A stretch of 64,000 nucleotides of DNA from Alphaproteobacteria bacterium (GTDB lineage Bacteria; Pseudomonadota; Alphaproteobacteria; UBA9219), in the NCBI GenBank assembly GCA_026225415.1, contig JAMFSS010000001.1:124001-188000 (forward strand), given 5' to 3'. How positions within the stretch are numbered: position 1 is the stretch's first letter; the number at the start of each line of letters is the position of its first letter. Both the position numbers and the translations under genes were made by a program. Shown one piece after another: positions 1-64,000 of this stretch. The notes below the pieces were generated by a model. It was given only the letters and a program-made list of their open reading frames with translations, made no database searches and was not told the DNA's origin.

Positions 1-216
1 CCAGTAAAAGAAAATGATTACAGCAGCAGCTTTTTTATGTCCGATGAATCTTATGCTGTCGAAGCATTATACAATACAACCTTCCCCGACCTTTTTAGTT
101 GCAAAAGGCCACGGGATTATCCGCGGCTTGATCCACAAAAGATAGCGAATATGGTGCCCGAACTGCCAGCGGGAAAACGCCTTATGATTTGGCAGCAAAG
201 TTTTGACCATCACTAA
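1..216 (+). CDS. C-terminal fragment of an unrecognised protein (cut by window edge)
   Basis: An open frame enters from the left edge and ends at a TAA, giving 71 residues. It ends in a basic, aromatic tail (KRLMIWQQSFDHH). The stop lies 6 bp from the convergent purB stop, which fits a real gene end in a compact genome. I do not recognise a family. The PRDYPRLDPQKIANMVPELP segment is soluble-looking and no membrane helix is visible. Confidence 0.5.
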   Translation, partial: PVKENDYSSSFFMSDESYAVEALYNTTFPDLFSCKRPRDYPRLDPQKIANMVPELPAGKRLMIWQQSFDHH

Positions 217-222
217 CTAAAT

Positions 223-1533
223 TTAAGCCGCCAAAACCCGTTTCCAAACTTTATGCGCGTGACGGATATAGAATTTTTCGTCGAAGCAGGCGTTCAACGC
301 TTTGGGCGTCAGATGTTTGGCGACAACCGCGTTGGAGGACAGTTTTTCCTTCAACGTCACCTTCTTGCCTTTTTGCAAAGCGTGCCACACTTCCATCGCG
401 TTGGATTGCACCAGATGATAGGAATCTTCGCGGCTCAATCCCGCCTGTGTTAACGCCAGCAAAACCCGTTGCGAGAAATGCAGCCCACCCAGCGAGTTTA
501 GATTTTCTGCAATCCGTTCGTGGTAAATACTCATGCCGTCGATCATGCCGGCCAGACGCGACAGAGCGAAATCCAGCGCAATCGTGGCATCCGGCCCAAA
601 TACGCGCTCGACAGCCGAATGCGAAATATCGCGTTCATGCCACAGCGCGACATTTTCAAGGGCAGGGGTGACAGACGCGCGGACGATACGCGCCAACCCC
701 GTAAGATTTTCCGACAAAATAGGATTGCGTTTATGGGGCATCGCGCTTGAACCTTTTTGGCCTTTGGCGAAGGGTTCTTCGGCTTCGCGCACTTCGCTGC
801 GTTGCAGATGCCTCATTTCAATCGCAAAATTTTCAATGGATGATGCGATCACGCCCAGCGTCGCAAAAAACATCGCGTGGCGATCACGCGGGATAACTTG
901 CGTTGAAATGGGTTCAACCGACAGCCCCAATTTTTTCGCCACATGTGCTTCCACGCGGGGGTCGACGGTTGCGAAACTGCCGACTGGTCCCGAAATGGCG
1001 CAGGTCGCCACATCGTCACGCGCCGTTTCCAAACGTTTTTTGGCGCGGGCAAACGCGGCGTAATGCGAGGCAAGTTTAATGCCGAAACTGGTCGGTTCGG
1101 CATGGATGCCGTGGCTGCGGCCAATCGTGACGACATCCAGATTTTCTTCGACGCGTTTTTTCAAAACTTTTAAAACGCCGTCGATGCCCTTCAACAATAA
1201 ATCTGCCGATTGTTTTAACTGAACGGAAAAAGCGGTGTCCAGCACATCGCTGGATGTCATGCCTTGATGCACGAAACGCGCATCGGGCCCGACATGTTTG
1301 GCCAGATTGGTGAGGAAGGCCAAAACATCATGGCGCGTGACTTTTTCGATTTCATCGATCCGCGCGATATCCCATTTGCCTTTTTTCCACACATTCTTGG
1401 CGGCCGATGCCGGTATGACGCCCAGCTTGGCCAACGCGTCGCACGCATGCGCTTCGATTTCAAACCAGATGCGGAAACGGTTTTCGGCTGTCCAGATGGC
1501 GGTCATTTCGGGGCGGGAGTAGCGGGGGATCAT
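223..1533 (-). CDS. purB: Adenylosuccinate lyase
   Basis: This 436-residue protein matches the length and motifs of PurB. PurB acts twice in purine synthesis: it releases fumarate from SAICAR to give AICAR, and from adenylosuccinate to give AMP. The fumarase/aspartase superfamily signature GSSAMPHKRNP lies at about residues 261-271, on the loop bearing the catalytic serine. TIGRSHGIHAEPT near residue 141 supplies the second active-site histidine, and TSSDVLDT near 93-100 is the first conserved substrate-binding region. The protein is cytoplasmic and works as a homotetramer in this family. The gene is monocistronic here, and its upstream region is filled with palindromic repeats. Confidence 0.97.
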   Translation of the reverse strand: MIPRYSRPEMTAIWTAENRFRIWFEIEAHACDALAKLGVIPASAAKNVWKKGKWDIARIDEIEKVTRHDVLAFLTNLAKHVGPDARFVHQGMTSSDVLDTAFSVQLKQSADLLLKGIDGVLKVLKKRVEENLDVVTIGRSHGIHAEPTSFGIKLASHYAAFARAKKRLETARDDVATCAISGPVGSFATVDPRVEAHVAKKLGLSVEPISTQVIPRDRHAMFFATLGVIASSIENFAIEMRHLQRSEVREAEEPFAKGQKGSSAMPHKRNPILSENLTGLARIVRASVTPALENVALWHERDISHSAVERVFGPDATIALDFALSRLAGMIDGMSIYHERIAENLNSLGGLHFSQRVLLALTQAGLSREDSYHLVQSNAMEVWHALQKGKKVTLKEKLSSNAVVAKHLTPKALNACFDEKFYIRHAHKVWKRVLAA

Positions 1534-1959
1534 GTTTGTTCCTTGTTAGTGGTTTTTCAGAGCCTGTTTATGATTTTTGTGCCGGAGGCACAAAGCATAA
1601 ATATCTAAAGATATTTATGCACCCCGCCCCTAACCCCTCCCTCAAGGGGAGGGGAATCACAGCAGGATTGTTGCATCATTCTGCTGATAAAACGAGATCG
1701 TAAACAGGTTCTTAGAAGATGTTAGATGAGAATAAACACGATTTGCGTTACCCCTCACCTGCAAAAACTAAGACTTATGCCTCAAGAGCATAAGCCTAAG
1801 TTTTTGCTTCCTCTCCCACAGGGAGAGGAAATCGTTTCTTGAATTAAAAGGCATCAATTCTTTATATTTATATGCTTACAAATATCTGGCGTGTTTTGCA
1901 ATCTCGGCCTAGATTAGGCTCCGCCCTAGCACAACCAACCCCTCAATCAGGAGACACTC
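1534..1959. repeat. Gene-free region packed with nested palindromes (MITE-like)
   Basis: No gene is visible in these 426 bp. Outer imperfect inverted repeats lie at about 1559-1574 (AGAGCCTGTTTATGAT) and 1690-1706. Inside are a perfect 8-bp stem at 1576-1594, a perfect 12-bp stem at 1595-1620 (arm GCATAAATATCT) and a CCCCTCCC/GGGGAGGGG palindrome at 1634-1654. A second unit at about 1750-1833 has a long hairpin (GCAAAAACT...GTTTTTGC) framed by CCCCTCACC and CTCTCCCACAGGGAGAGG. The framing resembles the element found inside pdhC at 24521-24600. This is interpreted as a non-autonomous palindromic element cluster; no transposase is present. Confidence 0.5.
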
Positions 1960-2307
1960 ATGCGTAAATCTTCAGGACTCATTCTGGCCGCTTGCTTGCT
2001 GGCCGCAAGCCCCGTTTTCGCCGGAAATTTGACGCTTGATAACGGTCAAACCACATGGGTTTCGACCCAATGCCCCAAGCCCGCGCCCAAGGAAGAATGG
2101 AAGAATGCCGATTCCAACACCAGTGGCGATGAAATGAACGGCCTGTCCACCAAGCGTCTGTCATGGGCGGGCGCGATGCAATCCTATATCAATTGCGTTG
2201 CCGCAGAATCCGACAAGGATCAAACCATGGTTAATGAAACTATCGCTTCGGGCGCGCAAAAGCTGATCAATGATGCGCAGGCCGAAGTGAATGGCCCCAA
2301 AAAATAA
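1960..2307 (+). CDS. Small secreted protein of unknown function
   Basis: This 115-residue protein begins with a clear Sec signal peptide: MRKSS, then a hydrophobic stretch ending ASPVFA before GNLTLDNG. The mature chain is about 94 residues, hydrophilic, and has two cysteines (TQCPKP and YINCVAAES) that could form a disulfide in the periplasm. A purine-rich AGGAGAC site precedes the ATG by a few bases. The next gene, nadE, starts 16 bp downstream on the same strand, so the two could be cotranscribed. No family is recognised. Confidence 0.75.
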   Translation: MRKSSGLILAACLLAASPVFAGNLTLDNGQTTWVSTQCPKPAPKEEWKNADSNTSGDEMNGLSTKRLSWAGAMQSYINCVAAESDKDQTMVNETIASGAQKLINDAQAEVNGPKK

Positions 2308-2322
2308 GTGAAAAAATAATCG

Positions 2323-3999
2323 ATGACGGAAAAATCTTCCGCCTCTCTTTCGATTGCTCTCGCGCAGCTTGACCCGACTGTCGGTGATATCTCCGGCAAC
2401 ATCGCCAAGCTGCGCGAAGCACGAAACGCCGCCGCCACACAGGGTGCCGATTTAATCGTGACGTCCGAGATGTATCTGTGCGCCTATCCCGCCGAAGATA
2501 TGGTTTTGAAGGGCAGTTTTTTGGACAGCCTGACAATGGCTGTCGAACGGCTGGCCGCTGAAACCGCCGATAACGGCCCCGCGATTTTATTGGGCGTGCC
2601 GTGGCGCGATGCAGGGCGTTTATATAATGCGGCGTTGTTGTTGGATGGCGGCAAGATTGCCGCCAAAATTTTTAAACATGATTTGCCGAATTACGGCCCG
2701 TTTGATGAAAAACGAATTTTCGCCGCCGCCGATGTGCCGGATGTGGTGATGTTTCGCGGCGTTAAGCTGGGCATATTGATTTGCGAAGATATGTGGACGG
2801 CAACCGTGTCGGCGCATTTGGCGCGACAGGGTGCCGAGATTCTGATTGTGCCGAATGGCAGCCCGTTTGAAATTGGTAAAACCGAAACGCGCCATAAATT
2901 GGCGCTACAACGTGTGACCGAAACCGGCTTGCCGTTGGTTTATCTGAATCAGTTTGGCGGTCAGGATGAGTTGGTCTTTGACGGCGGTTCGTTTGTTTTG
3001 AATGCCAAGGGCAAAATCGTTACCGCGCTGCCTTCGTGGCAGGAAAATACACAACTTATTCAATATGCTGGCGGCGTTGTTTCATGTGAACAGACGCCTA
3101 AAGAAGCCAAGGCGGATATTGAAGGCGCGATCTATCACGCGCTGATGATTGGCCTGCGCGACTATGTGAACAAAAACGGTTTTCCGGGCGTGATTCTGGG
3201 ATTGTCGGGCGGTATCGACAGTGCGCTCGCCGCCGCGATCGCGGTTGATGCGTTGGGTGCCGACAAGGTGCGCGGTATTATGTTGCCGTCACCCTATACA
3301 TCGAAAGACAGCGTACGCGATGCCAAAGCTTCGGCGCGGATGTTGGGGTGCCAAATCGACCGCGTGCCCATTATCAAGGCGATGAAGATTTTTGAAACCG
3401 GCCTTGCGCCGTTATTGGGCGAGCATGCGCCGGGCATTGTTGCGGAAAATATCCAATCGCGTTGTCGCGGTTTGATTATGATGGCTTTGTCGAACGCGAC
3501 CGGTTCGATGGTTTTATCGACCGGCAACAAATCGGAAATGTCCGTGGGCTATGCGACTTTGTACGGCGATATGTGTGGCGGGTTTGCGGTGTTGAAAGAT
3601 GTTTATAAAACCACCGTTTATAATCTGGCGCAGTGGCGCAACAAACATAAACCGGCGGATGCGCTGGGGCCAAAAGGCACCGTGATTCCGAAACCAGTTT
3701 TAACCAAAGCGCCAACCGCCGAATTGCGCCCCAACCAGAAAGATCAGGACAGCCTGCCGCCCTATGACATTCTGGATGGTATTCTGGATTGCCTGATCGA
3801 ACAGGATATGGGTATGCGCGATATCATCGCCAAAGGATTTGACCCCGCGGGTGTCGCGCGGGTGTGGGGCATGTTGGACAAGGCCGAATATAAGCGGCGG
3901 CAAGCCGCGCCGGGGGTGAAGATTTCGCGCCGTACTTTGAGCCGTGATCGCCGGTATCCGATTACGAATAAGTATAAGGAACGTGTTTCGACGCGGTAG
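2323..3999 (+). CDS. nadE: Glutamine-dependent NAD+ synthetase
   Basis: This 558-residue two-domain enzyme makes NAD+ from nicotinate adenine dinucleotide, ATP and glutamine-derived ammonia. Residues 1-260 form a nitrilase-type glutaminase domain with the Glu49 (TSEMYL), Lys118 (KHDLPNYGPFDE) and Cys154 (LICEDMW) triad. Residues 270-558 form the synthetase domain with the ATP pyrophosphatase loop SGGIDS at 295-300 and STGNKSEMSVGYATLYGD further on. The length is right for the bacterial two-domain form. The protein is cytoplasmic. A large palindromic repeat follows the stop codon. Confidence 0.96.
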   Translation: MTEKSSASLSIALAQLDPTVGDISGNIAKLREARNAAATQGADLIVTSEMYLCAYPAEDMVLKGSFLDSLTMAVERLAAETADNGPAILLGVPWRDAGRLYNAALLLDGGKIAAKIFKHDLPNYGPFDEKRIFAAADVPDVVMFRGVKLGILICEDMWTATVSAHLARQGAEILIVPNGSPFEIGKTETRHKLALQRVTETGLPLVYLNQFGGQDELVFDGGSFVLNAKGKIVTALPSWQENTQLIQYAGGVVSCEQTPKEAKADIEGAIYHALMIGLRDYVNKNGFPGVILGLSGGIDSALAAAIAVDALGADKVRGIMLPSPYTSKDSVRDAKASARMLGCQIDRVPIIKAMKIFETGLAPLLGEHAPGIVAENIQSRCRGLIMMALSNATGSMVLSTGNKSEMSVGYATLYGDMCGGFAVLKDVYKTTVYNLAQWRNKHKPADALGPKGTVIPKPVLTKAPTAELRPNQKDQDSLPPYDILDGILDCLIEQDMGMRDIIAKGFDPAGVARVWGMLDKAEYKRRQAAPGVKISRRTLSRDRRYPITNKYKERVSTR

Positions 4000-4030
4000 G
4001 GTGTTTCTAGAAAGCTGTGAAATTCTCTCT

Positions 4031-4144
4031 CAACGTCATTGCGGACTTGATCCGCAATCCATCGCTCGCGATAGCGAGCATAAGAGTCTTTTCCCGCGCA
4101 GACGCGCGGCGATGGATGCCGGCTCGGAGGCCGGCATGACGTTG
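4031..4144. repeat. Dispersed palindromic repeat, cloverleaf-like
   Basis: This 114-bp unit is bounded by CAACGTCAT and its inverse ATGACGTTG. Several smaller stems lie inside: TTGCGGA/TCCGCAA, CGCTCGC/GCGAGC, CGCGC repeats, GCCGGC/GCCGGC and TCCATCG/CGATGGA. This is the architecture of the abundant intergenic palindromic repeats of alphaproteobacteria that begin CGTCATTGCGG. It lies between the nadE stop and tRNA-Arg. A transcript of either strand would fold strongly, and it may end or stabilise the nadE message. Confidence 0.7.
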
Positions 4145-4249
4145 CAACAGTAGTTCACGCCTTAAATCATGTGGTTTTGAGGCGCTTGCAAAGCCATAAG
4201 GCAATATATGTGGAAATGCCGCATTTTTTGTGGCAAATGAGGCGGGTGC

Positions 4250-4326
4250 GCACCCGTAGCTCAACTGGATAGAGCGCTGCCCTCCGAAGGCAGAGGTTGG
4301 TGGTTCGAATCCACTCGGGTGCACCA
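4250..4326 (+). tRNA. tRNA-Arg (anticodon CCG)
   Basis: The sequence folds as a complete cloverleaf. The acceptor stem is GCACCCG/CGGGTGC, the D-arm is AGCTCAACTGGATAGAGC, the anticodon stem is CTGCC/GGCAG with loop CTCCGAA (anticodon CCG), and the T-arm is GTGGTTCGAATCCAC. Discriminator A is followed by an encoded CCA. An AT-richer islet with two unknown genes begins directly downstream, a common arrangement for integration at tRNA 3' ends. I found no second copy of the tRNA 3' end at the far side of that islet. Confidence 0.95.
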
Positions 4327-4471
4327 TTTATTTTTAATAATAGAAACAATGTGATGCAAGAAAATTAATATGTAGGCTTGTGTATATTAAGCATATTTTT
4401 ATGCTCGCACCTTAATATACTTGAAATATGATCTTGTATTTATTTACAGTTTAAAGCCCTTAGGGACTATC

Positions 4472-5155
4472 ATGGATGCTGGCAAAGAACCTTCTTTTCT
4501 CGAACGCCTTGGGCACACCCTAGCGCTGACTGCAGCATTTGGTGCACTGATATGTGGACCAATTGGAGGCTTGGGTGGCGCGGCTTTTGCGGGATTCAAA
4601 ATTTTATTTGCCTATAGTACGGCTCCCACTATTGGAGGAATTTTTGCAGCTGTGGGCGTAAGTGCTGTCAGCCTTTTTGTCGGTTGTGCCATAGGCGCAA
4701 TCGCACTTGAAGCTACAGCACCACACCAAGGGCTTGGCCTTTTCGCTTTTCGATCAAATAGACTTCAGGGTATTCTGCGAAAAGAATTTCCAAATTGGCA
4801 AGTGACTGTAACAAAGAAAGGTCAAGAATTATCTGTAAGGCAGACTTATGCTAAGGATGACGATAAGAATGATTTCTTTGAGGTTTGTGCCAAGACAATT
4901 ACAGGTAATTACATGGCGGCACGGGGCGAAACTGAATCTCGTTTCAATGCTGCTATAGGGGCACATAGCGATTTTGATATAAATGTTGAGCAGCTTTCTC
5001 ATTCAGAAATAGATAGAGACAAAAAAGATTTTGCCGAGATGTTTGTTGGCCGTGCTCAGGAACTTTATCAAAAGTATAACAGTGTAGCATCTCGCCCAGT
5101 CAATAACCGCCACGTATCGACTAGACAAAGCTCGTCTGATCAGCCTCGCTTCTAG
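4472..5155 (+). CDS. Membrane protein of unknown function (tRNA-Arg islet)
   Basis: The protein has 227 residues if it starts at ATG 4472 (MDAGKEPSFLERLG); an in-frame start at 4421 would add 17 residues without a convincing ribosome site. The N-terminal 80 residues contain two Gly/Ala-rich hydrophobic segments (GALICGPIGGLGGAAFAGF and IFAAVGVSAVSLFVGCAIGA), probably a membrane hairpin. The remaining 130 or so residues are hydrophilic and soluble-looking. Codon and base use is AT-richer than the flanking core genes, which suggests transfer. No family is recognised, and partnership with the gene at 5450 is possible but unproven. Confidence 0.6.
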   Translation: MDAGKEPSFLERLGHTLALTAAFGALICGPIGGLGGAAFAGFKILFAYSTAPTIGGIFAAVGVSAVSLFVGCAIGAIALEATAPHQGLGLFAFRSNRLQGILRKEFPNWQVTVTKKGQELSVRQTYAKDDDKNDFFEVCAKTITGNYMAARGETESRFNAAIGAHSDFDINVEQLSHSEIDRDKKDFAEMFVGRAQELYQKYNSVASRPVNNRHVSTRQSSSDQPRF

Positions 5156-5326
5156 AAACGGGTAAATGGAGATGATGGCCACGGGGTTAGGATTCGGGTG
5201 ATGCGTGGTGGTAGGAGTGCCACAAAAGGCGTGCTTTAGAACTTTAAAATTGAGTTCCCAATACCCCGACTTATCAACTGTGGCGCACCAATATTTTTTT
5301 ATCAACCAAATCAATTTGATAGCTTG

Positions 5327-5356
5327 TTGACTCTAAAGTAGACTGGTAACTATTAT
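5327..5356 (+). promoter_or_regulatory. Candidate sigma-70 promoter for the 5450 gene
   Basis: TTGACT at 5327-5332 and TATTAT at 5351-5356 are separated by 18 bp and lie about 95 bp upstream of the start codon. The surrounding 290 bp between the two islet genes is AT-rich and has no other gene. This is assigned by motif inspection only. Confidence 0.35.
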
Positions 5357-5449
5357 GAGTGTAGCAATTTGTTCGCATCAAAACTACTTTTACATTTATC
5401 AATTTTTTATTGTATTCGAGGATTTGCATAATGCCAATTGAGGGAATTG

Positions 5450-6331
5450 ATGATGAATGACATTTTGCTAGAGATTGCGAAATACAAAAATCGGATGCTG
5501 GATCCTCTTGATAGGCAGTCCTATTTTTCATATGAAGATAAGCAGAATGATGAGGCTGATGCGCTAGAAGATCGCCTGCGGAGTACAACACCCACTTGGA
5601 TTTACGAGCGACTAGAGTGTGAGTTGCGATCTTTTCCTGCAGAAGCATCTTACGCCTTCCTTGATACCAACCATGCCGACAAGCAAATATCAGCTTTTTG
5701 GTCTGATAAAAAATTTTACAGCCTACTGCAAAACTTGGGCATTTTTCATTTGGGCTACGAGTGGCCGCCCTCGTGGGAGCCTTTGAAACAAGCAATCATC
5801 CACGATGAAATAGATCGCTATGTAGTTTGTTCTTATGTTGCAGAACATATGCCGGTTCTTGACTTATTTTTTGGAATGTCTTTCTGGGATGGCATAAAAA
5901 ATTCTGCTGCGACTGGGGTTGATTTAAAGTTTGTTGACGCCACGGCAGATAAATTTTCATGTGGTGTGCTTGAATCGATACTGAGCGACTTTGAACACCG
6001 CATGGATGATACAGATAGTGTATCAGCTCTCCGTTCCAATTTTGGAAACAGTCGCTTCGGACTGATATACGGTTCTGGACATGCTGATGGCGCTAAAATT
6101 GGGGAGGATATGAACAGCAGAAAGGATTTCCCCGCTCTCTTGGGTAGGGAGAATCTAGTGTTAATAGGCATTTCGGGCAGTCATTGTGAGGGCGGGTATC
6201 TTGCTGATGGAAGAATGGATAAGGATCGAATAAATAAATTCGATCTTGTGGTTGATCTGCAAAAAAAAGAAATTTTGAGGACTACGCGAACAGGGATGAA
6301 GGTAATGGCTTCAGCCTGTACCCATAGATAA
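5450..6331 (+). CDS. Unknown soluble protein (tRNA-Arg islet)
   Basis: The protein has 293 residues from ATG 5450, or 292 from the adjacent ATG 5453; GAGGGA a few bases upstream serves either. It is acidic and soluble with no signal peptide or membrane segment. The C-terminal third contains RFGLIYGSGHADG followed by a Leu/Ile-rich strand (LVLIGISGSHCEGGYL). That hints at a nucleotide- or metal-binding alpha/beta fold and recalls the Y-G-x-x-H turn of TraB/GumN-like proteins, but the similarity is too weak for a family call. AT-rich codon use and the tRNA-Arg location suggest acquisition. It is convergent with the formaldehyde dehydrogenase gene. Confidence 0.6.
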   Translation: MMNDILLEIAKYKNRMLDPLDRQSYFSYEDKQNDEADALEDRLRSTTPTWIYERLECELRSFPAEASYAFLDTNHADKQISAFWSDKKFYSLLQNLGIFHLGYEWPPSWEPLKQAIIHDEIDRYVVCSYVAEHMPVLDLFFGMSFWDGIKNSAATGVDLKFVDATADKFSCGVLESILSDFEHRMDDTDSVSALRSNFGNSRFGLIYGSGHADGAKIGEDMNSRKDFPALLGRENLVLIGISGSHCEGGYLADGRMDKDRINKFDLVVDLQKKEILRTTRTGMKVMASACTHR

Positions 6332-6349
6332 TCTACTATGATGTATCCC

Positions 6350-7465
<1,116 letters not shown>

Positions 7466-7627
7466 CTACTTTCTGGGCCATTTTTTCATGTAACAACTTA
7501 CCATAATAACTTATGCGTATTCAGCAAATTTCTGTTGCGATTGACACGCCAAAAACTTTCCCATAGACAGTTCACGCTTTCGCACATTCAAGGCGAATCA
7601 CTCTGTCGTACGTGAAGGAGGCTGTGA

Positions 7628-8599
7628 TTGCCTGACACGTCCCGGATCGCCAGGCTCAGCTGGGCGCGCGTTATGTATGATGTTTTCAACCGTAAAGGTT
7701 GCGGCGATAATCCGCCTCTTTCCACACTCCCCAAGCGCAATCGAAAAATGAGCCTCAGGGAAATGCGCGCCACGCTTGGCGCCGCCCTTTCTTTCTCATT
7801 GCCGTTTTTGCCGGCTGCGGCCGACACGCATGAACAAAGCCTGGCCATCGAACATGCGCAGTATTATGGCACCGAAATTTTGCGCAACAGTTTACTGTTC
7901 CATGTTCAGGGGGTCGATCTGGATAGCAAACATATCTGGGTCACATCGGTCGATATCTGGAACCATAGGGGTTATCTGCATGAATTCGACCGCGCCACGG
8001 GCGTGTTTCTGCAGCGGTTAGAGCTGACGGACGGCGCGCGATACCACACCGGCGGTTTTTCAATTGCCGATCATTCCCTGTGGGTTCCGGTGGCCGAATA
8101 TAAACCGAACAGCACGACAGTGCTTGAAGAAATCGACACGGACAGTTTGCGGATACGTCGAAAAATCCGCGTGGCCGACCATTTGGGATGCGTGGCGGCA
8201 TCAGGCCATTATCTTGTTGCCGGCAATTGGGACAGCCAACAATTTTATGTTATCGATCTGACCGGTCAAGAACCGATGCGGGTTATGCGTAATCCATCCA
8301 CAACAAATTATCAGGATATGAAATTTATTGATGGCCAGCTGGTCGCCAGCGGATACCGCAGCTGGGTCAGCGGCACGATAGACTGGATAGATTTCCCCTC
8401 GATGAAGATTGTGAAAACTTTGCATACGGGCGCCATTGATTATGTCAATTCTTTAACCGGCGAAGGCATGTCCTTGCAGGGGCATGATCTCTATGTGCTT
8501 CCCAAAGACGACCGCCTGTTTCATTTCAGGATCGATGCCGATCAGAATGATATCGGACGAAAGAAGCAAAACAGGTTCACTGCGTTAACGCCGGGATAA
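7628..8599 (+). CDS. Secreted propeller-like protein of unknown function
   Basis: The mature region contains repeated short beta-strand units (IWVTSVDIWNHRGYLHEFD, LWVPVAEYKPN, HYLVAGNWDSQQFYVIDL, QLVASGYRSW) typical of a beta-propeller, similar in style to DUF6454-type proteins. A signal peptide lies at MRATLGAALSFSLPFLPAAADT. The start is unclear. A strong ribosome site, GAAGGAGG, precedes TTG 7628 at ideal spacing and would put about 45 residues before the signal peptide; ATG 7748 or 7763 gives a normal secreted precursor but lacks a good site. The protein is probably periplasmic. Confidence 0.65.
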   Translation: MPDTSRIARLSWARVMYDVFNRKGCGDNPPLSTLPKRNRKMSLREMRATLGAALSFSLPFLPAAADTHEQSLAIEHAQYYGTEILRNSLLFHVQGVDLDSKHIWVTSVDIWNHRGYLHEFDRATGVFLQRLELTDGARYHTGGFSIADHSLWVPVAEYKPNSTTVLEEIDTDSLRIRRKIRVADHLGCVAASGHYLVAGNWDSQQFYVIDLTGQEPMRVMRNPSTTNYQDMKFIDGQLVASGYRSWVSGTIDWIDFPSMKIVKTLHTGAIDYVNSLTGEGMSLQGHDLYVLPKDDRLFHFRIDADQNDIGRKKQNRFTALTPG

Positions 8600-8610
8600 T
8601 ATTGAAAATC

Positions 8611-8647
8611 AAAAAAAAGGAGAGCAAGGGGGTTGCTCTCCTTTTTC
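8611..8647. terminator. Bidirectional intrinsic terminator
   Basis: A run of A, then GGAGAGCAA, a short G-rich loop, TTGCTCTCC and a run of T form a stem with an A/U tract on both strands. It sits between two convergent stop codons (8599 and 8654) and can end both transcripts. Confidence 0.85.
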
Positions 8648-8653
8648 TGTTGA

Positions 8654-9208
8654 TTATGCGGCTTGCTTGCGGGTCTGGAACATGGCTTCGTCGCCTTTAT
8701 CCTTTTTGTAGGATTCCAGCGCGCTGCGGTTGATTTCCTGAACCGCGAGTTTGCCCAGGCTTTCATCCGTCTTCTTTTCTTCCGCCAATGTTTGTTCCAG
8801 AAGGCTGACGGCCTTGGTGTGCCCAAGAAGTTTGGCCCATTCAACCAGCGTGCCATAGCGGGCGATTTCGTAATGTTCGACCGCTTGCCCACCGGCCAGA
8901 AGACCGGCCGCCAGTGTTTGTTTGCAATCGACATTATCCATCAGATCTTCCGCTTCTTCGATCAATCCTTCGATAACCGGACAGGTTTTGCCCTTGGCCT
9001 TTTTATCGATAATTTCAAAAACCTGTTCCAGCCGTTCGATCTGGCCTTCGGTTTCTTCGCAATGTTTGTTAAAAGCCATTGCGAGTTTTGTTTCCTTGCC
9101 GACGGCTTTCGCCATTTTCGGCAAAGCTTTCAGGATTTTCTTTTCCGCATAATAGATGTCTTGCAGCATGTCGCAAAACAGGTCGTCGAGCCTAATGAGC
9201 TTGGGCAT
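8654..9208 (-). CDS. DUF892 (YciE/YciF-like) ferritin-fold protein
   Basis: This 184-residue protein starts at ATG 9208, preceded by AAGGAGA at good spacing; longer in-frame extensions lack a site. The opening LDDLFCDMLQDIYYAEKKILKALPKMAKA is the hallmark of the DUF892/YciE family, four-helix bundles with ferritin-like di-iron sites. Further expected acidic and histidine positions follow in FNKHCEETEGQIERLEQVFE and AVEHYEIARYGTLVEWA. Relatives are general-stress proteins with unsettled biochemistry. It is divergent from an Ohr-type peroxidase, which fits a stress context. Confidence 0.88.
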   Translation of the reverse strand: MPKLIRLDDLFCDMLQDIYYAEKKILKALPKMAKAVGKETKLAMAFNKHCEETEGQIERLEQVFEIIDKKAKGKTCPVIEGLIEEAEDLMDNVDCKQTLAAGLLAGGQAVEHYEIARYGTLVEWAKLLGHTKAVSLLEQTLAEEKKTDESLGKLAVQEINRSALESYKKDKGDEAMFQTRKQAA

Positions 9209-9365
9209 GGGATTCTCCTTGTAAGATTGAAGGGAAGCGGTTGCATCTTGAATACGAGGATGACTGTAAGGATGCTGTGGCTTTTGACGCTGGGCGTATA
9301 AAGCTTTGTTGATATGCCGTGGCGATGGGGGTAGAGTTTGCCTGAATTTCACAGCAGGAGGCACC

Positions 9366-9809
9366 ATGCCCGCATACACCATCAAACCGCTCGTCACCGC
9401 CGTCGCCACCAACACCGGTGGCCGCAATGGCCATTCGGAAACATCCGATCATTCGGTCAGCGTCAATTTATCGGTGCGCAAGGAAATGGGCGGCCCCGGT
9501 TTGCCGGACACCACAACGCCCGAACATTTGTTCGCGGCAGGTTACGCGGCGTGTTTTGGCGGCGCGTTGGAATTTGTCGCGGGTCAGCATAAGAAAGATG
9601 TGGCCGGTTCGGTTGTGACATGCAGCACATCGGTCGGCCCGCGCGAAGGCGGCGGTTTCGGCATTGCGGTTAAAATGCATGTGAAGGTTCCCGCGCTGCC
9701 GCAGGCCGAAGCTTTGGCGTTGGTACAGGAAACCCATGAAAAAATCTGTCCCTACAGCCACGCGACGCGCGGGAATATTGATTTTGCGTTGGAAGTTGAA
9801 GGGGCATAA
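9366..9809 (+). CDS. OsmC/Ohr-family organic hydroperoxide reductase
   Basis: This 147-residue protein is preceded by AGGAGG four bases before the ATG. Ohr proteins reduce organic hydroperoxides using two cysteines, seen here as Cys63 (GYAACFGGALEF) and Cys128 (EKICPYSHATRGN). The N-terminal TNTGGRNGHSET and the TPEHLFAAGYAAC block match the family, and the length is full. The last 81 codons recur at 14278-14520 with roughly 97 percent nucleotide identity on the far side of the fibre island, so this is the intact copy of a partly duplicated locus. Confidence 0.93.
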   Translation: MPAYTIKPLVTAVATNTGGRNGHSETSDHSVSVNLSVRKEMGGPGLPDTTTPEHLFAAGYAACFGGALEFVAGQHKKDVAGSVVTCSTSVGPREGGGFGIAVKMHVKVPALPQAEALALVQETHEKICPYSHATRGNIDFALEVEGA

Positions 9810-9852
9810 CCTCTCAATTTCAAGGCTCGACAGGGGCGCATCATCTGGCTCT

Positions 9853-9957
9853 CCGGCAGGTATAGTTGAATTTTACGGAAGCGGTGCCGGTTCCGAGCGT
9901 TACTGTGCAGTAGGCGGAATGCGGAAAAGAATTTGCAAAAGTTACTGTGCAGGCCGT
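9853..9957 (-). pseudogene. Remnant of a fibre-tip gene 3' end
   Basis: Read on the minus strand, this fragment encodes CTVTFANSFPHSAYCTVT joined directly to LGTGTASVKFNYTC. These are the beginning and end of the C-terminal tip domain of the intact fibre gene at 10941-13235 (CAVTFANAFPNNAYCTVT ... MGTGTASVKFNYTC). The middle of the domain is missing; the deletion endpoints fall on a repeated VT word. It has no start codon and lies between ohr and the truncated tRNA-Ser, at a place where the duplicated right-hand copy has only short unrelated sequence. Confidence 0.8.
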
Positions 9958-9979
9958 TGACCAAGCATTGCCAATCCAC

Positions 9980-10010
9980 GGAGAGGTGGCAGAGTGGTCG
10001 AATGCGGCGG
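9980..10010 (+). pseudogene. Truncated tRNA-Ser (5' 31 nt only)
   Basis: These 31 bases are identical to the first 31 bases of the intact tRNA-Ser at 14591, through the D-arm into the anticodon stem. The sequence then diverges abruptly, so anticodon, variable arm and T-arm are absent. It is the left boundary scar of the fibre island. Confidence 0.9.
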
Positions 10011-10026
10011 CCATAGAGTTCTGAAC

Positions 10027-10878
10027 TTAGGCGGCGTTTGTAAGCCCCAAGAAATTTATTAACCTGTCCTGTCTCCCGGACTCATGTATCGGTCGTCCCG
10101 TATCTGTCGCTACCAATAGGGGAAAAGACCAGACAGGAGCCTTCTTCCAATAAAGATGCTGATATTTATCAAGACTACCAAATTTAAATGCGAGTTGATT
10201 TGCCAATCTGGAAAGGCTGTCTTTCGAAAACAGGCTGATATGTCCATTACGTGGTGCCGCGTACCACCAATCGAGCTTTTTATCGTTATGAATTTCGCCA
10301 TCGGAGACAAGTGTCGAAAACATCAAAACGCCTTCAGGTGCCAATAACGCCGTGATGTCATTCATTAGCTCTCTGACATCGGGCACATGCTCAAATACTT
10401 CATAAGCGGTTATAAAATCAAATTGGCCTAGCTTTCGGATATCAACTTTGCCATCCACAAACGGATCATAAGAATGGGAATCCCATCCTTCTTGCGCGAG
10501 CAATTTGCTCAGATTGCCGTTTCCACCGCCGTAATCCAAATGACGGGGCTTTGTATCTTTTGCGCCGATGGCTTCAAATAGATACTTAAGGCGTCCAGCA
10601 TTATATTTAGCACGTACATCCACATATTCTGGATCGGCCAGAACGTATTCATCATTATATATTTTCTTCTCAAAGTCGGCGATAGACCATGCATACATTT
10701 CCGGCGCGAAGCAAAATTGGCAATCGGGGCAACGATAATAGGATATTTTTGTATCAGAAACGGGAAAGACTCTTTGTTTGTGATCTTCGCATGTTTTGTT
10801 TGCATCAACGCGATCATAAAACAAAGCGTGCCCGCCACAAATACGGCAAGGTGAGTTGCTGCCTTCGACCAATGTCAT
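10027..10878 (-). CDS. SAM-dependent methyltransferase with N-terminal zinc-binding cysteines
   Basis: This 283-residue protein has an N-terminal CRICGG ... YRCPDCQFCF cluster (C11, C14, C50, C53, with C56 nearby) suited to a zinc site, then a class I methyltransferase fold. Motif I is HLDYGGGNGNLSKLL, an acidic SYDPF follows, and motif IV-like FDFITAYEVFEHVPD comes next. This order resembles C-methyltransferases acting on nucleotide sugars and other Methyltransf_23-type enzymes. It is the last gene of the fibre island on the same strand as the two fibre genes, so it may modify a surface glycan or the fibre; the substrate is not predictable. It is AT-richer than the core genes. Confidence 0.8.
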   Translation of the reverse strand: MTLVEGSNSPCRICGGHALFYDRVDANKTCEDHKQRVFPVSDTKISYYRCPDCQFCFAPEMYAWSIADFEKKIYNDEYVLADPEYVDVRAKYNAGRLKYLFEAIGAKDTKPRHLDYGGGNGNLSKLLAQEGWDSHSYDPFVDGKVDIRKLGQFDFITAYEVFEHVPDVRELMNDITALLAPEGVLMFSTLVSDGEIHNDKKLDWWYAAPRNGHISLFSKDSLSRLANQLAFKFGSLDKYQHLYWKKAPVWSFPLLVATDTGRPIHESGRQDRLINFLGLTNAA

Positions 10879-10940
10879 TTTAGACCGCCAGAAATGAAAT
10901 CAGACTGACTTGCCAATCTGCTGATAAGGTGCAGGCTAAA

Positions 10941-13235
10941 TCAATTCCCACCGCAGGTATAGTTGAATTTTACGGAAGCTGTTCCAGTGCCCATTGTCAC
11001 CGTAAATGCTGATTTGCTTTGCGCTGAGATATAGTAAGTGCCGGTATAATTGCTTGCGGGCGTTACTGTGCAATATGCGTTATTGGGGAAGGCGTTTGCA
11101 AAGGTCACTGCACAACCTGTCGGGGTTCCAGTTCCCAATGTAATTTGACCACTATTGTTGTTACTGCCAGCTGTTGCAGTTGGCGTGGTACCACAGGACG
11201 AAAGCGTCGGCACAGCGCTAGAGTTTAGCAATGCTTGGCCGGTGCGAATAGTTCCTGCGACATCTAGCGGGTATATGGGTAACGTCGTTCCTATGCCGAC
11301 ATCGTAATTTGCAGCGATTACCATGCTTGGGGGTATTAATCCCATAGTTCCAGTTTGGATAAAATTGATAGCGCCACCCCGTGCCCAAATATCAAGACCA
11401 AAAGTTGGGTCTCCAGACGTTGCTGTTGTTTTGCGTGCCATAAGACCGGCAGCTTGCCCTTCCGCAAAACCTGACGATAAATAATTACCAGCCAATGTTA
11501 TACCACCACCAGTGCCAACGGCTTCTGGCGTTTCATTGCGAAATACAGCTGCCGCCGCATCCCAATACCAAGTGGGAGCTGTAGTGTTCGCATGATCGAC
11601 AGTCAAATAGCCATCTGCGGATGTGGCTGATGTTCCAATCCCTACATCACCACTTATCAACATGCCATTTGTAGGTGCGCTTATCCCACTATAAGAACCA
11701 ACTACAGCGCCACCTATTACTGAGAGCGCTGACGGCGGTATACTAGTGCCAATGCCAACATTTTTAGCTACATAGAGGTTGCCGTTTGTAGCAATGCTCA
11801 TGCTTGGAGCTACACCTAAATTGCCGCTTTGAATAAAATTGATGGCTCCTCCACGCGCCCACAGGTCAACGCCAAAAGTCGCGTCTCCAGACGCGGCTGT
11901 TGTTTTGCGTGCCATAAGACCGGCAGCTTGAGCTTCCGAAAAACCCGACGACACATAATTACCGGATAAGGTAATGCCGCCGCCTGTTCCAACTGCTTCC
12001 GTAATTTCGTTGCGGAATGTCGCGGCACTTACATCCCAGTAATAGCTGGGACTAGATGTGTTTGCGTGATCGACAGTCAAATAGCCGTCTGGTGACGGGG
12101 TTATTGTTCCTATGCTAACGACACCGGACGTATAATATATATTTGATCCCGAAGTTATCCATTGGCTGGTGCTGGCGGCTAAGGTTGTCCAAGATGTGCC
12201 ATTACAATATTGTACGGCGCTGCCACTATATTGAATGCTGCCTGTTGTACTGCTGCTGCAAGTTCCAGTTCCCAGCATAACAGAACCATTAACTTGTAAT
12301 GCTGTATGTGGCGAGGTGGTTCCTATGCCTACATTACCGCTCCAATTGGAGGATGCGCCGGTTACGGTTCCAGTAAGAGTAGGGGATGTGGAAAACACAA
12401 CATTGCCGCTGCCGGTCGTTCCGCCGACCGTTGTGCCTTGAATTTTATTAACTGTTGTCGAAAGCGACCCAGCCGTAGTCGTGACGTCTCCAGTCAAAGC
12501 GGGAAATTCGGCGGCAGGAAGTGTAGTATTAGTTGCCAATAAGCCTGAAGCATCAGATGTTACGACACCGGCAGAACTTAACGCCGAAAGTGTAGCCGAA
12601 CCGCTCGCACTCAACGTCGTGAATGCACCGCTTCCCGGTGTTGTATTGCCAATTGAGCCAGGTGCCGCAAAAGTTGTACCGTTTAAATATGATGCATTGA
12701 GGTTTGCTACGTTTGTTGTCGATGATACCGTAAACGGTGCAGTTCCCGTCGCGGCAGTCGAGACAAATGTATCTGCCGTCATGCTGCCAGACACTACCGG
12801 TGATGTCGTATAGCTTGGTATAGCGGTAATACTAGAATTATTGCCCCATAAAGATTTGGCCGTAACATTGGCAAGAGCCAATGTTACGGAACCAGTTGAA
12901 GATGAATTCGAAATCAGCGCTCCATCACCAGAAATAGATGTGACTACCCCCGTTCCCGTTAGCAAAGGCGCCCATGAGTTGTTTATATATGCCTCGACTA
13001 CTGGTGACGTCGCATTATACCGAAGCATACCATTGATGCCCGTTGCTGGACGATCGCCACTGGTGCCAATTGGCAGAATGATCGCGTCCGTTCGCTGGCT
13101 TAAATCTAGCGACGCCATTGGCGATGTTGAACCTATGCCAACATTTCCATTTGTTGAGTTAACATAAAAGTTGGATTGTGCATGAGCTGGAAGCGCAAGT
13201 AAGGATGCAAAGAATGCCAATTGGAGTCTTTTCAT
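10941..13235 (-). CDS. Secreted fibre/adhesin-like protein with tail-tip-like C-terminus
   Basis: The protein has 764 residues from ATG 13235, chosen because AAAGGGA sits upstream; ATG 13250 would add five residues. A signal peptide (MKRLQLAFFASLLALPAHAQ) is followed by low-complexity Ser/Thr/Gly beta-structure with repeated GNVGIGTTSP-type turns, as in trimeric phage-tail-like fibres. A unit of about 100 residues occurs twice (about 379-480 and 538-639: DGYLTVDHANT ... ARGGAINFIQ). The last 70 residues (GCAVTFANAFPNNAYCTVTP ... VKFNYTCGGN) look like a receptor-binding tail-tip domain. There is no S74 domain of its own. It lies 50 bp downstream of the S74 gene. A role in surface adhesion is inferred. 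Confidence 0.8.
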   Translation of the reverse strand: MKRLQLAFFASLLALPAHAQSNFYVNSTNGNVGIGSTSPMASLDLSQRTDAIILPIGTSGDRPATGINGMLRYNATSPVVEAYINNSWAPLLTGTGVVTSISGDGALISNSSSTGSVTLALANVTAKSLWGNNSSITAIPSYTTSPVVSGSMTADTFVSTAATGTAPFTVSSTTNVANLNASYLNGTTFAAPGSIGNTTPGSGAFTTLSASGSATLSALSSAGVVTSDASGLLATNTTLPAAEFPALTGDVTTTAGSLSTTVNKIQGTTVGGTTGSGNVVFSTSPTLTGTVTGASSNWSGNVGIGTTSPHTALQVNGSVMLGTGTCSSSTTGSIQYSGSAVQYCNGTSWTTLAASTSQWITSGSNIYYTSGVVSIGTITPSPDGYLTVDHANTSSPSYYWDVSAATFRNEITEAVGTGGGITLSGNYVSSGFSEAQAAGLMARKTTAASGDATFGVDLWARGGAINFIQSGNLGVAPSMSIATNGNLYVAKNVGIGTSIPPSALSVIGGAVVGSYSGISAPTNGMLISGDVGIGTSATSADGYLTVDHANTTAPTWYWDAAAAVFRNETPEAVGTGGGITLAGNYLSSGFAEGQAAGLMARKTTATSGDPTFGLDIWARGGAINFIQTGTMGLIPPSMVIAANYDVGIGTTLPIYPLDVAGTIRTGQALLNSSAVPTLSSCGTTPTATAGSNNNSGQITLGTGTPTGCAVTFANAFPNNAYCTVTPASNYTGTYYISAQSKSAFTVTMGTGTASVKFNYTCGGN
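11319..12099 (-). repeat. Internal duplication within the fibre gene
   Basis: Two copies of a roughly 300-bp coding unit lie at about 11319-11620 and 11795-12099, in the same frame and orientation. Their translations align across DGYLTVDHANT, FRNE..EAVGTGGGITL.GNY, GLMARKTTA.SGD.TFG and WARGGAINFIQ. A spacer of about 175 bp carries a VGIGTS turn. The arrangement lengthens the shaft in a modular way. Confidence 0.85.
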
Positions 13236-13284
13236 CTTTATCCCTTTCATGTCAATGCGTCTGAATAGCGAGGCATTGTTATCG

Positions 13285-14178
13285 TTAATTGCCGGATGCT
13301 GGTTGCTGCTGAGTCAAACGCGCGACTGTCTGTTTAAGTAGGTCTATCTCATGTTGCTGGGTTGCCACGGTTTCTTGGAGCTCGATCTTGGCCTTGTGAT
13401 CTTCGTCCAATAAAGCCTTGATCTCTTGTATGGCTTTCGTCAGGACAGGTATTAGCTCGGAATATTTAATGCCCTTGGTTTTCTCGTCGTTATTTTCAGT
13501 CAGTACAACCGAAGGTAAAACCTTTTCCACATCTTGGGCGATAAAGCCCATTTGTTTGCCATGCATGCCGTCATCTTTAGGATCTTTCCACTCAAAGCTG
13601 ACAGGCTTTAGTTGTTCAACCTCTTCCAATCCTTCTGACATGGCTTCTATATTTTTCTTATGGCGTTTATCGGAAAGATTGACATAGGCGGATGTTCCGG
13701 CAACCGAACCGTTCACTTCTAATGTGTAGGTGGGGAATATGTTGTTGATACCGACCTCTCCGGAAGAACTCATCCAGATTGAAGCACTTGTGTCATAATT
13801 TAAGATGCGAAATCCACCAGCTCCGCCGGTATTACTGGCTCCCGTTGACGTAATTTCCCACTTGTTGCCGCCTGTACTATTCGTCGCATCAAGTGTAATG
13901 GATGGACCATAAGAGGCTGAAGGAGGGAGGTTAAGCGTCACCGTATTGTCAAAATTTGAATCGCTTCCCACCACAGATAATATCCCCACGGGAGACGATG
14001 TTCCAATTCCAACATTCCCCTGAACAAGTAAACCATTAGTCGGTGCTGCGTTGATCCCGGCATAGCTGCTGCCGATAGCTACCCCACCAGAAAAATCACC
14101 GGCATTGGCATGAGCGAGCACCGGCACCAAGGAGAGCACAGCGATGATAGGAAAAAACGCGACCCAAGTTTTGTTCAT
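13285..14178 (-). CDS. Secreted peptidase S74 (intramolecular chaperone) fibre protein
   Basis: The protein has 297 residues with a signal peptide (MNKTWVAFFPIIAVLSLVPVLAHA). Residues 30-165 are fibre-like (LLVQGNVGIGTSSP, EVGINNIFPTYTLEVNG). Residues 166-260 form an S74 domain: LSDKRHKKNIEAM with Ser169 at the expected self-cleavage point and the conserved Asp, Arg and Lys, then LKPVSFEWKD, MGFIAQDVEKVLPSVV and IKYSELIPVLTKAIQEIK. The last 40 residues form a coiled coil. S74 domains trimerise fibres and then cut themselves off. It is first in an apparent operon with the 764-residue fibre. A Sec signal and absence of phage genes argue for a cell-surface role. Confidence 0.88.
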   Translation of the reverse strand: MNKTWVAFFPIIAVLSLVPVLAHANAGDFSGGVAIGSSYAGINAAPTNGLLVQGNVGIGTSSPVGILSVVGSDSNFDNTVTLNLPPSASYGPSITLDATNSTGGNKWEITSTGASNTGGAGGFRILNYDTSASIWMSSSGEVGINNIFPTYTLEVNGSVAGTSAYVNLSDKRHKKNIEAMSEGLEEVEQLKPVSFEWKDPKDDGMHGKQMGFIAQDVEKVLPSVVLTENNDEKTKGIKYSELIPVLTKAIQEIKALLDEDHKAKIELQETVATQQHEIDLLKQTVARLTQQQPASGN

Positions 14179-14232
14179 GATGCTCTACCAATTTTGGGAG
14201 TGAATCTTGTGTCAGGCGGGATAACTATTCGA

Positions 14233-14261
14233 TGTGTATAATAATCTCAAAAATGGTGCAA
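14233..14261 (-). promoter_or_regulatory. Candidate promoter of the fibre operon
   Basis: On the minus strand TTGCAC (14256-14261) is followed after 17 bp by TACACA (14233-14238), about 55 bp upstream of the S74 gene start. It lies just inside the right-hand duplication boundary, so the island seems to carry its own promoter. This is a motif match only. Confidence 0.35.
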
Positions 14262-14277
14262 GTATTAGTTGTGAGTT

Positions 14278-14520
14278 TTGGAATTTGTCGCGGGTCAGCA
14301 TAAGAAAGATGTGGCCGGTTCGGTTGTGACATGCAGCACATCGGTCGGCCTGCGCGAAGGTGGCGGTTTCGGCATTGCGGTTAAGATGCATGTGAAGGTT
14401 CCCGCACTGCCGCAGGCCGAAGCGCTGGCCTTGGTACAGGAAACCCATGAAAAAATCTGTCCCTACAGCCACGCGACGCGCGGGAATATTGATTTTGCGT
14501 TGGAAGTTGAAGGGGCATAA
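14278..14520 (+). pseudogene. 5'-truncated copy of the ohr gene
   Basis: The sequence matches 9567-9809 with no gaps and only a handful of substitutions, mostly silent; the frame stays open from EFVAGQHKK through the identical ending ALEVEGA. It lacks the first 67 codons, including peroxidatic Cys63, so the encoded piece cannot work. Similarity continues about 41 bp beyond the stop. The differences show this is not a very recent tandem copy and suggest that one copy came from a related strain. Confidence 0.92.
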
Positions 14521-14590
14521 CCTCTCAATTTCAATGCTCGACAGGGGCGCATCATCTGGCTATAAAGCCGGTCTTGATGACCAAATCCAC

Positions 14591-14679
14591 GGAGAGGTGG
14601 CAGAGTGGTCGAATGCGGCGGTCTCGAAAACCGTTAAAGGTTTTGCCTTTCAGGAGTTCGAATCTCCTCCTCTCCGCCA
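14591..14679 (+). tRNA. tRNA-Ser (anticodon CGA)
   Basis: This is a full class II tRNA. The acceptor stem is GGAGAGG/CCTCTCC, the D-arm is TGGCAGAGTGGTCGAATGCG, the anticodon loop CTCGAAA gives anticodon CGA, a long variable arm follows, and the T-arm is AGGAGTTCGAATCTCCT. Discriminator G precedes an encoded CCA. It is the intact right-hand copy; a 31-nt 5' piece remains at 9980 on the left side of the fibre island. Confidence 0.95.
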
Positions 14680-14681
14680 CT

Positions 14682-14718
14682 AAAAAACCCACCCAAAAAT
14701 AAGGGGTGGGTTTTTTAG
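14682..14718 (+). terminator. Intrinsic terminator of tRNA-Ser
   Basis: AAAAAACCCACCC, a short A-rich loop and GGGGTGGGTTTTTT form a strong stem ending in a T run, immediately after the tRNA-Ser CCA. Confidence 0.88.
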
Positions 14719-14732
14719 TGGCTAAAATCCAC

Positions 14733-14783
14733 TTTTACAGTAACGCTTGGGGCCAGCACAGCTTCCGCAAAATTCAACTATAG
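14733..14783 (+). pseudogene. Second fibre-tip remnant, opposite orientation
   Basis: On the plus strand this reads TFTVTLGASTASAKFNY, matching the end of the intact fibre (FTVTMGTGTASVKFNY) and of the remnant at 9853-9957. Its DNA is closer to the 9853 remnant (about 40 of 46 bases) than to the intact gene, and it runs in the opposite direction. It stops just before the ribosome site of the downstream DUF4345 gene. Confidence 0.75.
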
Positions 14784-14791
14784 GAATTTCC

Positions 14792-15187
14792 GTGTCCACC
14801 AAACGCCTTCTTCAATGTGCCGTTATCATCGCCGGTTTTGTTCCTGTGCTGGCGGGTGGCGCGGGTGTCATCATGGGGGCAGGGATGGCAGGCAGCGATG
14901 CGATATTGCCCGTATCTGTCGACAGCCATTTTCGGTATTTGTCGGGGTTGTTGCTGGGTATTGGCCTCGTTTTCTGGTCTTTGGTGCCGCGCATTGAAAA
15001 GCACAGTGCCATTTTCCGCGCGCTTGCTTTAATTGTTTTCTGTGGTGGTTTGGCGCGGTTTTATGCGGTTTTCAGCGTTGGTATGCCCGATAATGCCATG
15101 CTGTTCGGGCTGGCAATGGAATTGGCCGTAACCCCATTATTGGCCGTTTGGCAGGCTAAAATCGCCCGTTCGGGCTTTATCCAATAA
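14792..15187 (+). CDS. DUF4345 small integral membrane protein
   Basis: The protein has 131 residues from GTG 14792, which follows TAGGAA at good spacing; the in-frame start at 14747 lies inside the fibre remnant and is rejected. Four hydrophobic segments are visible (LLQCAVIIAGFVPVLAGGAGVI, FRYLSGLLLGIGLVFWSLV, ALALIVFCGGLARFYAV and LAMELAVTPLLAVW), with an external SVDSHFRYLSG loop characteristic of DUF4345. Its function is unknown. Its start region abuts the island scar, so its native promoter may have been altered. Confidence 0.8.
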   Translation: MSTKRLLQCAVIIAGFVPVLAGGAGVIMGAGMAGSDAILPVSVDSHFRYLSGLLLGIGLVFWSLVPRIEKHSAIFRALALIVFCGGLARFYAVFSVGMPDNAMLFGLAMELAVTPLLAVWQAKIARSGFIQ

Positions 15188-15258
15188 CAAGATTTGATTT
15201 TTGCCCTGTTTGGGGTAGAAAGCACCCTTCGCAGGCCATGCCTGTGGAGGATGGTGTT

Positions 15259-15343
15259 GCGGGCGTGGCGGAATTGGTAGACGCACTGGATTTAGGTTCC
15301 AGCGGTGAAAGCCGTGGGGGTTCAAGTCCCTCCGCCCGCACCA
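15259..15343 (+). tRNA. tRNA-Leu (anticodon TAG)
   Basis: The acceptor stem is GCGGGCG/CGCCCGC, the D-arm is TGGCGGAATTGGTAGACGC, and the anticodon stem CTGGA/TCCAG with loop TTTAGGT gives anticodon TAG. A long variable arm and the T-arm GGGGGTTCAAGTCCCTC follow. Discriminator A and CCA are encoded. Confidence 0.95.
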
Positions 15344-15402
15344 TCCTACGCCAAGTGGCTTCGGATGGCGCGGCCATCTGAGGCCGCAGGCGTAGGATGC
15401 CC
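15342..15402 (+). repeat. Hairpin overlapping the tRNA-Leu 3' end
   Basis: CATCCTACGCC at 15342-15352 and its perfect inverse GGCGTAGGATG at about 15391-15401 enclose a second stem (GGCTTCGGATGGC/GCCATCTGAGGCC, imperfect). It starts at the tRNA CCA and has no T run, so it looks like a palindromic repeat or a processing/termination structure. Confidence 0.6.
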
Positions 15403-15517
15403 ATCGAAGCCGAGCGAAGCGAAGGCGAAGTAGGGCTGGCTGCAGTTTATGACGAGTAGGGCTGATTGCAGCCTATGAAACGACACATATATAAAGACAA
15501 CGAACAAGGAATCAAAA

Positions 15518-16846
15518 ATGGCTAAAGTTCAAGTGCTGAAACAAGAAGGTTTGAAACATGAATTTTCGATCACTGTGCCCAGGCAGGTGGTCGATGCGCA
15601 GAAGCAATTGCGCCTTGTTGAAATCAGTAAGACGGCGAAATATCCCGGCTTCCGCCCCGGCAAAGTGCCGATGGCTGTCGTTGAACAACGCCACGGCGAA
15701 ACCGCCCGCGCCGAAGCGCTTGACCAGGCCGTGTCGGATGCCGCCGAAGCTGCTTTGTCGGAACACAAATTGCGCCCCGCGATGCAACCGAAAATCGAGC
15801 TGGTCAGCTTTGCCGAAGACAAAGACGTTGAATTCAAACTGGCGGTCGAAGTTTTGCCGGAAGTCAAAATCGGTGATTTCGGCGCGATTGCGTTGGAACG
15901 TCCGGTTGCCGAAGTGGAACCCGCCCGCATTGATGAAACCATCAGCAATTTTGCCAAACGCATGCGCGAACCCGAAGCGGTGACCGAAGCGCGCGCCGCG
16001 AAAATGGGCGATGTGCTGGTTATCGATTTCGATGGCAGCGTTGACGGCGAAAAGCGCGACGGCATGAAGGGCGACGATCATCGCCTTGAACTCGGTTCCA
16101 AATCCTTCATCGACACTTTTGAAGAACAACTGGTGGGCAGCAAAGTTGGCGACAAGAAGGTGATCAAAGTCACTTTCCCTGAAGCTTATCACGCAGCGGA
16201 ATTAGCCGGTAAAAAGGCCGAATTTGCGGTGATAGTCAAAGAACTGCGCGCGCCAAAGCCGGTTGAATTGAATGATGATCTGGCCAAGGAAATGGGCTTT
16301 GACGGCATCGACAAGCTGCGCGAACGCGTCAAAACCGATATGGAAGTGGATTACACCCGTATCAGCCGCGCATTTATCAAGCGCAAGCTGATGGACAAGC
16401 TTGCGGACAGCCACAAGTTTGAAGTTCCTACCGGTTTGATGGATGCCGAATTCGGTTCGATCTGGAAACAGGTTGAAGAATCCAAAAAACGTGGTGATCT
16501 GCCCGCCGAAGATAAGGGCAAAAGCGACGACGAATTGAAGAAGGAATACACCAACATTGCGGAACGCCGTATTCGTTTGGGTCTGTTGCTGGCCGAAGTC
16601 GCGCAAGTGAACAAGATCGAAGTCACCAGCGATCAGCTTCGCAATGCTTTGATGGAAGAAGCGCGTAAATATCCCGGTCAGGAAAAGGCGGTGTTTGATT
16701 ACTACACGCAAACACAGGGCGCGATGGAACGTCTGCGCGCGCCTTTGCTGGAAGAAAAAGTGATCGATTTCATTATTGGCAAAACCAAAGTGACCGATAA
16801 GAAAATCACTTCGGAAGAATTGCTGGCCTTGCCGGAAGAAGAATAA
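15518..16846 (+). CDS. tig: Trigger factor, ribosome-associated chaperone
   Basis: This 442-residue protein matches full-length trigger factor, which binds the ribosomal exit tunnel and shields nascent chains. The ribosome-binding motif GFRPGKVPMAVVEQRHG lies near residues 45-60. A FKBP-type prolyl isomerase domain follows (about 155-245: GDVLVIDFDGSVDGEKRDG ... LVGSKVGDKKVIKVTFPEAYHAAELAGKKAEF), then the helical C-terminal arms. The gene sits ahead of clpP and clpX as in many bacteria, although a strong terminator and a channel gene on the opposite strand separate it from clpP. Confidence 0.97.
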   Translation: MAKVQVLKQEGLKHEFSITVPRQVVDAQKQLRLVEISKTAKYPGFRPGKVPMAVVEQRHGETARAEALDQAVSDAAEAALSEHKLRPAMQPKIELVSFAEDKDVEFKLAVEVLPEVKIGDFGAIALERPVAEVEPARIDETISNFAKRMREPEAVTEARAAKMGDVLVIDFDGSVDGEKRDGMKGDDHRLELGSKSFIDTFEEQLVGSKVGDKKVIKVTFPEAYHAAELAGKKAEFAVIVKELRAPKPVELNDDLAKEMGFDGIDKLRERVKTDMEVDYTRISRAFIKRKLMDKLADSHKFEVPTGLMDAEFGSIWKQVEESKKRGDLPAEDKGKSDDELKKEYTNIAERRIRLGLLLAEVAQVNKIEVTSDQLRNALMEEARKYPGQEKAVFDYYTQTQGAMERLRAPLLEEKVIDFIIGKTKVTDKKITSEELLALPEEE

Positions 16847-16862
16847 ATTTCTGGCGATAGAA

Positions 16863-16900
16863 AAGAAAAAGCCCCCATGTGAATGGGGGCTTTTTTTATT
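16863..16900 (+). terminator. Intrinsic terminator of tig
   Basis: AAAAAGCCCCCAT, loop GTGA, ATGGGGGCTTTTTTT. The stem has an A run before it and a T run after it, so it may also serve the convergent channel gene ending at 16896. Confidence 0.9.
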
Positions 16901-17339
16901 TCTTGCTTTTCCAGAGCTGTTCCATTTTCAGATAAGTGAAACTGGCCGACCAGGCGATCATCATCATTCCCAGCAAGGTTTCACTCGCGACAATGGCGCG
17001 GGCGGGGCCGGTCAGGCGCAAGGCGCTGTCGCCCAATGATGTATAAGTGACGGATGAGAAATACAAAAAATCACCCCAGCTATTGGCCGGGCTTCCTTCC
17101 AAAACGCCAAAGACCGGAAATTTAACCAGCCACAACATGGCCAGCGCATACAACCAGATTTCCAGAATATGCCCGACCATCAATCCCGCGAGCGCAAAGG
17201 CGATAACGCGGCGGTTGTGCAAACGCTTGGTCGCCCATGGAATAACCGTGTCGGAAACCGTCTGGATAGTTTCGTAATGCAGGGAAACGCAAAGGATAAC
17301 CAGAACACCGGCGAGCAACCAGACAATGACTTCATACAT
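16896..17339 (-). CDS. Two-pore-domain-like potassium channel family protein
   Basis: The protein has 147 residues from ATG 17339 (MYEVIVWLLAG); an upstream in-frame start at 17390 is less likely. It has hydrophobic helices at about 5-25, 50-75 and 115-135, with a pore-like loop (DFLYFSSVTYTSLGDSALRLTGPARAIVASETLLGM) before the last helix. TYTSLGD stands where K+ channels have TVGYGD, so it is an Ion_trans_2-like membrane protein with a non-canonical filter and uncertain selectivity. It is transcribed against tig and divergent from clpP. Confidence 0.75.
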   Translation of the reverse strand: MYEVIVWLLAGVLVILCVSLHYETIQTVSDTVIPWATKRLHNRRVIAFALAGLMVGHILEIWLYALAMLWLVKFPVFGVLEGSPANSWGDFLYFSSVTYTSLGDSALRLTGPARAIVASETLLGMMMIAWSASFTYLKMEQLWKSKK

Positions 17340-17513
17340 AGACAAACCTTTGGCGCGAAAACATGTGGGTATTGTATAGCATGTCTTCAAGGGGCAAATA
17401 ATATATTGAATTTACACCTTAACCATCTCTTGCGCCCCTATATATGATGGGCTAATGTTGCTTTGTGCTTCTTCTTTCCCTTGCCGTTTTTCCCCCTGCA
17501 GGAGTTTCCGTTT

Positions 17514-18161
17514 ATGATCCAAGATCGTCACCCCATTGAAACGCTGAATCAATTGATCCCTATGGTGATCGAACAAACCGCGCGCGGCGAACGGTCGTTT
17601 GATATTTATTCGCGCCTGTTGAAAGAACGCATCATTTTCATGATCGGCCAGGTCGAAGACCATATGTCGAGCGTCATTTGCGCCCAGCTGTTGTTTCTGG
17701 AATCGGAAAATCCGAACAAGGAAATTTCGTTCTACATCAATTCGCCCGGCGGGGTTGTGACTTCGGGCATGGCGATTTATGACACCATGCAATATATCAA
17801 GGCGCCGGTTTCAACCGTGTGTATCGGGCAGGCTTGCTCGATGGGTTCACTGTTGCTGGCGGGCGGCGAAAAGGGCAAGCGTTTCTCGCTCCCCAACAGC
17901 CGTATCATGATCCACCAACCTTCGGGCGGCGCGCAGGGGCAATCGACCGATATCCAGATTCAGGCCAAGGAAATCCTGAAACTGCGTCAGCGGTTGAGCG
18001 AAGTTTATGTGCATCACACCGGTCAAAGCTATGAAAAGGTTGACCTTGCCATCGAGCGCGACAATTTCATGTCGGCGGAAGAAGCCAAGGCTTTTGGCCT
18101 GATCGACGAAGTGGTATCCAAGCGTCCCGGCGGCGCTGAAGATGAGAAGAAGGCGGCGTAA
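17514..18161 (+). CDS. clpP: ATP-dependent Clp protease proteolytic subunit
   Basis: The protein has 215 residues from ATG 17514, with AGGAG nine bases upstream. The Ser-His-Asp protease is recognised by [11 protein letters not shown] (nucleophile Ser109), MIHQPSGG (His134) and the later [18 protein letters not shown] region with the third residue. ClpP tetradecamers degrade proteins unfolded by ClpX, which is encoded 81 bp downstream in the same direction. The short N-terminal extension before the strand core is normal for the mature-type enzyme. Confidence 0.97.
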
Positions 18162-18245
18162 ACCTGCTGTATCAGGTTAAGACTCAGGTAACTAATCGGG
18201 GCGTAAACTGTTGATAGCGGTTGCTCCTTTCATAAAGAGAATGTG

Positions 18246-19523
18246 ATGACAAAACCCACCTCCACAGATTCCAAGAACACGCTTTACTGCTCCTTCTGCG
18301 GCAAGAGCCAGCATGAAGTGCGTAAGCTGATCGCAGGCCCCACCGTTTTCATCTGTGATGAATGCGTCGAGCTGTGCATGGATATCATCCGTGAAGAAAG
18401 CAAAACCACCTTGGCGAAGTCCAAGGAAGGCGTGCCTTCGCCCAAGGATATCATGGCTATTCTGGATGATTATGTGATCGGACAGGAGCGCGCCAAACGC
18501 GTTTTGTCGGTGGCTGTCCACAACCATTATAAACGTCTGGCGCATGGCGCGCGCAATTCGGATGTTGAATTGGCCAAATCGAACATCTTGCTGGTCGGGC
18601 CGACCGGTTGCGGTAAAACGCTTCTGGCGCAAACACTCGCCCGCATCATTGATGTGCCTTTCACCATGGCCGACGCAACCACATTGACCGAAGCCGGTTA
18701 TGTTGGTGAAGACGTCGAAAACATCATTTTAAAATTGTTGCAAGCGTCAGATTATAATGTCGAACGCGCGCAACGCGGCATCGTCTATATCGATGAAATC
18801 GACAAAATCAGCCGCAAGTCGGATAATCCATCCATCACCCGCGATGTGTCGGGCGAAGGCGTTCAGCAGGCCTTGCTGAAATTGATGGAAGGAACGGTTG
18901 CTTCGGTTCCTCCTCAAGGTGGCCGCAAGCATCCGCAACAGGAATTTTTGCAAGTCGATACCACGAACATCTTGTTCATCTGTGGCGGCGCGTTTGCCGG
19001 TTTGGATAAAATTATTGCGGCGCGTGGTCGCGGTTCATCGATCGGCTTTGGCGCCGATGTGCGTGGGCCCGATGAACGCCGCGTCGGCGATTTGCTGAAG
19101 GAAACCGAGCCCGAAGATTTGCTGAAATTCGGTTTGATCCCCGAATTTGTGGGTCGTTTGCCGGTTATCGCTACGCTCACCGATCTGGACGAAACCGCGC
19201 TTATCGATATTTTGACGAACCCCAAGAATGCGCTTGTGAAGCAGTTCCAGCGTTTATTCGAAATGGAAGACATCAACCTGGAAGTCGGCGAAGACGCGTT
19301 GAAGGCGATTGCCCAAAAAGCGATTACGCGTAAAACCGGTGCGCGTGGTCTTCGTGCGATTATGGAAAGCGTCTTGCTGGATTCGATGTACGAACTTCCG
19401 GGCTCGACCGATGTTGAAAAAGTCATCATCAATCGCGATGCGGTTGAAGGGAAAGGCAAGCCGATTTATGTGCATGGCGAGAAGAAATCTTCCGCCGCCA
19501 GTACGGCAGCCGCCAAGGCTTAA
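18246..19523 (+). CDS. clpX: ATP-dependent Clp protease ATP-binding subunit
   Basis: The protein has 425 residues. The N-terminal zinc finger [11 protein letters not shown] ... [10 protein letters not shown] binds substrates and adaptors. The AAA+ module shows Walker [11 protein letters not shown], Walker [11 protein letters not shown], pore loop GYVGEDVE and sensor-2 [11 protein letters not shown]. The IGF-type ClpP-docking loop appears as SSIGFGADV. The frame also opens at GTG 18243, but ATG 18246 is preferred. In many proteobacteria lon follows clpX; here a terminator and then eno follow. Confidence 0.97.
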
Positions 19524-20932
<1,409 letters not shown>

Positions 20933-20933
<1 letters not shown>

Positions 20934-21262
20934 TGATGGTGACGGGACGCGCCATGCAAACGATGCTTTCGATCATCGGCGCGTGCCTTGTCGGCTATTT
21001 TCTGTACCATACAATCGAAGGCGATCGCGGCATCGTGATGCAGGCGCGGCTTCAGGCCAAAGTCGACACCGCACAGGCGGAATTGACCCGATTGCAGAAA
21101 GAACATGAAGGACTCGACCACCGCGTGCATTTGATGCGCCCCGAAAGCCTTGACCCTGATTTGCTTGATGAAGAGGCGCGTAAAACACTCGATTATTCCA
21201 AACCCAATGAAATCATTATTTTATCGCCACCGGGCAATCCGGCTTCGACTACCAAAAATTAG
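20933..21262 (+). CDS. FtsB/DivIC-like septum formation initiator
   Basis: The protein has 109 residues from ATG 20933 (one-base overlap with the eno stop), or 102 from ATG 20954. It has a short cytoplasmic N-terminus, one membrane helix (MLSIIGACLVGYFLYHTI) and a coiled coil (ARLQAKVDTAQAELTRLQKEHEGLDHRVHLM) ending with PESLDPDLLDEEARKTLDYSKPNEIIIL, the usual DivIC/FtsB ending. FtsB bridges FtsL and FtsQ in the divisome. Location directly after eno is typical for this family in proteobacteria and supports the call. Confidence 0.88.
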
Positions 21263-21371
21263 GAAGCGCCACGATTTTTTGTGCAGCGCAGCAATAATGC
21301 ATTGAAAACAAAAGATAACTTGAAAAATTCTCTTGATCGGCTTACTTCATTCACACGCAGAAGCGACATTT

Positions 21372-22427
21372 ATGAGTCGTTTCTCCGGGCAGAGTAAACA
21401 AACCTCGCATCACACAATGTCTATGCAAATGGCACACAAACAAAATTCGGACTCCAATCATCCTGTGCGCGACCGCGCCGTGGAACTGCAACGCTATTAT
21501 CGCGACATGCTTTTGATCCGTCGCTTTGAAGAAAAAGCCGGACAGTTATATGGCATGGGGTTGATCGGCGGTTTCTGCCATTTATATATCGGACAGGAAG
21601 CCGTCGTTGTCGGCGTGCAGGCGGCGCAAAAAGAGGGCGACAGCGTTATCACATCTTATCGCGATCACGGGCACATGCTGGCGTGCGGTATGGAATCGCG
21701 CGGCGTGATGGCCGAACTGACCGGACGCAGCGGTGGCTATTCGCGCGGCAAGGGCGGTTCGATGCACATGTTCAGCCGCGAAAAAGCGTTTTACGGCGGC
21801 CACGGTATTGTCGGCGCACAGGTGCCGCTCGGCGCCGGTTTGGCGTTCGCGCACAAGTATAAAAATGATGGCCATGTCGCGTTGACTTATTTCGGCGACG
21901 GCGCGGTGAACCAGGGACAGGTTTACGAAGCGTTCAACATGGCGGCCTTATGGAAATTGCCGGTTGTGTTCATCATCGAAAACAACAAATATTCGATGGG
22001 CACATCGCAGGCGCGCCACGCCGCCGGTGATTTATCAAAACGCGGCGAAGCCTATGGCATTCCCGGTATCAAGGTTGACGGCATGAATGTGATTGCCGTT
22101 CGCGAAGCTGCCGAAAAAGCCATTACCTATGCGCGTTCGGGGCAGGGGCCGATTATTTTGGAAATGGAAACCTATCGTTATCGTGGTCATTCCATGTCCG
22201 ACCCCGCCAAATACCGCCAGAAGGAAGAAGTCGAAGAAATGCGCGCCAAGCATGACCCGATTGAAACCTTGCGCGAATTGATGTTGAAGGAAAATATTCT
22301 GTCGGAAGATGGTTTCAAACTGATCGAACGTGAAGTCAAAGACATCGTGACCGACGCCGCCGAATTTGCGCAAAGCAGCCCGGAGCCCGAAGCAGCGGAA
22401 CTCTGGACAGATATTTTGGTGGATTGA
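21372..22427 (+). CDS. pdhA: Pyruvate dehydrogenase E1 component, alpha subunit
   Basis: About 351 residues from ATG 21372; the start is uncertain, with ATG 21417 also possible and neither having a clear ribosome site. It is the thiamine-diphosphate-binding half of the heterotetrameric E1: HLYIGQEAVVVG, SYRDHGHMLACG, GGSMHMFS (phosphorylation-loop region of mitochondrial homologues) and the TPP motif GDGAVNQGQVYEAFNMAALWKLPVVFIIENN. With PdhB it decarboxylates pyruvate and acetylates the E2 lipoyl arm. It is the first gene of a six-gene operon through lpd. Confidence 0.95.
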   Translation: MSRFSGQSKQTSHHTMSMQMAHKQNSDSNHPVRDRAVELQRYYRDMLLIRRFEEKAGQLYGMGLIGGFCHLYIGQEAVVVGVQAAQKEGDSVITSYRDHGHMLACGMESRGVMAELTGRSGGYSRGKGGSMHMFSREKAFYGGHGIVGAQVPLGAGLAFAHKYKNDGHVALTYFGDGAVNQGQVYEAFNMAALWKLPVVFIIENNKYSMGTSQARHAAGDLSKRGEAYGIPGIKVDGMNVIAVREAAEKAITYARSGQGPIILEMETYRYRGHSMSDPAKYRQKEEVEEMRAKHDPIETLRELMLKENILSEDGFKLIEREVKDIVTDAAEFAQSSPEPEAAELWTDILVD

Positions 22428-22428
22428 G

Positions 22429-22806
22429 ATGAGTCAATCGGTAAGAGCGCCCGCAGAAAAAATATGGGTCGTGGGCCGTTATGTGGACGAGGGGCAACCC
22501 ATCACGCCCGGCGAGCCCACTGTTGAAATTGCCTATGCCAGCGGTATGCATGAAACGCTACGTGCCGAGGATTTTGGTGTGGTCGCGCATGTCGAAGGCA
22601 AGCGCATCAATGTCGGCGAGGCGTTAAGCGACGGCGACCCACATAACGACAGCGGCGCTTCGATGTTCGATGAACATTCTGTGCTGTGCCATATCGTCGG
22701 TCGTCGCGACAGGAACTCGATCAAGGGTGGCGCGCCGCATCTTTCTACTTCCCGTGCCATTTCCAACGCCAAAGCCGTAGGGGCTTTGTTGCCAACTTAT
22801 GGATAG
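22429..22806 (+). CDS. Lipoyl-domain-like protein lacking the lipoylation lysine
   Basis: The protein has 125 residues from ATG 22429, one base after the pdhA stop and three bases before pdhB. Residues 16-70 align by eye with the lipoyl domains of PdhB and PdhC: YVDEGQPITPGEPTVEI against [16 protein letters not shown], and AEDFGVVAHVEGKRINVGEAL against the strands after the lysine turn. The DKA hairpin that takes lipoate is replaced by ASG (residues 37-39), so it cannot be lipoylated there. The C-terminal 50 residues are polar and unrecognised. It may be a structural or regulatory part of the PDH complex. Confidence 0.65.
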   Translation: MSQSVRAPAEKIWVVGRYVDEGQPITPGEPTVEIAYASGMHETLRAEDFGVVAHVEGKRINVGEALSDGDPHNDSGASMFDEHSVLCHIVGRRDRNSIKGGAPHLSTSRAISNAKAVGALLPTYG

Positions 22807-22809
22807 ACC

Positions 22810-24192
22810 ATGACTGTACAAATTCTTATGCCCGCGCTGAGTCCCACGATGACCGAAGGCAAAATTGCCCGCTGGCTGAAAAAGGAAGGCGACAAGATCA
22901 AGGCCGGGCAGATTATCGCCGAAATCGAAACCGACAAGGCGACGATGGAAGTCGAGGCGGTCGATGAAGGCACGCTGGGCAAAATCATCATCCCCGCCGG
23001 CACCGAAAATGTGAAGGTGAATGAGATTATCGCCGTGTTGTTGGAAGATGGCGAAAAACTGGAGGATGTGTCGATCGCCAAATATGCCGCGCCCGTTTCC
23101 GCCACGCCCGCGCCGAAACCCGTTTCCAATGTTGTGTCGATGCCTTCCGCGCCTGTGCAACCCGCCGCATCCCTCGCGCAACCGGAAAAGAAACACGATA
23201 AATATATCAAACAAACGGTGCGCGAAGCCTTGCGCGATGCGATGGCCGAAGAAATGCGCCGCGATCAGAATGTGTTTTTGATGGGCGAAGAAGTCGCGCA
23301 ATATCAGGGCGCGTACAAAGTCAGCCAGGGCTTGCTGGATGAATTTGGCGATAAACGCGTGATCGACACGCCCATCACCGAAATGGGTTTTGCCGGTGTT
23401 GGCGTTGGCGCGGCGTTTGGCGGGCTGCGTCCTATTGTTGAATTTATGACCATGAATTTCGCGATGCAGGCGATTGACCAGATTATCAATTCCGCCGCCA
23501 AGACATTGTATATGTCGGGCGGTCAAATGGGTTGCCCGATTGTATTCCGCGGCCCCAATGGCGCGGCATCACGCGTCGGCGCGCAACATTCGCAGTGCTA
23601 CGCCAGCTGGTACGCGCATGTGCCGGGGCTCAAGGTTGTCGTGCCTTACGATGCCGAAGACGCCAAAGGTTTAATGAAGAGCGCCATTCGCGATAACAAT
23701 CCCGTCATGTTTTTGGAACATGAAATTATGTATGGCCAGTCTTTCGATGTGCCGGATGACAAGGATTTTATCCTGCCCATCGGTAAGGCGAAAATTATGC
23801 GCGAAGGAACCGATGTCACCATCGTCGCGTTCTCGCGCATGGTCGGTCATGCGCTGGCGGCTGCGGAAGCCTTGGCTGCGGAAGGTATCAGCGCCGAAGT
23901 TATTAATTTGCGCTCGTTGCGCCCATTGGACACCGAAACGATTGTGAACTCGGTTCGCAAGACCAATCATGTTGTATCGGTTGAGGAAAGCTGGCCATTC
24001 GCCGGAATTGGCTCGGAAATCGCCGCTGTGGTGATGGAGCAGGCGTTTGATGATCTGGACGCCCCCGTGGTGCGCGTCACGGGTATGGATGTGCCCTTGC
24101 CCTATGCCGCGAATCTCGAAAAACTGGCGTTGCCGCAAATTGACAACATAGTTGAAGCCGTTAAACGCGTTCGTTTTCGTCAGGCTGCTTAA
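22810..24192 (+). CDS. pdhB: Pyruvate dehydrogenase E1 component, beta subunit with N-terminal lipoyl domain
   Basis: The protein has 460 residues. Residues 1-80 are a lipoyl domain ([21 protein letters not shown] ... [11 protein letters not shown], lipoyl Lys43). A Pro/Ala linker (about 95-125) leads to the transketolase-like E1-beta domain: [51 protein letters not shown] and the C-terminal swivel [19 protein letters not shown]. An E1-beta carrying its own lipoyl domain is a known alphaproteobacterial feature. It assembles with PdhA. Confidence 0.96.
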
Positions 24193-24213
24193 TCTCTCTT
24201 CAAGGTAACCGCT

Positions 24214-25512
24214 ATGCCCACGCAAATTCTTATGCCCGCGCTTTCGCCGACAATGACCGAAGGCAATCTGACCAAATGGTTGAAGAAAGAAGGCGACGTT
24301 GTAAAAGCGGGGCAGGTGATTGCAGAAATTGAAACCGACAAAGCGACGATGGAAGTCGAAGCGGTTGACGAAGGCAAGATTGTCAAAATTGTAATTCCCG
24401 CCGGTTCGCAGGGCGTGAAGGTGAACGCGTTGATCGCCATTCTGGCGGAAGAGGGCGAGAGTGATGAGGCGGCATTGGCTGGAGTTAAAGCACCCGCTGC
24501 GATAAATGCGCCTTCGGCGAGCCCCTCCCTCGCGGAGGCGCAATCTGCCAGTTTGCTTGGCAAGGCAAGTTCCGCGCTCCCCACAAGGGGGAGGGAATCT
24601 GCGTCTTCTGCGGCGTCTGCGGTTTCTCATACTGGAAATCGCGTTATCGCCAGCCCCTTGGCAAAACGTATCGCTGAACAATCGGGTATTAATCTGAACA
24701 ATGTGCGCGGTACGGGGCCGAATGGCCGCATTGTCAAAGCGGATTTGGAAAACGCATCTGTGCCTGTGCGTTCTGCCGCTTCGGCTCCCTCTGTCGGGCT
24801 TGATGTCGTCGACTATGCCACCAAGCTGGGCATGGCGTTCGACGAGCAACCGAACAGCAGCGTGCGCAAAGTTATTGCCAAGCGTCTGAGCGAATCCAAA
24901 CAACAGGTGCCGCATTTCTATCTGTCGGTCGATTGCGAGCTTGATGCGTTGCTGGACTTACGCAAGCAACTGAACGAAGCCGCTGGCACCAAAATTTCGG
25001 TCAATGATTTTATCATTCGCGCCACTGCTTTGGCGTTGAAGAAAATCCCCGCCGCCAATGCTTCATGGACGGATAACGCGATTTTGCTTTATAAAAATGT
25101 GGATGTTTCGGTGGCGGTTGCCACGCCCAACGGGTTGATAACGCCAATTATCAAAAAGGCCGACAGCAAAACCCTGTCGCAAATTTCATCGGAAATGAAA
25201 GACCTTGCCGCCCGCGCGCGCGATGGCAAACTGCGCCCCGAAGAATTTATGGGGGGCGGTTTCTCCATTTCCAACCTCGGCATGTTCGGGGTCAAAAGTT
25301 TTTCGGCCATCATCAACCCGCCGCAATCTTGCATTTTGGCGGTCGGTGCGGGCGAACAACGCGCGGTTGTCAAAAACGGCGCGTTGGCAATTGCCACGGT
25401 CATGACGGTTACATTGTCCGTCGATCATCGTTCGGTCGATGGTTCTGTCGGCGCAGAATTTTTGCAGGCGTTTAAGCCGCTGATTGAAAAACCCCATGCA
25501 TTGGTTGCGTAA
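24214..25512 (+). CDS. pdhC: Dihydrolipoamide acetyltransferase (PDH E2)
   Basis: The protein has 432 residues. It has an N-terminal lipoyl domain (Lys43 in [11 protein letters not shown]), a linker, a peripheral-subunit-binding domain (ASPLAKRIAEQSGINLNNVRG, about 146-180) and a catalytic domain ending in SVDHRSVDGSVGAEFLQAF with the active-site His and Asp. It transfers acetyl from lipoamide to CoA and forms the complex core. Residues 103-129 of the linker (SPSLAEAQSASLLGKASS ... PTRGRES) are encoded by an in-frame palindromic element at 24521-24600. The stop overlaps the next start (TAATG). Confidence 0.96.
   Translation: MPTQILMPALSPTMTEGNLTKWLKKEGDVVKAGQVIAEIETDKATMEVEAVDEGKIVKIVIPAGSQGVKVNALIAILAEEGESDEAALAGVKAPAAINAPSASPSLAEAQSASLLGKASSALPTRGRESASSAASAVSHTGNRVIASPLAKRIAEQSGINLNNVRGTGPNGRIVKADLENASVPVRSAASAPSVGLDVVDYATKLGMAFDEQPNSSVRKVIAKRLSESKQQVPHFYLSVDCELDALLDLRKQLNEAAGTKISVNDFIIRATALALKKIPAANASWTDNAILLYKNVDVSVAVATPNGLITPIIKKADSKTLSQISSEMKDLAARARDGKLRPEEFMGGGFSISNLGMFGVKSFSAIINPPQSCILAVGAGEQRAVVKNGALAIATVMTVTLSVDHRSVDGSVGAEFLQAFKPLIEKPHALVA
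24521..24600. repeat. Palindromic element inserted in frame within pdhC
   Basis: CCCCTCCCTCGCGGAGG opens and CTCCCCACAAGGGGGAGGG closes a unit of about 80 bp with a small internal inverted repeat around TTGCTTGGCAAGGCAAG. The framing matches the intergenic unit at about 1750-1833 (CCCCTCACC ... CTCTCCCACAGGGAGAGG). It keeps the pdhC frame open and falls in the flexible linker, where extra residues would be tolerated. Confidence 0.65.
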
Positions 25513-26039
25513 TGTCCGCCGCTGGTGGCTATTCTATCCGTGTTTTAACAGTCGATGATTGGCAAGCATTTTCCATAATGCGCCTTGAGGCTTTGCAAAA
25601 ATACCCTCAATTTTTTGGTTCGAGCTACGAACGGGAAAAGGCGTATAGCTCGGGTGATTGGCAACAGTGGCTTATACGCCAGGATGCGTGTTTGTTTGGT
25701 TTGTTTGATAAAGAACGCATTATTGGCATCACTGGCGCGATAACCGATAAATATGATGCGGCTATAGGCATGATGATTGCTAGCTATATCCAGCCCGAAT
25801 ATCAGGGCAGGGGATTATCGGCGCTGTTATACAAAGCCCGCATTGATTGGGCGTTGAATTATCTGGATTGGAAGAAACTTGTTATCTCTCATCACGAAAG
25901 CAATGAAACCTCGCGCCGCGCTAATCAAAAATGGGGTTTCCACTTTATCGGAAAAGCGCCAAGGAACTGGCCTGATGGTACAACGGCAGATGACTGGAAT
26001 TACGAACTTGATCTTGAACAACTGAGGCAGAAACAATGA
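25512..26039 (+). CDS. GNAT-family N-acetyltransferase
   Basis: This 175-residue protein has the GNAT order: N-terminal IRVLTVDDWQAFSIMRLEALQKYPQFFGSS, central IIGITGAIT, acetyl-CoA loop IQPEYQGRGLSALLYKARIDWAL (Q-x-x-G-x-G form), then VISHHESNETSRRANQKWGFHFIGK near the C-terminus. It acetylates an unknown amine. It is translationally coupled on both sides: its ATG overlaps the pdhC stop and its stop overlaps the lpd start. That suggests a long-standing operon position and possibly a target linked to pyruvate metabolism. Confidence 0.85.
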   Translation: MSAAGGYSIRVLTVDDWQAFSIMRLEALQKYPQFFGSSYEREKAYSSGDWQQWLIRQDACLFGLFDKERIIGITGAITDKYDAAIGMMIASYIQPEYQGRGLSALLYKARIDWALNYLDWKKLVISHHESNETSRRANQKWGFHFIGKAPRNWPDGTTADDWNYELDLEQLRQKQ

Positions 26040-27436
26040 CCACACAATCAACCGATCTCATCATTATCGGCGGCGGGCCGGGCGGTTATGTCGCCGCCAT
26101 TCGCGCATCGCAACTCGGGATGAAAGTCACGCTTGTTGAACGCGAACATTTGGGCGGCATTTGTTTGAATTGGGGCTGCATCCCCACAAAGGCTTTGTTG
26201 CGCTCATCGGAAATTCTCAACCTCATCAAACATGCGGATACATTCGGCATTACAGTCAAAGAATATTCGTTTGACCTTGCCAAAATTGTCGAACGTTCGC
26301 GCAAAGTTTCGGCGCAACTGGTTGGCGGCATTAAACATTTGATGAAAAAGAACAAAATCGAAGTTATCGAAGGTAGTGCCAGACTGCTGGGCGGCGGCAA
26401 AGTCGAAGTCACGGCGAATGATGGCAAAACATCGCAACTCTCGGCCAAAAACATCATCCTCGCCACCGGCGCGCGGGCGCGAACCCTGCCGGGGCTCGAG
26501 GCCGACGGCAAACTCATCTGGACATACAAAGAAGCCCTGCAACCCGATGTAATGCCGAAATCTTTGCTGGTCGTCGGTTCGGGCGCGATTGGCATTGAAT
26601 TTGCCAGCTTCTTCCGCGCCCTTGGTGCCGAAGTCACCGTGGTTGAGGTAATGGACAGGATTTTGCCCGTCGAAGATACCGAAATTTCTGCCTTTGCCCG
26701 CAAGTCGTTTGAAAAACAGGGCATGAAAATTATCACCGGCGCGACTGTCAAAAAATTGACCAAGAGCGATAGCAATGTCACGGCGACGATTGAGGCCGCG
26801 GGTAATCTGACGACACTGACATTCGAGCGCGTGATAATGGCGGTCGGCATCACCGGCAATGTCGAAAATATCGGTTTGGAAAATACCAAAGCCAAAGTGG
26901 ATCGTGGCCATGTTGCCATCAACCAATGGTCGGAAACCGGCGAGCCTGGCCTCTATGCCATCGGCGATGTCGCGGGCCCGCCCTGGCTGGCGCACAAAGC
27001 CAGCCATGAAGGCGTCATTGCGGTCGAACGTATCGCGGGCGTCAAGGGATTGCACCCGCTCAACACCGCCAATATTCCCGGTTGCACCTATTGCACACCG
27101 CAAGTCGCCAGCGTTGGTATGACCGAAGCCAAAGCCAAAGAAGCCGGACGGCAAGTCAAAGTCGGCCGTTTCAGCCTTGTCGGCAATGGCAAAGCTATTG
27201 CGTTGGGCGAACCCGAAGGCATGATCAAAACCGTGTTCGACGCCAAAACAGGCGAGCTGTTAGGCGCGCATATGATCGGCCCCGAAGTGACGGAAATGAT
27301 TCAGGGCTACACCATTGCCCGCACGCTCGAAACAACCGAAGCCGAATTGATGCATACGGTTTTCCCGCATCCTACTCTGTCAGAAGCGATGCATGAGTCC
27401 GTATTAGATGCTTATGGCCGCGTCATACATATGTAA
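26036..27436 (+). CDS. lpd: Dihydrolipoyl dehydrogenase (PDH E3)
   Basis: This 466-residue flavoprotein reoxidises dihydrolipoamide and reduces NAD+. It shows the FAD motif IIGGGPGGYVAAIRASQLG, the redox disulfide GGICLNWGCIPTKALL, the NAD Rossmann motif VVGSGAIGIEFASFF, the second FAD site LYAIGDVAGPPWLAHKASHEG and the C-terminal HTVFPHPTLSEAMHESVLDAYGR with the catalytic His-Glu pair. It is the last gene of the pdh operon. Confidence 0.97.
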   Translation: MTTQSTDLIIIGGGPGGYVAAIRASQLGMKVTLVEREHLGGICLNWGCIPTKALLRSSEILNLIKHADTFGITVKEYSFDLAKIVERSRKVSAQLVGGIKHLMKKNKIEVIEGSARLLGGGKVEVTANDGKTSQLSAKNIILATGARARTLPGLEADGKLIWTYKEALQPDVMPKSLLVVGSGAIGIEFASFFRALGAEVTVVEVMDRILPVEDTEISAFARKSFEKQGMKIITGATVKKLTKSDSNVTATIEAAGNLTTLTFERVIMAVGITGNVENIGLENTKAKVDRGHVAINQWSETGEPGLYAIGDVAGPPWLAHKASHEGVIAVERIAGVKGLHPLNTANIPGCTYCTPQVASVGMTEAKAKEAGRQVKVGRFSLVGNGKAIALGEPEGMIKTVFDAKTGELLGAHMIGPEVTEMIQGYTIARTLETTEAELMHTVFPHPTLSEAMHESVLDAYGRVIHM

Positions 27437-27493
27437 CTATTGACTTCCACATCCGCTTTCCTTTATGACGCGACAAGGAAAGGGAGGTGGCCA

Positions 27494-27772
27494 ATGGAAA
27501 ATACGTTAAATAAAAGCGAAATTATCAAAGCGGCGGCGCGTGCCGCGATGCGCCATTTGTGCATCCCTTACAAAATTGCGATTGAGCAAGTTGCGGAAGC
27601 TTTTGCCTTGGCGGAAAAGCTTGCCCTTACACCATGCAAAACTGCGCAACAAATTTTCCTGCGCCTGCGTCAGGAAATTAATGACAGAAATAACGAAGCG
27701 CGAGCCTATCAGGCGCGACGCTCAGTTTTTCATTTTGGCAATCGTGCCTGTCGTCGACTGACCCTCGACTAG
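27494..27772 (+). CDS. Small helical protein of unknown function
   Basis: The protein has 92 residues from ATG 27494, preceded by AAAGGGAGG at suitable spacing. It looks soluble, Ala-rich and helical (KSEIIKAAARAAMRHLCIPYKIAIEQVAEAFALAEKLAL) and ends with a basic stretch. The 3' 51 bp overlaps the convergent hldE 3' end, so the final residues may reflect read-through into hldE antisense. No family is recognised. It may be the last gene of the pdh transcript. Confidence 0.5.
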   Translation: MENTLNKSEIIKAAARAAMRHLCIPYKIAIEQVAEAFALAEKLALTPCKTAQQIFLRLRQEINDRNNEARAYQARRSVFHFGNRACRRLTLD

Positions 27773-29179
27773 TTGCGCCAAAACAATCTTGCCGCCCCAA
27801 CCTTGCACTTCCTTCGCGCCCACAATTTTGTCGATTGTGTAATCCGCACCCTTGACCAGAATATCGGGGCGGACGGTTTTGATAAGTTCGAGTGGCGTAT
27901 CTTCGCCAAATATCACAACATGATCAACATCGGTTAGCGAACCCAGAACGGTGCCGCGTGCCGCCTCGTTCTGCACAGGGCGCGTTTCACCTTTCAATCG
28001 TTTGACCGATGCGTCGCTGTTCAACCCGACCACCAATTTGTCGCAAGCCGAACGCGCCTGACGCAGCAACGAAATATGCCCTGGATGCAATAAATCGAAA
28101 CACCCGTTGGTGAAGCCGACCTTCAAACCCTGCTTGCGCCAACGTTCTGCTATGTCGGCCATGGCGGCCCAATCGACCACTTTGTTCTTCACGCGCTGTG
28201 CCGACCCATGCAACAACTCATGCGCCAATTCGCTGCGCGAGACAGACGCGGTGCCGACTTTGCCAACTACGATTGAACCCGCGATATTAGCGAGCTCTGC
28301 AGATTCTTCCGCCGTAAAACCGCTGGCCAAGGCCAAGGCCAAAGTTGCCGCTACGGTGTCGCCCGCGCCCGAAACATCGAAAACTTCGCGGGCCTTTGTA
28401 TGCAAATGCAGCGCGGGCTGGTCCTTGCCGACCAGACACACGCCATCCGCGCCAAGCTTCACAAGTATATTGCTAATGTTTTGCGATTCCAGCATCGGCC
28501 GCGCGGCTGCTTCGGCATCTGGCACGCTGCCGATATGTTTGCCGACCATTTCCGACAATTCCTTGCGGTTGGGGGTCAGATATGTCGCGCCCTTGTACCG
28601 CGCCAGATCGCGCCCTTTGGGATCGATGATGATGGGTTTTTTGGCTTCGCGCGCCAGGCGGATAATTTCGGTCGTCACGCGCGGCGTCAAAACACCCTTG
28701 GCATAATCGGACAAAATCACCACGCCGACATTTTTTATCAGGCCTGCGGCAGTATCGATAATTTTTTGCTCCATCGCGGCGTCAACCGGTTTGGCGGTTT
28801 CGTAATCGGCACGAAGCAATTGTTGGCCATGTGCGACATAACGGGTTTTTTGCGTGGTCGGGCGTGTGGTATCGGTCAACAGATGGATGCCGATGCCGGG
28901 TAATTCGGCAAATGCCTTGTGCAGATCCTTGCCGGTGTCGTCATTACCGATCACGCCGACAATTTCCACCTTGCCACCCAACGCAGCGATGTTGCGCACC
29001 ACGTTGCCCGCGCCGCCCAAGGTGGCGGTTTCGCGTTGCGTGTGTAACACGGGAATGGGCGCTTCGGGCGAAATGCGGTCAACCGAGCCATAGACATAAC
29101 GGTCGAGCATGACATCGCCGACGCAGAGCAGGCTTTGGTCGATAAACTGGTCAAGGCGGGCGGCGAGGTCGGACATCAC
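27722..29179 (-). CDS. hldE: Bifunctional heptose-7-phosphate kinase / heptose-1-phosphate adenylyltransferase
   Basis: The 485 residues form two domains. Residues 1-330 are a PfkB/ribokinase-type kinase (GGAGNVVRNIAALGG near the start, DPKGRDLARYKGATYLTPN, and FDVSGAGDTVAATLALAL with the catalytic base). The C-terminal 130 residues are a cytidylyltransferase-like domain with TNGCFDLLHPGHISLLRQA (HxGH). Together they make ADP-D-glycero-beta-D-manno-heptose for the LPS inner core. It is monocistronic here and divergent from fabD. Confidence 0.96.
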   Translation of the reverse strand: MMSDLAARLDQFIDQSLLCVGDVMLDRYVYGSVDRISPEAPIPVLHTQRETATLGGAGNVVRNIAALGGKVEIVGVIGNDDTGKDLHKAFAELPGIGIHLLTDTTRPTTQKTRYVAHGQQLLRADYETAKPVDAAMEQKIIDTAAGLIKNVGVVILSDYAKGVLTPRVTTEIIRLAREAKKPIIIDPKGRDLARYKGATYLTPNRKELSEMVGKHIGSVPDAEAAARPMLESQNISNILVKLGADGVCLVGKDQPALHLHTKAREVFDVSGAGDTVAATLALALASGFTAEESAELANIAGSIVVGKVGTASVSRSELAHELLHGSAQRVKNKVVDWAAMADIAERWRKQGLKVGFTNGCFDLLHPGHISLLRQARSACDKLVVGLNSDASVKRLKGETRPVQNEAARGTVLGSLTDVDHVVIFGEDTPLELIKTVRPDILVKGADYTIDKIVGAKEVQGWGGKIVLAQLVEGQSTTGTIAKMKN

Positions 29180-29281
29180 AGATTCCTAACGGTAAAAGAT
29201 GTCCCTAATAGAGCCGCTTGACTTAATTTTGACAAGTGCGTTCATTAGGCGTGATTTTGTGGTTTTTTTCAGGAGATTCGT

Positions 29282-30223
29282 ATGACACGCGCACTTATTT
29301 TTCCAGGCCAGGGCAGCCAATCCATCGGTATGGGCAAGGCGTTGGCCGATGCCTTTGCCGAGGCTAAGGATGTGTTTGCGGAAGTTGATGAGGCGTTGAA
29401 GCAAAACCTGTCCAAGCTGATGTGGGAAGGTTCGACCGAAGATTTGAAATTGACGGAAAACGCCCAACCCGCCTTGATGGCGGTCAGCATGGCCGTTATC
29501 CGCGTGTTGGATAAACAGGGTAAATTCGCGTTGCCGGCGGCGGCGAAATTCGTGGCGGGGCATAGTCTGGGCGAATATTCCGCGCTTTGTGCCGCCGGAA
29601 GTATTATGCTGTCCGATACGGCGCGGTTGTTGCGTAAACGCGGCGAGGCGATGCAGAAAGCGGTGCCGGTTGGTTTGGGCGCTATGGCGGCCTTGATCGG
29701 TGTTGATCTGGCTGCGGCGCAGGAAATCGCCGACGCCGCTGCGCAAGGTGAAGTTTGCACCGCTGCCAATGACAACGCCCCCGGGCAGGTTGTTATCAGC
29801 GGCCACACCGCGGCGGTTGACCGCGCGATTGCGATTGCCGCCGAACGCGGATTTAAACGCAGCGTTAAATTGCCGGTTTCCGCGCCGTTTCATTGTTCAT
29901 TGATGCAACCCGCCGCCGATGTGATGCAAGATGCTTTGGGTGATGTGGATATTAAAAACCCTGTCGTGCCTGTCGTGGCCAATGTCACGGCACAGGCGGT
30001 AAGTGATGCGGCCACCATTCGCGATTTGCTTGTGAAGCAGGTGACGGGTTCCGTCCGCTGGCGCGAAAGCGTTTTGTATATGAAGGAGCAGGGCGTGGCG
30101 CAATTGGTCGAATGCGGCGCGGGTAATGTCTTGGCGGGCATGACCAAACGGATTGATAAGGAAATCGTGGCATTGTCATTGTCATCGCCCGAAGAAATCG
30201 ATATTTTTTTGAAATCGCTATGA
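29282..30223 (+). CDS. fabD: Malonyl-CoA:ACP transacylase
   Basis: This 313-residue protein matches FabD, which loads malonyl groups onto acyl carrier protein for fatty acid synthesis. FPGQGSQSIGMGKAL opens the protein, the nucleophile elbow GHSLGEYSA places Ser95, and SAPFHCSLMQPA places the active-site histidine near 204. The length is standard. The stop overlaps the cutA start by 4 bp. No other fab gene lies nearby in this window. Confidence 0.96.
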   Translation: MTRALIFPGQGSQSIGMGKALADAFAEAKDVFAEVDEALKQNLSKLMWEGSTEDLKLTENAQPALMAVSMAVIRVLDKQGKFALPAAAKFVAGHSLGEYSALCAAGSIMLSDTARLLRKRGEAMQKAVPVGLGAMAALIGVDLAAAQEIADAAAQGEVCTAANDNAPGQVVISGHTAAVDRAIAIAAERGFKRSVKLPVSAPFHCSLMQPAADVMQDALGDVDIKNPVVPVVANVTAQAVSDAATIRDLLVKQVTGSVRWRESVLYMKEQGVAQLVECGAGNVLAGMTKRIDKEIVALSLSSPEEIDIFLKSL

Positions 30224-30546
30224 GTGAATTTCTGTCAGTCTATATGACGGCGCCAACGCGGGACGAAGCCGACGAAATCGCCCGCGTGTTGGTCGACGAA
30301 AGGCTTGCGGCCTGTGCCAATATATTTTGGGATGTGGCTTCCGTTTACCGGTGGCAGGGCAAGGTGGAACAGGCTCAGGAATGTGTGATTATCGCCAAAA
30401 CTACAGCCGATAAATTCGATGCGTTGCAAAAGCGCGTCAAGGAAATCCATAGTTATGATTGTCCGTGTATCGTCGCCACGGCGATAACAACAGGAAATCC
30501 TGACTATTTAGAGTGGCTTACGAAAGCTGCTTCATCAGAAATTTGA
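30220..30546 (+). CDS. cutA: CutA family divalent-cation tolerance protein
   Basis: This 108-residue protein matches CutA: an opening SVYMTAPTRDEADEIARVLVDERLAACAN, then YRWQGKVEQAQECVIIAKTTADKFDALQKRVKEIHSYDCPCIVATAI. CutA forms small trimers related to PII; a copper-tolerance role is debated. Its 3' end overlaps the stop of the convergent DUF2474 gene by 29 bp. Confidence 0.94.
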   Translation: MSEFLSVYMTAPTRDEADEIARVLVDERLAACANIFWDVASVYRWQGKVEQAQECVIIAKTTADKFDALQKRVKEIHSYDCPCIVATAITTGNPDYLEWLTKAASSEI

Positions 30547-30670
30547 TAGGGTAGGCAAGCAAGAGCGCAGCGCCCACTCCGCCACACCATAAAGTGACAA
30601 ACCACAACCATTGCCGCGCCGATTCATGCGCGGACAACCAATTTCTGGCACGATCAATATAAATGTTCAT
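30518..30670 (-). CDS. DUF2474 small membrane protein of the bd-type oxidase operon
   Basis: This 50-residue single-helix protein (core QWLWFVTLWCGGVGAALLLAYPIKFLM) begins at ATG 30670, overlapping the cydB 3' end. Size, location after cydB and the WLWFVxLW..G pattern fit DUF2474, the small protein accompanying cyanide-insensitive-type bd oxidases, comparable in place to CydX. It probably stabilises the oxidase in the inner membrane. Confidence 0.75.
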   Translation of the reverse strand: MNIYIDRARNWLSAHESARQWLWFVTLWCGGVGAALLLAYPIKFLMKQLS

Positions 30671-31673
30671 GGCTCGCCTTACCCCGGAAGATGTAATAGG
30701 AATAAGCGGTATAGGACAAAATAATCGGCAGCAAAGGCACGATGCCGACCAGCAATAAAGACAGCGTTGGCCCCGACGAAGCGGCATCCCACAATGTATA
30801 TTGGAAGGGGATAATCCATGGATACAGGCTGATGCCCAGCCCCAGATACCCCATCAGGAAAACCGCAAGGCTTAGCAAAAAGGGCGTAAATTCCGCCTTG
30901 GTGCGCAACCCGCGCCAGATAAAGAAAAACGACAATGCAGTCGCAACCGGTATCGGCATCAGATAAAAAACATTTGGCGTGCTAAACCAGAAAGTGCTGA
31001 TTTTCGGATTAAGGAACGGCATTGTGATGCTGACCACACCCATAAACAAACCGACAAAAATCAAAACATAGGATGCGGCGCGGCGGGCCCAATCCTGTGT
31101 CACATCTTCGGTTTTCATCACCAACCATGTCGACCCCAGCAACGCATAACCGCACACGACCGCCATGCCGGTGACCATGCTAAACCCTGTCGCCCAATCA
31201 AAAACGCCGCCGGAAAAATTGCGGCCTGTGATCTGTACGCCCTGCACAAACGAGCCCAGAATAACGCCTTGGGAAAAGGCCGCCGTCAGAGAACCGAAAT
31301 GAAAAGCGTAATCCCATAAACGGCGCGATTGCTCGCTGGATTTAAAACGGAATTCAAACGCCACGCCACGCGTGATAAGCCCCAACATCATCGTGATAAT
31401 CGGCATATAAAAGGCGGGCAACAAAATGGCATAGGCCAAAGGAAAAACGGCAAACAATCCGCCGCCGCCCAACACCAGCCATGTTTCGTTGCCGTCCCAG
31501 AAGGGCGCGATGGAATTCATCATCCGGTCGCGGCATTTGTCGGATGGCGCAAACGGAAACAATATGCCAATGCCCAAATCAAAGCCATCCAGCAAAACAT
31601 AAAGCAAAATGGCGGTGGCAATCAACACGCCCCAAATCAGCGGCAAATCCAGATAAGGGGAAAAATCAAACAT
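30654..31673 (-). CDS. cydB: Cytochrome bd-type ubiquinol oxidase subunit II
   Basis: The protein has 339 residues and multiple membrane helices. The opening LPLIWGVLIATAILLYVLLDGFDLGIGILFPF followed by MMNSIAPFWDGNETWLVLGGGGLFAVFPLAY is characteristic of CydB. It pairs with CydA to reduce oxygen with quinol at high affinity. Its start overlaps the cydA end by 8 bp and its end overlaps the DUF2474 gene, indicating a tight operon. Confidence 0.95.
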   Translation of the reverse strand: MFDFSPYLDLPLIWGVLIATAILLYVLLDGFDLGIGILFPFAPSDKCRDRMMNSIAPFWDGNETWLVLGGGGLFAVFPLAYAILLPAFYMPIITMMLGLITRGVAFEFRFKSSEQSRRLWDYAFHFGSLTAAFSQGVILGSFVQGVQITGRNFSGGVFDWATGFSMVTGMAVVCGYALLGSTWLVMKTEDVTQDWARRAASYVLIFVGLFMGVVSITMPFLNPKISTFWFSTPNVFYLMPIPVATALSFFFIWRGLRTKAEFTPFLLSLAVFLMGYLGLGISLYPWIIPFQYTLWDAASSGPTLSLLLVGIVPLLPIILSYTAYSYYIFRGKASHEHLY

Positions 31674-33066
31674 GGTCGGCTCCTGGCTTGATGGATTTAA
31701 TGACGGATGCCTCTGTGCTGTGCGTGTAATAGGTGCCCGCTTCTTCGGGCGCGGTGATGCCGGTGCGGATAAGTTTCAGGATGTAGTAACTGCCCGCGCC
31801 GAACACCAGAATATAGATAACAACAAAACACAACAGCGACCACGCAACCTGTGGCCCCACCAGGGCGGGCGATACGGCCTGTGCGGTGCGGATAACGCCA
31901 TAGGCAACATAAGGTTGCCGCCCGATTTCCGTGACAAACCACCCGGCCAACAAAGCGATAAAACCCGATGGCATCATCGCCATCCACCACAAATACAACC
32001 AACGGCTTTCAAATAATTTGCCACGCGCATATTGCGTGGCGCTGGTCAGGCCAATGAGGATCATAAGAACGCCAAGCCCGACCATCACGCGGAACGACCA
32101 AAACAGAGGTGCGGCCATTGGCCTGTCTTCGGGCGGAAAGGATTTCAGATTGGGGATAACGCCATCGGCATGCCCCGTTAAAATCCAACTCGCGCCGTCG
32201 GGGATGGTGATGCCATATTCGGTTTTCTCGGCCGCTTGGTTTGGCCAGCCGAACAGATACAAAGGCGCATGCGATGTGCGATCCCAATTGCCTTCCATCG
32301 CGGCGATTTTGGCCGGTTGATATTTCAACGTGTTGTCACCATGCAAATGCCCGATGAAAAGCTGCACTGGCGCGACAAGGGCGGCCATCATCACGGCCAT
32401 GCCCAACATAATCCGCGCCTGTGGCATATGCTGTTTGTTCCATAAATAAAACGCACCCACGCCGCCCACCACAAAGGCGGTGGACAGATAGGCCGCCGTG
32501 ACCATATGCGCCAAACGATACGGGAAAGACGGGTTAAAGATGATGGTCAACCAATCCGTCGGCATCAAACGCCCATCGGCGGCAATCGTAAAGCCTTGCG
32601 GCGTTTGCATCCAGCTGTTGGCCGATAAAATCCAGAAGGCCGACATCAAGGTTCCACCCGCCACAATGCAGGTCGCGACAAAATGCATGCGTGCGCTGAC
32701 CCGGTTCCACCCGAACAGCATGATGCCGAGGAAAGAGGATTCGAGAAAGAAAGCGGTCAACACTTCAAATCCGAGGAGGGGGCCCAAAACATTGGCGACG
32801 CGGTCAGAAAATATCGACCAGTTGGTGCCGAATTGATAAGACATGACAACGCCGGAAACGACGCCCATGCCGAACGCGACCGCGAATATTTTGACCCAGA
32901 ATTTATAAATATCGCGATACAAATCATTGCCGGTTGCCAACCAACGCCATTCAACCACGGCCAGAAAACTGGCCAGCCCGATGCTGAAAGCGGGAAAGAC
33001 GATGTGGAAGCTGATGGTAAACGCGAATTGAATACGCGCCAGCATGATGGGGTCGAGTGTCATCAT
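31666..33066 (-). CDS. cydA: Cytochrome bd-type ubiquinol oxidase subunit I (short Q-loop, CIO type)
   Basis: The 466 residues show CydA features: RIQFAFTISFHIVFPAFSIGLASF with the heme-ligand His, MSYQFGTNWSIFSDRVANVLGPLLGFEVLTAFFLESSFLGIMLFGW and GWFVTEIGRQPYVAYGVIRT. The Q-loop is short compared with the E. coli enzyme, which with the partner DUF2474 points to the cyanide-insensitive subgroup. It is the first gene of a three-gene operon. The 196 bp shared with the divergent pirin gene has no clear FNR site. Confidence 0.95.
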   Translation of the reverse strand: MMTLDPIMLARIQFAFTISFHIVFPAFSIGLASFLAVVEWRWLATGNDLYRDIYKFWVKIFAVAFGMGVVSGVVMSYQFGTNWSIFSDRVANVLGPLLGFEVLTAFFLESSFLGIMLFGWNRVSARMHFVATCIVAGGTLMSAFWILSANSWMQTPQGFTIAADGRLMPTDWLTIIFNPSFPYRLAHMVTAAYLSTAFVVGGVGAFYLWNKQHMPQARIMLGMAVMMAALVAPVQLFIGHLHGDNTLKYQPAKIAAMEGNWDRTSHAPLYLFGWPNQAAEKTEYGITIPDGASWILTGHADGVIPNLKSFPPEDRPMAAPLFWSFRVMVGLGVLMILIGLTSATQYARGKLFESRWLYLWWMAMMPSGFIALLAGWFVTEIGRQPYVAYGVIRTAQAVSPALVGPQVAWSLLCFVVIYILVFGAGSYYILKLIRTGITAPEEAGTYYTHSTEASVIKSIKPGADHV

Positions 33067-33262
33067 CAGATGTCTCCGGAAAGGGACGATAAGCGATGTG
33101 CCGACCCTATGCCCCTTAGGTATGGTTTTCCAGTGAAAAATAAAATAACTATTTGTGAATAAAGACTATTTTGGTACGGGATGGGGGCGGTTACCCGGCG
33201 GTAACGCCTTGAATAAACGTGTCAGCACGCCATATATAATGCGTAACAAAAGGAGCCTTGCC

Positions 33263-33961
33263 ATGATCACCATTCGTCCATCATCCGAACGCGGCCATGC
33301 CAATCACGGTTGGCTTGATACGCATTATTCATTTTCGTTTTCCGATTATCAGGACCCCGCTTATATGGGCTTTCGCGATTTGCGCGTCATCAATGACGAC
33401 CGCATTCAGGGCGGCGCGGGTTTCCCCACGCATGGGCATCGTGATATGGAAATTATCACTTACATGATCAATGGCGCGTTGGCGCACAAAGATTCCACCG
33501 GCGGCGAAGGCGTGATTAAACGCGGCGAAGTGCAAACCATGACGGCGGGCGCGGGCGTGCGCCACAGCGAATTTAACGCGTCGGCTACCGAAGCCGCGCA
33601 TTTGCTGCAGATATGGGTAATGCCTGCCAATGACGGGCTGCCCGCAGCCTATGCGCAAACGCATTTTTCGGATGCGGATAAACATAACCGTTTGTGCCGC
33701 ATTGTCGCGCCAAAAGGTGCCGGGGACGGCTTGACTATCAACCAAGATGTTTCGGTCTATGCCAGCATTTTGGATAAAGGCGCGTCTGTGGCACATGATA
33801 TCGCGCAGAACCGCGCGGCATGGGTGCAAATGGTGTCGGGCGAAATCAAATTGAATGATGTTGTGTTGAAAGCGGGTGATGGTGCGGCGATTGAGGCTGT
33901 GACTGCGCTGGCGATCACGGCACAGGATAACAGCGAATTTTTGCTGTTTGATTTGGTTTAG
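33263..33961 (+). CDS. Pirin family protein (YhaK-like)
   Basis: The protein has 232 residues from ATG 33263, with AAAAGGAG upstream; the longer frame from 33155 has no site. It is a bicupin with the pirin metal-site pattern HGHRDMEIITYMINGALAHKDSTG (His57, His59) and GVRHSEFN (His101, Glu103). Some relatives are quercetin 2,3-dioxygenases or redox-sensing regulators; the substrate is unknown here. It is monocistronic and divergent from cydA. Confidence 0.9.
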   Translation: MITIRPSSERGHANHGWLDTHYSFSFSDYQDPAYMGFRDLRVINDDRIQGGAGFPTHGHRDMEIITYMINGALAHKDSTGGEGVIKRGEVQTMTAGAGVRHSEFNASATEAAHLLQIWVMPANDGLPAAYAQTHFSDADKHNRLCRIVAPKGAGDGLTINQDVSVYASILDKGASVAHDIAQNRAAWVQMVSGEIKLNDVVLKAGDGAAIEAVTALAITAQDNSEFLLFDLV

Positions 33962-34006
33962 ATATCCTATAGTCGCGCCTGTCACCTTTTTACCGTGGAG
34001 TTTCCC

Positions 34007-34474
34007 ATGCGTTTCCCCAAAATTCTGCTCGCGGCTTTGTTTGTGATGTTTGCGACAGGCGCGCGCGCCGATGATATCGGTTGTGTTTCGACCACGGTGC
34101 GTTATCTGGGCATGGCGAATGATAAAATCTGTGTCACCGCTTTCCGCGATGAAGATGTCGGCGGCGTCGTCTGTCACATAAGCCGCGCGGAAACCGGCGG
34201 CGTCAAAGGCAAGGTAGGCGTGGCTGAAAGCCCGTCCGAAGCCTCTATCGCGTGCCACCAGACGGGGCCGATTACTATTAAGGACGGGTTGAAAGACGGC
34301 GAAAAAGTTTTCAAGGAAAACCGTTCTTTCCTGTTCAAGACTTTGCAGGTCGTGCGTTTTTATGACAAGGCGAATAACTCGCTCGTTTATCTGGCTTATT
34401 CCGACAAGATCATTAATGGTTCGCCGAAAAATGCGGTGTCGGCGGTGACAATCGCACCGTGGCCGGGGGAATAA
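34007..34474 (+). CDS. creA: CreA family periplasmic protein
   Basis: The protein has 155 residues with a signal peptide (MRFPKILLAALFVMFATGARA) and the CreA core: DDIGCVSTTVRYLGMANDKICVTAFRDEDVGGVVCHISRAETGG ... ASIACHQTGPI. Three or four cysteines could pair in the periplasm. The function of CreA is not established. GGAG precedes the ATG. A decayed region begins right after its stop. Confidence 0.9.
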   Translation: MRFPKILLAALFVMFATGARADDIGCVSTTVRYLGMANDKICVTAFRDEDVGGVVCHISRAETGGVKGKVGVAESPSEASIACHQTGPITIKDGLKDGEKVFKENRSFLFKTLQVVRFYDKANNSLVYLAYSDKIINGSPKNAVSAVTIAPWPGE

Positions 34475-34476
34475 AA

Positions 34477-34561
34477 TTAAAATGAAACAGTCGCCGTGAC
34501 CGTATCGGAATAAGAACCGACCAGGACATTCTGGCTGGTGCCAATATCCTCGATTCCAAAT
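34477..34561 (-). pseudogene. C-terminal remnant of a spore-coat-U-type (SCPU) protein
   Basis: On the minus strand this reads GTSQNVLVGSYSDTVTATVSF then a stop, closely resembling the last strand of SCPU domains, which are secreted subunits of Csu-like pili or coats. Reading further upstream gives a stop codon within a few residues, so only about 25 codons survive. No other part of the gene is visible nearby. Confidence 0.5.
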
Positions 34562-34900
34562 CAAGAAGCGATTTCGGCACTACAATATCTGATCGCCGGT
34601 GTTGGGAAGGGTGGCAATAGCTCCATCCCTAGCGGCAAGACTTTATCATTTAGTTATATCATTGAGTGATTCAGGGGGAGGGGCGAGTTGGAGCAAGGAC
34701 TTCCACTATGGGGCGGTCATGGCTGATAAGATAGACGATGAAGGCGCGACGTAAGTAAGCAAGAGATGTAGAGGCCGCTGCCGCGACGCGGATGGCCGAA
34801 TTGACAGGCGATGAGAACTGGCTGCCAGGCCATAGCGGGGTGAAGAACCTCTGTGAATACATGCTCCACTACTTTGAGACAAACTACGCCGCGAATAAAT

Positions 34901-35092
34901 CTACGGAGTGGGCCGATGCGTCGGCGGCGGCGATGCAATCAGGCAGTCCACCACAGCTGGTCGTTCCGAACTAATCGGCCGAGGTGGGAAAGGATTGTCC
35001 GGCACCAAATAGTTATAACCCACAATCGTCACGGTGACGCTGAGCGCCACTCCTACAAATGTACCTATCGCCCATTTCGCTTCGCTCTCCAT
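34901..35092 (-). CDS. Possible small single-pass membrane protein
   Basis: The frame has 63 codons from ATG 35092, with CAGGGGGT upstream at workable spacing. It has a short N-terminus (MESEAKW), one hydrophobic helix (AIGTFVGVALSVTVTIVGYNYLV) and a Pro-rich tail (NPFPPRPISSERP). No family is recognised, and it lies in otherwise decayed DNA. Confidence 0.35.
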   Translation of the reverse strand: MESEAKWAIGTFVGVALSVTVTIVGYNYLVPDNPFPPRPISSERPAVVDCLIASPPPTHRPTP

Positions 35093-35187
35093 GTTTACCC
35101 CCTGTTTGTTATTTGGCTGATAAAGTCTCCTTGTGCTTAGTGTCAGGAAAATGACATTTTGATATGAAACGTGCAATTATTGTGTCT

Positions 35188-35450
35188 TTAATGAAGATTG
35201 CAAAAAAATTTATGAATTATTTGCAAGATTTGATTAGTGAGTGGATTGGGGGATTGTCCCTCGTCGCTGTAGAGGTGAACCTTGCCGCCGAGGATGGCAT
35301 GCTTGTCGCGTTCCCAACTCATTTTGGTATCGGACATGATCCGACTCCTGACGGCCTGACGAATTGAATCCTTCGCGCCTTGAAAAGGCTGGCAAAAGTC
35401 CATCCGGCAGGCGTTCAGGACACGACTTTCACGTTTTCTTTCACATTGCA
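35188..35450 (-). pseudogene. Possible N-terminal remnant of a tyrosine recombinase
   Basis: The minus-strand frame includes MSDTKMSWERDKHAILGGKV followed by HLYSDEGQSPNPL and then runs into AT-rich unrelated sequence. The WERDKHAILGGKV segment resembles from memory the N-terminal opening of phage-type integrases of alphaproteobacteria; no catalytic R-H-R-Y region is present. The adjacent initiator tRNA gene would be a plausible target. Tentative. Confidence 0.3.
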
Positions 35451-35578
35451 GGTGCTGAACCTGACGGCCACGGGACAGCCGGTTACACAGCCTGCTTTTG
35501 TGAAAGCACTGTGAAAGTGTAATTGATTGACCCCGGAGGGCCAATCTCGTCTGTAAGTGATTGATTTTGTTATCAGGT

Positions 35579-35655
<77 letters not shown>

Positions 35656-35752
35656 CCACCTAAGTCGTGGATCCTACGCCTAAAGCGTTGGAAGAGGGGT
35701 TGTTGTGACGGGTTAACAGGTTAATGTCAACGGCTTTTAATCGCGTTCTGCT

Positions 35753-36643
35753 TTAACCCTTGTGTTTACGCGCTTTAACCGCATTCATCGATGCGAATTC
35801 GGCGCCGAAAAAAAGAATATGCGATGAATAATATACCCAAACCGCGAAAATCATAAAAGATCCTGCCGCGCCATAGGTGGTGCTGAGCGCGCTGCTGCCC
35901 AGATATAGCCCGATCAAATGTTTGCCGATTGTGAACAAAAAAGACGAAACGCCCGCCGCCATCCACACATCGTGCCATGCAATATAAATATCCGGCAGAA
36001 TTTTAAAGATCATCGCGAACAAAAGGCTGACGATAAAAAAACTGGCGATGGAATTAAAAATTTCCAGCAAAGGCGCGAGGCTGGGCAAGGTGCCGGTTAA
36101 AAAGGTGCCGATGGCGGTCAGAATAGCGCTGAGCAACAATGACACCATTAACAAAAACCCGACCCCGAAGACTATGGCGAAAGAAAGCAACCGATGTTTA
36201 AGATAATCGCCAACCTTAAAATGCGCGGATGGCGGCGCGCGCCAGATGACGTTCAGTGCGTCCTGCAATTCGATAAAAACGCCCGACGCGCTGATAAACA
36301 AAGTCGCGATGCCAATCATAAGCGCGAACAGATTATTATAAGGCTGTTGCGCGTGAAGCAGGATATGTTGCATCGCCTCTGCTCCCGCTTTGCCGATCAA
36401 ATTTTGCATTTCGGCCAACACTTGTCCGGTTGCGGCATCATGTCCCCACAGGCTGCCCGCCACCGAAGTCGCGATCAGCAACAACGGCCCGATGGAGAGC
36501 AGGCTGTAAAACGATAAAGCCGCCGACATTTGTGGCACATCATCGGCGCTCCATTTCTGGCACACGCGCTTTAAAAATATCGCGGCGTTATTTATTGTTT
36601 TTCGGAATGTCATCGGTACGCGCCGTGGTGCTGGTGTGTTCAT
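35753..36643 (-). CDS. YihY/BrkB family inner-membrane protein
   Basis: This 296-residue protein has about six membrane helices. It opens with KWSADDVPQMSAALSFYSLLSIGPLLLIATSVAG and has SGVFIELQDALNVIWRAPP and TTYGAAGSFMIFAVWVYYSSHILFFGAEFASM, the conserved YihY blocks. The family is widespread and its function unsettled; older links to RNase BN are not accepted. ATG 36613 is an alternative start. It overlaps the asmA 3' end, suggesting cotranscription. Confidence 0.9.
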   Translation of the reverse strand: MNTPAPRRVPMTFRKTINNAAIFLKRVCQKWSADDVPQMSAALSFYSLLSIGPLLLIATSVAGSLWGHDAATGQVLAEMQNLIGKAGAEAMQHILLHAQQPYNNLFALMIGIATLFISASGVFIELQDALNVIWRAPPSAHFKVGDYLKHRLLSFAIVFGVGFLLMVSLLLSAILTAIGTFLTGTLPSLAPLLEIFNSIASFFIVSLLFAMIFKILPDIYIAWHDVWMAAGVSSFLFTIGKHLIGLYLGSSALSTTYGAAGSFMIFAVWVYYSSHILFFGAEFASMNAVKARKHKG

Positions 36644-38576
36644 GCATACTCTTCATCAACTGGGCGCAATCGGCATCCTTGCTCATGCCCGGGTCAAACA
36701 ACGCAACAAGAGCCGCGGGGGGCGCCAACACCGCAAGACCGGCGGCAATTGCGCCACGTTCGGCGATCGGGCCCTTTTCAATACTGACATTTACTTTTTT
36801 AAATGTGCCGTCGATATCAATGGGCGATCTTAAGGATATAAGCGTGGGCGTTTTCGGGGCGGGTACAATTTGAAAACCCAGCATTTCATTTTCCAGATTA
36901 ATGCCGCCATTGGCAGTGATGAGCGTATCCTTGGTGTCGAACACCAGATTATGCGCGGTGATGATGCCGTTATTCACATTCATATCTGCAACCAGACAAC
37001 GGATGGGTAGTTTTTCATCACCGGCAACGAGAAAACCCAACGACTTCGCAACATCAAGGCTCAACAGCTTGACCAGCAAATGGCTGATATCGCCGCCTTC
37101 CATGCCAATGCCGCCGACGCCCGACGCATCGGACAACATCTCATGCAACGACTTCCCATGCCCCGACAAAGACAATGTGCCGCCCATATCGCCATCGGGC
37201 GGTGACGCGCCAAAACTGTCATCGGCAGATTTCAACATTCCCGCCAATGTCAATTTATCGAATGTGATATCGGCATGATCCGCCACCGGATCCTGGCGCG
37301 CATCGACAGACATATAAACCACGATATTACCGCTGGCGGTGCCAAAACGGATGGGCGAAAATTTCATCAAACGGTCATCAAGCGTCAGCTTCAAATAAAA
37401 ATCCTGCAATGGCAATGACTGCGAAACAACTTCCTTGCCCGTAAATTCCACATCGGCATCCATCGATGACACCTTGCCTATATCCAACGGAATGTCGGGT
37501 ATCACCCGTGCGCTTGCGGCTTGTTCCGCTGCGCGTTGTTTTTGTTCTTCCGACATTTGTTGCTGTGGCGCGATACCAATAAGCGCGCCCAAATCGACAA
37601 AGCGCAATTGTTTAGACACCAATCGCGCCGTCAATTTCGGCCTTGTGCCTGCGCTGTCCCACATTGCTGTGCCCGACAAATCGCTTTGCCCCATCGTGCC
37701 GGTAAAAGTATTGAACTGCCACTCTGAGCCCGTGTGAACCAGCTGACCTTTCAAATGATAAGGGGCGGAAGGCGGCAACGCCACGCCGATCAACGGATAA
37801 AGATCGGCCAAATCCGCGCCCTTGATTTCCAATGCCACATCGGCTGTCTGTGGCGGCAATTCATCGACGGTGCCTTTGGCATGAACGGAAGTTTCGCCGA
37901 CGCTGACAGTCGCTTCGACGGGGCAGGGGGCATTTTTCGCGGTCAGGCATGATGTCGATAATTGCCCTTTGAACGCAAAATCCTTGCCCAGATGTTTGCC
38001 GCTACCCGTCAACATAAGCTGTTGATCGGTACCCGCCGCACCCTCGGTATGGCCTTTAAAACTCACATCCGTTTCGGCGGTGATATCATGATAATCGAAA
38101 CTGGAATTTTCCAGATACAGATTGCCTAATGACATTGGCGCGCTGGGTTCGGCCGGCGGCTTGTCGGAAAATATCCAATTGCTTTTGCCGTTTTTGTTTT
38201 TCTCAAGATAAACCGAACTGTCCTTCAAATAAAGTTTGCGGATAGTGATATGGCCATGCAAAAGGTCGCGGCCGTTAAAGGCGATATTGGCTTCGCCAAT
38301 GCTTGCCATTTGCGGTTCGATGCTCCACGGCGCATTGGCGACCGATAATTGGCTGATATGCAACGAAGGGAAATCGGTCAGGCGCGGATAAAACGACCCG
38401 CTCAACTCTATCTCGCGCCCCGCCAATTTGGTGGCCAGCGATGAGAAAACGGCGCGTCCCGGCGGCGTGTTAACAAACCCGATCACCAGAAAGGGCATCG
38501 CCACAAGCGTAAGGACAATGCCAAAAATATAATGGGGCGCGCGCCAATGCGCCGCCGGGTGTTGATAAATGGTCAT
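36588..38576 (-). CDS. AsmA family envelope protein
   Basis: The protein has 662 residues with one N-terminal membrane helix (YIFGIVLTLVAMPFLVIGFVNTPPGR). It then has the AsmA N-terminal pattern (LATKLAGREIELSGSFYPRLTDFPSLHISQLSVANAPW) and the C-terminal AsmA domain (DASGVGGIGMEGGDISHLL, IRCLVADMNVNNGIITAHNLVFDTKDTLITANGGINLENE). AsmA-like proteins are bridge-like periplasmic proteins linked to outer-membrane lipid homeostasis. Its 3' end overlaps the yihY-like gene. Confidence 0.9.
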   Translation of the reverse strand: MTIYQHPAAHWRAPHYIFGIVLTLVAMPFLVIGFVNTPPGRAVFSSLATKLAGREIELSGSFYPRLTDFPSLHISQLSVANAPWSIEPQMASIGEANIAFNGRDLLHGHITIRKLYLKDSSVYLEKNKNGKSNWIFSDKPPAEPSAPMSLGNLYLENSSFDYHDITAETDVSFKGHTEGAAGTDQQLMLTGSGKHLGKDFAFKGQLSTSCLTAKNAPCPVEATVSVGETSVHAKGTVDELPPQTADVALEIKGADLADLYPLIGVALPPSAPYHLKGQLVHTGSEWQFNTFTGTMGQSDLSGTAMWDSAGTRPKLTARLVSKQLRFVDLGALIGIAPQQQMSEEQKQRAAEQAASARVIPDIPLDIGKVSSMDADVEFTGKEVVSQSLPLQDFYLKLTLDDRLMKFSPIRFGTASGNIVVYMSVDARQDPVADHADITFDKLTLAGMLKSADDSFGASPPDGDMGGTLSLSGHGKSLHEMLSDASGVGGIGMEGGDISHLLVKLLSLDVAKSLGFLVAGDEKLPIRCLVADMNVNNGIITAHNLVFDTKDTLITANGGINLENEMLGFQIVPAPKTPTLISLRSPIDIDGTFKKVNVSIEKGPIAERGAIAAGLAVLAPPAALVALFDPGMSKDADCAQLMKSMHEHTSTTARTDDIPKNNK

Positions 38577-38694
38577 TCCTTATAAAGGCCAGCGCATGCA
38601 TAAAATTTCGATAGAATAAACGCCTGATACCGTTAATTACCCGTAACGTGCCGGTGACTTTTCAACCGCCGCAATCAATGCTATAGAACCTTCT

Positions 38695-39378
38695 ATGAAA
38701 CTATCGAAAAAAGAAAAATTCTTCGCGCGGTGGAGCTTGGTGCATCTGGCTATCGCCGCCTTGGCTGGTATCTGTCTGGCTTTGGGATTGCTGGTCTGGC
38801 AATCGCAGAATGATGCGGCGCGTGTTGATGATCTGCAACAAATCGCCAGCGCCGAAACCGATAATTCCGGCATCAATATTCCGCCCAATACCGGTCATGT
38901 CGGTGGCGCGTTTACCCTGACTGGCCAAGACGGCCAGACGGTCAGCGACAAGGATTTCGCGGGCAAATATCTGTTAGTCTATTTCGGTTATACATCGTGC
39001 CCTGATATGTGCCCGACAGGGTTACAAAGCATGTCGAGGGCGCTGGATATGATGGGCCCGTCGGCAGATAAGGTTCAACCCTTGTTCATCACGGTCGATC
39101 CGGCGCGGGATACGCCCAAACGACTTAAGGAGTATGATTCTTCCTTCCATCCCAAAATCATCGGTTTAACAGGCTCGACCGACCAGATTGCCGCCGTGGC
39201 CAAGGAATATCAGGTTTATTACAAAAAGGGCGAAGGCGATCAGGATTACGAGGTTGACCATTCATCGGTGATTTATTTAATGAGCCCGAACGGCGATTTA
39301 GTGACAACTTTTGACGAAGAAGTCGATCCGAAACAGATTGTTGCGGCGTTGCAAAAAGCGACTGCCCCAAAGCCCTAA
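38695..39378 (+). CDS. SCO1/SenC family copper chaperone
   Basis: The protein has 227 residues with an N-terminal membrane anchor (WSLVHLAIAALAGICLALGLLVW) and a thioredoxin-like periplasmic domain. The copper site is visible as TSCPDMCPTGL (Cys102, Cys106) with the distal His near 189 (VDHSSVIYLM). SCO proteins deliver copper to the CuA site of cytochrome c oxidase or act as thiol-disulfide proteins. No oxidase genes with CuA are in this window. Confidence 0.93.
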   Translation: MKLSKKEKFFARWSLVHLAIAALAGICLALGLLVWQSQNDAARVDDLQQIASAETDNSGINIPPNTGHVGGAFTLTGQDGQTVSDKDFAGKYLLVYFGYTSCPDMCPTGLQSMSRALDMMGPSADKVQPLFITVDPARDTPKRLKEYDSSFHPKIIGLTGSTDQIAAVAKEYQVYYKKGEGDQDYEVDHSSVIYLMSPNGDLVTTFDEEVDPKQIVAALQKATAPKP

Positions 39379-39386
39379 ACCGCGAT

Positions 39387-39435
39387 CCCAACCCTAAAAA
39401 CGCTTCCCTAACTACACAGTGTTTTTAGGGTTGGG
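39387..39435. terminator. Perfect 15-bp inverted repeat after the SCO gene
   Basis: CCCAACCCTAAAAAC at 39387-39401 and GTTTTTAGGGTTGGG at 39421-39435 are perfect inverses around a 19-nt loop, starting 8 bp past the stop. The T run lies within the stem and not after it, so it could stop transcription or protect the 3' end. Confidence 0.55.
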
Positions 39436-39460
39436 TGAATCGCTGGTTTAAATGAAAAAT

Positions 39461-39516
39461 TCAGGGCGTTTTTAAATGTAGAGCAAGCTATTGCTATTAC
39501 AAGGCAAACGCCCTGA
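39461..39516. repeat. Perfect 11-bp inverted repeat upstream of atpI
   Basis: TCAGGGCGTTT at 39461-39471 and AAACGCCCTGA at 39506-39516 enclose 34 nt with a smaller AGCAA/TTGCT stem. It lies about 90 bp before atpI and may be a leader structure of the F0 operon or a palindromic repeat. Confidence 0.5.
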
Positions 39517-39603
39517 AAACTATAACAATATAGCCTTGACTCATCCCCCGCCGCCCCTTAGGTTGCCCGCGAGTTAAGCCCCTGCGTCCAGCCTTGGTTC
39601 ACC

Positions 39604-39882
39604 ATGCTTTCTGATGATGAAAAACGGTTGGATTTGTCGGAACGTATCCGCGCCGCGCAAGCGAAACCGGAGGTAACGACACCGCCCGATACCCAACGCA
39701 ATGTCGGGTATGATTTTGTCGGCGCCGTTATCGGTTCGATGATTCTGGGGTGGTTGATCGACCGCGCCTTTGGCACAAGCCCCTGGGGTTTGGTCGGTGC
39801 GGTGATAATGGGTTTTGCCGTCGGGTTGATGAATGTCTGGCGGTCGATAGAAGGTTCGCAAGCACCAAAGAATAAGGAATAG
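39604..39882 (+). CDS. atpI: AtpI (F0F1 assembly protein, AtpZ/AtpI type)
   Basis: The protein has 92 residues: a charged N-terminus and two membrane helices (GYDFVGAVIGSMILGWLIDRAFGTSPWGLVGAVIMGFAVGLMNVWR), the usual AtpI layout. It assists c-ring assembly. It is the first gene of the F0 operon, 8 bp before atpB. Confidence 0.88.
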   Translation: MLSDDEKRLDLSERIRAAQAKPEVTTPPDTQRNVGYDFVGAVIGSMILGWLIDRAFGTSPWGLVGAVIMGFAVGLMNVWRSIEGSQAPKNKE

Positions 39883-39890
39883 GTTGGCCT

Positions 39891-40637
39891 ATGGCGTCAC
39901 TTTTCGAAGAGTTCGAAATCCATCATCTGGGCAAACCTTTGTTTGCCGTGGCCGGGCATCCTATCGCTTTCACCAATTCCGCTTTGTTTATGTTTGTCGC
40001 CATCATCGCCTGCACAGCCTTGATGGTTGGCGCGATGCGTCCTGCTGCTGTTGTGCCGGGTCGTTGGCAAATGCTGGCTGAAACAACCTATAACACCGTG
40101 ACCGATTTGCTGAGCGCCAGCGCGGGCGAAAAGGCCAAACCATTTTTCCCTTTCATCTTCTCGATCTTCACCTTTATCCTGTTTTGCAATCTGTTTGGCA
40201 TGTTGCCCGGATCTCTGGCGGTCACCAGCCATCTGGTCGTCAATCTCGGCATCGCGCTGACACTGTTTGTCGTTATTATTCTGGCGGGCTTTATCCGCCA
40301 CGGCTGGCATTTCCTGGGTATCTTTGTGCCGTCGGGCGTGCCGGTGGCAATGGTTCTGCCGATGCTGATAATCGAACTTTTCTCGTTCGTGGTGCGTCCG
40401 TTCAGCCTTTCGGTGCGTCTGTTCGCCAATATGCTGGCGGGGCATATTTTGTTACAGGTTTTCGCGGGCATGGTTGCCAGTTTGCTGACCGCCGGTTGGC
40501 TTGCGGGGTTCAGCATATTACCGCTGGCGGCGAATGTCGCTATCACGGGTTTTGAATTTTTCGTCGCGTTTTTGCAGGCCTACATTTACGCCGTTCTGGC
40601 GTCGGTGTATCTGCGTGACGCGCTGGAAATGCACTAA
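39891..40637 (+). CDS. atpB: ATP synthase F0 subunit a
   Basis: This 248-residue membrane protein has the essential arginine in SVRLFANMLAGHILLQVFAG and the C-terminal AFLQAYIYAVLASVYLRDAL. It forms the two proton half-channels against the c-ring. The opening FEIHHLGKPLFAVAGHPIAFTNS is typical of alphaproteobacterial subunit a. Confidence 0.96.
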   Translation: MASLFEEFEIHHLGKPLFAVAGHPIAFTNSALFMFVAIIACTALMVGAMRPAAVVPGRWQMLAETTYNTVTDLLSASAGEKAKPFFPFIFSIFTFILFCNLFGMLPGSLAVTSHLVVNLGIALTLFVVIILAGFIRHGWHFLGIFVPSGVPVAMVLPMLIIELFSFVVRPFSLSVRLFANMLAGHILLQVFAGMVASLLTAGWLAGFSILPLAANVAITGFEFFVAFLQAYIYAVLASVYLRDALEMH

Positions 40638-40676
40638 GTAACTATATATCTATCAACAACACATCAGGAGTTCGAC

Positions 40677-40901
40677 ATGGAAGACAATGCAATGAAGTAT
40701 CTTGGCGCCGGTATCGCTATGGTTGGCTCGCTGGGCGCGGGTATCGGCCTTGGCCTGATCTTCTCGGCCTGGTTTGGCGCGATTGCGCGTAACCCTTCGG
40801 TGGAAAGCAAAGTTTCCAAATACGGTTTCATTGGCTTCGCCGTGACCGAATTGGTTTTGCTGCTCTGCTTCGTCGTCGCTCTGATGATTTTGAAGGGCTA
40901 A
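40677..40901 (+). CDS. atpE: ATP synthase F0 subunit c
   Basis: This 74-residue hairpin of two helices has a Gly-rich first helix (GAGIAMVGSLGAGIGLGLIF), the polar loop ARNPS and proton-binding Glu58 in FAVTELVLLLCFVVALMI. No sodium-type signature is apparent. AGGAG lies upstream of the ATG. Confidence 0.96.
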   Translation: MEDNAMKYLGAGIAMVGSLGAGIGLGLIFSAWFGAIARNPSVESKVSKYGFIGFAVTELVLLLCFVVALMILKG

Positions 40902-40906
40902 GTTTG

Positions 40907-41443
40907 ATGGCTTTGTTCGGAAACAAGTTGCGTATTACCGCATGGGCGGTGTTGGGTATTGCCGCCTCTTCTCCCGCTTTGGCGGAAGAAGGCGGACTGC
41001 CGCAACTCGACGCGACTTTGTTTCCGGAACAGCTGTTCTGGCTCGCCCTGACATTCGCCGTTCTTTACGGCTTGATGTCATGGGTGGCATTGCCGCGCGT
41101 TGATAAAACGCAGGCAACGCGCACCCGCGTGATTGCCGAAGAAATTCAGGCGGCCCGGATTGCCAATGAACAGGCCAAGGACACGGGTGCAGCCAGTGAG
41201 AAATCATTGGCCGCAGCCCGCGTCAAAGCACAGGGGTCGGTGATCGAAATGCTGGCAGCAGTGGCGCAAGAAACGGCGCAAAAGCAATTGCTGCAGGAAC
41301 GCGAACTTCAACGCGAACTGCACCGCGCCGAACAGGAAGTCGCGGTTGAGCTGGAATCGGCGATGAAGTCCATCCATAATGCGGTGCCGGAATTGTCGGC
41401 ATCGATCGTCGATAGCATCATGAAAAAAGGGCGGGCGGCATGA
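40907..41443 (+). CDS. ATP synthase F0 subunit b'
   Basis: The protein has 178 residues from ATG 40907. An apparent signal-like stretch (LRITAWAVLGIAASSPALAEEG) precedes FPEQLFWLALTFAVLYGLMSWVALPRV, the membrane helix of b', and a long coiled coil (residues 70-170) follows. Duplicated b subunits (b and b') are normal in alphaproteobacteria and phototrophs. The ATG lies within a few bases of the atpE stop and the end overlaps atpF by 4 bp. Confidence 0.9.
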   Translation: MALFGNKLRITAWAVLGIAASSPALAEEGGLPQLDATLFPEQLFWLALTFAVLYGLMSWVALPRVDKTQATRTRVIAEEIQAARIANEQAKDTGAASEKSLAAARVKAQGSVIEMLAAVAQETAQKQLLQERELQRELHRAEQEVAVELESAMKSIHNAVPELSASIVDSIMKKGRAA

Positions 41444-41949
41444 ACCAGATGATGCAAGACCCGATGGTGATTTATGGCATTTCCTTCACGCTTTTTATTG
41501 TGCTGGCTTTCATCTTTGGGCGCAAACCTGTGCTTGCCTGGATTGATGGCGAAATCACGAAAATCCGCGTCGAACTTGACACCGCCCGTCAGCTTCGCGC
41601 CGAGGCGGAAGCAACCCTGGCTGATTGCAAAGAGAAGCAGGCCCGCGCCGAGATTGAAGCGCGGATGATCATCGATATGGCCAAGCGCGAAGCACAAGAT
41701 TTGCGCAAACAGGCCGAAGCCGATCTGGTCGCGTCCATGGCGCGTCATGGCCAATTGGCGGCGGAACGTATCCGCATGTTCAAGGAGGAAGCTTTGGCCG
41801 AAGTACGCAACGCCGGAATCAACGCCGCCATGAAAATGGCGCGTACGGCCTTGGTGGACAATATGAGTGATGTAGACGCCGCCAAGCTTATCGACCGCGC
41901 CATCGGCGATATCCCCACCTTAAAGTCAGAAAAGCCCAAAGCGGCTTAA
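41440..41949 (+). CDS. atpF: ATP synthase F0 subunit b
   Basis: The protein has 169 residues: one helix (MVIYGISFTLFIVLAFIFGRKPVLAWIDGEI), then a charged coiled coil (AEAEATLADCKEKQARAEIEARMIIDMAKREAQDLRKQAEADL), forming the peripheral stalk with b'. It is the last gene of the F0 operon. The F1 genes are elsewhere, as is usual for this class. Confidence 0.93.
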   Translation: MNQMMQDPMVIYGISFTLFIVLAFIFGRKPVLAWIDGEITKIRVELDTARQLRAEAEATLADCKEKQARAEIEARMIIDMAKREAQDLRKQAEADLVASMARHGQLAAERIRMFKEEALAEVRNAGINAAMKMARTALVDNMSDVDAAKLIDRAIGDIPTLKSEKPKAA

Positions 41950-42170
41950 ATATTAACCATAATCGCGAATTTTGCGCCCTGTGGGTATGCGCATCTTGAC
42001 GCTGTGGCTCGCCTTGGACTAAAACTTCTCTTCGGAAGACCAATAATAAAACTGTTTGCTTCGTGCGCGTCGCCAACATTTCAGAACGGAAATTTAATTC
42101 CGTCTGCGCAGTAAAAAAACAACTCGTTTTCTGACGCAGCTACAGGCGCAACATATTTTGGATAATTGAA

Positions 42171-42917
42171 ATGACAGAACAAATAAACAACACGGCGCAT
42201 CTCGTCATCGATTTTCAAGCCTTTTACTCAGGGCAAATCCATAAAGGCAGCGCGCGCGCTTTGGGCCGGAAGATTGGCGTCTTACGGGAAAAATTGAAAG
42301 AACAGGGGATTCCCACAATCTGGATCGTGTTCGAGCCAAACGAATTTTACCGGCAGAAAATGATTATTTTACCTAACACCCCCAAAGCCGACAGCTTGGG
42401 CACGGATGTTGGTTATTTAAAACAGGATGTCTGGCGTATACCTACTGATGAAGCCCACAGCCTTTACACTTTTACTGATGTTAAGCCCACCGAAGACGAA
42501 ATAGTTTTCAGCAAAGTCAATGATGATGCTTTCGCCAATATAATGCTTGATGAGTATCTTAAGAAAACAGGCATTAAAAATCTTGTTTTTTCCGGCCTCT
42601 ACAGCTCGATGTGCATAACAAAAACTTTAGTGAGCGGCCTCAAGCTTGGCTATGATTGCACCGCGCTCACCGATCTTGTGAATGATTTTGATTTTCCTGC
42701 GCCCCGTTTTTCCCAAATGGGGGTAATGGCGCATGCCGTCCATCAGGAAGTGACAGCCAGACTTGTCAGGAAAGATACGGGTAAACATTACACGGATACA
42801 TGGCGTTTTCTGGCCGACCATTTACATTTGGTGGAAAGCGACGATTATCTCGGCATCGCCCGTCCTAAAAAAAGAAAGCCCCGCAAGAAAACGGCTTTGG
42901 TCGCAACGCCTAAATAA
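42171..42917 (+). CDS. Isochorismatase-like cysteine hydrolase
   Basis: The protein has 248 residues with the family triad: Asp14 (HLVIDFQAFYS), Lys115 (VFSKVNDDAF) and Cys148 (GLYSSMCITKT), the latter two in the usual spacing with a cis-peptide region. The basic C-terminus (RPKKRKPRKKTALV) is an unusual extension. Members hydrolyse small amides or ethers, such as nicotinamide; the substrate is not predictable. It is convergent with mlaF, 2 bp apart. The 221 bp upstream has no gene. Confidence 0.85.
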   Translation: MTEQINNTAHLVIDFQAFYSGQIHKGSARALGRKIGVLREKLKEQGIPTIWIVFEPNEFYRQKMIILPNTPKADSLGTDVGYLKQDVWRIPTDEAHSLYTFTDVKPTEDEIVFSKVNDDAFANIMLDEYLKKTGIKNLVFSGLYSSMCITKTLVSGLKLGYDCTALTDLVNDFDFPAPRFSQMGVMAHAVHQEVTARLVRKDTGKHYTDTWRFLADHLHLVESDDYLGIARPKKRKPRKKTALVATPK

Positions 42918-42919
42918 AT

Positions 42920-43696
42920 TTAAAGCCTACGCACCTGCATCTTGATCGGCCCCTCAGCACGTCCGTGGATGAACTGGTCAACATAGGGGTTGCCTGAATG
43001 GTCGATATCGCCTGTCTTGCCCTGCCAGACAATTTTGCCTTCATACAGCATGGCAATACGGTCGGAAATCTTGCGGGCGCTGGCCATATCATGGGTGATG
43101 GATAAAGCGGTGGCACCCACTTCGCGCACGCATTTAACGATCAACTCGTTAATGACATCCGACATAATTGGATCAAGGCCGGTGGTGGGTTCGTCAAAGA
43201 AAATAATTTCAGGCCGCGACGCAATCGCCCGCGCCAGCGCCACGCGTTTTTGCATGCCGCCCGATAATTCTGCCGGAAACAAATCGGCGATATCGGGGGC
43301 AAGCCCGACGGAACCCAACGTTTCAATGGCGCGTTCGCGCGCTTCCTTGCGTGGCACGCCTTGCGCCTGTATCAATTTAAACGCCACATTTTGCCAGACG
43401 GGCAACGAGTCGAACAAAGCCGACCCTTGAAACAACATGCCGAATTTCGCCTGATGCGCGTCCAGCGCATCGCCGCGCAAACGGGTCGCGTCCACGCCAT
43501 CAATTTTAACGCCGCCCGATGTGGGGCGCAACAAACCAAGGATACATTTCAACGTGACTGATTTGCCGGTGCCCGACCCGCCGATGATAACGACGGACTC
43601 GCCTTTGCCCACAGTCAGATCAACGCCGCGCAACACATGCTTGTCGCCGAAAGATTTGGCAAGACCGGTCAGTTCGATTTTGGCTTCTGCGCTCAT
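42920..43696 (-). CDS. mlaF: Mla-type ABC transporter ATP-binding protein
   Basis: The protein has 258 residues with Walker A GGSGTGKSVTLKCILGL, signature LSGGMQKRVALARAIA, Walker B IIFFDEPTTGLDP and the H-loop SITHD. Similarity is to MlaF, which powers MlaE-linked phospholipid transport between the membranes. It is encoded 3 bp after mlaE. MlaD and other partners are not in this window. Confidence 0.92.
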   Translation of the reverse strand: MSAEAKIELTGLAKSFGDKHVLRGVDLTVGKGESVVIIGGSGTGKSVTLKCILGLLRPTSGGVKIDGVDATRLRGDALDAHQAKFGMLFQGSALFDSLPVWQNVAFKLIQAQGVPRKEARERAIETLGSVGLAPDIADLFPAELSGGMQKRVALARAIASRPEIIFFDEPTTGLDPIMSDVINELIVKCVREVGATALSITHDMASARKISDRIAMLYEGKIVWQGKTGDIDHSGNPYVDQFIHGRAEGPIKMQVRRL

Positions 43697-43699
43697 GGG

Positions 43700-44497
43700 C
43701 TATTTTCCCGCAAAGAATAATCCGGTCATCAGATAATTGGTGATGAGGATAAGGATAGACGCCGACACAACGGCATTCGTGGTCGCTTTGCCCACGCCCT
43801 GCGCGCCGCCTTGCGAATTAAACCCGTGATAACATCCCATCATCGTGATGATAAAGCCGAACATGGCGGCTTTCCACAGGCCAGATGTCACGTCGCGATG
43901 CTCCAGATATTGCCAGCTTTGCGAGATATAATTGGCGGCATTAAACTTCAAATCATAAACGCAAACCATAAAGCCGCCGAACACGCCGATGATATCGGCG
44001 ACCAGCACCAGCAGGGGCAACACCAAAGTCCCCGCAATAACGCGTGGCGCGATCAGGTATTTTTTGGGGTTGGTGGACAAAGTCGTCAGCGCGTCGATTT
44101 GTTCCGTGACGCGCATGGTGCCGACTTCGGCGGCAATCGCGGCGCCAATACGCCCCGCTACCATCAAGCCTGCCATAACCGGGCCCAATTCGCGGGTGAT
44201 CGACAGGACAACAACGGTGGGAATGGCGCTCTCGGCATCGAAACGGGCAAAACCGGTATGGCTTTGCAGCGCCAACACCATGCCCGTGAACAAGGCGGTT
44301 AACCCAACCACGGGCAGGGAGTAGTATCCGATATCGATAAATTGCCGCAAAGTCTGGCGCAGGTAAAAGGGCGGCGCAAAACAATGCTGCACTGCATCAC
44401 CGGCGAAACGCGCAAAACGCCCCACTGTTGACAGAAAATCAATAAATGTCTGCCCAATAAGAGCTAAAGGGTTAACGAAGGGGGTGGGGGAGGACAT
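43700..44497 (-). CDS. mlaE: Mla-type ABC transporter permease
   Basis: This 265-residue membrane protein has the MlaE core: TGMVLALQSHTGFARFDAESAIPTVVVLSITRELGPVMAGLMVAGRIGAAIAAEVGTMRVTEQIDALTTLSTNP. Together with MlaF it moves phospholipids for outer-membrane lipid asymmetry. It is the first gene of the pair; the 221 bp separating it from the divergent ompA-like gene holds the promoters. Confidence 0.93.
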   Translation of the reverse strand: MSSPTPFVNPLALIGQTFIDFLSTVGRFARFAGDAVQHCFAPPFYLRQTLRQFIDIGYYSLPVVGLTALFTGMVLALQSHTGFARFDAESAIPTVVVLSITRELGPVMAGLMVAGRIGAAIAAEVGTMRVTEQIDALTTLSTNPKKYLIAPRVIAGTLVLPLLVLVADIIGVFGGFMVCVYDLKFNAANYISQSWQYLEHRDVTSGLWKAAMFGFIITMMGCYHGFNSQGGAQGVGKATTNAVVSASILILITNYLMTGLFFAGK

Positions 44498-44718
44498 GGG
44501 GACACAATAAATGCAGGAAATGACCGGCGAACCCTAACCAACACAAACCCTTAAGTCAAAGAGAAGAAAGAGGGCGATGTGCCATTATGCAACAGTTGAG
44601 CAAAAAGTTTTTCAAGTGGATTGCCGTAACATTATGAAATTGTTAAGGTTCGTCCTGTACCAAATGGCAGTTCCCAATTTTTGCCCCGTTCCCTTTCAAC
44701 GAAAAAAGTGAGTGTATC

Positions 44719-45297
44719 ATGACAAAATTCTCTAGCAAAACCGCTCTTCTCACCGTTCTGATTCTGGCGGGTTCTTTGGCTTCCGGTTCGGCACACGCCA
44801 ACATCCTGCGCACCGCTGACGGTGTCGCCGTTCGCTCCACAGATGGCAATTGCGTTTTGACCGGCACCGATGGTGCGGGCGATGCAGGTTGCCCCAACAC
44901 AACCGTGGCGGCTGCTGTTGATAGCGAAAAGACAGTTTATTTTGATTATAACAGCAGCAAGCTTACTGCCCATGCGAAACATCATCTTGACCATCTGGCA
45001 CATCGTCTGCGTGCCGAAGCCAAGGCCATGGGTAAGCATGCCAAAGCGCCAACCATCACCATCGTAGGCTATGCCGACCGTATGGGCAGCGCTTCGTACA
45101 ACGAAAAACTGGCTCTGCGCCGCGCCCGTTCGGTTCGCGCTTACCTGCTCAGCAAGGGCGTGCATGCCAAGAAGGTTGTGGTTCGGTCATTGGGCAAGAC
45201 GGAGCCCAAGGCTGATTGCTCGGCTGATCTGCCACGTAAAGAACTAATCCAGTGCTTGCGTGAAGATCGCCGCGTCGAAATCGAAGTCGGCAAGTAA
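44719..45297 (+). CDS. OmpA-family peptidoglycan-binding protein
   Basis: The protein has 192 residues with a signal peptide (LLTVLILAGSLASGSAHA), a short linker region and an OmpA-like domain: VYFDYNSSKLTAHAKHHLDHLA ... TITIVGYADRMGSASYNEKLALRRARSVRAYLLSKGV ... EDRRVEIEV. The Asp and Arg that grip diaminopimelate are in the expected places. There is no beta-barrel, so it is a periplasmic peptidoglycan-binding protein. Confidence 0.9.
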   Translation: MTKFSSKTALLTVLILAGSLASGSAHANILRTADGVAVRSTDGNCVLTGTDGAGDAGCPNTTVAAAVDSEKTVYFDYNSSKLTAHAKHHLDHLAHRLRAEAKAMGKHAKAPTITIVGYADRMGSASYNEKLALRRARSVRAYLLSKGVHAKKVVVRSLGKTEPKADCSADLPRKELIQCLREDRRVEIEVGK

Positions 45298-45315
45298 GTT
45301 CTCTTCGGAAGAAAA

Positions 45316-45355
45316 CAAGGGCTTGCGCTTTCAGGGCGTAAGCCCTTCGTTTTTG
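45316..45355 (+). terminator. Intrinsic terminator of the ompA-like gene
   Basis: AAGGGCTTGCGC, short loop, GCGTAAGCCCTT, followed by CGTTTTTG. Confidence 0.8.
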
Positions 45356-45459
45356 CTGGTGAAGAAGTAAGCGATAGAAGGTCTTCCGCAATAACCGCGC
45401 CCCACAAAAAACAACTTCTAACCGCATCTTTCGGGTCTGATTTTTAGGTATAAAACTTC

Positions 45460-46707
45460 ATGTCTTTTCGTTCCGTCTTCCGCCACCGCCCCTTCGCTGT
45501 CATGTGGACGGGGCGTGTTTTTTCCCAAATAGCAGCCCTTACCCAAAGCGTCGCCATCGGCTGGTCGGTTTATACCATTGCCCGCCAAAGCCACGACGAA
45601 CAACACAGCATGTTTCTGGTCGGCATGGTCGGGCTGGCGCAATTTGTGCCGATGTTTTTTCTGTCGCTGCTGGCGGGAACGGTGGCCGATAAATATGACC
45701 GGCGTAAAATTCTTGCGGCATGCTATGGCGGCATGATGGTATGCGCGGCGCTGTATACTTTTGTTATCGCGCAACCGCATCCCTCGCTGGTGTTGATTTT
45801 TCTGGTGGCGACCTTGTTCGGCCTTGGACGCACCTTTGGCGCGCCTGCCGCTACATCTATGGTACCGGCTTTGGTGCCGCGTGATGTTTTGCCGCGCGCG
45901 ATTGCATGGAACACATTGGCGGTTCAAACGGGCATGGTCATCGGCCCGTGGCTGGGTGGTATTTTGTGCGGCATATCGCCGGTTGTCGCCAATGCCACGG
46001 CGTGCGCGATGTATGGCGTGGCGACGACGGCTGTGCTGATGCTGTTGCGTTTTCCCATCAATGCCAAAGCAGTGCAAACCGGCGCATCGCGCGTGACAAT
46101 GATCCGCGAAGGGTTGCTGCATTTATGGAGCAGTAAAATTATTTTGGGCGCGATATCGCTCGATCTGTTCGCCGTATTGTTGGGTGGCGTTACATCTTTG
46201 CTGCCCGCCTATGCCAAAGATGTTTTGTTCATCGGCCCCGAAGGGTTCGGGCATCTGCGCTCCGCCCTTGCGCTTGGCGGTGGGCTCACGACTTTAACGT
46301 TGGCCATGTATCCATTGAAACGCCATGCCGGTAAATGGATGCTGGGCGGCGTGACATTATACGGCATTGCCACTTTGTGTTTTGCCTATTCGGAAAATTT
46401 CTGGCTGTCGATGGGGGCGTTGATGATCGCGGGGATTGGCGACTCGCTGTCCGTTTTCGTGCGCCAAAATCTGGTGCAGATTGTTACGCCCGATACCATG
46501 CGTGGCCGTGTGTCGGCAGTCTCTGGCCTGTTCATCAGCGCATCGAACGAATTGGGCGAATTTGAAAGCGGCGTCGCCGCGCGTTTTCTGGGTGTTGTTG
46601 GCGCGGCAGTGTTTGGCGGCGTCGGTTCGGTTATCGTGACAGGGCTATGGGCAAAAATGTTTCCGGCTTTGCGCGAAGCCGATCGTTTGGAAGCACCTAA
46701 ACTTTAG
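45460..46707 (+). CDS. Major facilitator superfamily transporter
   Basis: The 415 residues have about twelve membrane helices. The loop 2-3 motif appears as AGTVADKYDRRKILAACYGG, and the opening FRSVFRHRPFAVMWTGRVFSQIAALTQSVAIGWSVY is typical of the MFS_3/enterobactin-exporter-like subfamily. The substrate is unknown. Its 3' end overlaps the convergent miaA by 11 bp. Confidence 0.88.
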   Translation: MSFRSVFRHRPFAVMWTGRVFSQIAALTQSVAIGWSVYTIARQSHDEQHSMFLVGMVGLAQFVPMFFLSLLAGTVADKYDRRKILAACYGGMMVCAALYTFVIAQPHPSLVLIFLVATLFGLGRTFGAPAATSMVPALVPRDVLPRAIAWNTLAVQTGMVIGPWLGGILCGISPVVANATACAMYGVATTAVLMLLRFPINAKAVQTGASRVTMIREGLLHLWSSKIILGAISLDLFAVLLGGVTSLLPAYAKDVLFIGPEGFGHLRSALALGGGLTTLTLAMYPLKRHAGKWMLGGVTLYGIATLCFAYSENFWLSMGALMIAGIGDSLSVFVRQNLVQIVTPDTMRGRVSAVSGLFISASNELGEFESGVAARFLGVVGAAVFGGVGSVIVTGLWAKMFPALREADRLEAPKL

Positions 46708-47596
46708 CCCACTGGTTCCGAAACCAGGTCATCTGCCGCTTGGCGTAATTGCGGGTCATCTGCTGGGCTTTCTCTACCGCTTCGCTCAATGACATTTCGC
46801 CGCGCAAATGCGCCGCCAATTCGCGCACACCCAAAATCTTCATCGCGGGCAGGGTGGGTGACAAATCTCGCGCTATCAACGCCCGCACTTCTTCCAACGC
46901 ACCGCGTTCCATCATTTTTACAAATCGCGTATTGCAGGCGGCGTATAATTCCTCGCGCGGTGGCAACAAAAGATGGAGGTCAGAGGTCAGAGGTTTGAGG
47001 TCGGGGGATATAATAATCTGCCCAGCCTCTGGCTTCTGGCCTCCGGCCTCATTCTTCTGCCATTCCCCCAAAGTCTTGCCGGTATGCGCCACAACTTCAA
47101 ACGCGCGGATCAAACGTTGCCGGTCATTCGGTTTAATCCGCGCGGCGCTGTCACCGTCGCGCAACGCCAAGGCCGCACGAAATTCAACCTCGCCACGCGC
47201 ATCATACAAAGCCGAAACCTCTGCCCGCACAGTATCCGGAACGGGCGGAATTTCCGCCAACCCGCCTTGCAACGCCGCAAAATACAAACCGGTGCCGCCC
47301 ACCACAATCGGCGTGCGTCCTTGCGCCACAACACCGGCAATCGATGCCCGCGCCAACGCCAACCATTTGCCCGCTGATGACGCCTCACCGGCATCCATCA
47401 CCTCATACAACAGATGCGGAATTTCGGCCTTGTCCGCCGCTTCCGGTTGCGCGGTCAATAAAGGCAACCCGGCATAAATCTGCATCGCATCGGCATTGAT
47501 GATCACCCCGCCGCACTCTCGCGCCAAACGCATGGCCAAGGCCGACTTGCCCGAAGCCGTGGGGCCGCCGATAAGGATGATAGGCTGTTGTTTCAT
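46697..47596 (-). CDS. miaA: tRNA dimethylallyltransferase
   Basis: The 299-residue protein transfers dimethylallyl to A37 of tRNAs reading UNN codons. The P-loop GGPTASGKSALAMRLA, INADAMQIY, VGGTGLYFAALQGGL and MTRNYAKRQMTWFRNQ are all MiaA blocks. Residues about 180-208, between LGEWQ and LLLPPREELY, are an extra stretch (KNEAGGQKPEAGQ ... PLTSDLH) encoded by a purine/pyrimidine hairpin element at 46973-47058. Confidence 0.95.
   Translation of the reverse strand: MKQQPIILIGGPTASGKSALAMRLARECGGVIINADAMQIYAGLPLLTAQPEAADKAEIPHLLYEVMDAGEASSAGKWLALARASIAGVVAQGRTPIVVGGTGLYFAALQGGLAEIPPVPDTVRAEVSALYDARGEVEFRAALALRDGDSAARIKPNDRQRLIRAFEVVAHTGKTLGEWQKNEAGGQKPEAGQIIISPDLKPLTSDLHLLLPPREELYAACNTRFVKMMERGALEEVRALIARDLSPTLPAMKILGVRELAAHLRGEMSLSEAVEKAQQMTRNYAKRQMTWFRNQWAKV
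46973..47058. repeat. Purine/pyrimidine hairpin element inside miaA
   Basis: The plus strand has GGAGGTCAGAGGTCAGAGG and TTTGAGG units, then a central AT-rich spacer (ATATAATAAT), then CCTCTGGCTTCTGGCCTCC and GGCCTCATTCTTC. The two arms are imperfect inverses made of short reiterated words. It is in frame with miaA. Its architecture is like the elements at 48874-48985 and 57934-58050. Confidence 0.6.
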
Positions 47597-47672
47597 ATAG
47601 CCTTTGAGGGGTTTTCACCGTATAGATAAGAGGCTATAGTCCGCCCGGACACTTAAAAACAAGAGGAAAACA

Positions 47673-47867
47673 ATGGGATTAAGCCTCACACATATTATTT
47701 TGCTGCTGGTTGTCGTGCTGGTGGTCTTTGGCGCGGGCAAATTGCCCACAATCATGGGCGATCTGGGCAAGGGCATGCGCAATTTCAAAGCCGGCCTTAA
47801 CGACACCAAAGCGGAAGAAAAACCGGAAGACAAAACGCTTCCACCGCCACCACCGCCAGCAGCATAG
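47673..47867 (+). CDS. tatA: Sec-independent translocase subunit TatA
   Basis: The 64 residues have one helix (LSLTHIILLLVVVLVVFGAGKLP), the FGxGKLP hinge, then the amphipathic helix IMGDLGKGMRNFKAGL and an acidic, Pro-rich tail. TatA oligomers form the pore for folded, twin-arginine substrates. It is the first gene of tatABC, 8 bp before tatB. Confidence 0.95.
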   Translation: MGLSLTHIILLLVVVLVVFGAGKLPTIMGDLGKGMRNFKAGLNDTKAEEKPEDKTLPPPPPPAA

Positions 47868-47875
47868 GTTAGCCG

Positions 47876-48133
47876 ATGCTGGATTTCGCATGGCCAGAGC
47901 TGGTGGTAATCGGCGCGGTTGCCCTTGTCGCCATAGGTCCCAAGGATTTGCCCAAGGCTATGTATAACCTCGGCAAATGGGCCGGCAAGGCACGCAGTTT
48001 TGCGCATGACCTGCACCGCGCGTTCGAGCAGGTTTCTTATGAAGCCGAAGTGGCAGAACGCATGAAGGCCGAAAAAGAAAACCCGCCTTCCGACAAACCG
48101 CGTTCTAATACCCAAGAACCGCCCCATGAATGA
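47876..48133 (+). CDS. tatB: Sec-independent translocase subunit TatB
   Basis: The 85 residues open with MLDFAWPELVVIGAVALVAIGPKDLPKAMYNLGKWAGKARSF, the TatB hinge being GPKDLP. With TatC it forms the receptor for twin-arginine signal peptides. Its 3' end overlaps tatC by 8 bp. Confidence 0.95.
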   Translation: MLDFAWPELVVIGAVALVAIGPKDLPKAMYNLGKWAGKARSFAHDLHRAFEQVSYEAEVAERMKAEKENPPSDKPRSNTQEPPHE

Positions 48134-48905
48134 AGTCGCCGATTTCGATCCGTTAAAACAACCGCTGCTGGCGCATCTGGTCGAACTGCGCCAACGGCTG
48201 ATCTATTCCATGGTCGCCATCCTGATCGGTTTTGCCATCAGCTATTACTTCGCGCCGCAAATTTATGAATTTCTGGTGCGCCCGTTGGCCAATTCTGGCG
48301 GCGGCACGCACCGACTGATTTATACCGGCCTTACCGAAGCGTTCGTGACTTATGTGAAACTCGCTTTGTGGATGGGCTGTTTTTTGGCTTTCCCCGTTGT
48401 CGCGGCGCAAATCTGGATGTTCGTCGCCCCGGGTCTTTATAAAAACGAACGCAGCGCGTTTCTGCCGTTTTTAATCGCAACACCCGCTTTTTTCCTGATG
48501 GGGGCGTCGGTTGCCTATTACATCGTTTTTCCGATGGCGTGGAAATTCTTTCTCAGTTTTGAAATGCCCGGCACCACGGAAACCATGCCCATTGAACTCG
48601 AAGCGCGGGTCAGCGAATATCTGTCCCTGTCGATGACGGTTATCTTTGCTTTCGGTATCGCCTTCGAACTACCGGTTATCCTTGTGCTGCTGGCGCGGGC
48701 AGGGGTGGTTTCTGCCGCCAAACTGGCCAGTTTCCGCCGTTACGCCGTGGTGCTTATCTTTATAGCATCCGCCATTTTGACCCCGCCCGATCTTGTCAGT
48801 ATGGTTTCTCTGGCTGTGCCGATGATGCTGCTTTATGAACTTTCAATCCTCGGCGCCAAATGGGTCGAGAAGAAGGGGGGAGAAGAAGGGAGAAAGAGGG
48901 ATTAG
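48126..48905 (+). CDS. tatC: Sec-independent translocase subunit TatC
   Basis: The 259 residues have six membrane helices: PLLAHLVELRQRLIYSMVAILIGF, then FVAPGLYKNERSAFLPFLIATPAFFLMGASVAYYIVFPMAWKFF and FRRYAVVLIFIASAILTPPDLVSM are TatC blocks. It binds twin-arginine signals. The last ten residues (KKGGEEGRKRD) and the stop codon are encoded by the purine arm of a hairpin element at 48874-48985, so the native end has probably been replaced. Confidence 0.96.
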   Translation: MNEVADFDPLKQPLLAHLVELRQRLIYSMVAILIGFAISYYFAPQIYEFLVRPLANSGGGTHRLIYTGLTEAFVTYVKLALWMGCFLAFPVVAAQIWMFVAPGLYKNERSAFLPFLIATPAFFLMGASVAYYIVFPMAWKFFLSFEMPGTTETMPIELEARVSEYLSLSMTVIFAFGIAFELPVILVLLARAGVVSAAKLASFRRYAVVLIFIASAILTPPDLVSMVSLAVPMMLLYELSILGAKWVEKKGGEEGRKRD

Positions 48906-48985
48906 AGGGCAAAAACATAGCCTTCTCTTATCCTTATCTTTCCCTGCTATTCTCCCCTTCACTCACCTCTTTTTTTCTCTAACCC
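48874..48985. repeat. Purine/pyrimidine hairpin element, tatC-serS
   Basis: A purine arm (AGAAGGGGGGAGAAGAAGG and onwards, about 35 nt) and a pyrimidine arm (CTTCTCTTATCCTTATC ... CTCCCCTTCACTCACCTC, about 60 nt) face each other across a short AAAAACATAG spacer. It begins inside tatC and ends just before serS, and may act as a terminator or mRNA stabiliser. Confidence 0.6.
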
Positions 48986-48995
48986 CCATCTTCTT

Positions 48996-50396
48996 ATGCA
49001 CGACATAAAATTTATCCGCGATACGCCCGATGCTTTTGACGCCGCAATGCTACGTCGCCATTTGGATGTTACCGCAGCAGATATCCTGTCGCTGGACGGC
49101 GAACGCCGCGCGGTTCAAACCGAAACGCAGGAACTGCAAGCCAAGCGCAATGATCTATCGAAACAAATCGGCGAAATCAAAAAGACCGGCGGTAACGCCG
49201 ATGAATTGATGCAGCAAGTCGCGTCCATGAAAGAACGTCTGGCGACGCTGGAAAATATGGACAAGCTGTATGCTCAGCGCATGCAGGAAATGTTGTGCAG
49301 CATCCCCAACATTCCCGCTAATGATGTGCCGGAAGGCAAAGACGAGGCGGACAACAAAGAATTACGTCGTTCAGGCCAGCCCGCGCTTATCAATAACCCG
49401 CGTCAGCATTTTGAACTGGGCGAAGCGCTCGGCCTGATGGATTTTGAAGGCGCGGCGAAACTTTCCGGCGCACGCTTCACAATCCTCAAGGGCGCTTTGG
49501 CGCGGTTGGAACGCGCTCTTGGCGATTTTATGCTTGATACCCACACGGATGAATTCGGCTATACCGAAATTTCGCCGCCCTTGCTGGTGAAAGACGAAGT
49601 GATGTTCGGTACCGCGCAATTGCCGAAATTTGCCGATGACCAATTCACCGCAGCCCGCACCAAATCGCGCGATGAATTGCTGCACGAAGCTTTGTCATTT
49701 GCGAGCGCAGAAGAATTGGCCAGCCTGCAACGCGGCGAACGTAGCCTTGCTGATGTTGTGGCTGCCGCCATTTCGCGTGCGCCTGTCAAAGAAGATTTAT
49801 GGCTCATCCCCACGGCAGAAGTTCCGCTCACCAACATGGTGGCCAACACCATTCTGGAACGTGAGAAACTGCCGTTGCGTTTTACCGCACGCACGCCCTG
49901 TTTCCGCGCCGAAGCGGGCGCCGCAGGCCGTGACACGCGCGGCATGTTACGCCAACATCAATTCTATAAAGTCGAGATGGTCAGCATCACGGCACCCGAA
50001 GAATCCGACAAAGAACATCAACGCATGACCGAATGTGCGGAACATGTTTTGAAGAAACTTGAACTGCCGTTCCGTACCATCGTGCTATGCACCGGCGATA
50101 TGGGTTTTGCCGCACGTAAAACCTATGACATCGAAGTGTGGATGCCGGGTCAAAACACCTTCCGCGAAATCTCCAGCTGCTCCAACTGCGGTGATTTTCA
50201 GGCGCGGCGCATGAATGCCCGCACGCGGGCATCGGGCGAGAAAAACACCGAATTCGTGCATACGCTTAATGGCTCAGGCGTGGCGGTGGGGCGTTGTTTG
50301 ATCGCGATTATGGAGAATTATCAGCAACCGGACGGATCGATTGTCATCCCCGCCGTTTTGCGCAAATATATGGGCGGAATGGAGCGTATCGGATGA
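48996..50396 (+). CDS. serS: Seryl-tRNA synthetase
   Basis: The protein has 466 residues, slightly long for the family. An N-terminal coiled coil (about 30-105) grips the tRNA-Ser long arm. The class II catalytic core has motif 2 [26 protein letters not shown], then [30 protein letters not shown] and motif 3 [20 protein letters not shown]. About 40 extra residues (residues 225-265: [21 protein letters not shown]) form an insertion before [10 protein letters not shown]. The stop overlaps the next start. Confidence 0.95.
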
Positions 50397-51385
50397 AAAA
50401 CACTTTCGCAAAAATGGCGGCCACGGGCGTAATGCTGGCGATGCTGTCAGCATGTACAATGTATCACGGGTCTAACAGCGCCTATCTGCCCGACCGTTCC
50501 GGTATTCAGGAAGGCCAAACGGTCACGGTGGGCAACAATGAAAATATTTATACCGTCGCCAAGAAATACAATGTGTCGATGCGCGAATTGATTTCGTTAA
50601 ACGGATTAAAACCGCCGTTTGAAATCCGCCCCGGCCAAAGCCTGACATTGCCCGCAGGCGGCACAAGTTTCGGCGGTAATATGCCGGCACCCGAGGCCGC
50701 GCCGCTCGCGCCGGTAGAACGCAACAGCCTTTCGACAATTGAGCACGCGCCCGTTGCATCGGAAAGCCTCGCGCCCATAACAGCGGCACCTGCGCCCGCG
50801 CCCACCGTTACGGCACCTGCATCAACATCGCCCTTTGCCGCACCAACAGCCGTAACACCAAAACCCGCGCCGCAATCCTCTCTTACACCTGCCACAGCCC
50901 CCACTGATGCGGTTCAGGCGCTTAACCACGCTTCGGTGGCACGCGCGCAAACGGCGACCACAATGTCGGGTGCCGCAACAACTGCTGCCGTGGCCACAAC
51001 CGCGCCTGATATGATTTGGCCTGTTCAGGGGCCCATCGTTTCCGGCTATGGCGCCAAGGGCGCGGGCTTGGCGAATGACGGGGTCAATATCAGCGCACCC
51101 AAGGGTTCACCCGTGGTGGCATCCGCACCCGGCACCGTTGTCTATGCCGGTGATGAAATGAAGGGTTTCGGCAATCTGGTTCTTATCCGCCATGAAGGTG
51201 ATTGGGTAACGGCTTACGCGCATCTGGATCGTGTGCTGGTCAAGAAGGATACCGTGGTGGCACAGGGTGATGAAATCGGCACCGTCGGCAAAACCGGCAA
51301 TGCAGCCTCGCCGCAAGTTCATTTCGAAGTCCGTCAGGGCGGCAAGGCTGTCGACCCCACAAGCGTCGTTAAAAACGCAGGCTAA
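50393..51385 (+). CDS. NlpD/EnvC-like lipoprotein with LysM and degenerate M23 domain
   Basis: The protein has 330 residues. A lipoprotein signal (MLAMLSAC) is followed by a LysM domain (about 45-90: [39 protein letters not shown]), a long Ala/Pro/Thr linker and a LytM domain (about 205-325). AYAHLDRV and VHFEVRQGG keep later metal-site histidines. At the first ligand HxxxD is replaced by NDGVN ([11 protein letters not shown]), so the peptidase is likely inactive, as in NlpD/EnvC activators of cell-wall amidases. Four-base overlap with serS. Confidence 0.88.
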
Positions 51386-51528
51386 ATGGCCTTTGCGGAA
51401 AGCATGAAAAAACGCCGTATAATTTCTCGGCCTCTTAACCATAAAGAGCCGATGAAAATAATTACTTTATCACCAGCCTGTTACTACATAAAAGTCAGTT
51501 CCTATTAAAAATAAAGCAAAGGCCATTT
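51384..51528 (+). promoter_or_regulatory. Long-range inverted repeat that can mask the next ribosome site
   Basis: AAATGGCCTTTGC at 51384-51396, overlapping the upstream stop codon, is the perfect inverse of GCAAAGGCCATTT at 51516-51528, which contains the AAAGG ribosome site of the gene starting at 51532. A second stem (CTCTT/AAGAG) lies between. Ribosomes ending on the upstream gene would open the structure, which suggests translational coupling. Confidence 0.45.
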
Positions 51529-51531
51529 GTG

Positions 51532-52077
51532 ATGAAAGACGTATTTAAGCCAGTCGCTATCGAAAAAATTCTGGATATGCTTGCTGTGGAGCCAGGCGTT
51601 GTTGACGCCCAAGAGAAAAGCACAGGGCTGATAAGCCTGATATTACCTGTGCCGGAAAATTGGCTGGGCGAAGAATATTATAACCCGGAGAATCCCACGA
51701 AAATTATCATTCGGCCTGTTGATGGAAAACCCATTTCTTTCACAGATCCTGAAACATGGCGCGTTGCCGTTGGCAAGCATGTCGCCGAAGAATTTTTTGC
51801 GACAGGGGAAGTTGTTCGTCTTGTCAAAACTCTTATCAGGCAAACCGATTTGGACGACCAAAACCGCAAAGTCTTTTTGATTTTTCTAAAGATGGCCCAT
51901 TCTTGGGGCTGTGATAGCGGGATATGGCCTTCAGGGCATCCGTCCAAGCATAAATTGCAACCGCCGGAAAAGCTTTCGGGTGTTTTGGCCAAGATCATAC
52001 CAAGCGCGGATAGCGACCGCTCGGCTACGCGGCGCATTCGAACGCGCGTGAGAAAAGAAACATTTGAAATCCGGTGA
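51532..52077 (+). CDS. Unknown soluble protein
   Basis: The protein has 181 residues from ATG 51532; GTG 51529 is also in frame. It has no signal or membrane segment. The middle section (KIIIRPVDGKPISFTDPETWRVAVGKHVAEEFFATGEVVRLV) looks alpha/beta, and the C-terminus is Arg-rich (SDRSATRRIRTRVRKETFEIR), perhaps nucleic-acid binding. No family is recognised. It is convergent with the epimerase gene. Confidence 0.6.
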   Translation: MKDVFKPVAIEKILDMLAVEPGVVDAQEKSTGLISLILPVPENWLGEEYYNPENPTKIIIRPVDGKPISFTDPETWRVAVGKHVAEEFFATGEVVRLVKTLIRQTDLDDQNRKVFLIFLKMAHSWGCDSGIWPSGHPSKHKLQPPEKLSGVLAKIIPSADSDRSATRRIRTRVRKETFEIR

Positions 52078-52080
52078 GCC

Positions 52081-54006
52081 TTAAGCCGTTTTCTTTAAAT
52101 CACAACCGCTCCGATTAAATTCGGGCACCAGCCGTTGCAATTGCGCGATGCACTCACACTCACCCAGGCCTTCGCGCAGCTGTGCGGCGTAATCATCCAG
52201 TTGCTGGCCGATCACCGGCAATTCAACCGTCGTCGCCTTGCCCAGTTTCACGCCGTCAGCTGCGGAGGGGATAAGTTCTTCGGCCTCCGCGAATAATTCT
52301 TCATGCAGTTTTTCGCCCGCACGCAAACCGGTATAGGTAATTTTGATATCCTGATCGGGGCGCAATCCCGCCAAACGAATAACCTGCCGCGCCAGATCGG
52401 CGATCTTCACCGGCTCTCCCATATCCAAAACCAAAACCTTGCCGCGCTGGTCGCCCGGCTTGGTGCCTAACGCCGATGCCTGTAGCACTAATTCAACCGC
52501 TTCGCGCACCGTCATGAAATAACGCGTAATATCGGGATGCGTCACGGTCAACGGGCCGCCTTTGGCCAATTGTTCCTGAAAACGCGGCACGACAGAGCCG
52601 GTCGAACCCAACACATTGCCGAAACGCACCGTGATGAAACGCGTGGTGGCTGATGACAAATCCAACGCCTGACAATAAATTTCGGCCAAGCGCTTGGTCG
52701 CGCCCATCACGCTGGACGGATACACGGCCTTGTCGGTTGAAATCAAAACCATCGCGGCGCAATTGGCGTTCTGGCAACAATCCGCGACGATGCGCGTGCC
52801 GATCACATTGGTAAGCAGAGTTTCGCGGATATTTTCTTCGGCAATCGGCACATGTTTAATGGCGGCGGCATGGAAAACCAGTTCGGGTTTTTCCGAGTCA
52901 AAAATCTGTGTCATGCGGGTCGCATCGCGCACATCGCCGATCAACGACCGCATCGGCTGATAGGGCAGGCTTTCACGAATTTCCATATCGATGCGATACA
53001 AATTGAATTCGCTGAACTCCACCAAAGTCAGATGCTTGGGCTCCAACGCCGCAATCTGTCGCACCAGTTCCGCGCCAATTGTGCCGCCCGCGCCTGTCAC
53101 CAACACGCGCTTGCCTTTCACCAGGCTGCGGATTTCGCTGCGGTTCAATTTGGTTTCGGGACGGCCCAATAAATCTTCCAACGCCAAAGGCTGATCGCGC
53201 ACGCTTAACGCCGCCACATCGCTGCGCACATCGGTAAGCGCCGGCAAACGCGACAGGCTAAGACCCAATGCGGTCGCTTGTTCCAACAACTGGCTCACCA
53301 AAGCATTGTTAAAACGCGACACCGAACGGGTCAGGATAAGGCGGGTAGGGGCCTTCATCTGGTCGCGCAATCTGGCGACAATCGCGGGCAATTCTTCAAC
53401 CGTACCCAAAACATCGATGCCGTGAATGGAACGCCCCACCCGTTTGGCATTCTCGCCGATAATCCCCACAACATGATAGGCGGCTTGCGGATTGGCGCTG
53501 ACGGCGCGCATAAACAAATCGGCTTCATCACCCGCGCCGACCAACAAAACATTGACCCGACCCGCGCCCGACTTTTCCCATAAAACACTCAGGCGTTTTT
53601 CGCGCAACATGCGGAATATCATGCGCGACCCGCCCAATCCGGCCAGCATGATAAACCACGCCATAAACGGCAAGGTACGCGGCACGCCCGTCAATCGCGT
53701 GGTAAGAAAAGCCAACGCAAGAAAAATGGCGACGGCAATGGTCGAGGCACGAAAAATTTCCCGCAAATCGCGCAAGGACGCAAACGCCCAAATGCTGCGA
53801 TACAAACCAACCGCCCAAAACACCAAGCCGCAAGTGACGGTAAAAATAACCGATGCAATGGCGGTATCGCCCAACGACAAGGTGTGAAAATCATCGCCCA
53901 GACGCAAATACAGCGCGAGCCAGAAGGACACCGCCGCGACAAATGAGTCGTGCAGGAACGCGAGCAGGCGGCGATTATTGTAAATAATATTCATTTTTGG
54001 GCTCAT
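52081..54006 (-). CDS. Membrane-anchored nucleoside-diphosphate-sugar dehydratase/epimerase (CapD/WbpM type)
   Basis: The protein has 641 residues. The N-terminal 150 residues hold four membrane helices, a CoA-binding-like Rossmann domain follows (NVLLVGAGDEADLFMRAV), and an extended short-chain dehydrogenase domain (about 290-600) has VLVTGAGGTIGAELVRQI, DVRDATRM, FHAAAIKHVPIAEEN, STDKAVYPSSVMGATKRLAEIYCQ and FGNVLGSTGSVVPRFQEQL. It matches PglF/WbpM-type UDP-GlcNAc 4,6-dehydratases that start synthesis of surface or glycoprotein sugars. rfbD lies directly upstream on the same strand. ATG 53994 is an alternative start. Confidence 0.9.
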   Translation of the reverse strand: MSPKMNIIYNNRRLLAFLHDSFVAAVSFWLALYLRLGDDFHTLSLGDTAIASVIFTVTCGLVFWAVGLYRSIWAFASLRDLREIFRASTIAVAIFLALAFLTTRLTGVPRTLPFMAWFIMLAGLGGSRMIFRMLREKRLSVLWEKSGAGRVNVLLVGAGDEADLFMRAVSANPQAAYHVVGIIGENAKRVGRSIHGIDVLGTVEELPAIVARLRDQMKAPTRLILTRSVSRFNNALVSQLLEQATALGLSLSRLPALTDVRSDVAALSVRDQPLALEDLLGRPETKLNRSEIRSLVKGKRVLVTGAGGTIGAELVRQIAALEPKHLTLVEFSEFNLYRIDMEIRESLPYQPMRSLIGDVRDATRMTQIFDSEKPELVFHAAAIKHVPIAEENIRETLLTNVIGTRIVADCCQNANCAAMVLISTDKAVYPSSVMGATKRLAEIYCQALDLSSATTRFITVRFGNVLGSTGSVVPRFQEQLAKGGPLTVTHPDITRYFMTVREAVELVLQASALGTKPGDQRGKVLVLDMGEPVKIADLARQVIRLAGLRPDQDIKITYTGLRAGEKLHEELFAEAEELIPSAADGVKLGKATTVELPVIGQQLDDYAAQLREGLGECECIAQLQRLVPEFNRSGCDLKKTA

Positions 54007-54058
54007 TTTTTTGGTCTTGTTTTATGCCTGTTTTTCGCCTGCGCCGCAACAAAAACGC

Positions 54059-54955
54059 TTATCCTTCGCCTTTTTCTGCGATTTCCCCGACCATCTTAAC
54101 CAAATCCACGCGCCAATCATGCGGGGCAATCCCGTAAACCTCGCGCAATCTTTCGTTGTTAAGAATCGAACAGGCCGGGCGCGGCACGCGGGCGGTCATG
54201 TCGGCAATGGGTACAGGTTGTAACGTCGGGCGGCGGGAGGTCAGCGGGGCGTACGCATCCATAACGGCTTGCAAAAATTCAAACCGCGTCGCGGGCGTTT
54301 CGCCGGAAAGATGAAAAGTGCCAAACCCGTTGCCCTTGCCGTGAAGAATCGCATCGGCAATCGTCACGATGCCCTGTGCCAATGCTGTCGCGCTGGTGGG
54401 GTTTGCGCTCTGGTCGCTGGCGGCGCGTACTTCATCCTGGCTGTCGATGGCGTTCAAAGTTTTGCGCAAAGCATTATTGCCAAACGGGCTGAACACATAG
54501 GATGTGCGCAAAATCACATGCCAATACAAACCATGCCGCGCGGCTTCCTCGCCCAACATTTTGGTCTGGCCGTAAACATTCACCGGATTCATCGCATCCT
54601 GCGTGCCGTAAGGCGCAGTTTGCCTGCCATCAAACACATAATCGGTCGAGATATGGATAAAAGGCGCGTCCACATGGGCGCATTGCCCTGCGATATGCGC
54701 GACCGCGTGAAAATTCACTTCCCGCGCCAGATCGGGGTCGCGCTCGCATGCGTCGATGTCGGTCATGGCGGCGGCATTAATAACCAGATCGGGCGCATAA
54801 TCCTGTATGGCGGTTGCGATATCGCGCGGCTTGGTAAAATCACACTCATGGCGGCCTAAGGCTTTGAACTGCCAATCAGAGGGCAGGGCAAGCCGCTGCA
54901 TAGAGCGGCCAACCTGCCCATTGCCGCCAAACAAAAGTATGCGGTTGCTAACCAT
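54059..54955 (-). CDS. rfbD: dTDP-4-dehydrorhamnose reductase
   Basis: The protein has 298 residues: Rossmann start LLFGGNGQVGRSMQRLAL, CDFTKPRDI, NAAAMTDIDACERDPDLAREVNFHAVAHIAGQCA and the catalytic VYGQTKMLGEEAA (YxxxK). It makes dTDP-L-rhamnose for surface polysaccharide. rfbA, B and C are not in this window. It probably shares a transcript with the dehydratase gene 52 bp downstream. Confidence 0.92.
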   Translation of the reverse strand: MVSNRILLFGGNGQVGRSMQRLALPSDWQFKALGRHECDFTKPRDIATAIQDYAPDLVINAAAMTDIDACERDPDLAREVNFHAVAHIAGQCAHVDAPFIHISTDYVFDGRQTAPYGTQDAMNPVNVYGQTKMLGEEAARHGLYWHVILRTSYVFSPFGNNALRKTLNAIDSQDEVRAASDQSANPTSATALAQGIVTIADAILHGKGNGFGTFHLSGETPATRFEFLQAVMDAYAPLTSRRPTLQPVPIADMTARVPRPACSILNNERLREVYGIAPHDWRVDLVKMVGEIAEKGEG

Positions 54956-55005
54956 TTATTATCCATAATTATTGTACACAGGAAAACTACCCCCCAGCAG
55001 GATGC

Positions 55006-55488
55006 GTGTCTATGCCCGATAAATACGAAGAATATCGCCAGAAAGTGGCCGGAACCAATATCGACCCAAGGTCGTTGCTGTCCACCGACTATTTCAACAC
55101 GTTCAATTCCGTTGTGATGGTTTTGGATTTATTGCCCGATGCGCCCGAATTGCTGGAAGAAGTCGAGCAATGGCAATTCCACGATTATATCGCCCATTTC
55201 CAGCGCAGCGGGCTGGACTTCGCGCCCCTTGCTATCGAGGCCTATCCCTATGCGCCGGCGGATTTACGCGACGCGTTCGAACGCAAGGTGAATGCGATGC
55301 GGATTATCGTCGAAGAAATGGCGCGCACGTTGCGGCGCCTGATTATCGCGGGCGAAAAAGATTTGTTTGTCGAATACGCCCAAATGGCCCGCATCTGGTT
55401 CAACAAATTGACCGAAGAAGCTAATGGCATCATCCACGGCACCACGGGCGAAGCCATGGACCAAAGCGCGATTGATAATTTGTTCTAG
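55006..55488 (+). CDS. Conserved-looking soluble protein of unknown function
   Basis: The protein has 160 residues from ATG 55006, or 158 from 55012. It is acidic and helical with no signal: YFNTFNSVVMVLDLLPDAPELLEEVEQWQFHDYIAHFQRSGLDFAPLAIEAYPYAPADLRDAFERKVNAMRI. Strong codon bias like its neighbours supports a real gene. No family is recognised; its stop overlaps the convergent 55485 gene by 4 bp. Confidence 0.7.
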   Translation: MSMPDKYEEYRQKVAGTNIDPRSLLSTDYFNTFNSVVMVLDLLPDAPELLEEVEQWQFHDYIAHFQRSGLDFAPLAIEAYPYAPADLRDAFERKVNAMRIIVEEMARTLRRLIIAGEKDLFVEYAQMARIWFNKLTEEANGIIHGTTGEAMDQSAIDNLF

Positions 55489-56165
55489 CTGCCAAGCCCT
55501 AACGCCAATGTCGGCGCCGCGCATTTATTCCATTCCTGTGTCAGGCTTTGAACCGTTTCACGCGCAATTTCTGCATTATCCGCATCGACGGCCTGCACAG
55601 AAACATTCTCCGGCTGTGCCGTTCCCGACAGATTGTTCAACCGGAAAGAAATATGCGACTGCCCGCTATTAGGTTGTTGTTTCAACCACGCGCCATAATG
55701 CGGCTTGGTGCCATCATCCGTGGCATCGAATGTGTAATCGACAGAAACGCGGCTAGGTTGAATATCCACTTGCAGGCGGCGCGGCAGGTCGGAAGAAAAA
55801 TTCTTTTTATCTTCAAAAGCCATAAAAGATCCGGTGCCTTTAGCTTCGTCATAGCGAATGTTAAACGCCCCAATTGTGCTGTCGAGCGTTATGGTATGTT
55901 TGCTCGAAGGATTAAGGCTGCGGATATTCTTTTCGTTCGATAGCGTCGTTTCAAGGTTTTCATGGATGCGCTTGAAATAGCCGGAATTGCCTGTCTGCGT
56001 AAACCGTGAATCCAACATTTCATCCGCGCACAAAAATAACTCCTTGTTGCGCTCCATTGCAGCGTCCTGCTTTTGTTTTTCCTGATACGCGCTATATCCC
56101 GTCGCGCCGCCAACGGCAACAATGGCCGATGCGGTTAATGCCCATATTTTCTTTGTCACTTTCAT
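55485..56165 (-). CDS. Membrane-anchored periplasmic protein of unknown function
   Basis: The protein has 226 residues with an N-terminal helix (IWALTASAIVAVGGATGYSAY) followed by a basic/acidic linker (QEKQKQDAAMERNKELF), suggesting an uncleaved anchor. The rest looks like beta-rich periplasmic domain, with two cysteines (LFLCADEM and KCAAPT near the C-terminus) able to bond. No family is recognised. Confidence 0.6.
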   Translation of the reverse strand: MKVTKKIWALTASAIVAVGGATGYSAYQEKQKQDAAMERNKELFLCADEMLDSRFTQTGNSGYFKRIHENLETTLSNEKNIRSLNPSSKHTITLDSTIGAFNIRYDEAKGTGSFMAFEDKKNFSSDLPRRLQVDIQPSRVSVDYTFDATDDGTKPHYGAWLKQQPNSGQSHISFRLNNLSGTAQPENVSVQAVDADNAEIARETVQSLTQEWNKCAAPTLALGLGS

Positions 56166-56220
56166 AATAATGGCCTCTTATAATTTTTATGTTTAATAAA
56201 ATAGTTTATCTTAAATATTT

Positions 56221-56257
56221 TAACAAAAAGGGCGGAACCCTTTGGTACCGCCCTTTG
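56221..56257 (-). terminator. Intrinsic terminator of carD
   Basis: On the minus strand AAAGGGCGG, a 12-nt loop and CCGCCCTTT are followed by TTTGTTA. It lies 20 bp past the carD stop. Confidence 0.85.
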
Positions 56258-56279
56258 TCTTGCACTCTACTCTACCAAA

Positions 56280-56795
56280 TTACGCAGCCTTCTTTTCGCG
56301 TTCCTTGGTCAGGACATTTTCCAGCTTAGTCGTGGCTTTTTCCTGATCGATCTTTTCAACGGCGGCCAATTCGCGGGCCAGACGTTCCAGCGCCGCCTGA
56401 TAAATCTGGCGTTCGCTGTAGGATTGTTCCGGCTGGTCGCTGCCACGGTGCAAATCGCGCACCACTTCGGCAATAGAAACCGGATCGCCCGAATTGATTT
56501 TTGATTCATATTCCTGCGCACGACGGCTCCACATCACGCGGCGGATTTTGGAACGGCCCTGCAGGGTCGACAAGGCTTCCTTGATACGGTCGCGCGACGA
56601 CAAACGACGCAGGCCCGAAGTCTTGGCCTTGGAAACGGGAACCTTTAAACGCATGCGGTCTTGTTCGAACGAAATCGAATACAGCATCACATCGGTGCCA
56701 GAAACGGAGAAAGCATCAATGCCTTCAATGCGGCCAACGCCATGGGCGGGATATACGACGAAATCACCTTTTTTAAATTCAAGCTTCTCGGTCAT
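56280..56795 (-). CDS. carD: CarD family transcriptional regulator
   Basis: The protein has 171 residues. The opening KKGDFVVYPAHGVGRIEGID ... VMLYSISFEQDRMRLKVPVSKAKTSGLRRL is the RNA-polymerase-interacting Tudor-like domain, and the rest is a helical DNA-binding domain (SKIRRVMWSRRAQEYESKINSGDPVSIAEVVRDLHRG). CarD binds the polymerase beta subunit and stabilises open complexes at many promoters, including rRNA. Its leader has an FNR-like site and a hairpin that can hide the ribosome site. Confidence 0.94.
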   Translation of the reverse strand: MTEKLEFKKGDFVVYPAHGVGRIEGIDAFSVSGTDVMLYSISFEQDRMRLKVPVSKAKTSGLRRLSSRDRIKEALSTLQGRSKIRRVMWSRRAQEYESKINSGDPVSIAEVVRDLHRGSDQPEQSYSERQIYQAALERLARELAAVEKIDQEKATTKLENVLTKEREKKAA

Positions 56796-56797
56796 GC

Positions 56798-56868
56798 GGC
56801 GCCCTCTTTCCTGTGTACATCATTAACTTAAATCTTATGGCAGAGCTTCGTGACAAAACGAGGGCGCC
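56798..56868 (-). promoter_or_regulatory. Inverted repeat masking the carD ribosome-binding site
   Basis: On the minus strand GGCGCCCTC (56860-56868) is a perfect 9-bp match for GAGGGCGCC (56798-56806), which contains the GAGGG ribosome site two bases before the carD ATG. The loop is about 53 nt. When paired, initiation of carD would be blocked. Confidence 0.55.
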
Positions 56869-56954
56869 TAACAAAACGAGAACGCATTAACATTTTCTCA
56901 GTTTCGTTTGTGACACACCTGATCTTGTTTGGGTTACTGCCTTGCGCGGGTAGA

Positions 56955-57023
56955 TATATACCATTTATTAGGAGTTATTACAAAACTTTCGCACAACAAA
57001 TTTGTGTTATTGATGTATATCAA
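56955..57023 (-). promoter_or_regulatory. Candidate carD promoter with FNR/FixK-type operator
   Basis: TTGAT-GTAT-ATCAA at 57010-57023 is an exact FNR/FixK consensus inside a longer perfect palindrome (57006-57027). On the minus strand TTGTAA (56978-56983) and TATATA (56955-56960) are 17 bp apart, so the operator centres about 69 bp before the predicted transcription start, a position used by class I activation. The transcript would have a leader of about 150 nt before carD. Confidence 0.5.
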
Positions 57024-57098
57024 TAACTTAATAAGAATCGACTCGATTCGAAATTAACCATTTTGAGTCGTTTTACAACCAAGGGTTGCCAAAAACTG

Positions 57099-57431
57099 TT
57101 ATTCGCCGGGTTTTTCGCTGAAATGCTCGGTCATTTTGTTGGCGATGCCCTTCCATTGGTCGGCGTCCGCCGGGGCATCCTTCTTGCGCGTGATATTCGG
57201 CCATTTGGCGGCATAATCGCGGTTCATCTCCAGCCATTTTTCGGATTCAGAGTCGGTATCGGAAATAATCGCCTCTGCCGGGCATTCGGGTTCGCACACG
57301 CCGCAATCGATACATTCGTCGGGGCTGATAACAAGCATGTTTTCGCCTTCATAGAAGCAATCCACGGGGCAAACTTCAACGCAATCCATATATTTGCATT
57401 TGATGCAGGCTTCGGTAACGACGTAGGGCAT
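57099..57431 (-). CDS. fdxA: 7Fe ferredoxin (3Fe-4S/4Fe-4S)
   Basis: The protein has 110 residues from ATG 57431 ([29 protein letters not shown]). The first cluster cysteines and the second set [12 protein letters not shown] match FdxA-type seven-iron ferredoxins common in alphaproteobacteria, and the C-terminal part is the family's usual extra helix. It is an electron carrier, with partner unknown. Upstream extensions of the frame lack a good start. Divergent from fur. Confidence 0.95.
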
Positions 57432-57527
57432 AGATAACTCCGAAAAAGACAGGCCGCCCTTCATAAGCAAGGTTGGGCGGCTTGGCAAGGGGCGTGACAT
57501 TAACGCAAAAGGTCGTTAATTTACCGC

Positions 57528-57935
57528 ATGAACTCTCGCATCGAAAAACTCTGTGTCGAACGCGGCCTTAAAATAACCGAACAAAGACGGGTTATTTGTC
57601 GCGTCCTGTCCGAATCGACCGACCACCCGGATGTGGAGGAAATCTTCCGCCGTTCGGTAGAACAAGACCCCAAAATCAGCATTGCCACGGTTTACCGCAC
57701 GATGCGTTTGCTGGAAGAAGCCAGCGTGATCGAAAAGCTGGATCTGCGCGATGGCCGCGCCCGTTACGAAGAAAACCGCGATGAACACCATCATCATCTG
57801 ATCGATGTCAAAACCGGCGCGGTTATTGAATTTAAAAATGACGAGCTGGAACGCATCAAGGCCAAAATCGCCAGCGAGCTGGGCTATGACATTATCGACG
57901 ACCGGCTCGAACTCTATGGCATTAAGAAGAAGTAG
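57528..57935 (+). CDS. fur: Fur family transcriptional regulator (Fur/Mur type)
   Basis: The protein has 135 residues: an N-terminal winged helix (LKITEQRRVICRVLSESTDHPDVEEIFRR, ISIATVYRTMRLLEEASVIEKLD) and a metal-binding domain (DEHHHHLIDVKTGAVIEF, HHHH site). C-terminal CxxC pairs are absent, as in alphaproteobacterial Fur/Mur. The terminal KKK and stop run into a purine-rich hairpin element. It is a DNA-binding metal sensor for iron or manganese. Confidence 0.9.
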   Translation: MNSRIEKLCVERGLKITEQRRVICRVLSESTDHPDVEEIFRRSVEQDPKISIATVYRTMRLLEEASVIEKLDLRDGRARYEENRDEHHHHLIDVKTGAVIEFKNDELERIKAKIASELGYDIIDDRLELYGIKKK

Positions 57936-58050
57936 AGGGAAGTAGAGATAGAACGAGTAAAGAGGAGATAGAGCCCAAATATTGTTTTTCTCCCCTTTTC
58001 TCGCTCTATCTCCTCTTTATCTCCCCTTCTTCACCTCCCTCACTTGACGT
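57934..58050. repeat. Purine/pyrimidine hairpin element, fur to tRNA-Thr
   Basis: The purine arm AGTAGAGGGAAGTAGAGATAG and onward, and the pyrimidine arm CTCGCTCTATCTCCTCTTTATC and onward, are imperfect inverses across CCCAAATATTG. The element starts at the fur stop codon. Same architecture as the elements in miaA and after tatC. Confidence 0.6.
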
Positions 58051-58087
58051 AGCAACCACAAGTCTTTAAGAGCAAACCCGTGGTTAT

Positions 58088-58163
58088 GCCGCCTTAGCTC
58101 AGTTGGTAGAGCATCGCATTCGTAATGCGGGGGTCGTAGGTTCAAATCCTATAGGCGGCACCA
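58088..58163 (+). tRNA. tRNA-Thr (anticodon CGT)
   Basis: The acceptor stem is GCCGCCT/AGGCGGC, the D-arm is AGCTCAGTTGGTAGAGC, the anticodon stem is CGCAT/ATGCG with loop TCGTA (anticodon CGT), and the T-arm is TAGGTTCAAATCCTA. Discriminator A and CCA are encoded. Confidence 0.95.
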
Positions 58164-58195
58164 CTTTAGTTAAATGTTTCGCGTTTAACTAAAGT
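58163..58195. repeat. Perfect 12-bp hairpin after tRNA-Thr
   Basis: ACTTTAGTTAAA, a nine-base loop TGTTTCGCG and TTTAACTAAAGT form a perfect stem starting at the last base of the tRNA CCA. It has no T run; it may assist tRNA 3' processing or lie in the leader of the wecG-like gene at 58271. Confidence 0.6.
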
Positions 58196-58270
58196 ACCGC
58201 GCCGTAGCTCTTGCGAAGGCGGGCTGTCAGAAGTTTGGCAAGCCCTTAAAGTTAAAGGTTCCCACCAAAA

Positions 58271-59011
58271 ATGAGCCTTGAAGAAAAAAAGATATTGGGT
58301 GTGCCGACTTTTCCGGTCGCGGCGGGCGGTGCCGTACGCATTCTGGATGCCGCGATCGAAGCGCGCAAACCCGCCAAGGTCGGGTTCCTTAACGCCCACA
58401 TGGCGATGCTGGCGCAGGGCGATGCGGCCTATTGCGCGATCTTGCAAAATTTTATCATCTTTAATGACGGCATCGGCATCGATATCGCGTCATGGCTGAA
58501 ATACGGCACAACCTATGCCGATAATCTGAACGGCACCGATTTCGTGCCGCTGTATTTGGCGCAAACGACCCACGCGCTGCGTATCTTTCTGTTCGGCGGC
58601 AAACCCGATGTGGTCAGTGACGCGACACAGGCTTTTGCCAAAAAATTCCCGCGCCACCAGATTGTGGGCACGCATGACGGATATAGCGCGCGCGACGGGT
58701 TGGTGGAGAAAGTTAAAGCCTCGCAGGCTAACCTGATATTGGTCGCGCTGGGAAATCCGTTTCAGGAAAAATGGATCGAAGAAAATCTGGCGGCATCAGG
58801 CGCGATGATCGCGATGGGTGTTGGTGGCTTGTTCGATTTCACCGCCGAACGTTTGCCGCGCGCGCCGGAACTTCTGCGCGACTTACGTTGCGAATGGATT
58901 TTCCGTTTTTATTGCGAGCCGCAGCGTTTATGGAAACGCTATACGGTCGAAGTGGTTCAATTCCTGTTTTGCGCGACGCAAGACGCTATCCGTTACCGTT
59001 TCAGGAAATAA
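58271..59011 (+). CDS. WecG/TagA/CpsF family glycosyltransferase
   Basis: The protein has 246 residues with family blocks NAHMAMLAQGDAAYCAILQNFIIFNDGIGIDIASWLKYG, LFGGKPDVVSDA, ILVALGNPFQEKWIEEN and AMGVGGLFDFTAERLPRAPELLRDLRCEWIFRFYCEP, where FDF and the RAP segment line the active site. Such enzymes add a UDP-linked aminosugar or uronic acid to lipid-linked glycans. The 3' end overlaps the convergent GT4 gene by 11 bp. Confidence 0.9.
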   Translation: MSLEEKKILGVPTFPVAAGGAVRILDAAIEARKPAKVGFLNAHMAMLAQGDAAYCAILQNFIIFNDGIGIDIASWLKYGTTYADNLNGTDFVPLYLAQTTHALRIFLFGGKPDVVSDATQAFAKKFPRHQIVGTHDGYSARDGLVEKVKASQANLILVALGNPFQEKWIEENLAASGAMIAMGVGGLFDFTAERLPRAPELLRDLRCEWIFRFYCEPQRLWKRYTVEVVQFLFCATQDAIRYRFRK

Positions 59012-60125
59012 CCTGCCGATACACTTCCGCAACGCCCCGCGCCATCGCGCGATCCGAATAATGCACGCGTTGCAAAGCATGCCCATCCAAAGCCCATTGC
59101 TGCGCATTGCATTGACCCGTCACCAGTTTTTGTAAAGCGATAGTCAAAGCGCCAACATCATCGGGCGGCACCAAACAATCTGGTGAAACGGCGCCCAACA
59201 CTTCGGGGATGCCTTCAACCTGCGTGCCGATCACCGGCAAACCTGCGGCCATCGCTTCAATCATCACCATCGGCAATCCCTCGCCAAACAGGCTGGGGAT
59301 AACCAAAGCGTTCATGGCCGAAAATTCCGCATTGATGTTCGTGGTGAAGCCAACCCAATCGATGGCCCCGTCCAAACCTAACCGGCTGGCCAGTTGGTGA
59401 ATTTCTTTTTCATAATCGGCATTTTCAAAAACGCCGACAGCACGTAGCCGCGTCTTTAAGCCCTGCTGGCGCAAATTGGCCAAGGCATGCAATAACGCCT
59501 CAACGCCTTTGCGTGGCCGGAACAATGCCACCATACCCAAAACCCAATCGCATTGCGGCACTTGCCAACCACATTTGTCGCTGACAACCGGCACGCCATT
59601 GGGGACAAGGGCGACCTTGTCTTCGGCCTGTCCCGCTTGCCGCAATTGCTTTTGCAAACTTTGCGACACGGCGATCAGTTTCCATGCCCGCCGCGCACAG
59701 GAAACATCGACCTGTTTATTGATAAAATTGCGCAACGGGCTTTCGGTATCCCGCGCCGCCGGACTATGGATGTGATAAACAAAAGGCAGCCCCGTCAGGC
59801 GTGCCGTCAAACAGGCGGCCAAAGCCGAACGCGGTGTATGGGCATGCAAAGCGCGATAACCACCCGTGACCGCATGTTCGGACAAGCGCTTTACAACACT
59901 CAGATCAAAACGCGATCGCATTGGAAGGGTCACCAAAGACGCGGCGCGGTAATGGCGTTTATCGGCAAAAACGCCTTGTTTCAAGCAGGCGAAACCGACC
60001 TCAAAACCCTCGGCGGGCAGGGATGCGGCCAGCAAATCCTGCACCCGTTCGGCACCGGCATAGGATTCCCCGTTAATGATATGCAGAATTTTTGCGGTCA
60101 TGGCATCTGTGATGAAATTTCGCAA
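59001..60125 (-). CDS. GT4-family glycosyltransferase
   Basis: The 374 residues fold as GT-B: an N-terminal Rossmann half (SYAGAERVQDLLAASLPAEGFEVGFACL, HAHTPRSALAACLTARLTGLPFVYHIHSPAA) and a C-terminal half (ALVIPSLFGEGLPMVMIEAMAAGLPVIGTQVEGIPEVL), where the E-G-x-P-x-V-x-x-E nucleotide-sugar motif is clear. It likely transfers a sugar to a surface polysaccharide acceptor. Divergent from shc. Confidence 0.9.
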   Translation of the reverse strand: MRNFITDAMTAKILHIINGESYAGAERVQDLLAASLPAEGFEVGFACLKQGVFADKRHYRAASLVTLPMRSRFDLSVVKRLSEHAVTGGYRALHAHTPRSALAACLTARLTGLPFVYHIHSPAARDTESPLRNFINKQVDVSCARRAWKLIAVSQSLQKQLRQAGQAEDKVALVPNGVPVVSDKCGWQVPQCDWVLGMVALFRPRKGVEALLHALANLRQQGLKTRLRAVGVFENADYEKEIHQLASRLGLDGAIDWVGFTTNINAEFSAMNALVIPSLFGEGLPMVMIEAMAAGLPVIGTQVEGIPEVLGAVSPDCLVPPDDVGALTIALQKLVTGQCNAQQWALDGHALQRVHYSDRAMARGVAEVYRQVIS

Positions 60126-60223
60126 CAGCTTAAAGGATATTTATCGCACAGGAAATCAAAAACCTTGTCTATCCGCTTGTTTTCGCGCATCTTGTCGGCC
60201 TAACCCCAGCCTTATTGATAGAT

Positions 60224-62158
60224 ATGCTCAACACCGCTTCCGGCGCGATGACGCGCCTTGTTTCCGCCCCCGACCTGAACACGGCGACAAGCCGCAGCAT
60301 CGAAGCCTTGCTGCGGACGCAACGCGCCGATGGCCATTGGGCATTTGAACTGGAGGCCGATGCTACCATTCCGGCGGAATATATCCTGCTCGACCATTTC
60401 CTTGGCACTATCAACCAGCCGTTGCATGAACGCATGGCTGTCTATTTGCGCGATGTGCAAGAAGACCATGGCGGCTGGCCTTTGTTCCACCGCGGCGATT
60501 TTAATATCAGCGCGAGCGTCAAATCCTACTTCGCGCTCAAGGCGGTGGGCGACGATATCAACGCGCCCCACATGAAACGCGCCCGCGATGCCATCCTGGC
60601 TTATGGTGGTGCCGAAAAAAGCAATGTGTTCACCCGCATCCAGCTGGCGCTGTTCGGTATTCTGCCGTGGCGGGCTGTTCCTGTCATGCCGATGGAAATC
60701 ATGTTGCTGCCGCAATGGTTTCCGTTCCATCTTTCCAAGGTTTCCTATTGGTCGCGCACCGTCATCGTGCCCTTGCTGGTGTTGATGACAACAAAACCGC
60801 GTGCCAAAAACCCGCGCCACATCACGCTCGAAGAAATATTCGTGACTCCGGCGGAACAAGTCAAACGCTGGCCCGGCAATGAAACGGAATCTGTCCTTGC
60901 GCCCGCCTTTGATTTTATCGATAAAATTTTGCGCGCCCTTGAACCGCACATGCCCAAAGCCCTGCGTCAAAAGGCGATTGATAAAGCGGTGGCATGGACA
61001 AATGAACGGCTGAATGGCGAAGATGGTTTGGGTGCCATTTATCCGGCGATGGCCAATTCCGTGATGATGTATGATTATCTGGGATTGACCGAAAACTACG
61101 CCATTGCCAAAAAATCGGTTGATAATCTGGTGATTGACACACCGGAACGCAGCTATTGCCAACCTTGTTTATCACCGGTTTGGGATACGGGTTTGGCCTT
61201 GCATGCGTTGCTGGAAGGCAATGCTTTGCGCGCGCCCATTGAAAAGGCCTGTGACTGGCTTATCAGCAAGCAAGTGTTGGATGTTGTGGGCGATTGGGCG
61301 GATTGGCGCCCAAATGTGCGCCCGGGTGGTTGGGCATTTCAATATAACAACGCGCATTATCCCGATCTGGATGATACGGCGGTGGTCGTCATGGCGCTGG
61401 ACCGCGCAGACCGCGTTAAATATCGCCACGCCATTGAACGCGGCACTGAATGGGTGTTGGGTTTACAATCGAAAAATGGTGGTTGGGGCGCGTTTGACGC
61501 CGACAACACCTATTTCTATCTCAACCATATTCCCTTTGCCGATCATGGCGCTTTGCTCGACCCGCCCAGCGCCGATGTTACGGGGCGTTGTTTGGGCATG
61601 TTGGCGCAGTTGGGGTACAAAAAAGATCATCCCGCCGTGGCCACAGCCCTTGATTATCTGAAGCGCGAGCAGGAAGCCGAAGGTTGCTGGTTCGGGCGTT
61701 GGGGCACCAATTATATTTACGGCACATGGTCTGTGATGTGCGCCATAAACGCGCTGGGTATCGACCCGCAAGACCGCATGGTGCGCCGCGCGATGGAATG
61801 GTTGAAGGCCAAACAACGAACCGATGGCGGTTGGGGCGAAGATGGCGACAGCTATTGGACAAAAAATCCCAAAGGCGAATGCGCTGTCAGCACGCCCGCG
61901 CAAACCGCTTGGGCGGTAATTGCGTTGATGGCGGGTGGTGAAGTGGACAGCGACGCAGTCAAACGCGGTATTAACTGGCTGGCCGAAACGCAAAAGCCAG
62001 ATGGTACATGGGATGAAGAATATTACACGGCAGTCGGTTTTCCGCGCGTGTTTTACCTGCGCTATCACGGGTACAAGGCGTTCTTCCCGCAATGGGCATT
62101 GTCGCGTTATAAGAATTTGACCAGCGGGAATGCTGCTTCTGTTCTATGGGGGATGTAA
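60224..62158 (+). CDS. shc: Squalene-hopene cyclase
   Basis: About 644 residues from ATG 60224; the family is usually about 630-660. It cyclises squalene to hopene and diplopterol at the membrane. The catalytic motif DLDDTA appears in AHYPDLDDTAVVVMAL. Several QW repeats are present (LLRTQRADGHWAFE, GLQSKNGGWGAFD, QEAEGCWFGRWGTNYIYGTW, KQRTDGGWGED, ETQKPDGTWDEEYYT). The gene heads a hopanoid segment with hpnG downstream, interrupted by an MNT/HEPN-type pair. Confidence 0.95.
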   Translation: MLNTASGAMTRLVSAPDLNTATSRSIEALLRTQRADGHWAFELEADATIPAEYILLDHFLGTINQPLHERMAVYLRDVQEDHGGWPLFHRGDFNISASVKSYFALKAVGDDINAPHMKRARDAILAYGGAEKSNVFTRIQLALFGILPWRAVPVMPMEIMLLPQWFPFHLSKVSYWSRTVIVPLLVLMTTKPRAKNPRHITLEEIFVTPAEQVKRWPGNETESVLAPAFDFIDKILRALEPHMPKALRQKAIDKAVAWTNERLNGEDGLGAIYPAMANSVMMYDYLGLTENYAIAKKSVDNLVIDTPERSYCQPCLSPVWDTGLALHALLEGNALRAPIEKACDWLISKQVLDVVGDWADWRPNVRPGGWAFQYNNAHYPDLDDTAVVVMALDRADRVKYRHAIERGTEWVLGLQSKNGGWGAFDADNTYFYLNHIPFADHGALLDPPSADVTGRCLGMLAQLGYKKDHPAVATALDYLKREQEAEGCWFGRWGTNYIYGTWSVMCAINALGIDPQDRMVRRAMEWLKAKQRTDGGWGEDGDSYWTKNPKGECAVSTPAQTAWAVIALMAGGEVDSDAVKRGINWLAETQKPDGTWDEEYYTAVGFPRVFYLRYHGYKAFFPQWALSRYKNLTSGNAASVLWGM

Positions 62159-62556
62159 TGTTAAATGAACGTTTTTATGAAAGATTTGCGGATTTCAATA
62201 AAGCTTTGACTCGCTTGCAAGAAGCACTGGCATTGCAAGAAGACGATATTATACGCGATTCAATTATTCAGCGGTTCGAATTCACCTATGAATTATCTTG
62301 GAAAACAATGCGGCTGTGGCTGCAATCCAAAGACATCGATGTGCGGAATGCAAAAGACACTTTGGCAGAAGCTCTCACGCAAGGCATCCTGGACGACGGA
62401 AGCCTATGGTCAAAGATTCATGAGATGCGTAACTTATCCAGCCATACCTATGATGAGAGTTTGGCCAAAGAGATGGTCACTTTTTTAAAAACTTCCGGGT
62501 TTGCGGCTTTGCAAACATTTCAAAAGAAAATGGAAATGTTGAGTAACCATCCATGA
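62158..62556 (+). CDS. HEPN-type nucleotidyltransferase partner (HI0074-like)
   Basis: The protein has 132 residues; the ATG overlaps the shc stop by one base. The opening FADFNKALTRLQEALALQED, then IIQRFEFTYELSWKTMRLWLQSKDIDVRNAKDTLAEALTQGIL and HEMRNLSSHTYDESLAKEM, is the HI0074/KNTase substrate-binding fold, related to HEPN domains. RNLSSHTYD stands at the usual R-x4-6-H position. It pairs with the nucleotidyltransferase gene overlapping its end. Such pairs act as MNT/HEPN toxin-antitoxin modules. Confidence 0.85.
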   Translation: MLNERFYERFADFNKALTRLQEALALQEDDIIRDSIIQRFEFTYELSWKTMRLWLQSKDIDVRNAKDTLAEALTQGILDDGSLWSKIHEMRNLSSHTYDESLAKEMVTFLKTSGFAALQTFQKKMEMLSNHP

Positions 62557-62861
62557 CCTCTTTTGGCATTGATCAGGATATTCTGAATAAAATAGTGGGT
62601 GTCCTACAACAATACCCTATAGTGGAATGCGCGGGCATATTTGGTTCACGTGGTCGCGGAGATTATAAGGATTATTCGGACATCGATATATCCTTGCATG
62701 GGGCACACATAGATACTTTGGGATATATGGATATTAAAAAGGATCTGGGAGACTTGCCGATTATATATAAAATTGATGTTGTTCATATCGATAGTTGTGG
62801 CAACCCAGATCTTGCAGCAAAGATTAAGCGAGATGAAAAATTTTTTTATATCAAGGATTGA
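62553..62861 (+). CDS. MNT-type minimal nucleotidyltransferase
   Basis: The protein has 102 residues. AGIFGSRGRGDYKDYSDIDISL is the pol-beta-type GSxxxG...SDxD signature with the metal-binding aspartates, and VDVVHID near residue 75-80 (KIDVVHIDSC) may give the third. MNT antitoxins can AMPylate their HEPN partner. The start overlaps the HEPN-like gene by 4 bp, and hpnG starts 6 bp downstream. Confidence 0.88.
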   Translation: MTSFGIDQDILNKIVGVLQQYPIVECAGIFGSRGRGDYKDYSDIDISLHGAHIDTLGYMDIKKDLGDLPIIYKIDVVHIDSCGNPDLAAKIKRDEKFFYIKD

Positions 62862-62866
62862 AATAA

Positions 62867-63505
62867 ATGCTTGGTATCCTGTGCGGCCTTGAATCCGAAG
62901 CGAAGATTGCGCGGAAAATATCCGGCGCGATTGTAGCCTGCGCGGCGGCTCGCCCGCACAAGGCGCGTGACCTTGCGCGTGAATTGGTGGGGCAGGGCGC
63001 CACAAAACTTCTCAGCTTTGGTATCGCTGGTTCCCTCTCGCCCGCGATTGGTTTGGGCGATGTCGTCATCGGCACACGTATCGTGTCGACCTGTGGCCAA
63101 TGGAATTGTGATGCTGCATGGGGCGATGAATTGGCATCCAAAATGCTACAGGCTAAACGTGGCGGGGTGTATGGTTCCGAAACTTTGGTTGCAACCGGCT
63201 TTGAAAAACTGGCGTTGGGCAAGGAGCATGATTGCGCGATTGTCGATATGGAAAGCCAATGCATGGCCGAAATCGCGGCGGAATATAAGCTGCCGATGCT
63301 GGTCGTGCGCAGCGTGTGCGACGATGCGAGCATGAATGTGCCGCCTGTCGTGATGGCGGCGATAGCCGAAGATGGCAGCGTCGACGTTATTCGTGCCATC
63401 ACCCATCTGGCGCGTCACCCCTCGCAATTTGTGGGTTTGTTCCATGTCATGCGCGGAACGGGGTGGGCTTTGGGTGCATTAAAGCGTATCTGCGATAAAA
63501 TATGA
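62867..63505 (+). CDS. hpnG: Hopanoid-associated nucleoside phosphorylase-like protein
   Basis: The protein has 212 residues of the purine-nucleoside-phosphorylase superfamily: GILCGLESEAKIA opening, LLSFGIAGSLSPAIGLGDVVIG, CAIVDMESQCMAEIAAEYKLPMLVVRSVCDDAS. HpnG releases adenine from adenosylhopane to give ribosylhopane in hopanoid tail synthesis. The lack of a ribosome site nearer than the preceding gene suggests coupling to the upstream MNT gene. Confidence 0.9.
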   Translation: MLGILCGLESEAKIARKISGAIVACAAARPHKARDLARELVGQGATKLLSFGIAGSLSPAIGLGDVVIGTRIVSTCGQWNCDAAWGDELASKMLQAKRGGVYGSETLVATGFEKLALGKEHDCAIVDMESQCMAEIAAEYKLPMLVVRSVCDDASMNVPPVVMAAIAEDGSVDVIRAITHLARHPSQFVGLFHVMRGTGWALGALKRICDKI

Positions 63506-63518
63506 TAAGAAGGGCAGG

Positions 63519-64000
63519 CTAGCCGCCCGCGGCATGCATATCCGTTTTAATCTGCTGCATATGGGTGTCCAGAATGCCCAAAGTTGCCACCAGTTCCGAC
63601 AGAATTTGCGTTTGCTGTTCGATCTGGCGCTGGGTTGAATAATCGGCGGCGGTACGCGACAGGCTGTTGGCCGGTTTAACGGAAATACGGTTTTCCATCT
63701 TTTCGATCTCGCTGGTAATTGCGTCGATCAGGCTGCTGCGCGAAGCCTCGATCTGTGCTGACATCTGGAACCATTGGTCGGCCAATTGTTTTTGCACATC
63801 GATCGCCGTGTTGCTCGTTGGCTTTCTGACTTCCGCTTGAGTCTCGTCCACCACCCGTTTTGTGGCGGCCAGATTTTCTTCAAACGCCGCCAGCCTTTGC
63901 ACAATAAGGCCCAATTGTTGCGCCATTTCGGGCGGCAATTCGGTCTTTGGTGCGGGCTTGCTGATTTCGGCCTGTGTTGCCTCCACGGCGCGTTGCGTGG
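63519..64000 (-). CDS. Coiled-coil protein, runs off the right edge
   Basis: The frame is open to the window edge (at least 160 residues seen); an apparent GTG start at 63986 is probably internal, since the frame continues beyond. It is Ala/Glu/Gln-rich heptad sequence with two related units (RAVEATQAEISKPAPKT and RVVDETQAEVRKPTSNT), indicating a repeated segment upstream. Its C-terminal part (QQTQILSELVATLGILDTHMQQIKTDM) is also helical. No family is recognised. Confidence 0.6.
   Translation of the reverse strand, partial: TQRAVEATQAEISKPAPKTELPPEMAQQLGLIVQRLAAFEENLAATKRVVDETQAEVRKPTSNTAIDVQKQLADQWFQMSAQIEASRSSLIDAITSEIEKMENRISVKPANSLSRTAADYSTQRQIEQQTQILSELVATLGILDTHMQQIKTDMHAAGG

Follow-up and report, generated by a model that had tools for sequence, protein, structure and literature searches.

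What is the small gene that lies between pdhA and pdhB in the PDH operon of this alphaproteobacterium, and what could its product do there? The window analysed here, a stretch of 64,000 nucleotides of contig JAMFSS010000001.1, has the gene order eno, ftsB/DivIC, pdhA, X, pdhB, pdhC and lpd (Table 1), that is, the usual alphaproteobacterial run from eno to lpd with X as one additional gene, inserted between pdhA and pdhB. The initial annotation had described X as a degenerate lipoyl-domain protein with operonic spacing, and the coordinates of the open reading frames bear out the latter, since the pdhA stop codon leaves a gap of 1 bp to X, and the ATG of pdhB follows X after 3 bp. Further downstream, between pdhC and lpd, a GNAT acetyltransferase gene (25512-26039) overlaps its two neighbours by 1 and 4 bp. 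Searches with X of the window gave no match in Pfam, NCBIfam or PHROGs, and no convincing match among the PDB sequences.

Table 1. Features of the pdh locus and of gene X, in window positions.
Feature	Position	Strand	Basis
pdhA, PDH E1 alpha	21333..22427	+	TIGR03182, 507 bits; mechanical ORF, start codon uncertain
X, lysine-less lipoyl-fold protein, 125 aa	22429..22806	+	ORF with ATG start; orthologues, fold, codon-position conservation
X residues 11-56, best-conserved part: first half-barrel, hairpin, fifth strand	22459..22596	+	Alignment, predicted strands
X residues 37-39, hairpin tip ASG at the lipoyl-lysine (TDKA) site	22537..22545	+	Translation, alignments
X residues 61-79, acidic Ser/Gly-rich loop, predicted disordered, in second half-barrel; shortened	22609..22665	+	Alignment, low pLDDT
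X residues 84-90, last barrel strand SVLCHIV	22678..22698	+	Alignment, window model
X C-terminal SIKGGAPH, degenerate form of the tail motif RKxGLHPRN	22717..22740	+	Alignments
pdhB, PDH E1 beta with its own N-terminal lipoyl domain (ETDKA intact)	22810..24192	+	PRK11892, 800 bits; PF00364, 71 bits
pdhC, PDH E2, intact lipoyl domain and PSBD	24214..25512	+	TIGR01349, 552 bits
Probable lpd (E3), end of operon	26036..27436	+	Sequence and operon order

Before considering its function, it should be said that X is a real gene and that a chance open reading frame is excluded. Orthologues were found in four further species of the genus (G004, G005, G006 and G009) in a search of 59 relatives, and a scan of the genome contigs returned the same four congeners and nothing further. 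A divergent member, revealed by inspecting the gaps between pdhA and pdhB, occupies the same place in G013, which belongs to another genus; it scores 22.3 bits against the profile of the genus, the best of 2000 shuffles reaching 7.5. In G004, G005 and G006 the gene comes after pdhA, with pdhB next on the same contig in the latter two, while the contig of G004 ends after X and pdhB is found on a separate one. Hence the conservation of the frame between the two E1 genes, proposed from the outset as a check, was found in G004, G005, G006 and G013, and, counting the window, X is encoded with the PDH genes in conserved order in five genomes out of six, the remaining orthologue, that of G009, being relocated but intact. 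The coupling to pdhA is tight in four of the six, with gaps of 1 bp (window), 4 bp (G004), 2 bp (G005) and about 10 bp (G013).

The frame is intact in every one of the six members, and 24 alignment columns are invariant among the five congeners. Identity at codon positions 1, 2 and 3 is 0.67, 0.83 and 0.35, respectively, between G006 and G004, and 0.49, 0.68 and 0.35 between the window and G009; in every pair, second positions are far better conserved than third positions, and this pattern places X under selection at the protein level. Synonymous divergence (dS) is saturated between species, so that dN/dS values are indicative only. X evolves much faster than its neighbours, namely, with 28-38% identity within the genus, compared with about 80% for PdhA and PdhB.

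The family is narrowly distributed. X is present in one half of the genus only, and a five-member profile run on 24 family and 33 order genomes recovered no further X. Outside the genus and G013, none was found among 33 order and 385 class genomes at an E-value of 0.01, barring four weak matches, three of which proved, once the frames were read, to be E2 frames with lipoyl domains, while the fourth (G207) spans stop codons and looks like chance. A pdhA tree meant to date the gain of X left the genera unresolved. The pdhA-pdhB junction shows other peculiarities as well: the assembly of G002 breaks exactly there (start of contig C43, end of contig C44), possibly owing to a repeat, and two other genera, represented by G019 (L021, 2150-2586) and G015 (L022, 1113-1501), carry in this gap a different, hydrophobic frame, probably a membrane protein, for which the G019 sequence gave no match in Pfam. 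What looks like a fusion of E1-beta and E2 occurs in G094 (L039, 1372-3243, minus strand), where a single frame encodes a PdhB with its N-terminal lipoyl domain, then a PSBD and an E2 catalytic domain.

Kinship of X with the lipoyl domains of PDH is well supported at the level of the family. Against a lipoyl profile, X of the window on its own obtains a non-significant 1.8 bits (rank about 44 of 2000 shuffles), and the claim therefore rests on the family as a whole. When the six X proteins were compared, profile to profile and with shuffle controls, with 42 lipoyl domains, the score was 32.9, the best of 200 column shuffles reaching 19.6; leaving out G013, the genus still scored 26.4, with shuffles at most 17.3. 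An earlier profile-profile run on tiny alignments had given a probability of 2. The G013 protein is the most telling single sequence: it obtains 20.6 bits with the profile of the 42 PDH/E2 lipoyl domains, where no shuffle exceeded 8.4, and has Biotin_lipoyl (PF00364) as its best Pfam family (E 0.0017, 18.5 bits). The curated cut-off of PF00364, 22.1 bits, is reached by no X, and because both this score and the lysine are wanting, X is not classed in Biotin_lipoyl. Used as a query, the G013 protein matched the lipoyl end of many frames of PdhB or E2 size across Alphaproteobacteria, several of which were read. Its similarity to the lipoyl profiles of PdhB and E2 is about equal (19.7 and 18.3 bits), so that neither of the two is favoured as the source. 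Accordingly, the lipoyl-domain pattern claimed by the initial annotation for the window sequence is not significant in that sequence alone and is recovered at family level, just as the suggested profile search left X of the window without a Pfam match and raised the family above its shuffles.

Structure prediction points in the same direction. The AlphaFold2 model of X from the window has a mean pLDDT of 49.7, with blocks of 68-76 between residues 11 and 50 and low values over residues 58-125; nearly all of its best structural matches are barrel-sandwich domains, including BCCP (Z 8.3) and the lipoyl domain 1ghj (Z 7.8, 72 residues). The orthologue from G004 gave a better model, with pLDDT of 84-91 for residues 1-50 and of 69-79 for residues 91-110, low values at 59-93, and an acidic loop predicted to be disordered between the ordered parts. 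This model matches BCCP 5gua (Z 11.8, 71/71 residues, 1.4 A by VIA-align), HlyD (Z 11.9) and 1ghj (Z 10.6, 74 residues, 1.6 A), and a Foldseek search with it placed 2-oxoacid dehydrogenase E2 and lipoyl domains at the top. Although built on shallow alignments of five rows, the models support a predicted lipoyl/biotinyl barrel-sandwich hybrid fold for X; a prediction devoid of a lipoyl-type beta-barrel, which would have spoken against the first description of the gene, was not seen, the orthologue giving Z scores of 10-12 to BCCP and lipoyl domains.

What sets X apart from these relatives is found at the hairpin. The best-conserved part of the protein follows the pattern GRYVDEGQ..PG.P...I...G..ETL...DFGVVAHVEG, which aligns with positions 23-63 of the lipoyl domain. 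Where lipoyl domains have TDKA, the six members have YASG (window), TPEG, TPDG, KPDG, TPDG and TQSG, so that the position of the lipoyl-lysine is taken by S, E, D, D, D and S, and by lysine in none of them. The translation thus upholds the reported replacement of DKA by ASG, and extends to the whole family the claim that lipoate cannot be carried at this site: since no member has the hairpin lysine, X, judged from its sequence, cannot be lipoylated at the usual place. Inspection by eye revealed no conserved lysine in the barrel. The acidic loop is longer in the congeners than in the window and absent from the G013 protein, while C87, H88 and V90, at the last barrel strand, are invariant within the genus. 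X of the window has lost both the PDG hairpin and the tail motif, the latter being kept as RKxGFHPRN in G009. When the C-terminal tails were compared with a PSBD profile of 11 sequences, their scores did not rise above those of shuffles.

Two congeners provide natural deletions. In the draft assembly of G009, which is 96% complete, no PdhA, PdhB or PDH E2 was found, the sole lipoyl-E2 match being an OGDH-like protein of 410 aa; X is thus not confined to genomes in which PDH E1 or E2 is found. In this organism X lies between ftsB and rfaE (contig C108:3500-12000, L060), where pdhA, pdhB, pdhC and lpd are missing, and remnants of pdh genes are undetectable within 8.5 kb. Some of the window sequence that precedes pdhA can still be aligned with the region in front of the G009 gene, and this copy may, as the sequence weakly suggests, sit behind the old promoter. 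A POR_N (PFOR) gene occurs in G009, as it does in G008, G017, G022 and, weakly, G003; because of it, pyruvate in G009 is probably oxidised by PFOR, which may have replaced PDH. As G009 keeps X without PDH, the protein is either useful in the absence of the complex or recently orphaned. In G006, PdhB (L003, 48-1112) has no N-terminal lipoyl domain of its own, that of E2 being the sole intact one seen in this operon, and X is intact. The G006 locus also has GC-rich palindromic repeats flanking X on either side (L003, 1115-1285 and 1722-1815); around the repeat on the pdhA side, the end of pdhA is duplicated (TGGACTGACGTTTTGGTGGG), as if a mobile repeat had inserted there.

Taking all of this together, our best reading, to which we give a probability of roughly 0.4, is that X descends from a lipoyl domain of PDH type, either of E1-beta or of E2, that it lost the lysine, and that, made together with E1, it acts by docking to tune a 2-oxoacid dehydrogenase. 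The origin from a lipoyl domain is well supported, and docking is the mechanism that we infer: without a lipoyl group to swing, X would act through protein-protein contacts, and it is probably a binding partner and not a catalyst. The tight spacing to pdhA in the window, G004, G005 and G013 suggests that X may be co-translated with E1. Its lipoyl-like surface could then fill or span a site that lipoyl domains ordinarily contact, the likeliest partners being the E1 channel, the E2 core, E3 or the lipoate-attaching enzymes, while the acidic loop and the C-terminal RKxGLHPRN tail may provide specific contacts, the outcome being a change in the assembly or the activity of a 2-oxoacid dehydrogenase. 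Since G009 retains X while PDH E1 and E2 were not found, this enzyme need not be PDH. Against this reading count the same occurrence in G009, the presence in just half of the genus, the identities of 28-38%, the degenerate copy of the window, and the mean pLDDT of its model (49.7).

Whether the partner is nevertheless PDH itself is a related question. X may be a lineage-specific accessory PDH subunit that has so far gone undescribed: a lipoyl domain that cannot be lipoylated and is produced along with E1 would regulate or organise the complex by mimicking the genuine lipoyl domains or competing with them, a tentative reading that we regard as possible. It comes close to what the initial annotation had proposed, that is, a subunit that anchors, spaces or regulates E1, for which the close spacing to pdhA in four of the six genomes speaks, and against which stand X without PDH in G009, the narrow distribution and the fast evolution. 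The G009 genome also lends itself to another, somewhat less likely, interpretation, in which X originated in the pdh operon and has since come to act outside PDH, be it on the OGDH complex, on the attachment of lipoate or on some unrelated target; its position in the operon would then be a trace of its origin and expression. This would account for an intact X in an organism that has POR_N and lacks pdhA, pdhB, PDH E2 and nearby pdh remnants, and that has nonetheless retained the RKxGFHPRN tail and the coding pattern seen against its congeners; yet X stands beside pdhA in five genomes, no more than about 10 bp away in four of these, and G009 is a draft assembly at 96% completeness whose loss of PDH could be recent.

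The fast divergence and patchy occurrence of X, the degenerate motifs of the window copy and the repeat insertions around the gene in G006 would also be expected if X were a duplicated lipoyl domain in decay, weakly constrained and with no important role. We consider this unlikely, given that the frame has stayed intact in all six members, that second codon positions are better conserved than third ones, that 24 columns are invariant, and that in G009 X outlived the genes on both sides of it. Far more improbable is a sensor of metal or a small ligand built on a lipoyl scaffold: H54, C87, H88 and H104, invariant within the genus, make a candidate ligand site in the sequence, but none of the four is kept in the G013 protein, and a metal site is therefore not favoured.

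No named family or published protein like X was found in family libraries or in the open-licence literature, in agreement with the earlier statement that no PDH component of this kind has a name, although such searches are weak evidence of absence. The fold and the ancestry of X are known; what is new is a lysine-less, free-standing version in a PDH operon. With the lipoyl domains of PDH E1-beta (PRK11892 N-terminus) and E2 (PF00364), X shares the fold, the EGxxVxPGxxLxxI half-barrel, the hairpin with its following Gly, and the operon; it differs from them in being free-standing, in lacking the lipoyl-lysine, and in having an acidic loop in the second half-barrel and the RKxGLHPRN tail. BCCP domains, among the closest folds to the X orthologue, differ from it by their biotinyl-lysine and carboxylase neighbours. 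DUF2118 (PF09891; 3d4r), another barrel-sandwich, shares the fold class (Z 8.0 with the window model), and the G009 protein matches it weakly (E 0.074, below the cut-off); however, it is an archaeal protein from an unrelated context. E3BP/PDHX and Kgd4/MRPS36 organise 2-oxoacid dehydrogenase complexes without being catalytic; PDHX is an E3-binding protein with a lipoylated domain, whereas Kgd4 is not lipoyl-like. If X organises a complex, it would resemble these proteins in role.

Should X turn out to be no more than a duplicate in decay, it would be of little interest. If it docks like a lipoyl domain without lipoate, a 2-oxoacid dehydrogenase would have in it a natural pseudo-domain that serves as inhibitor, spacer or assembly factor, comparable to pseudokinases, and the case would illustrate the passage from catalytic carrier domain to regulator. 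The survival of X in a relative that lacks PDH and carries PFOR makes the question of its function testable by comparison.
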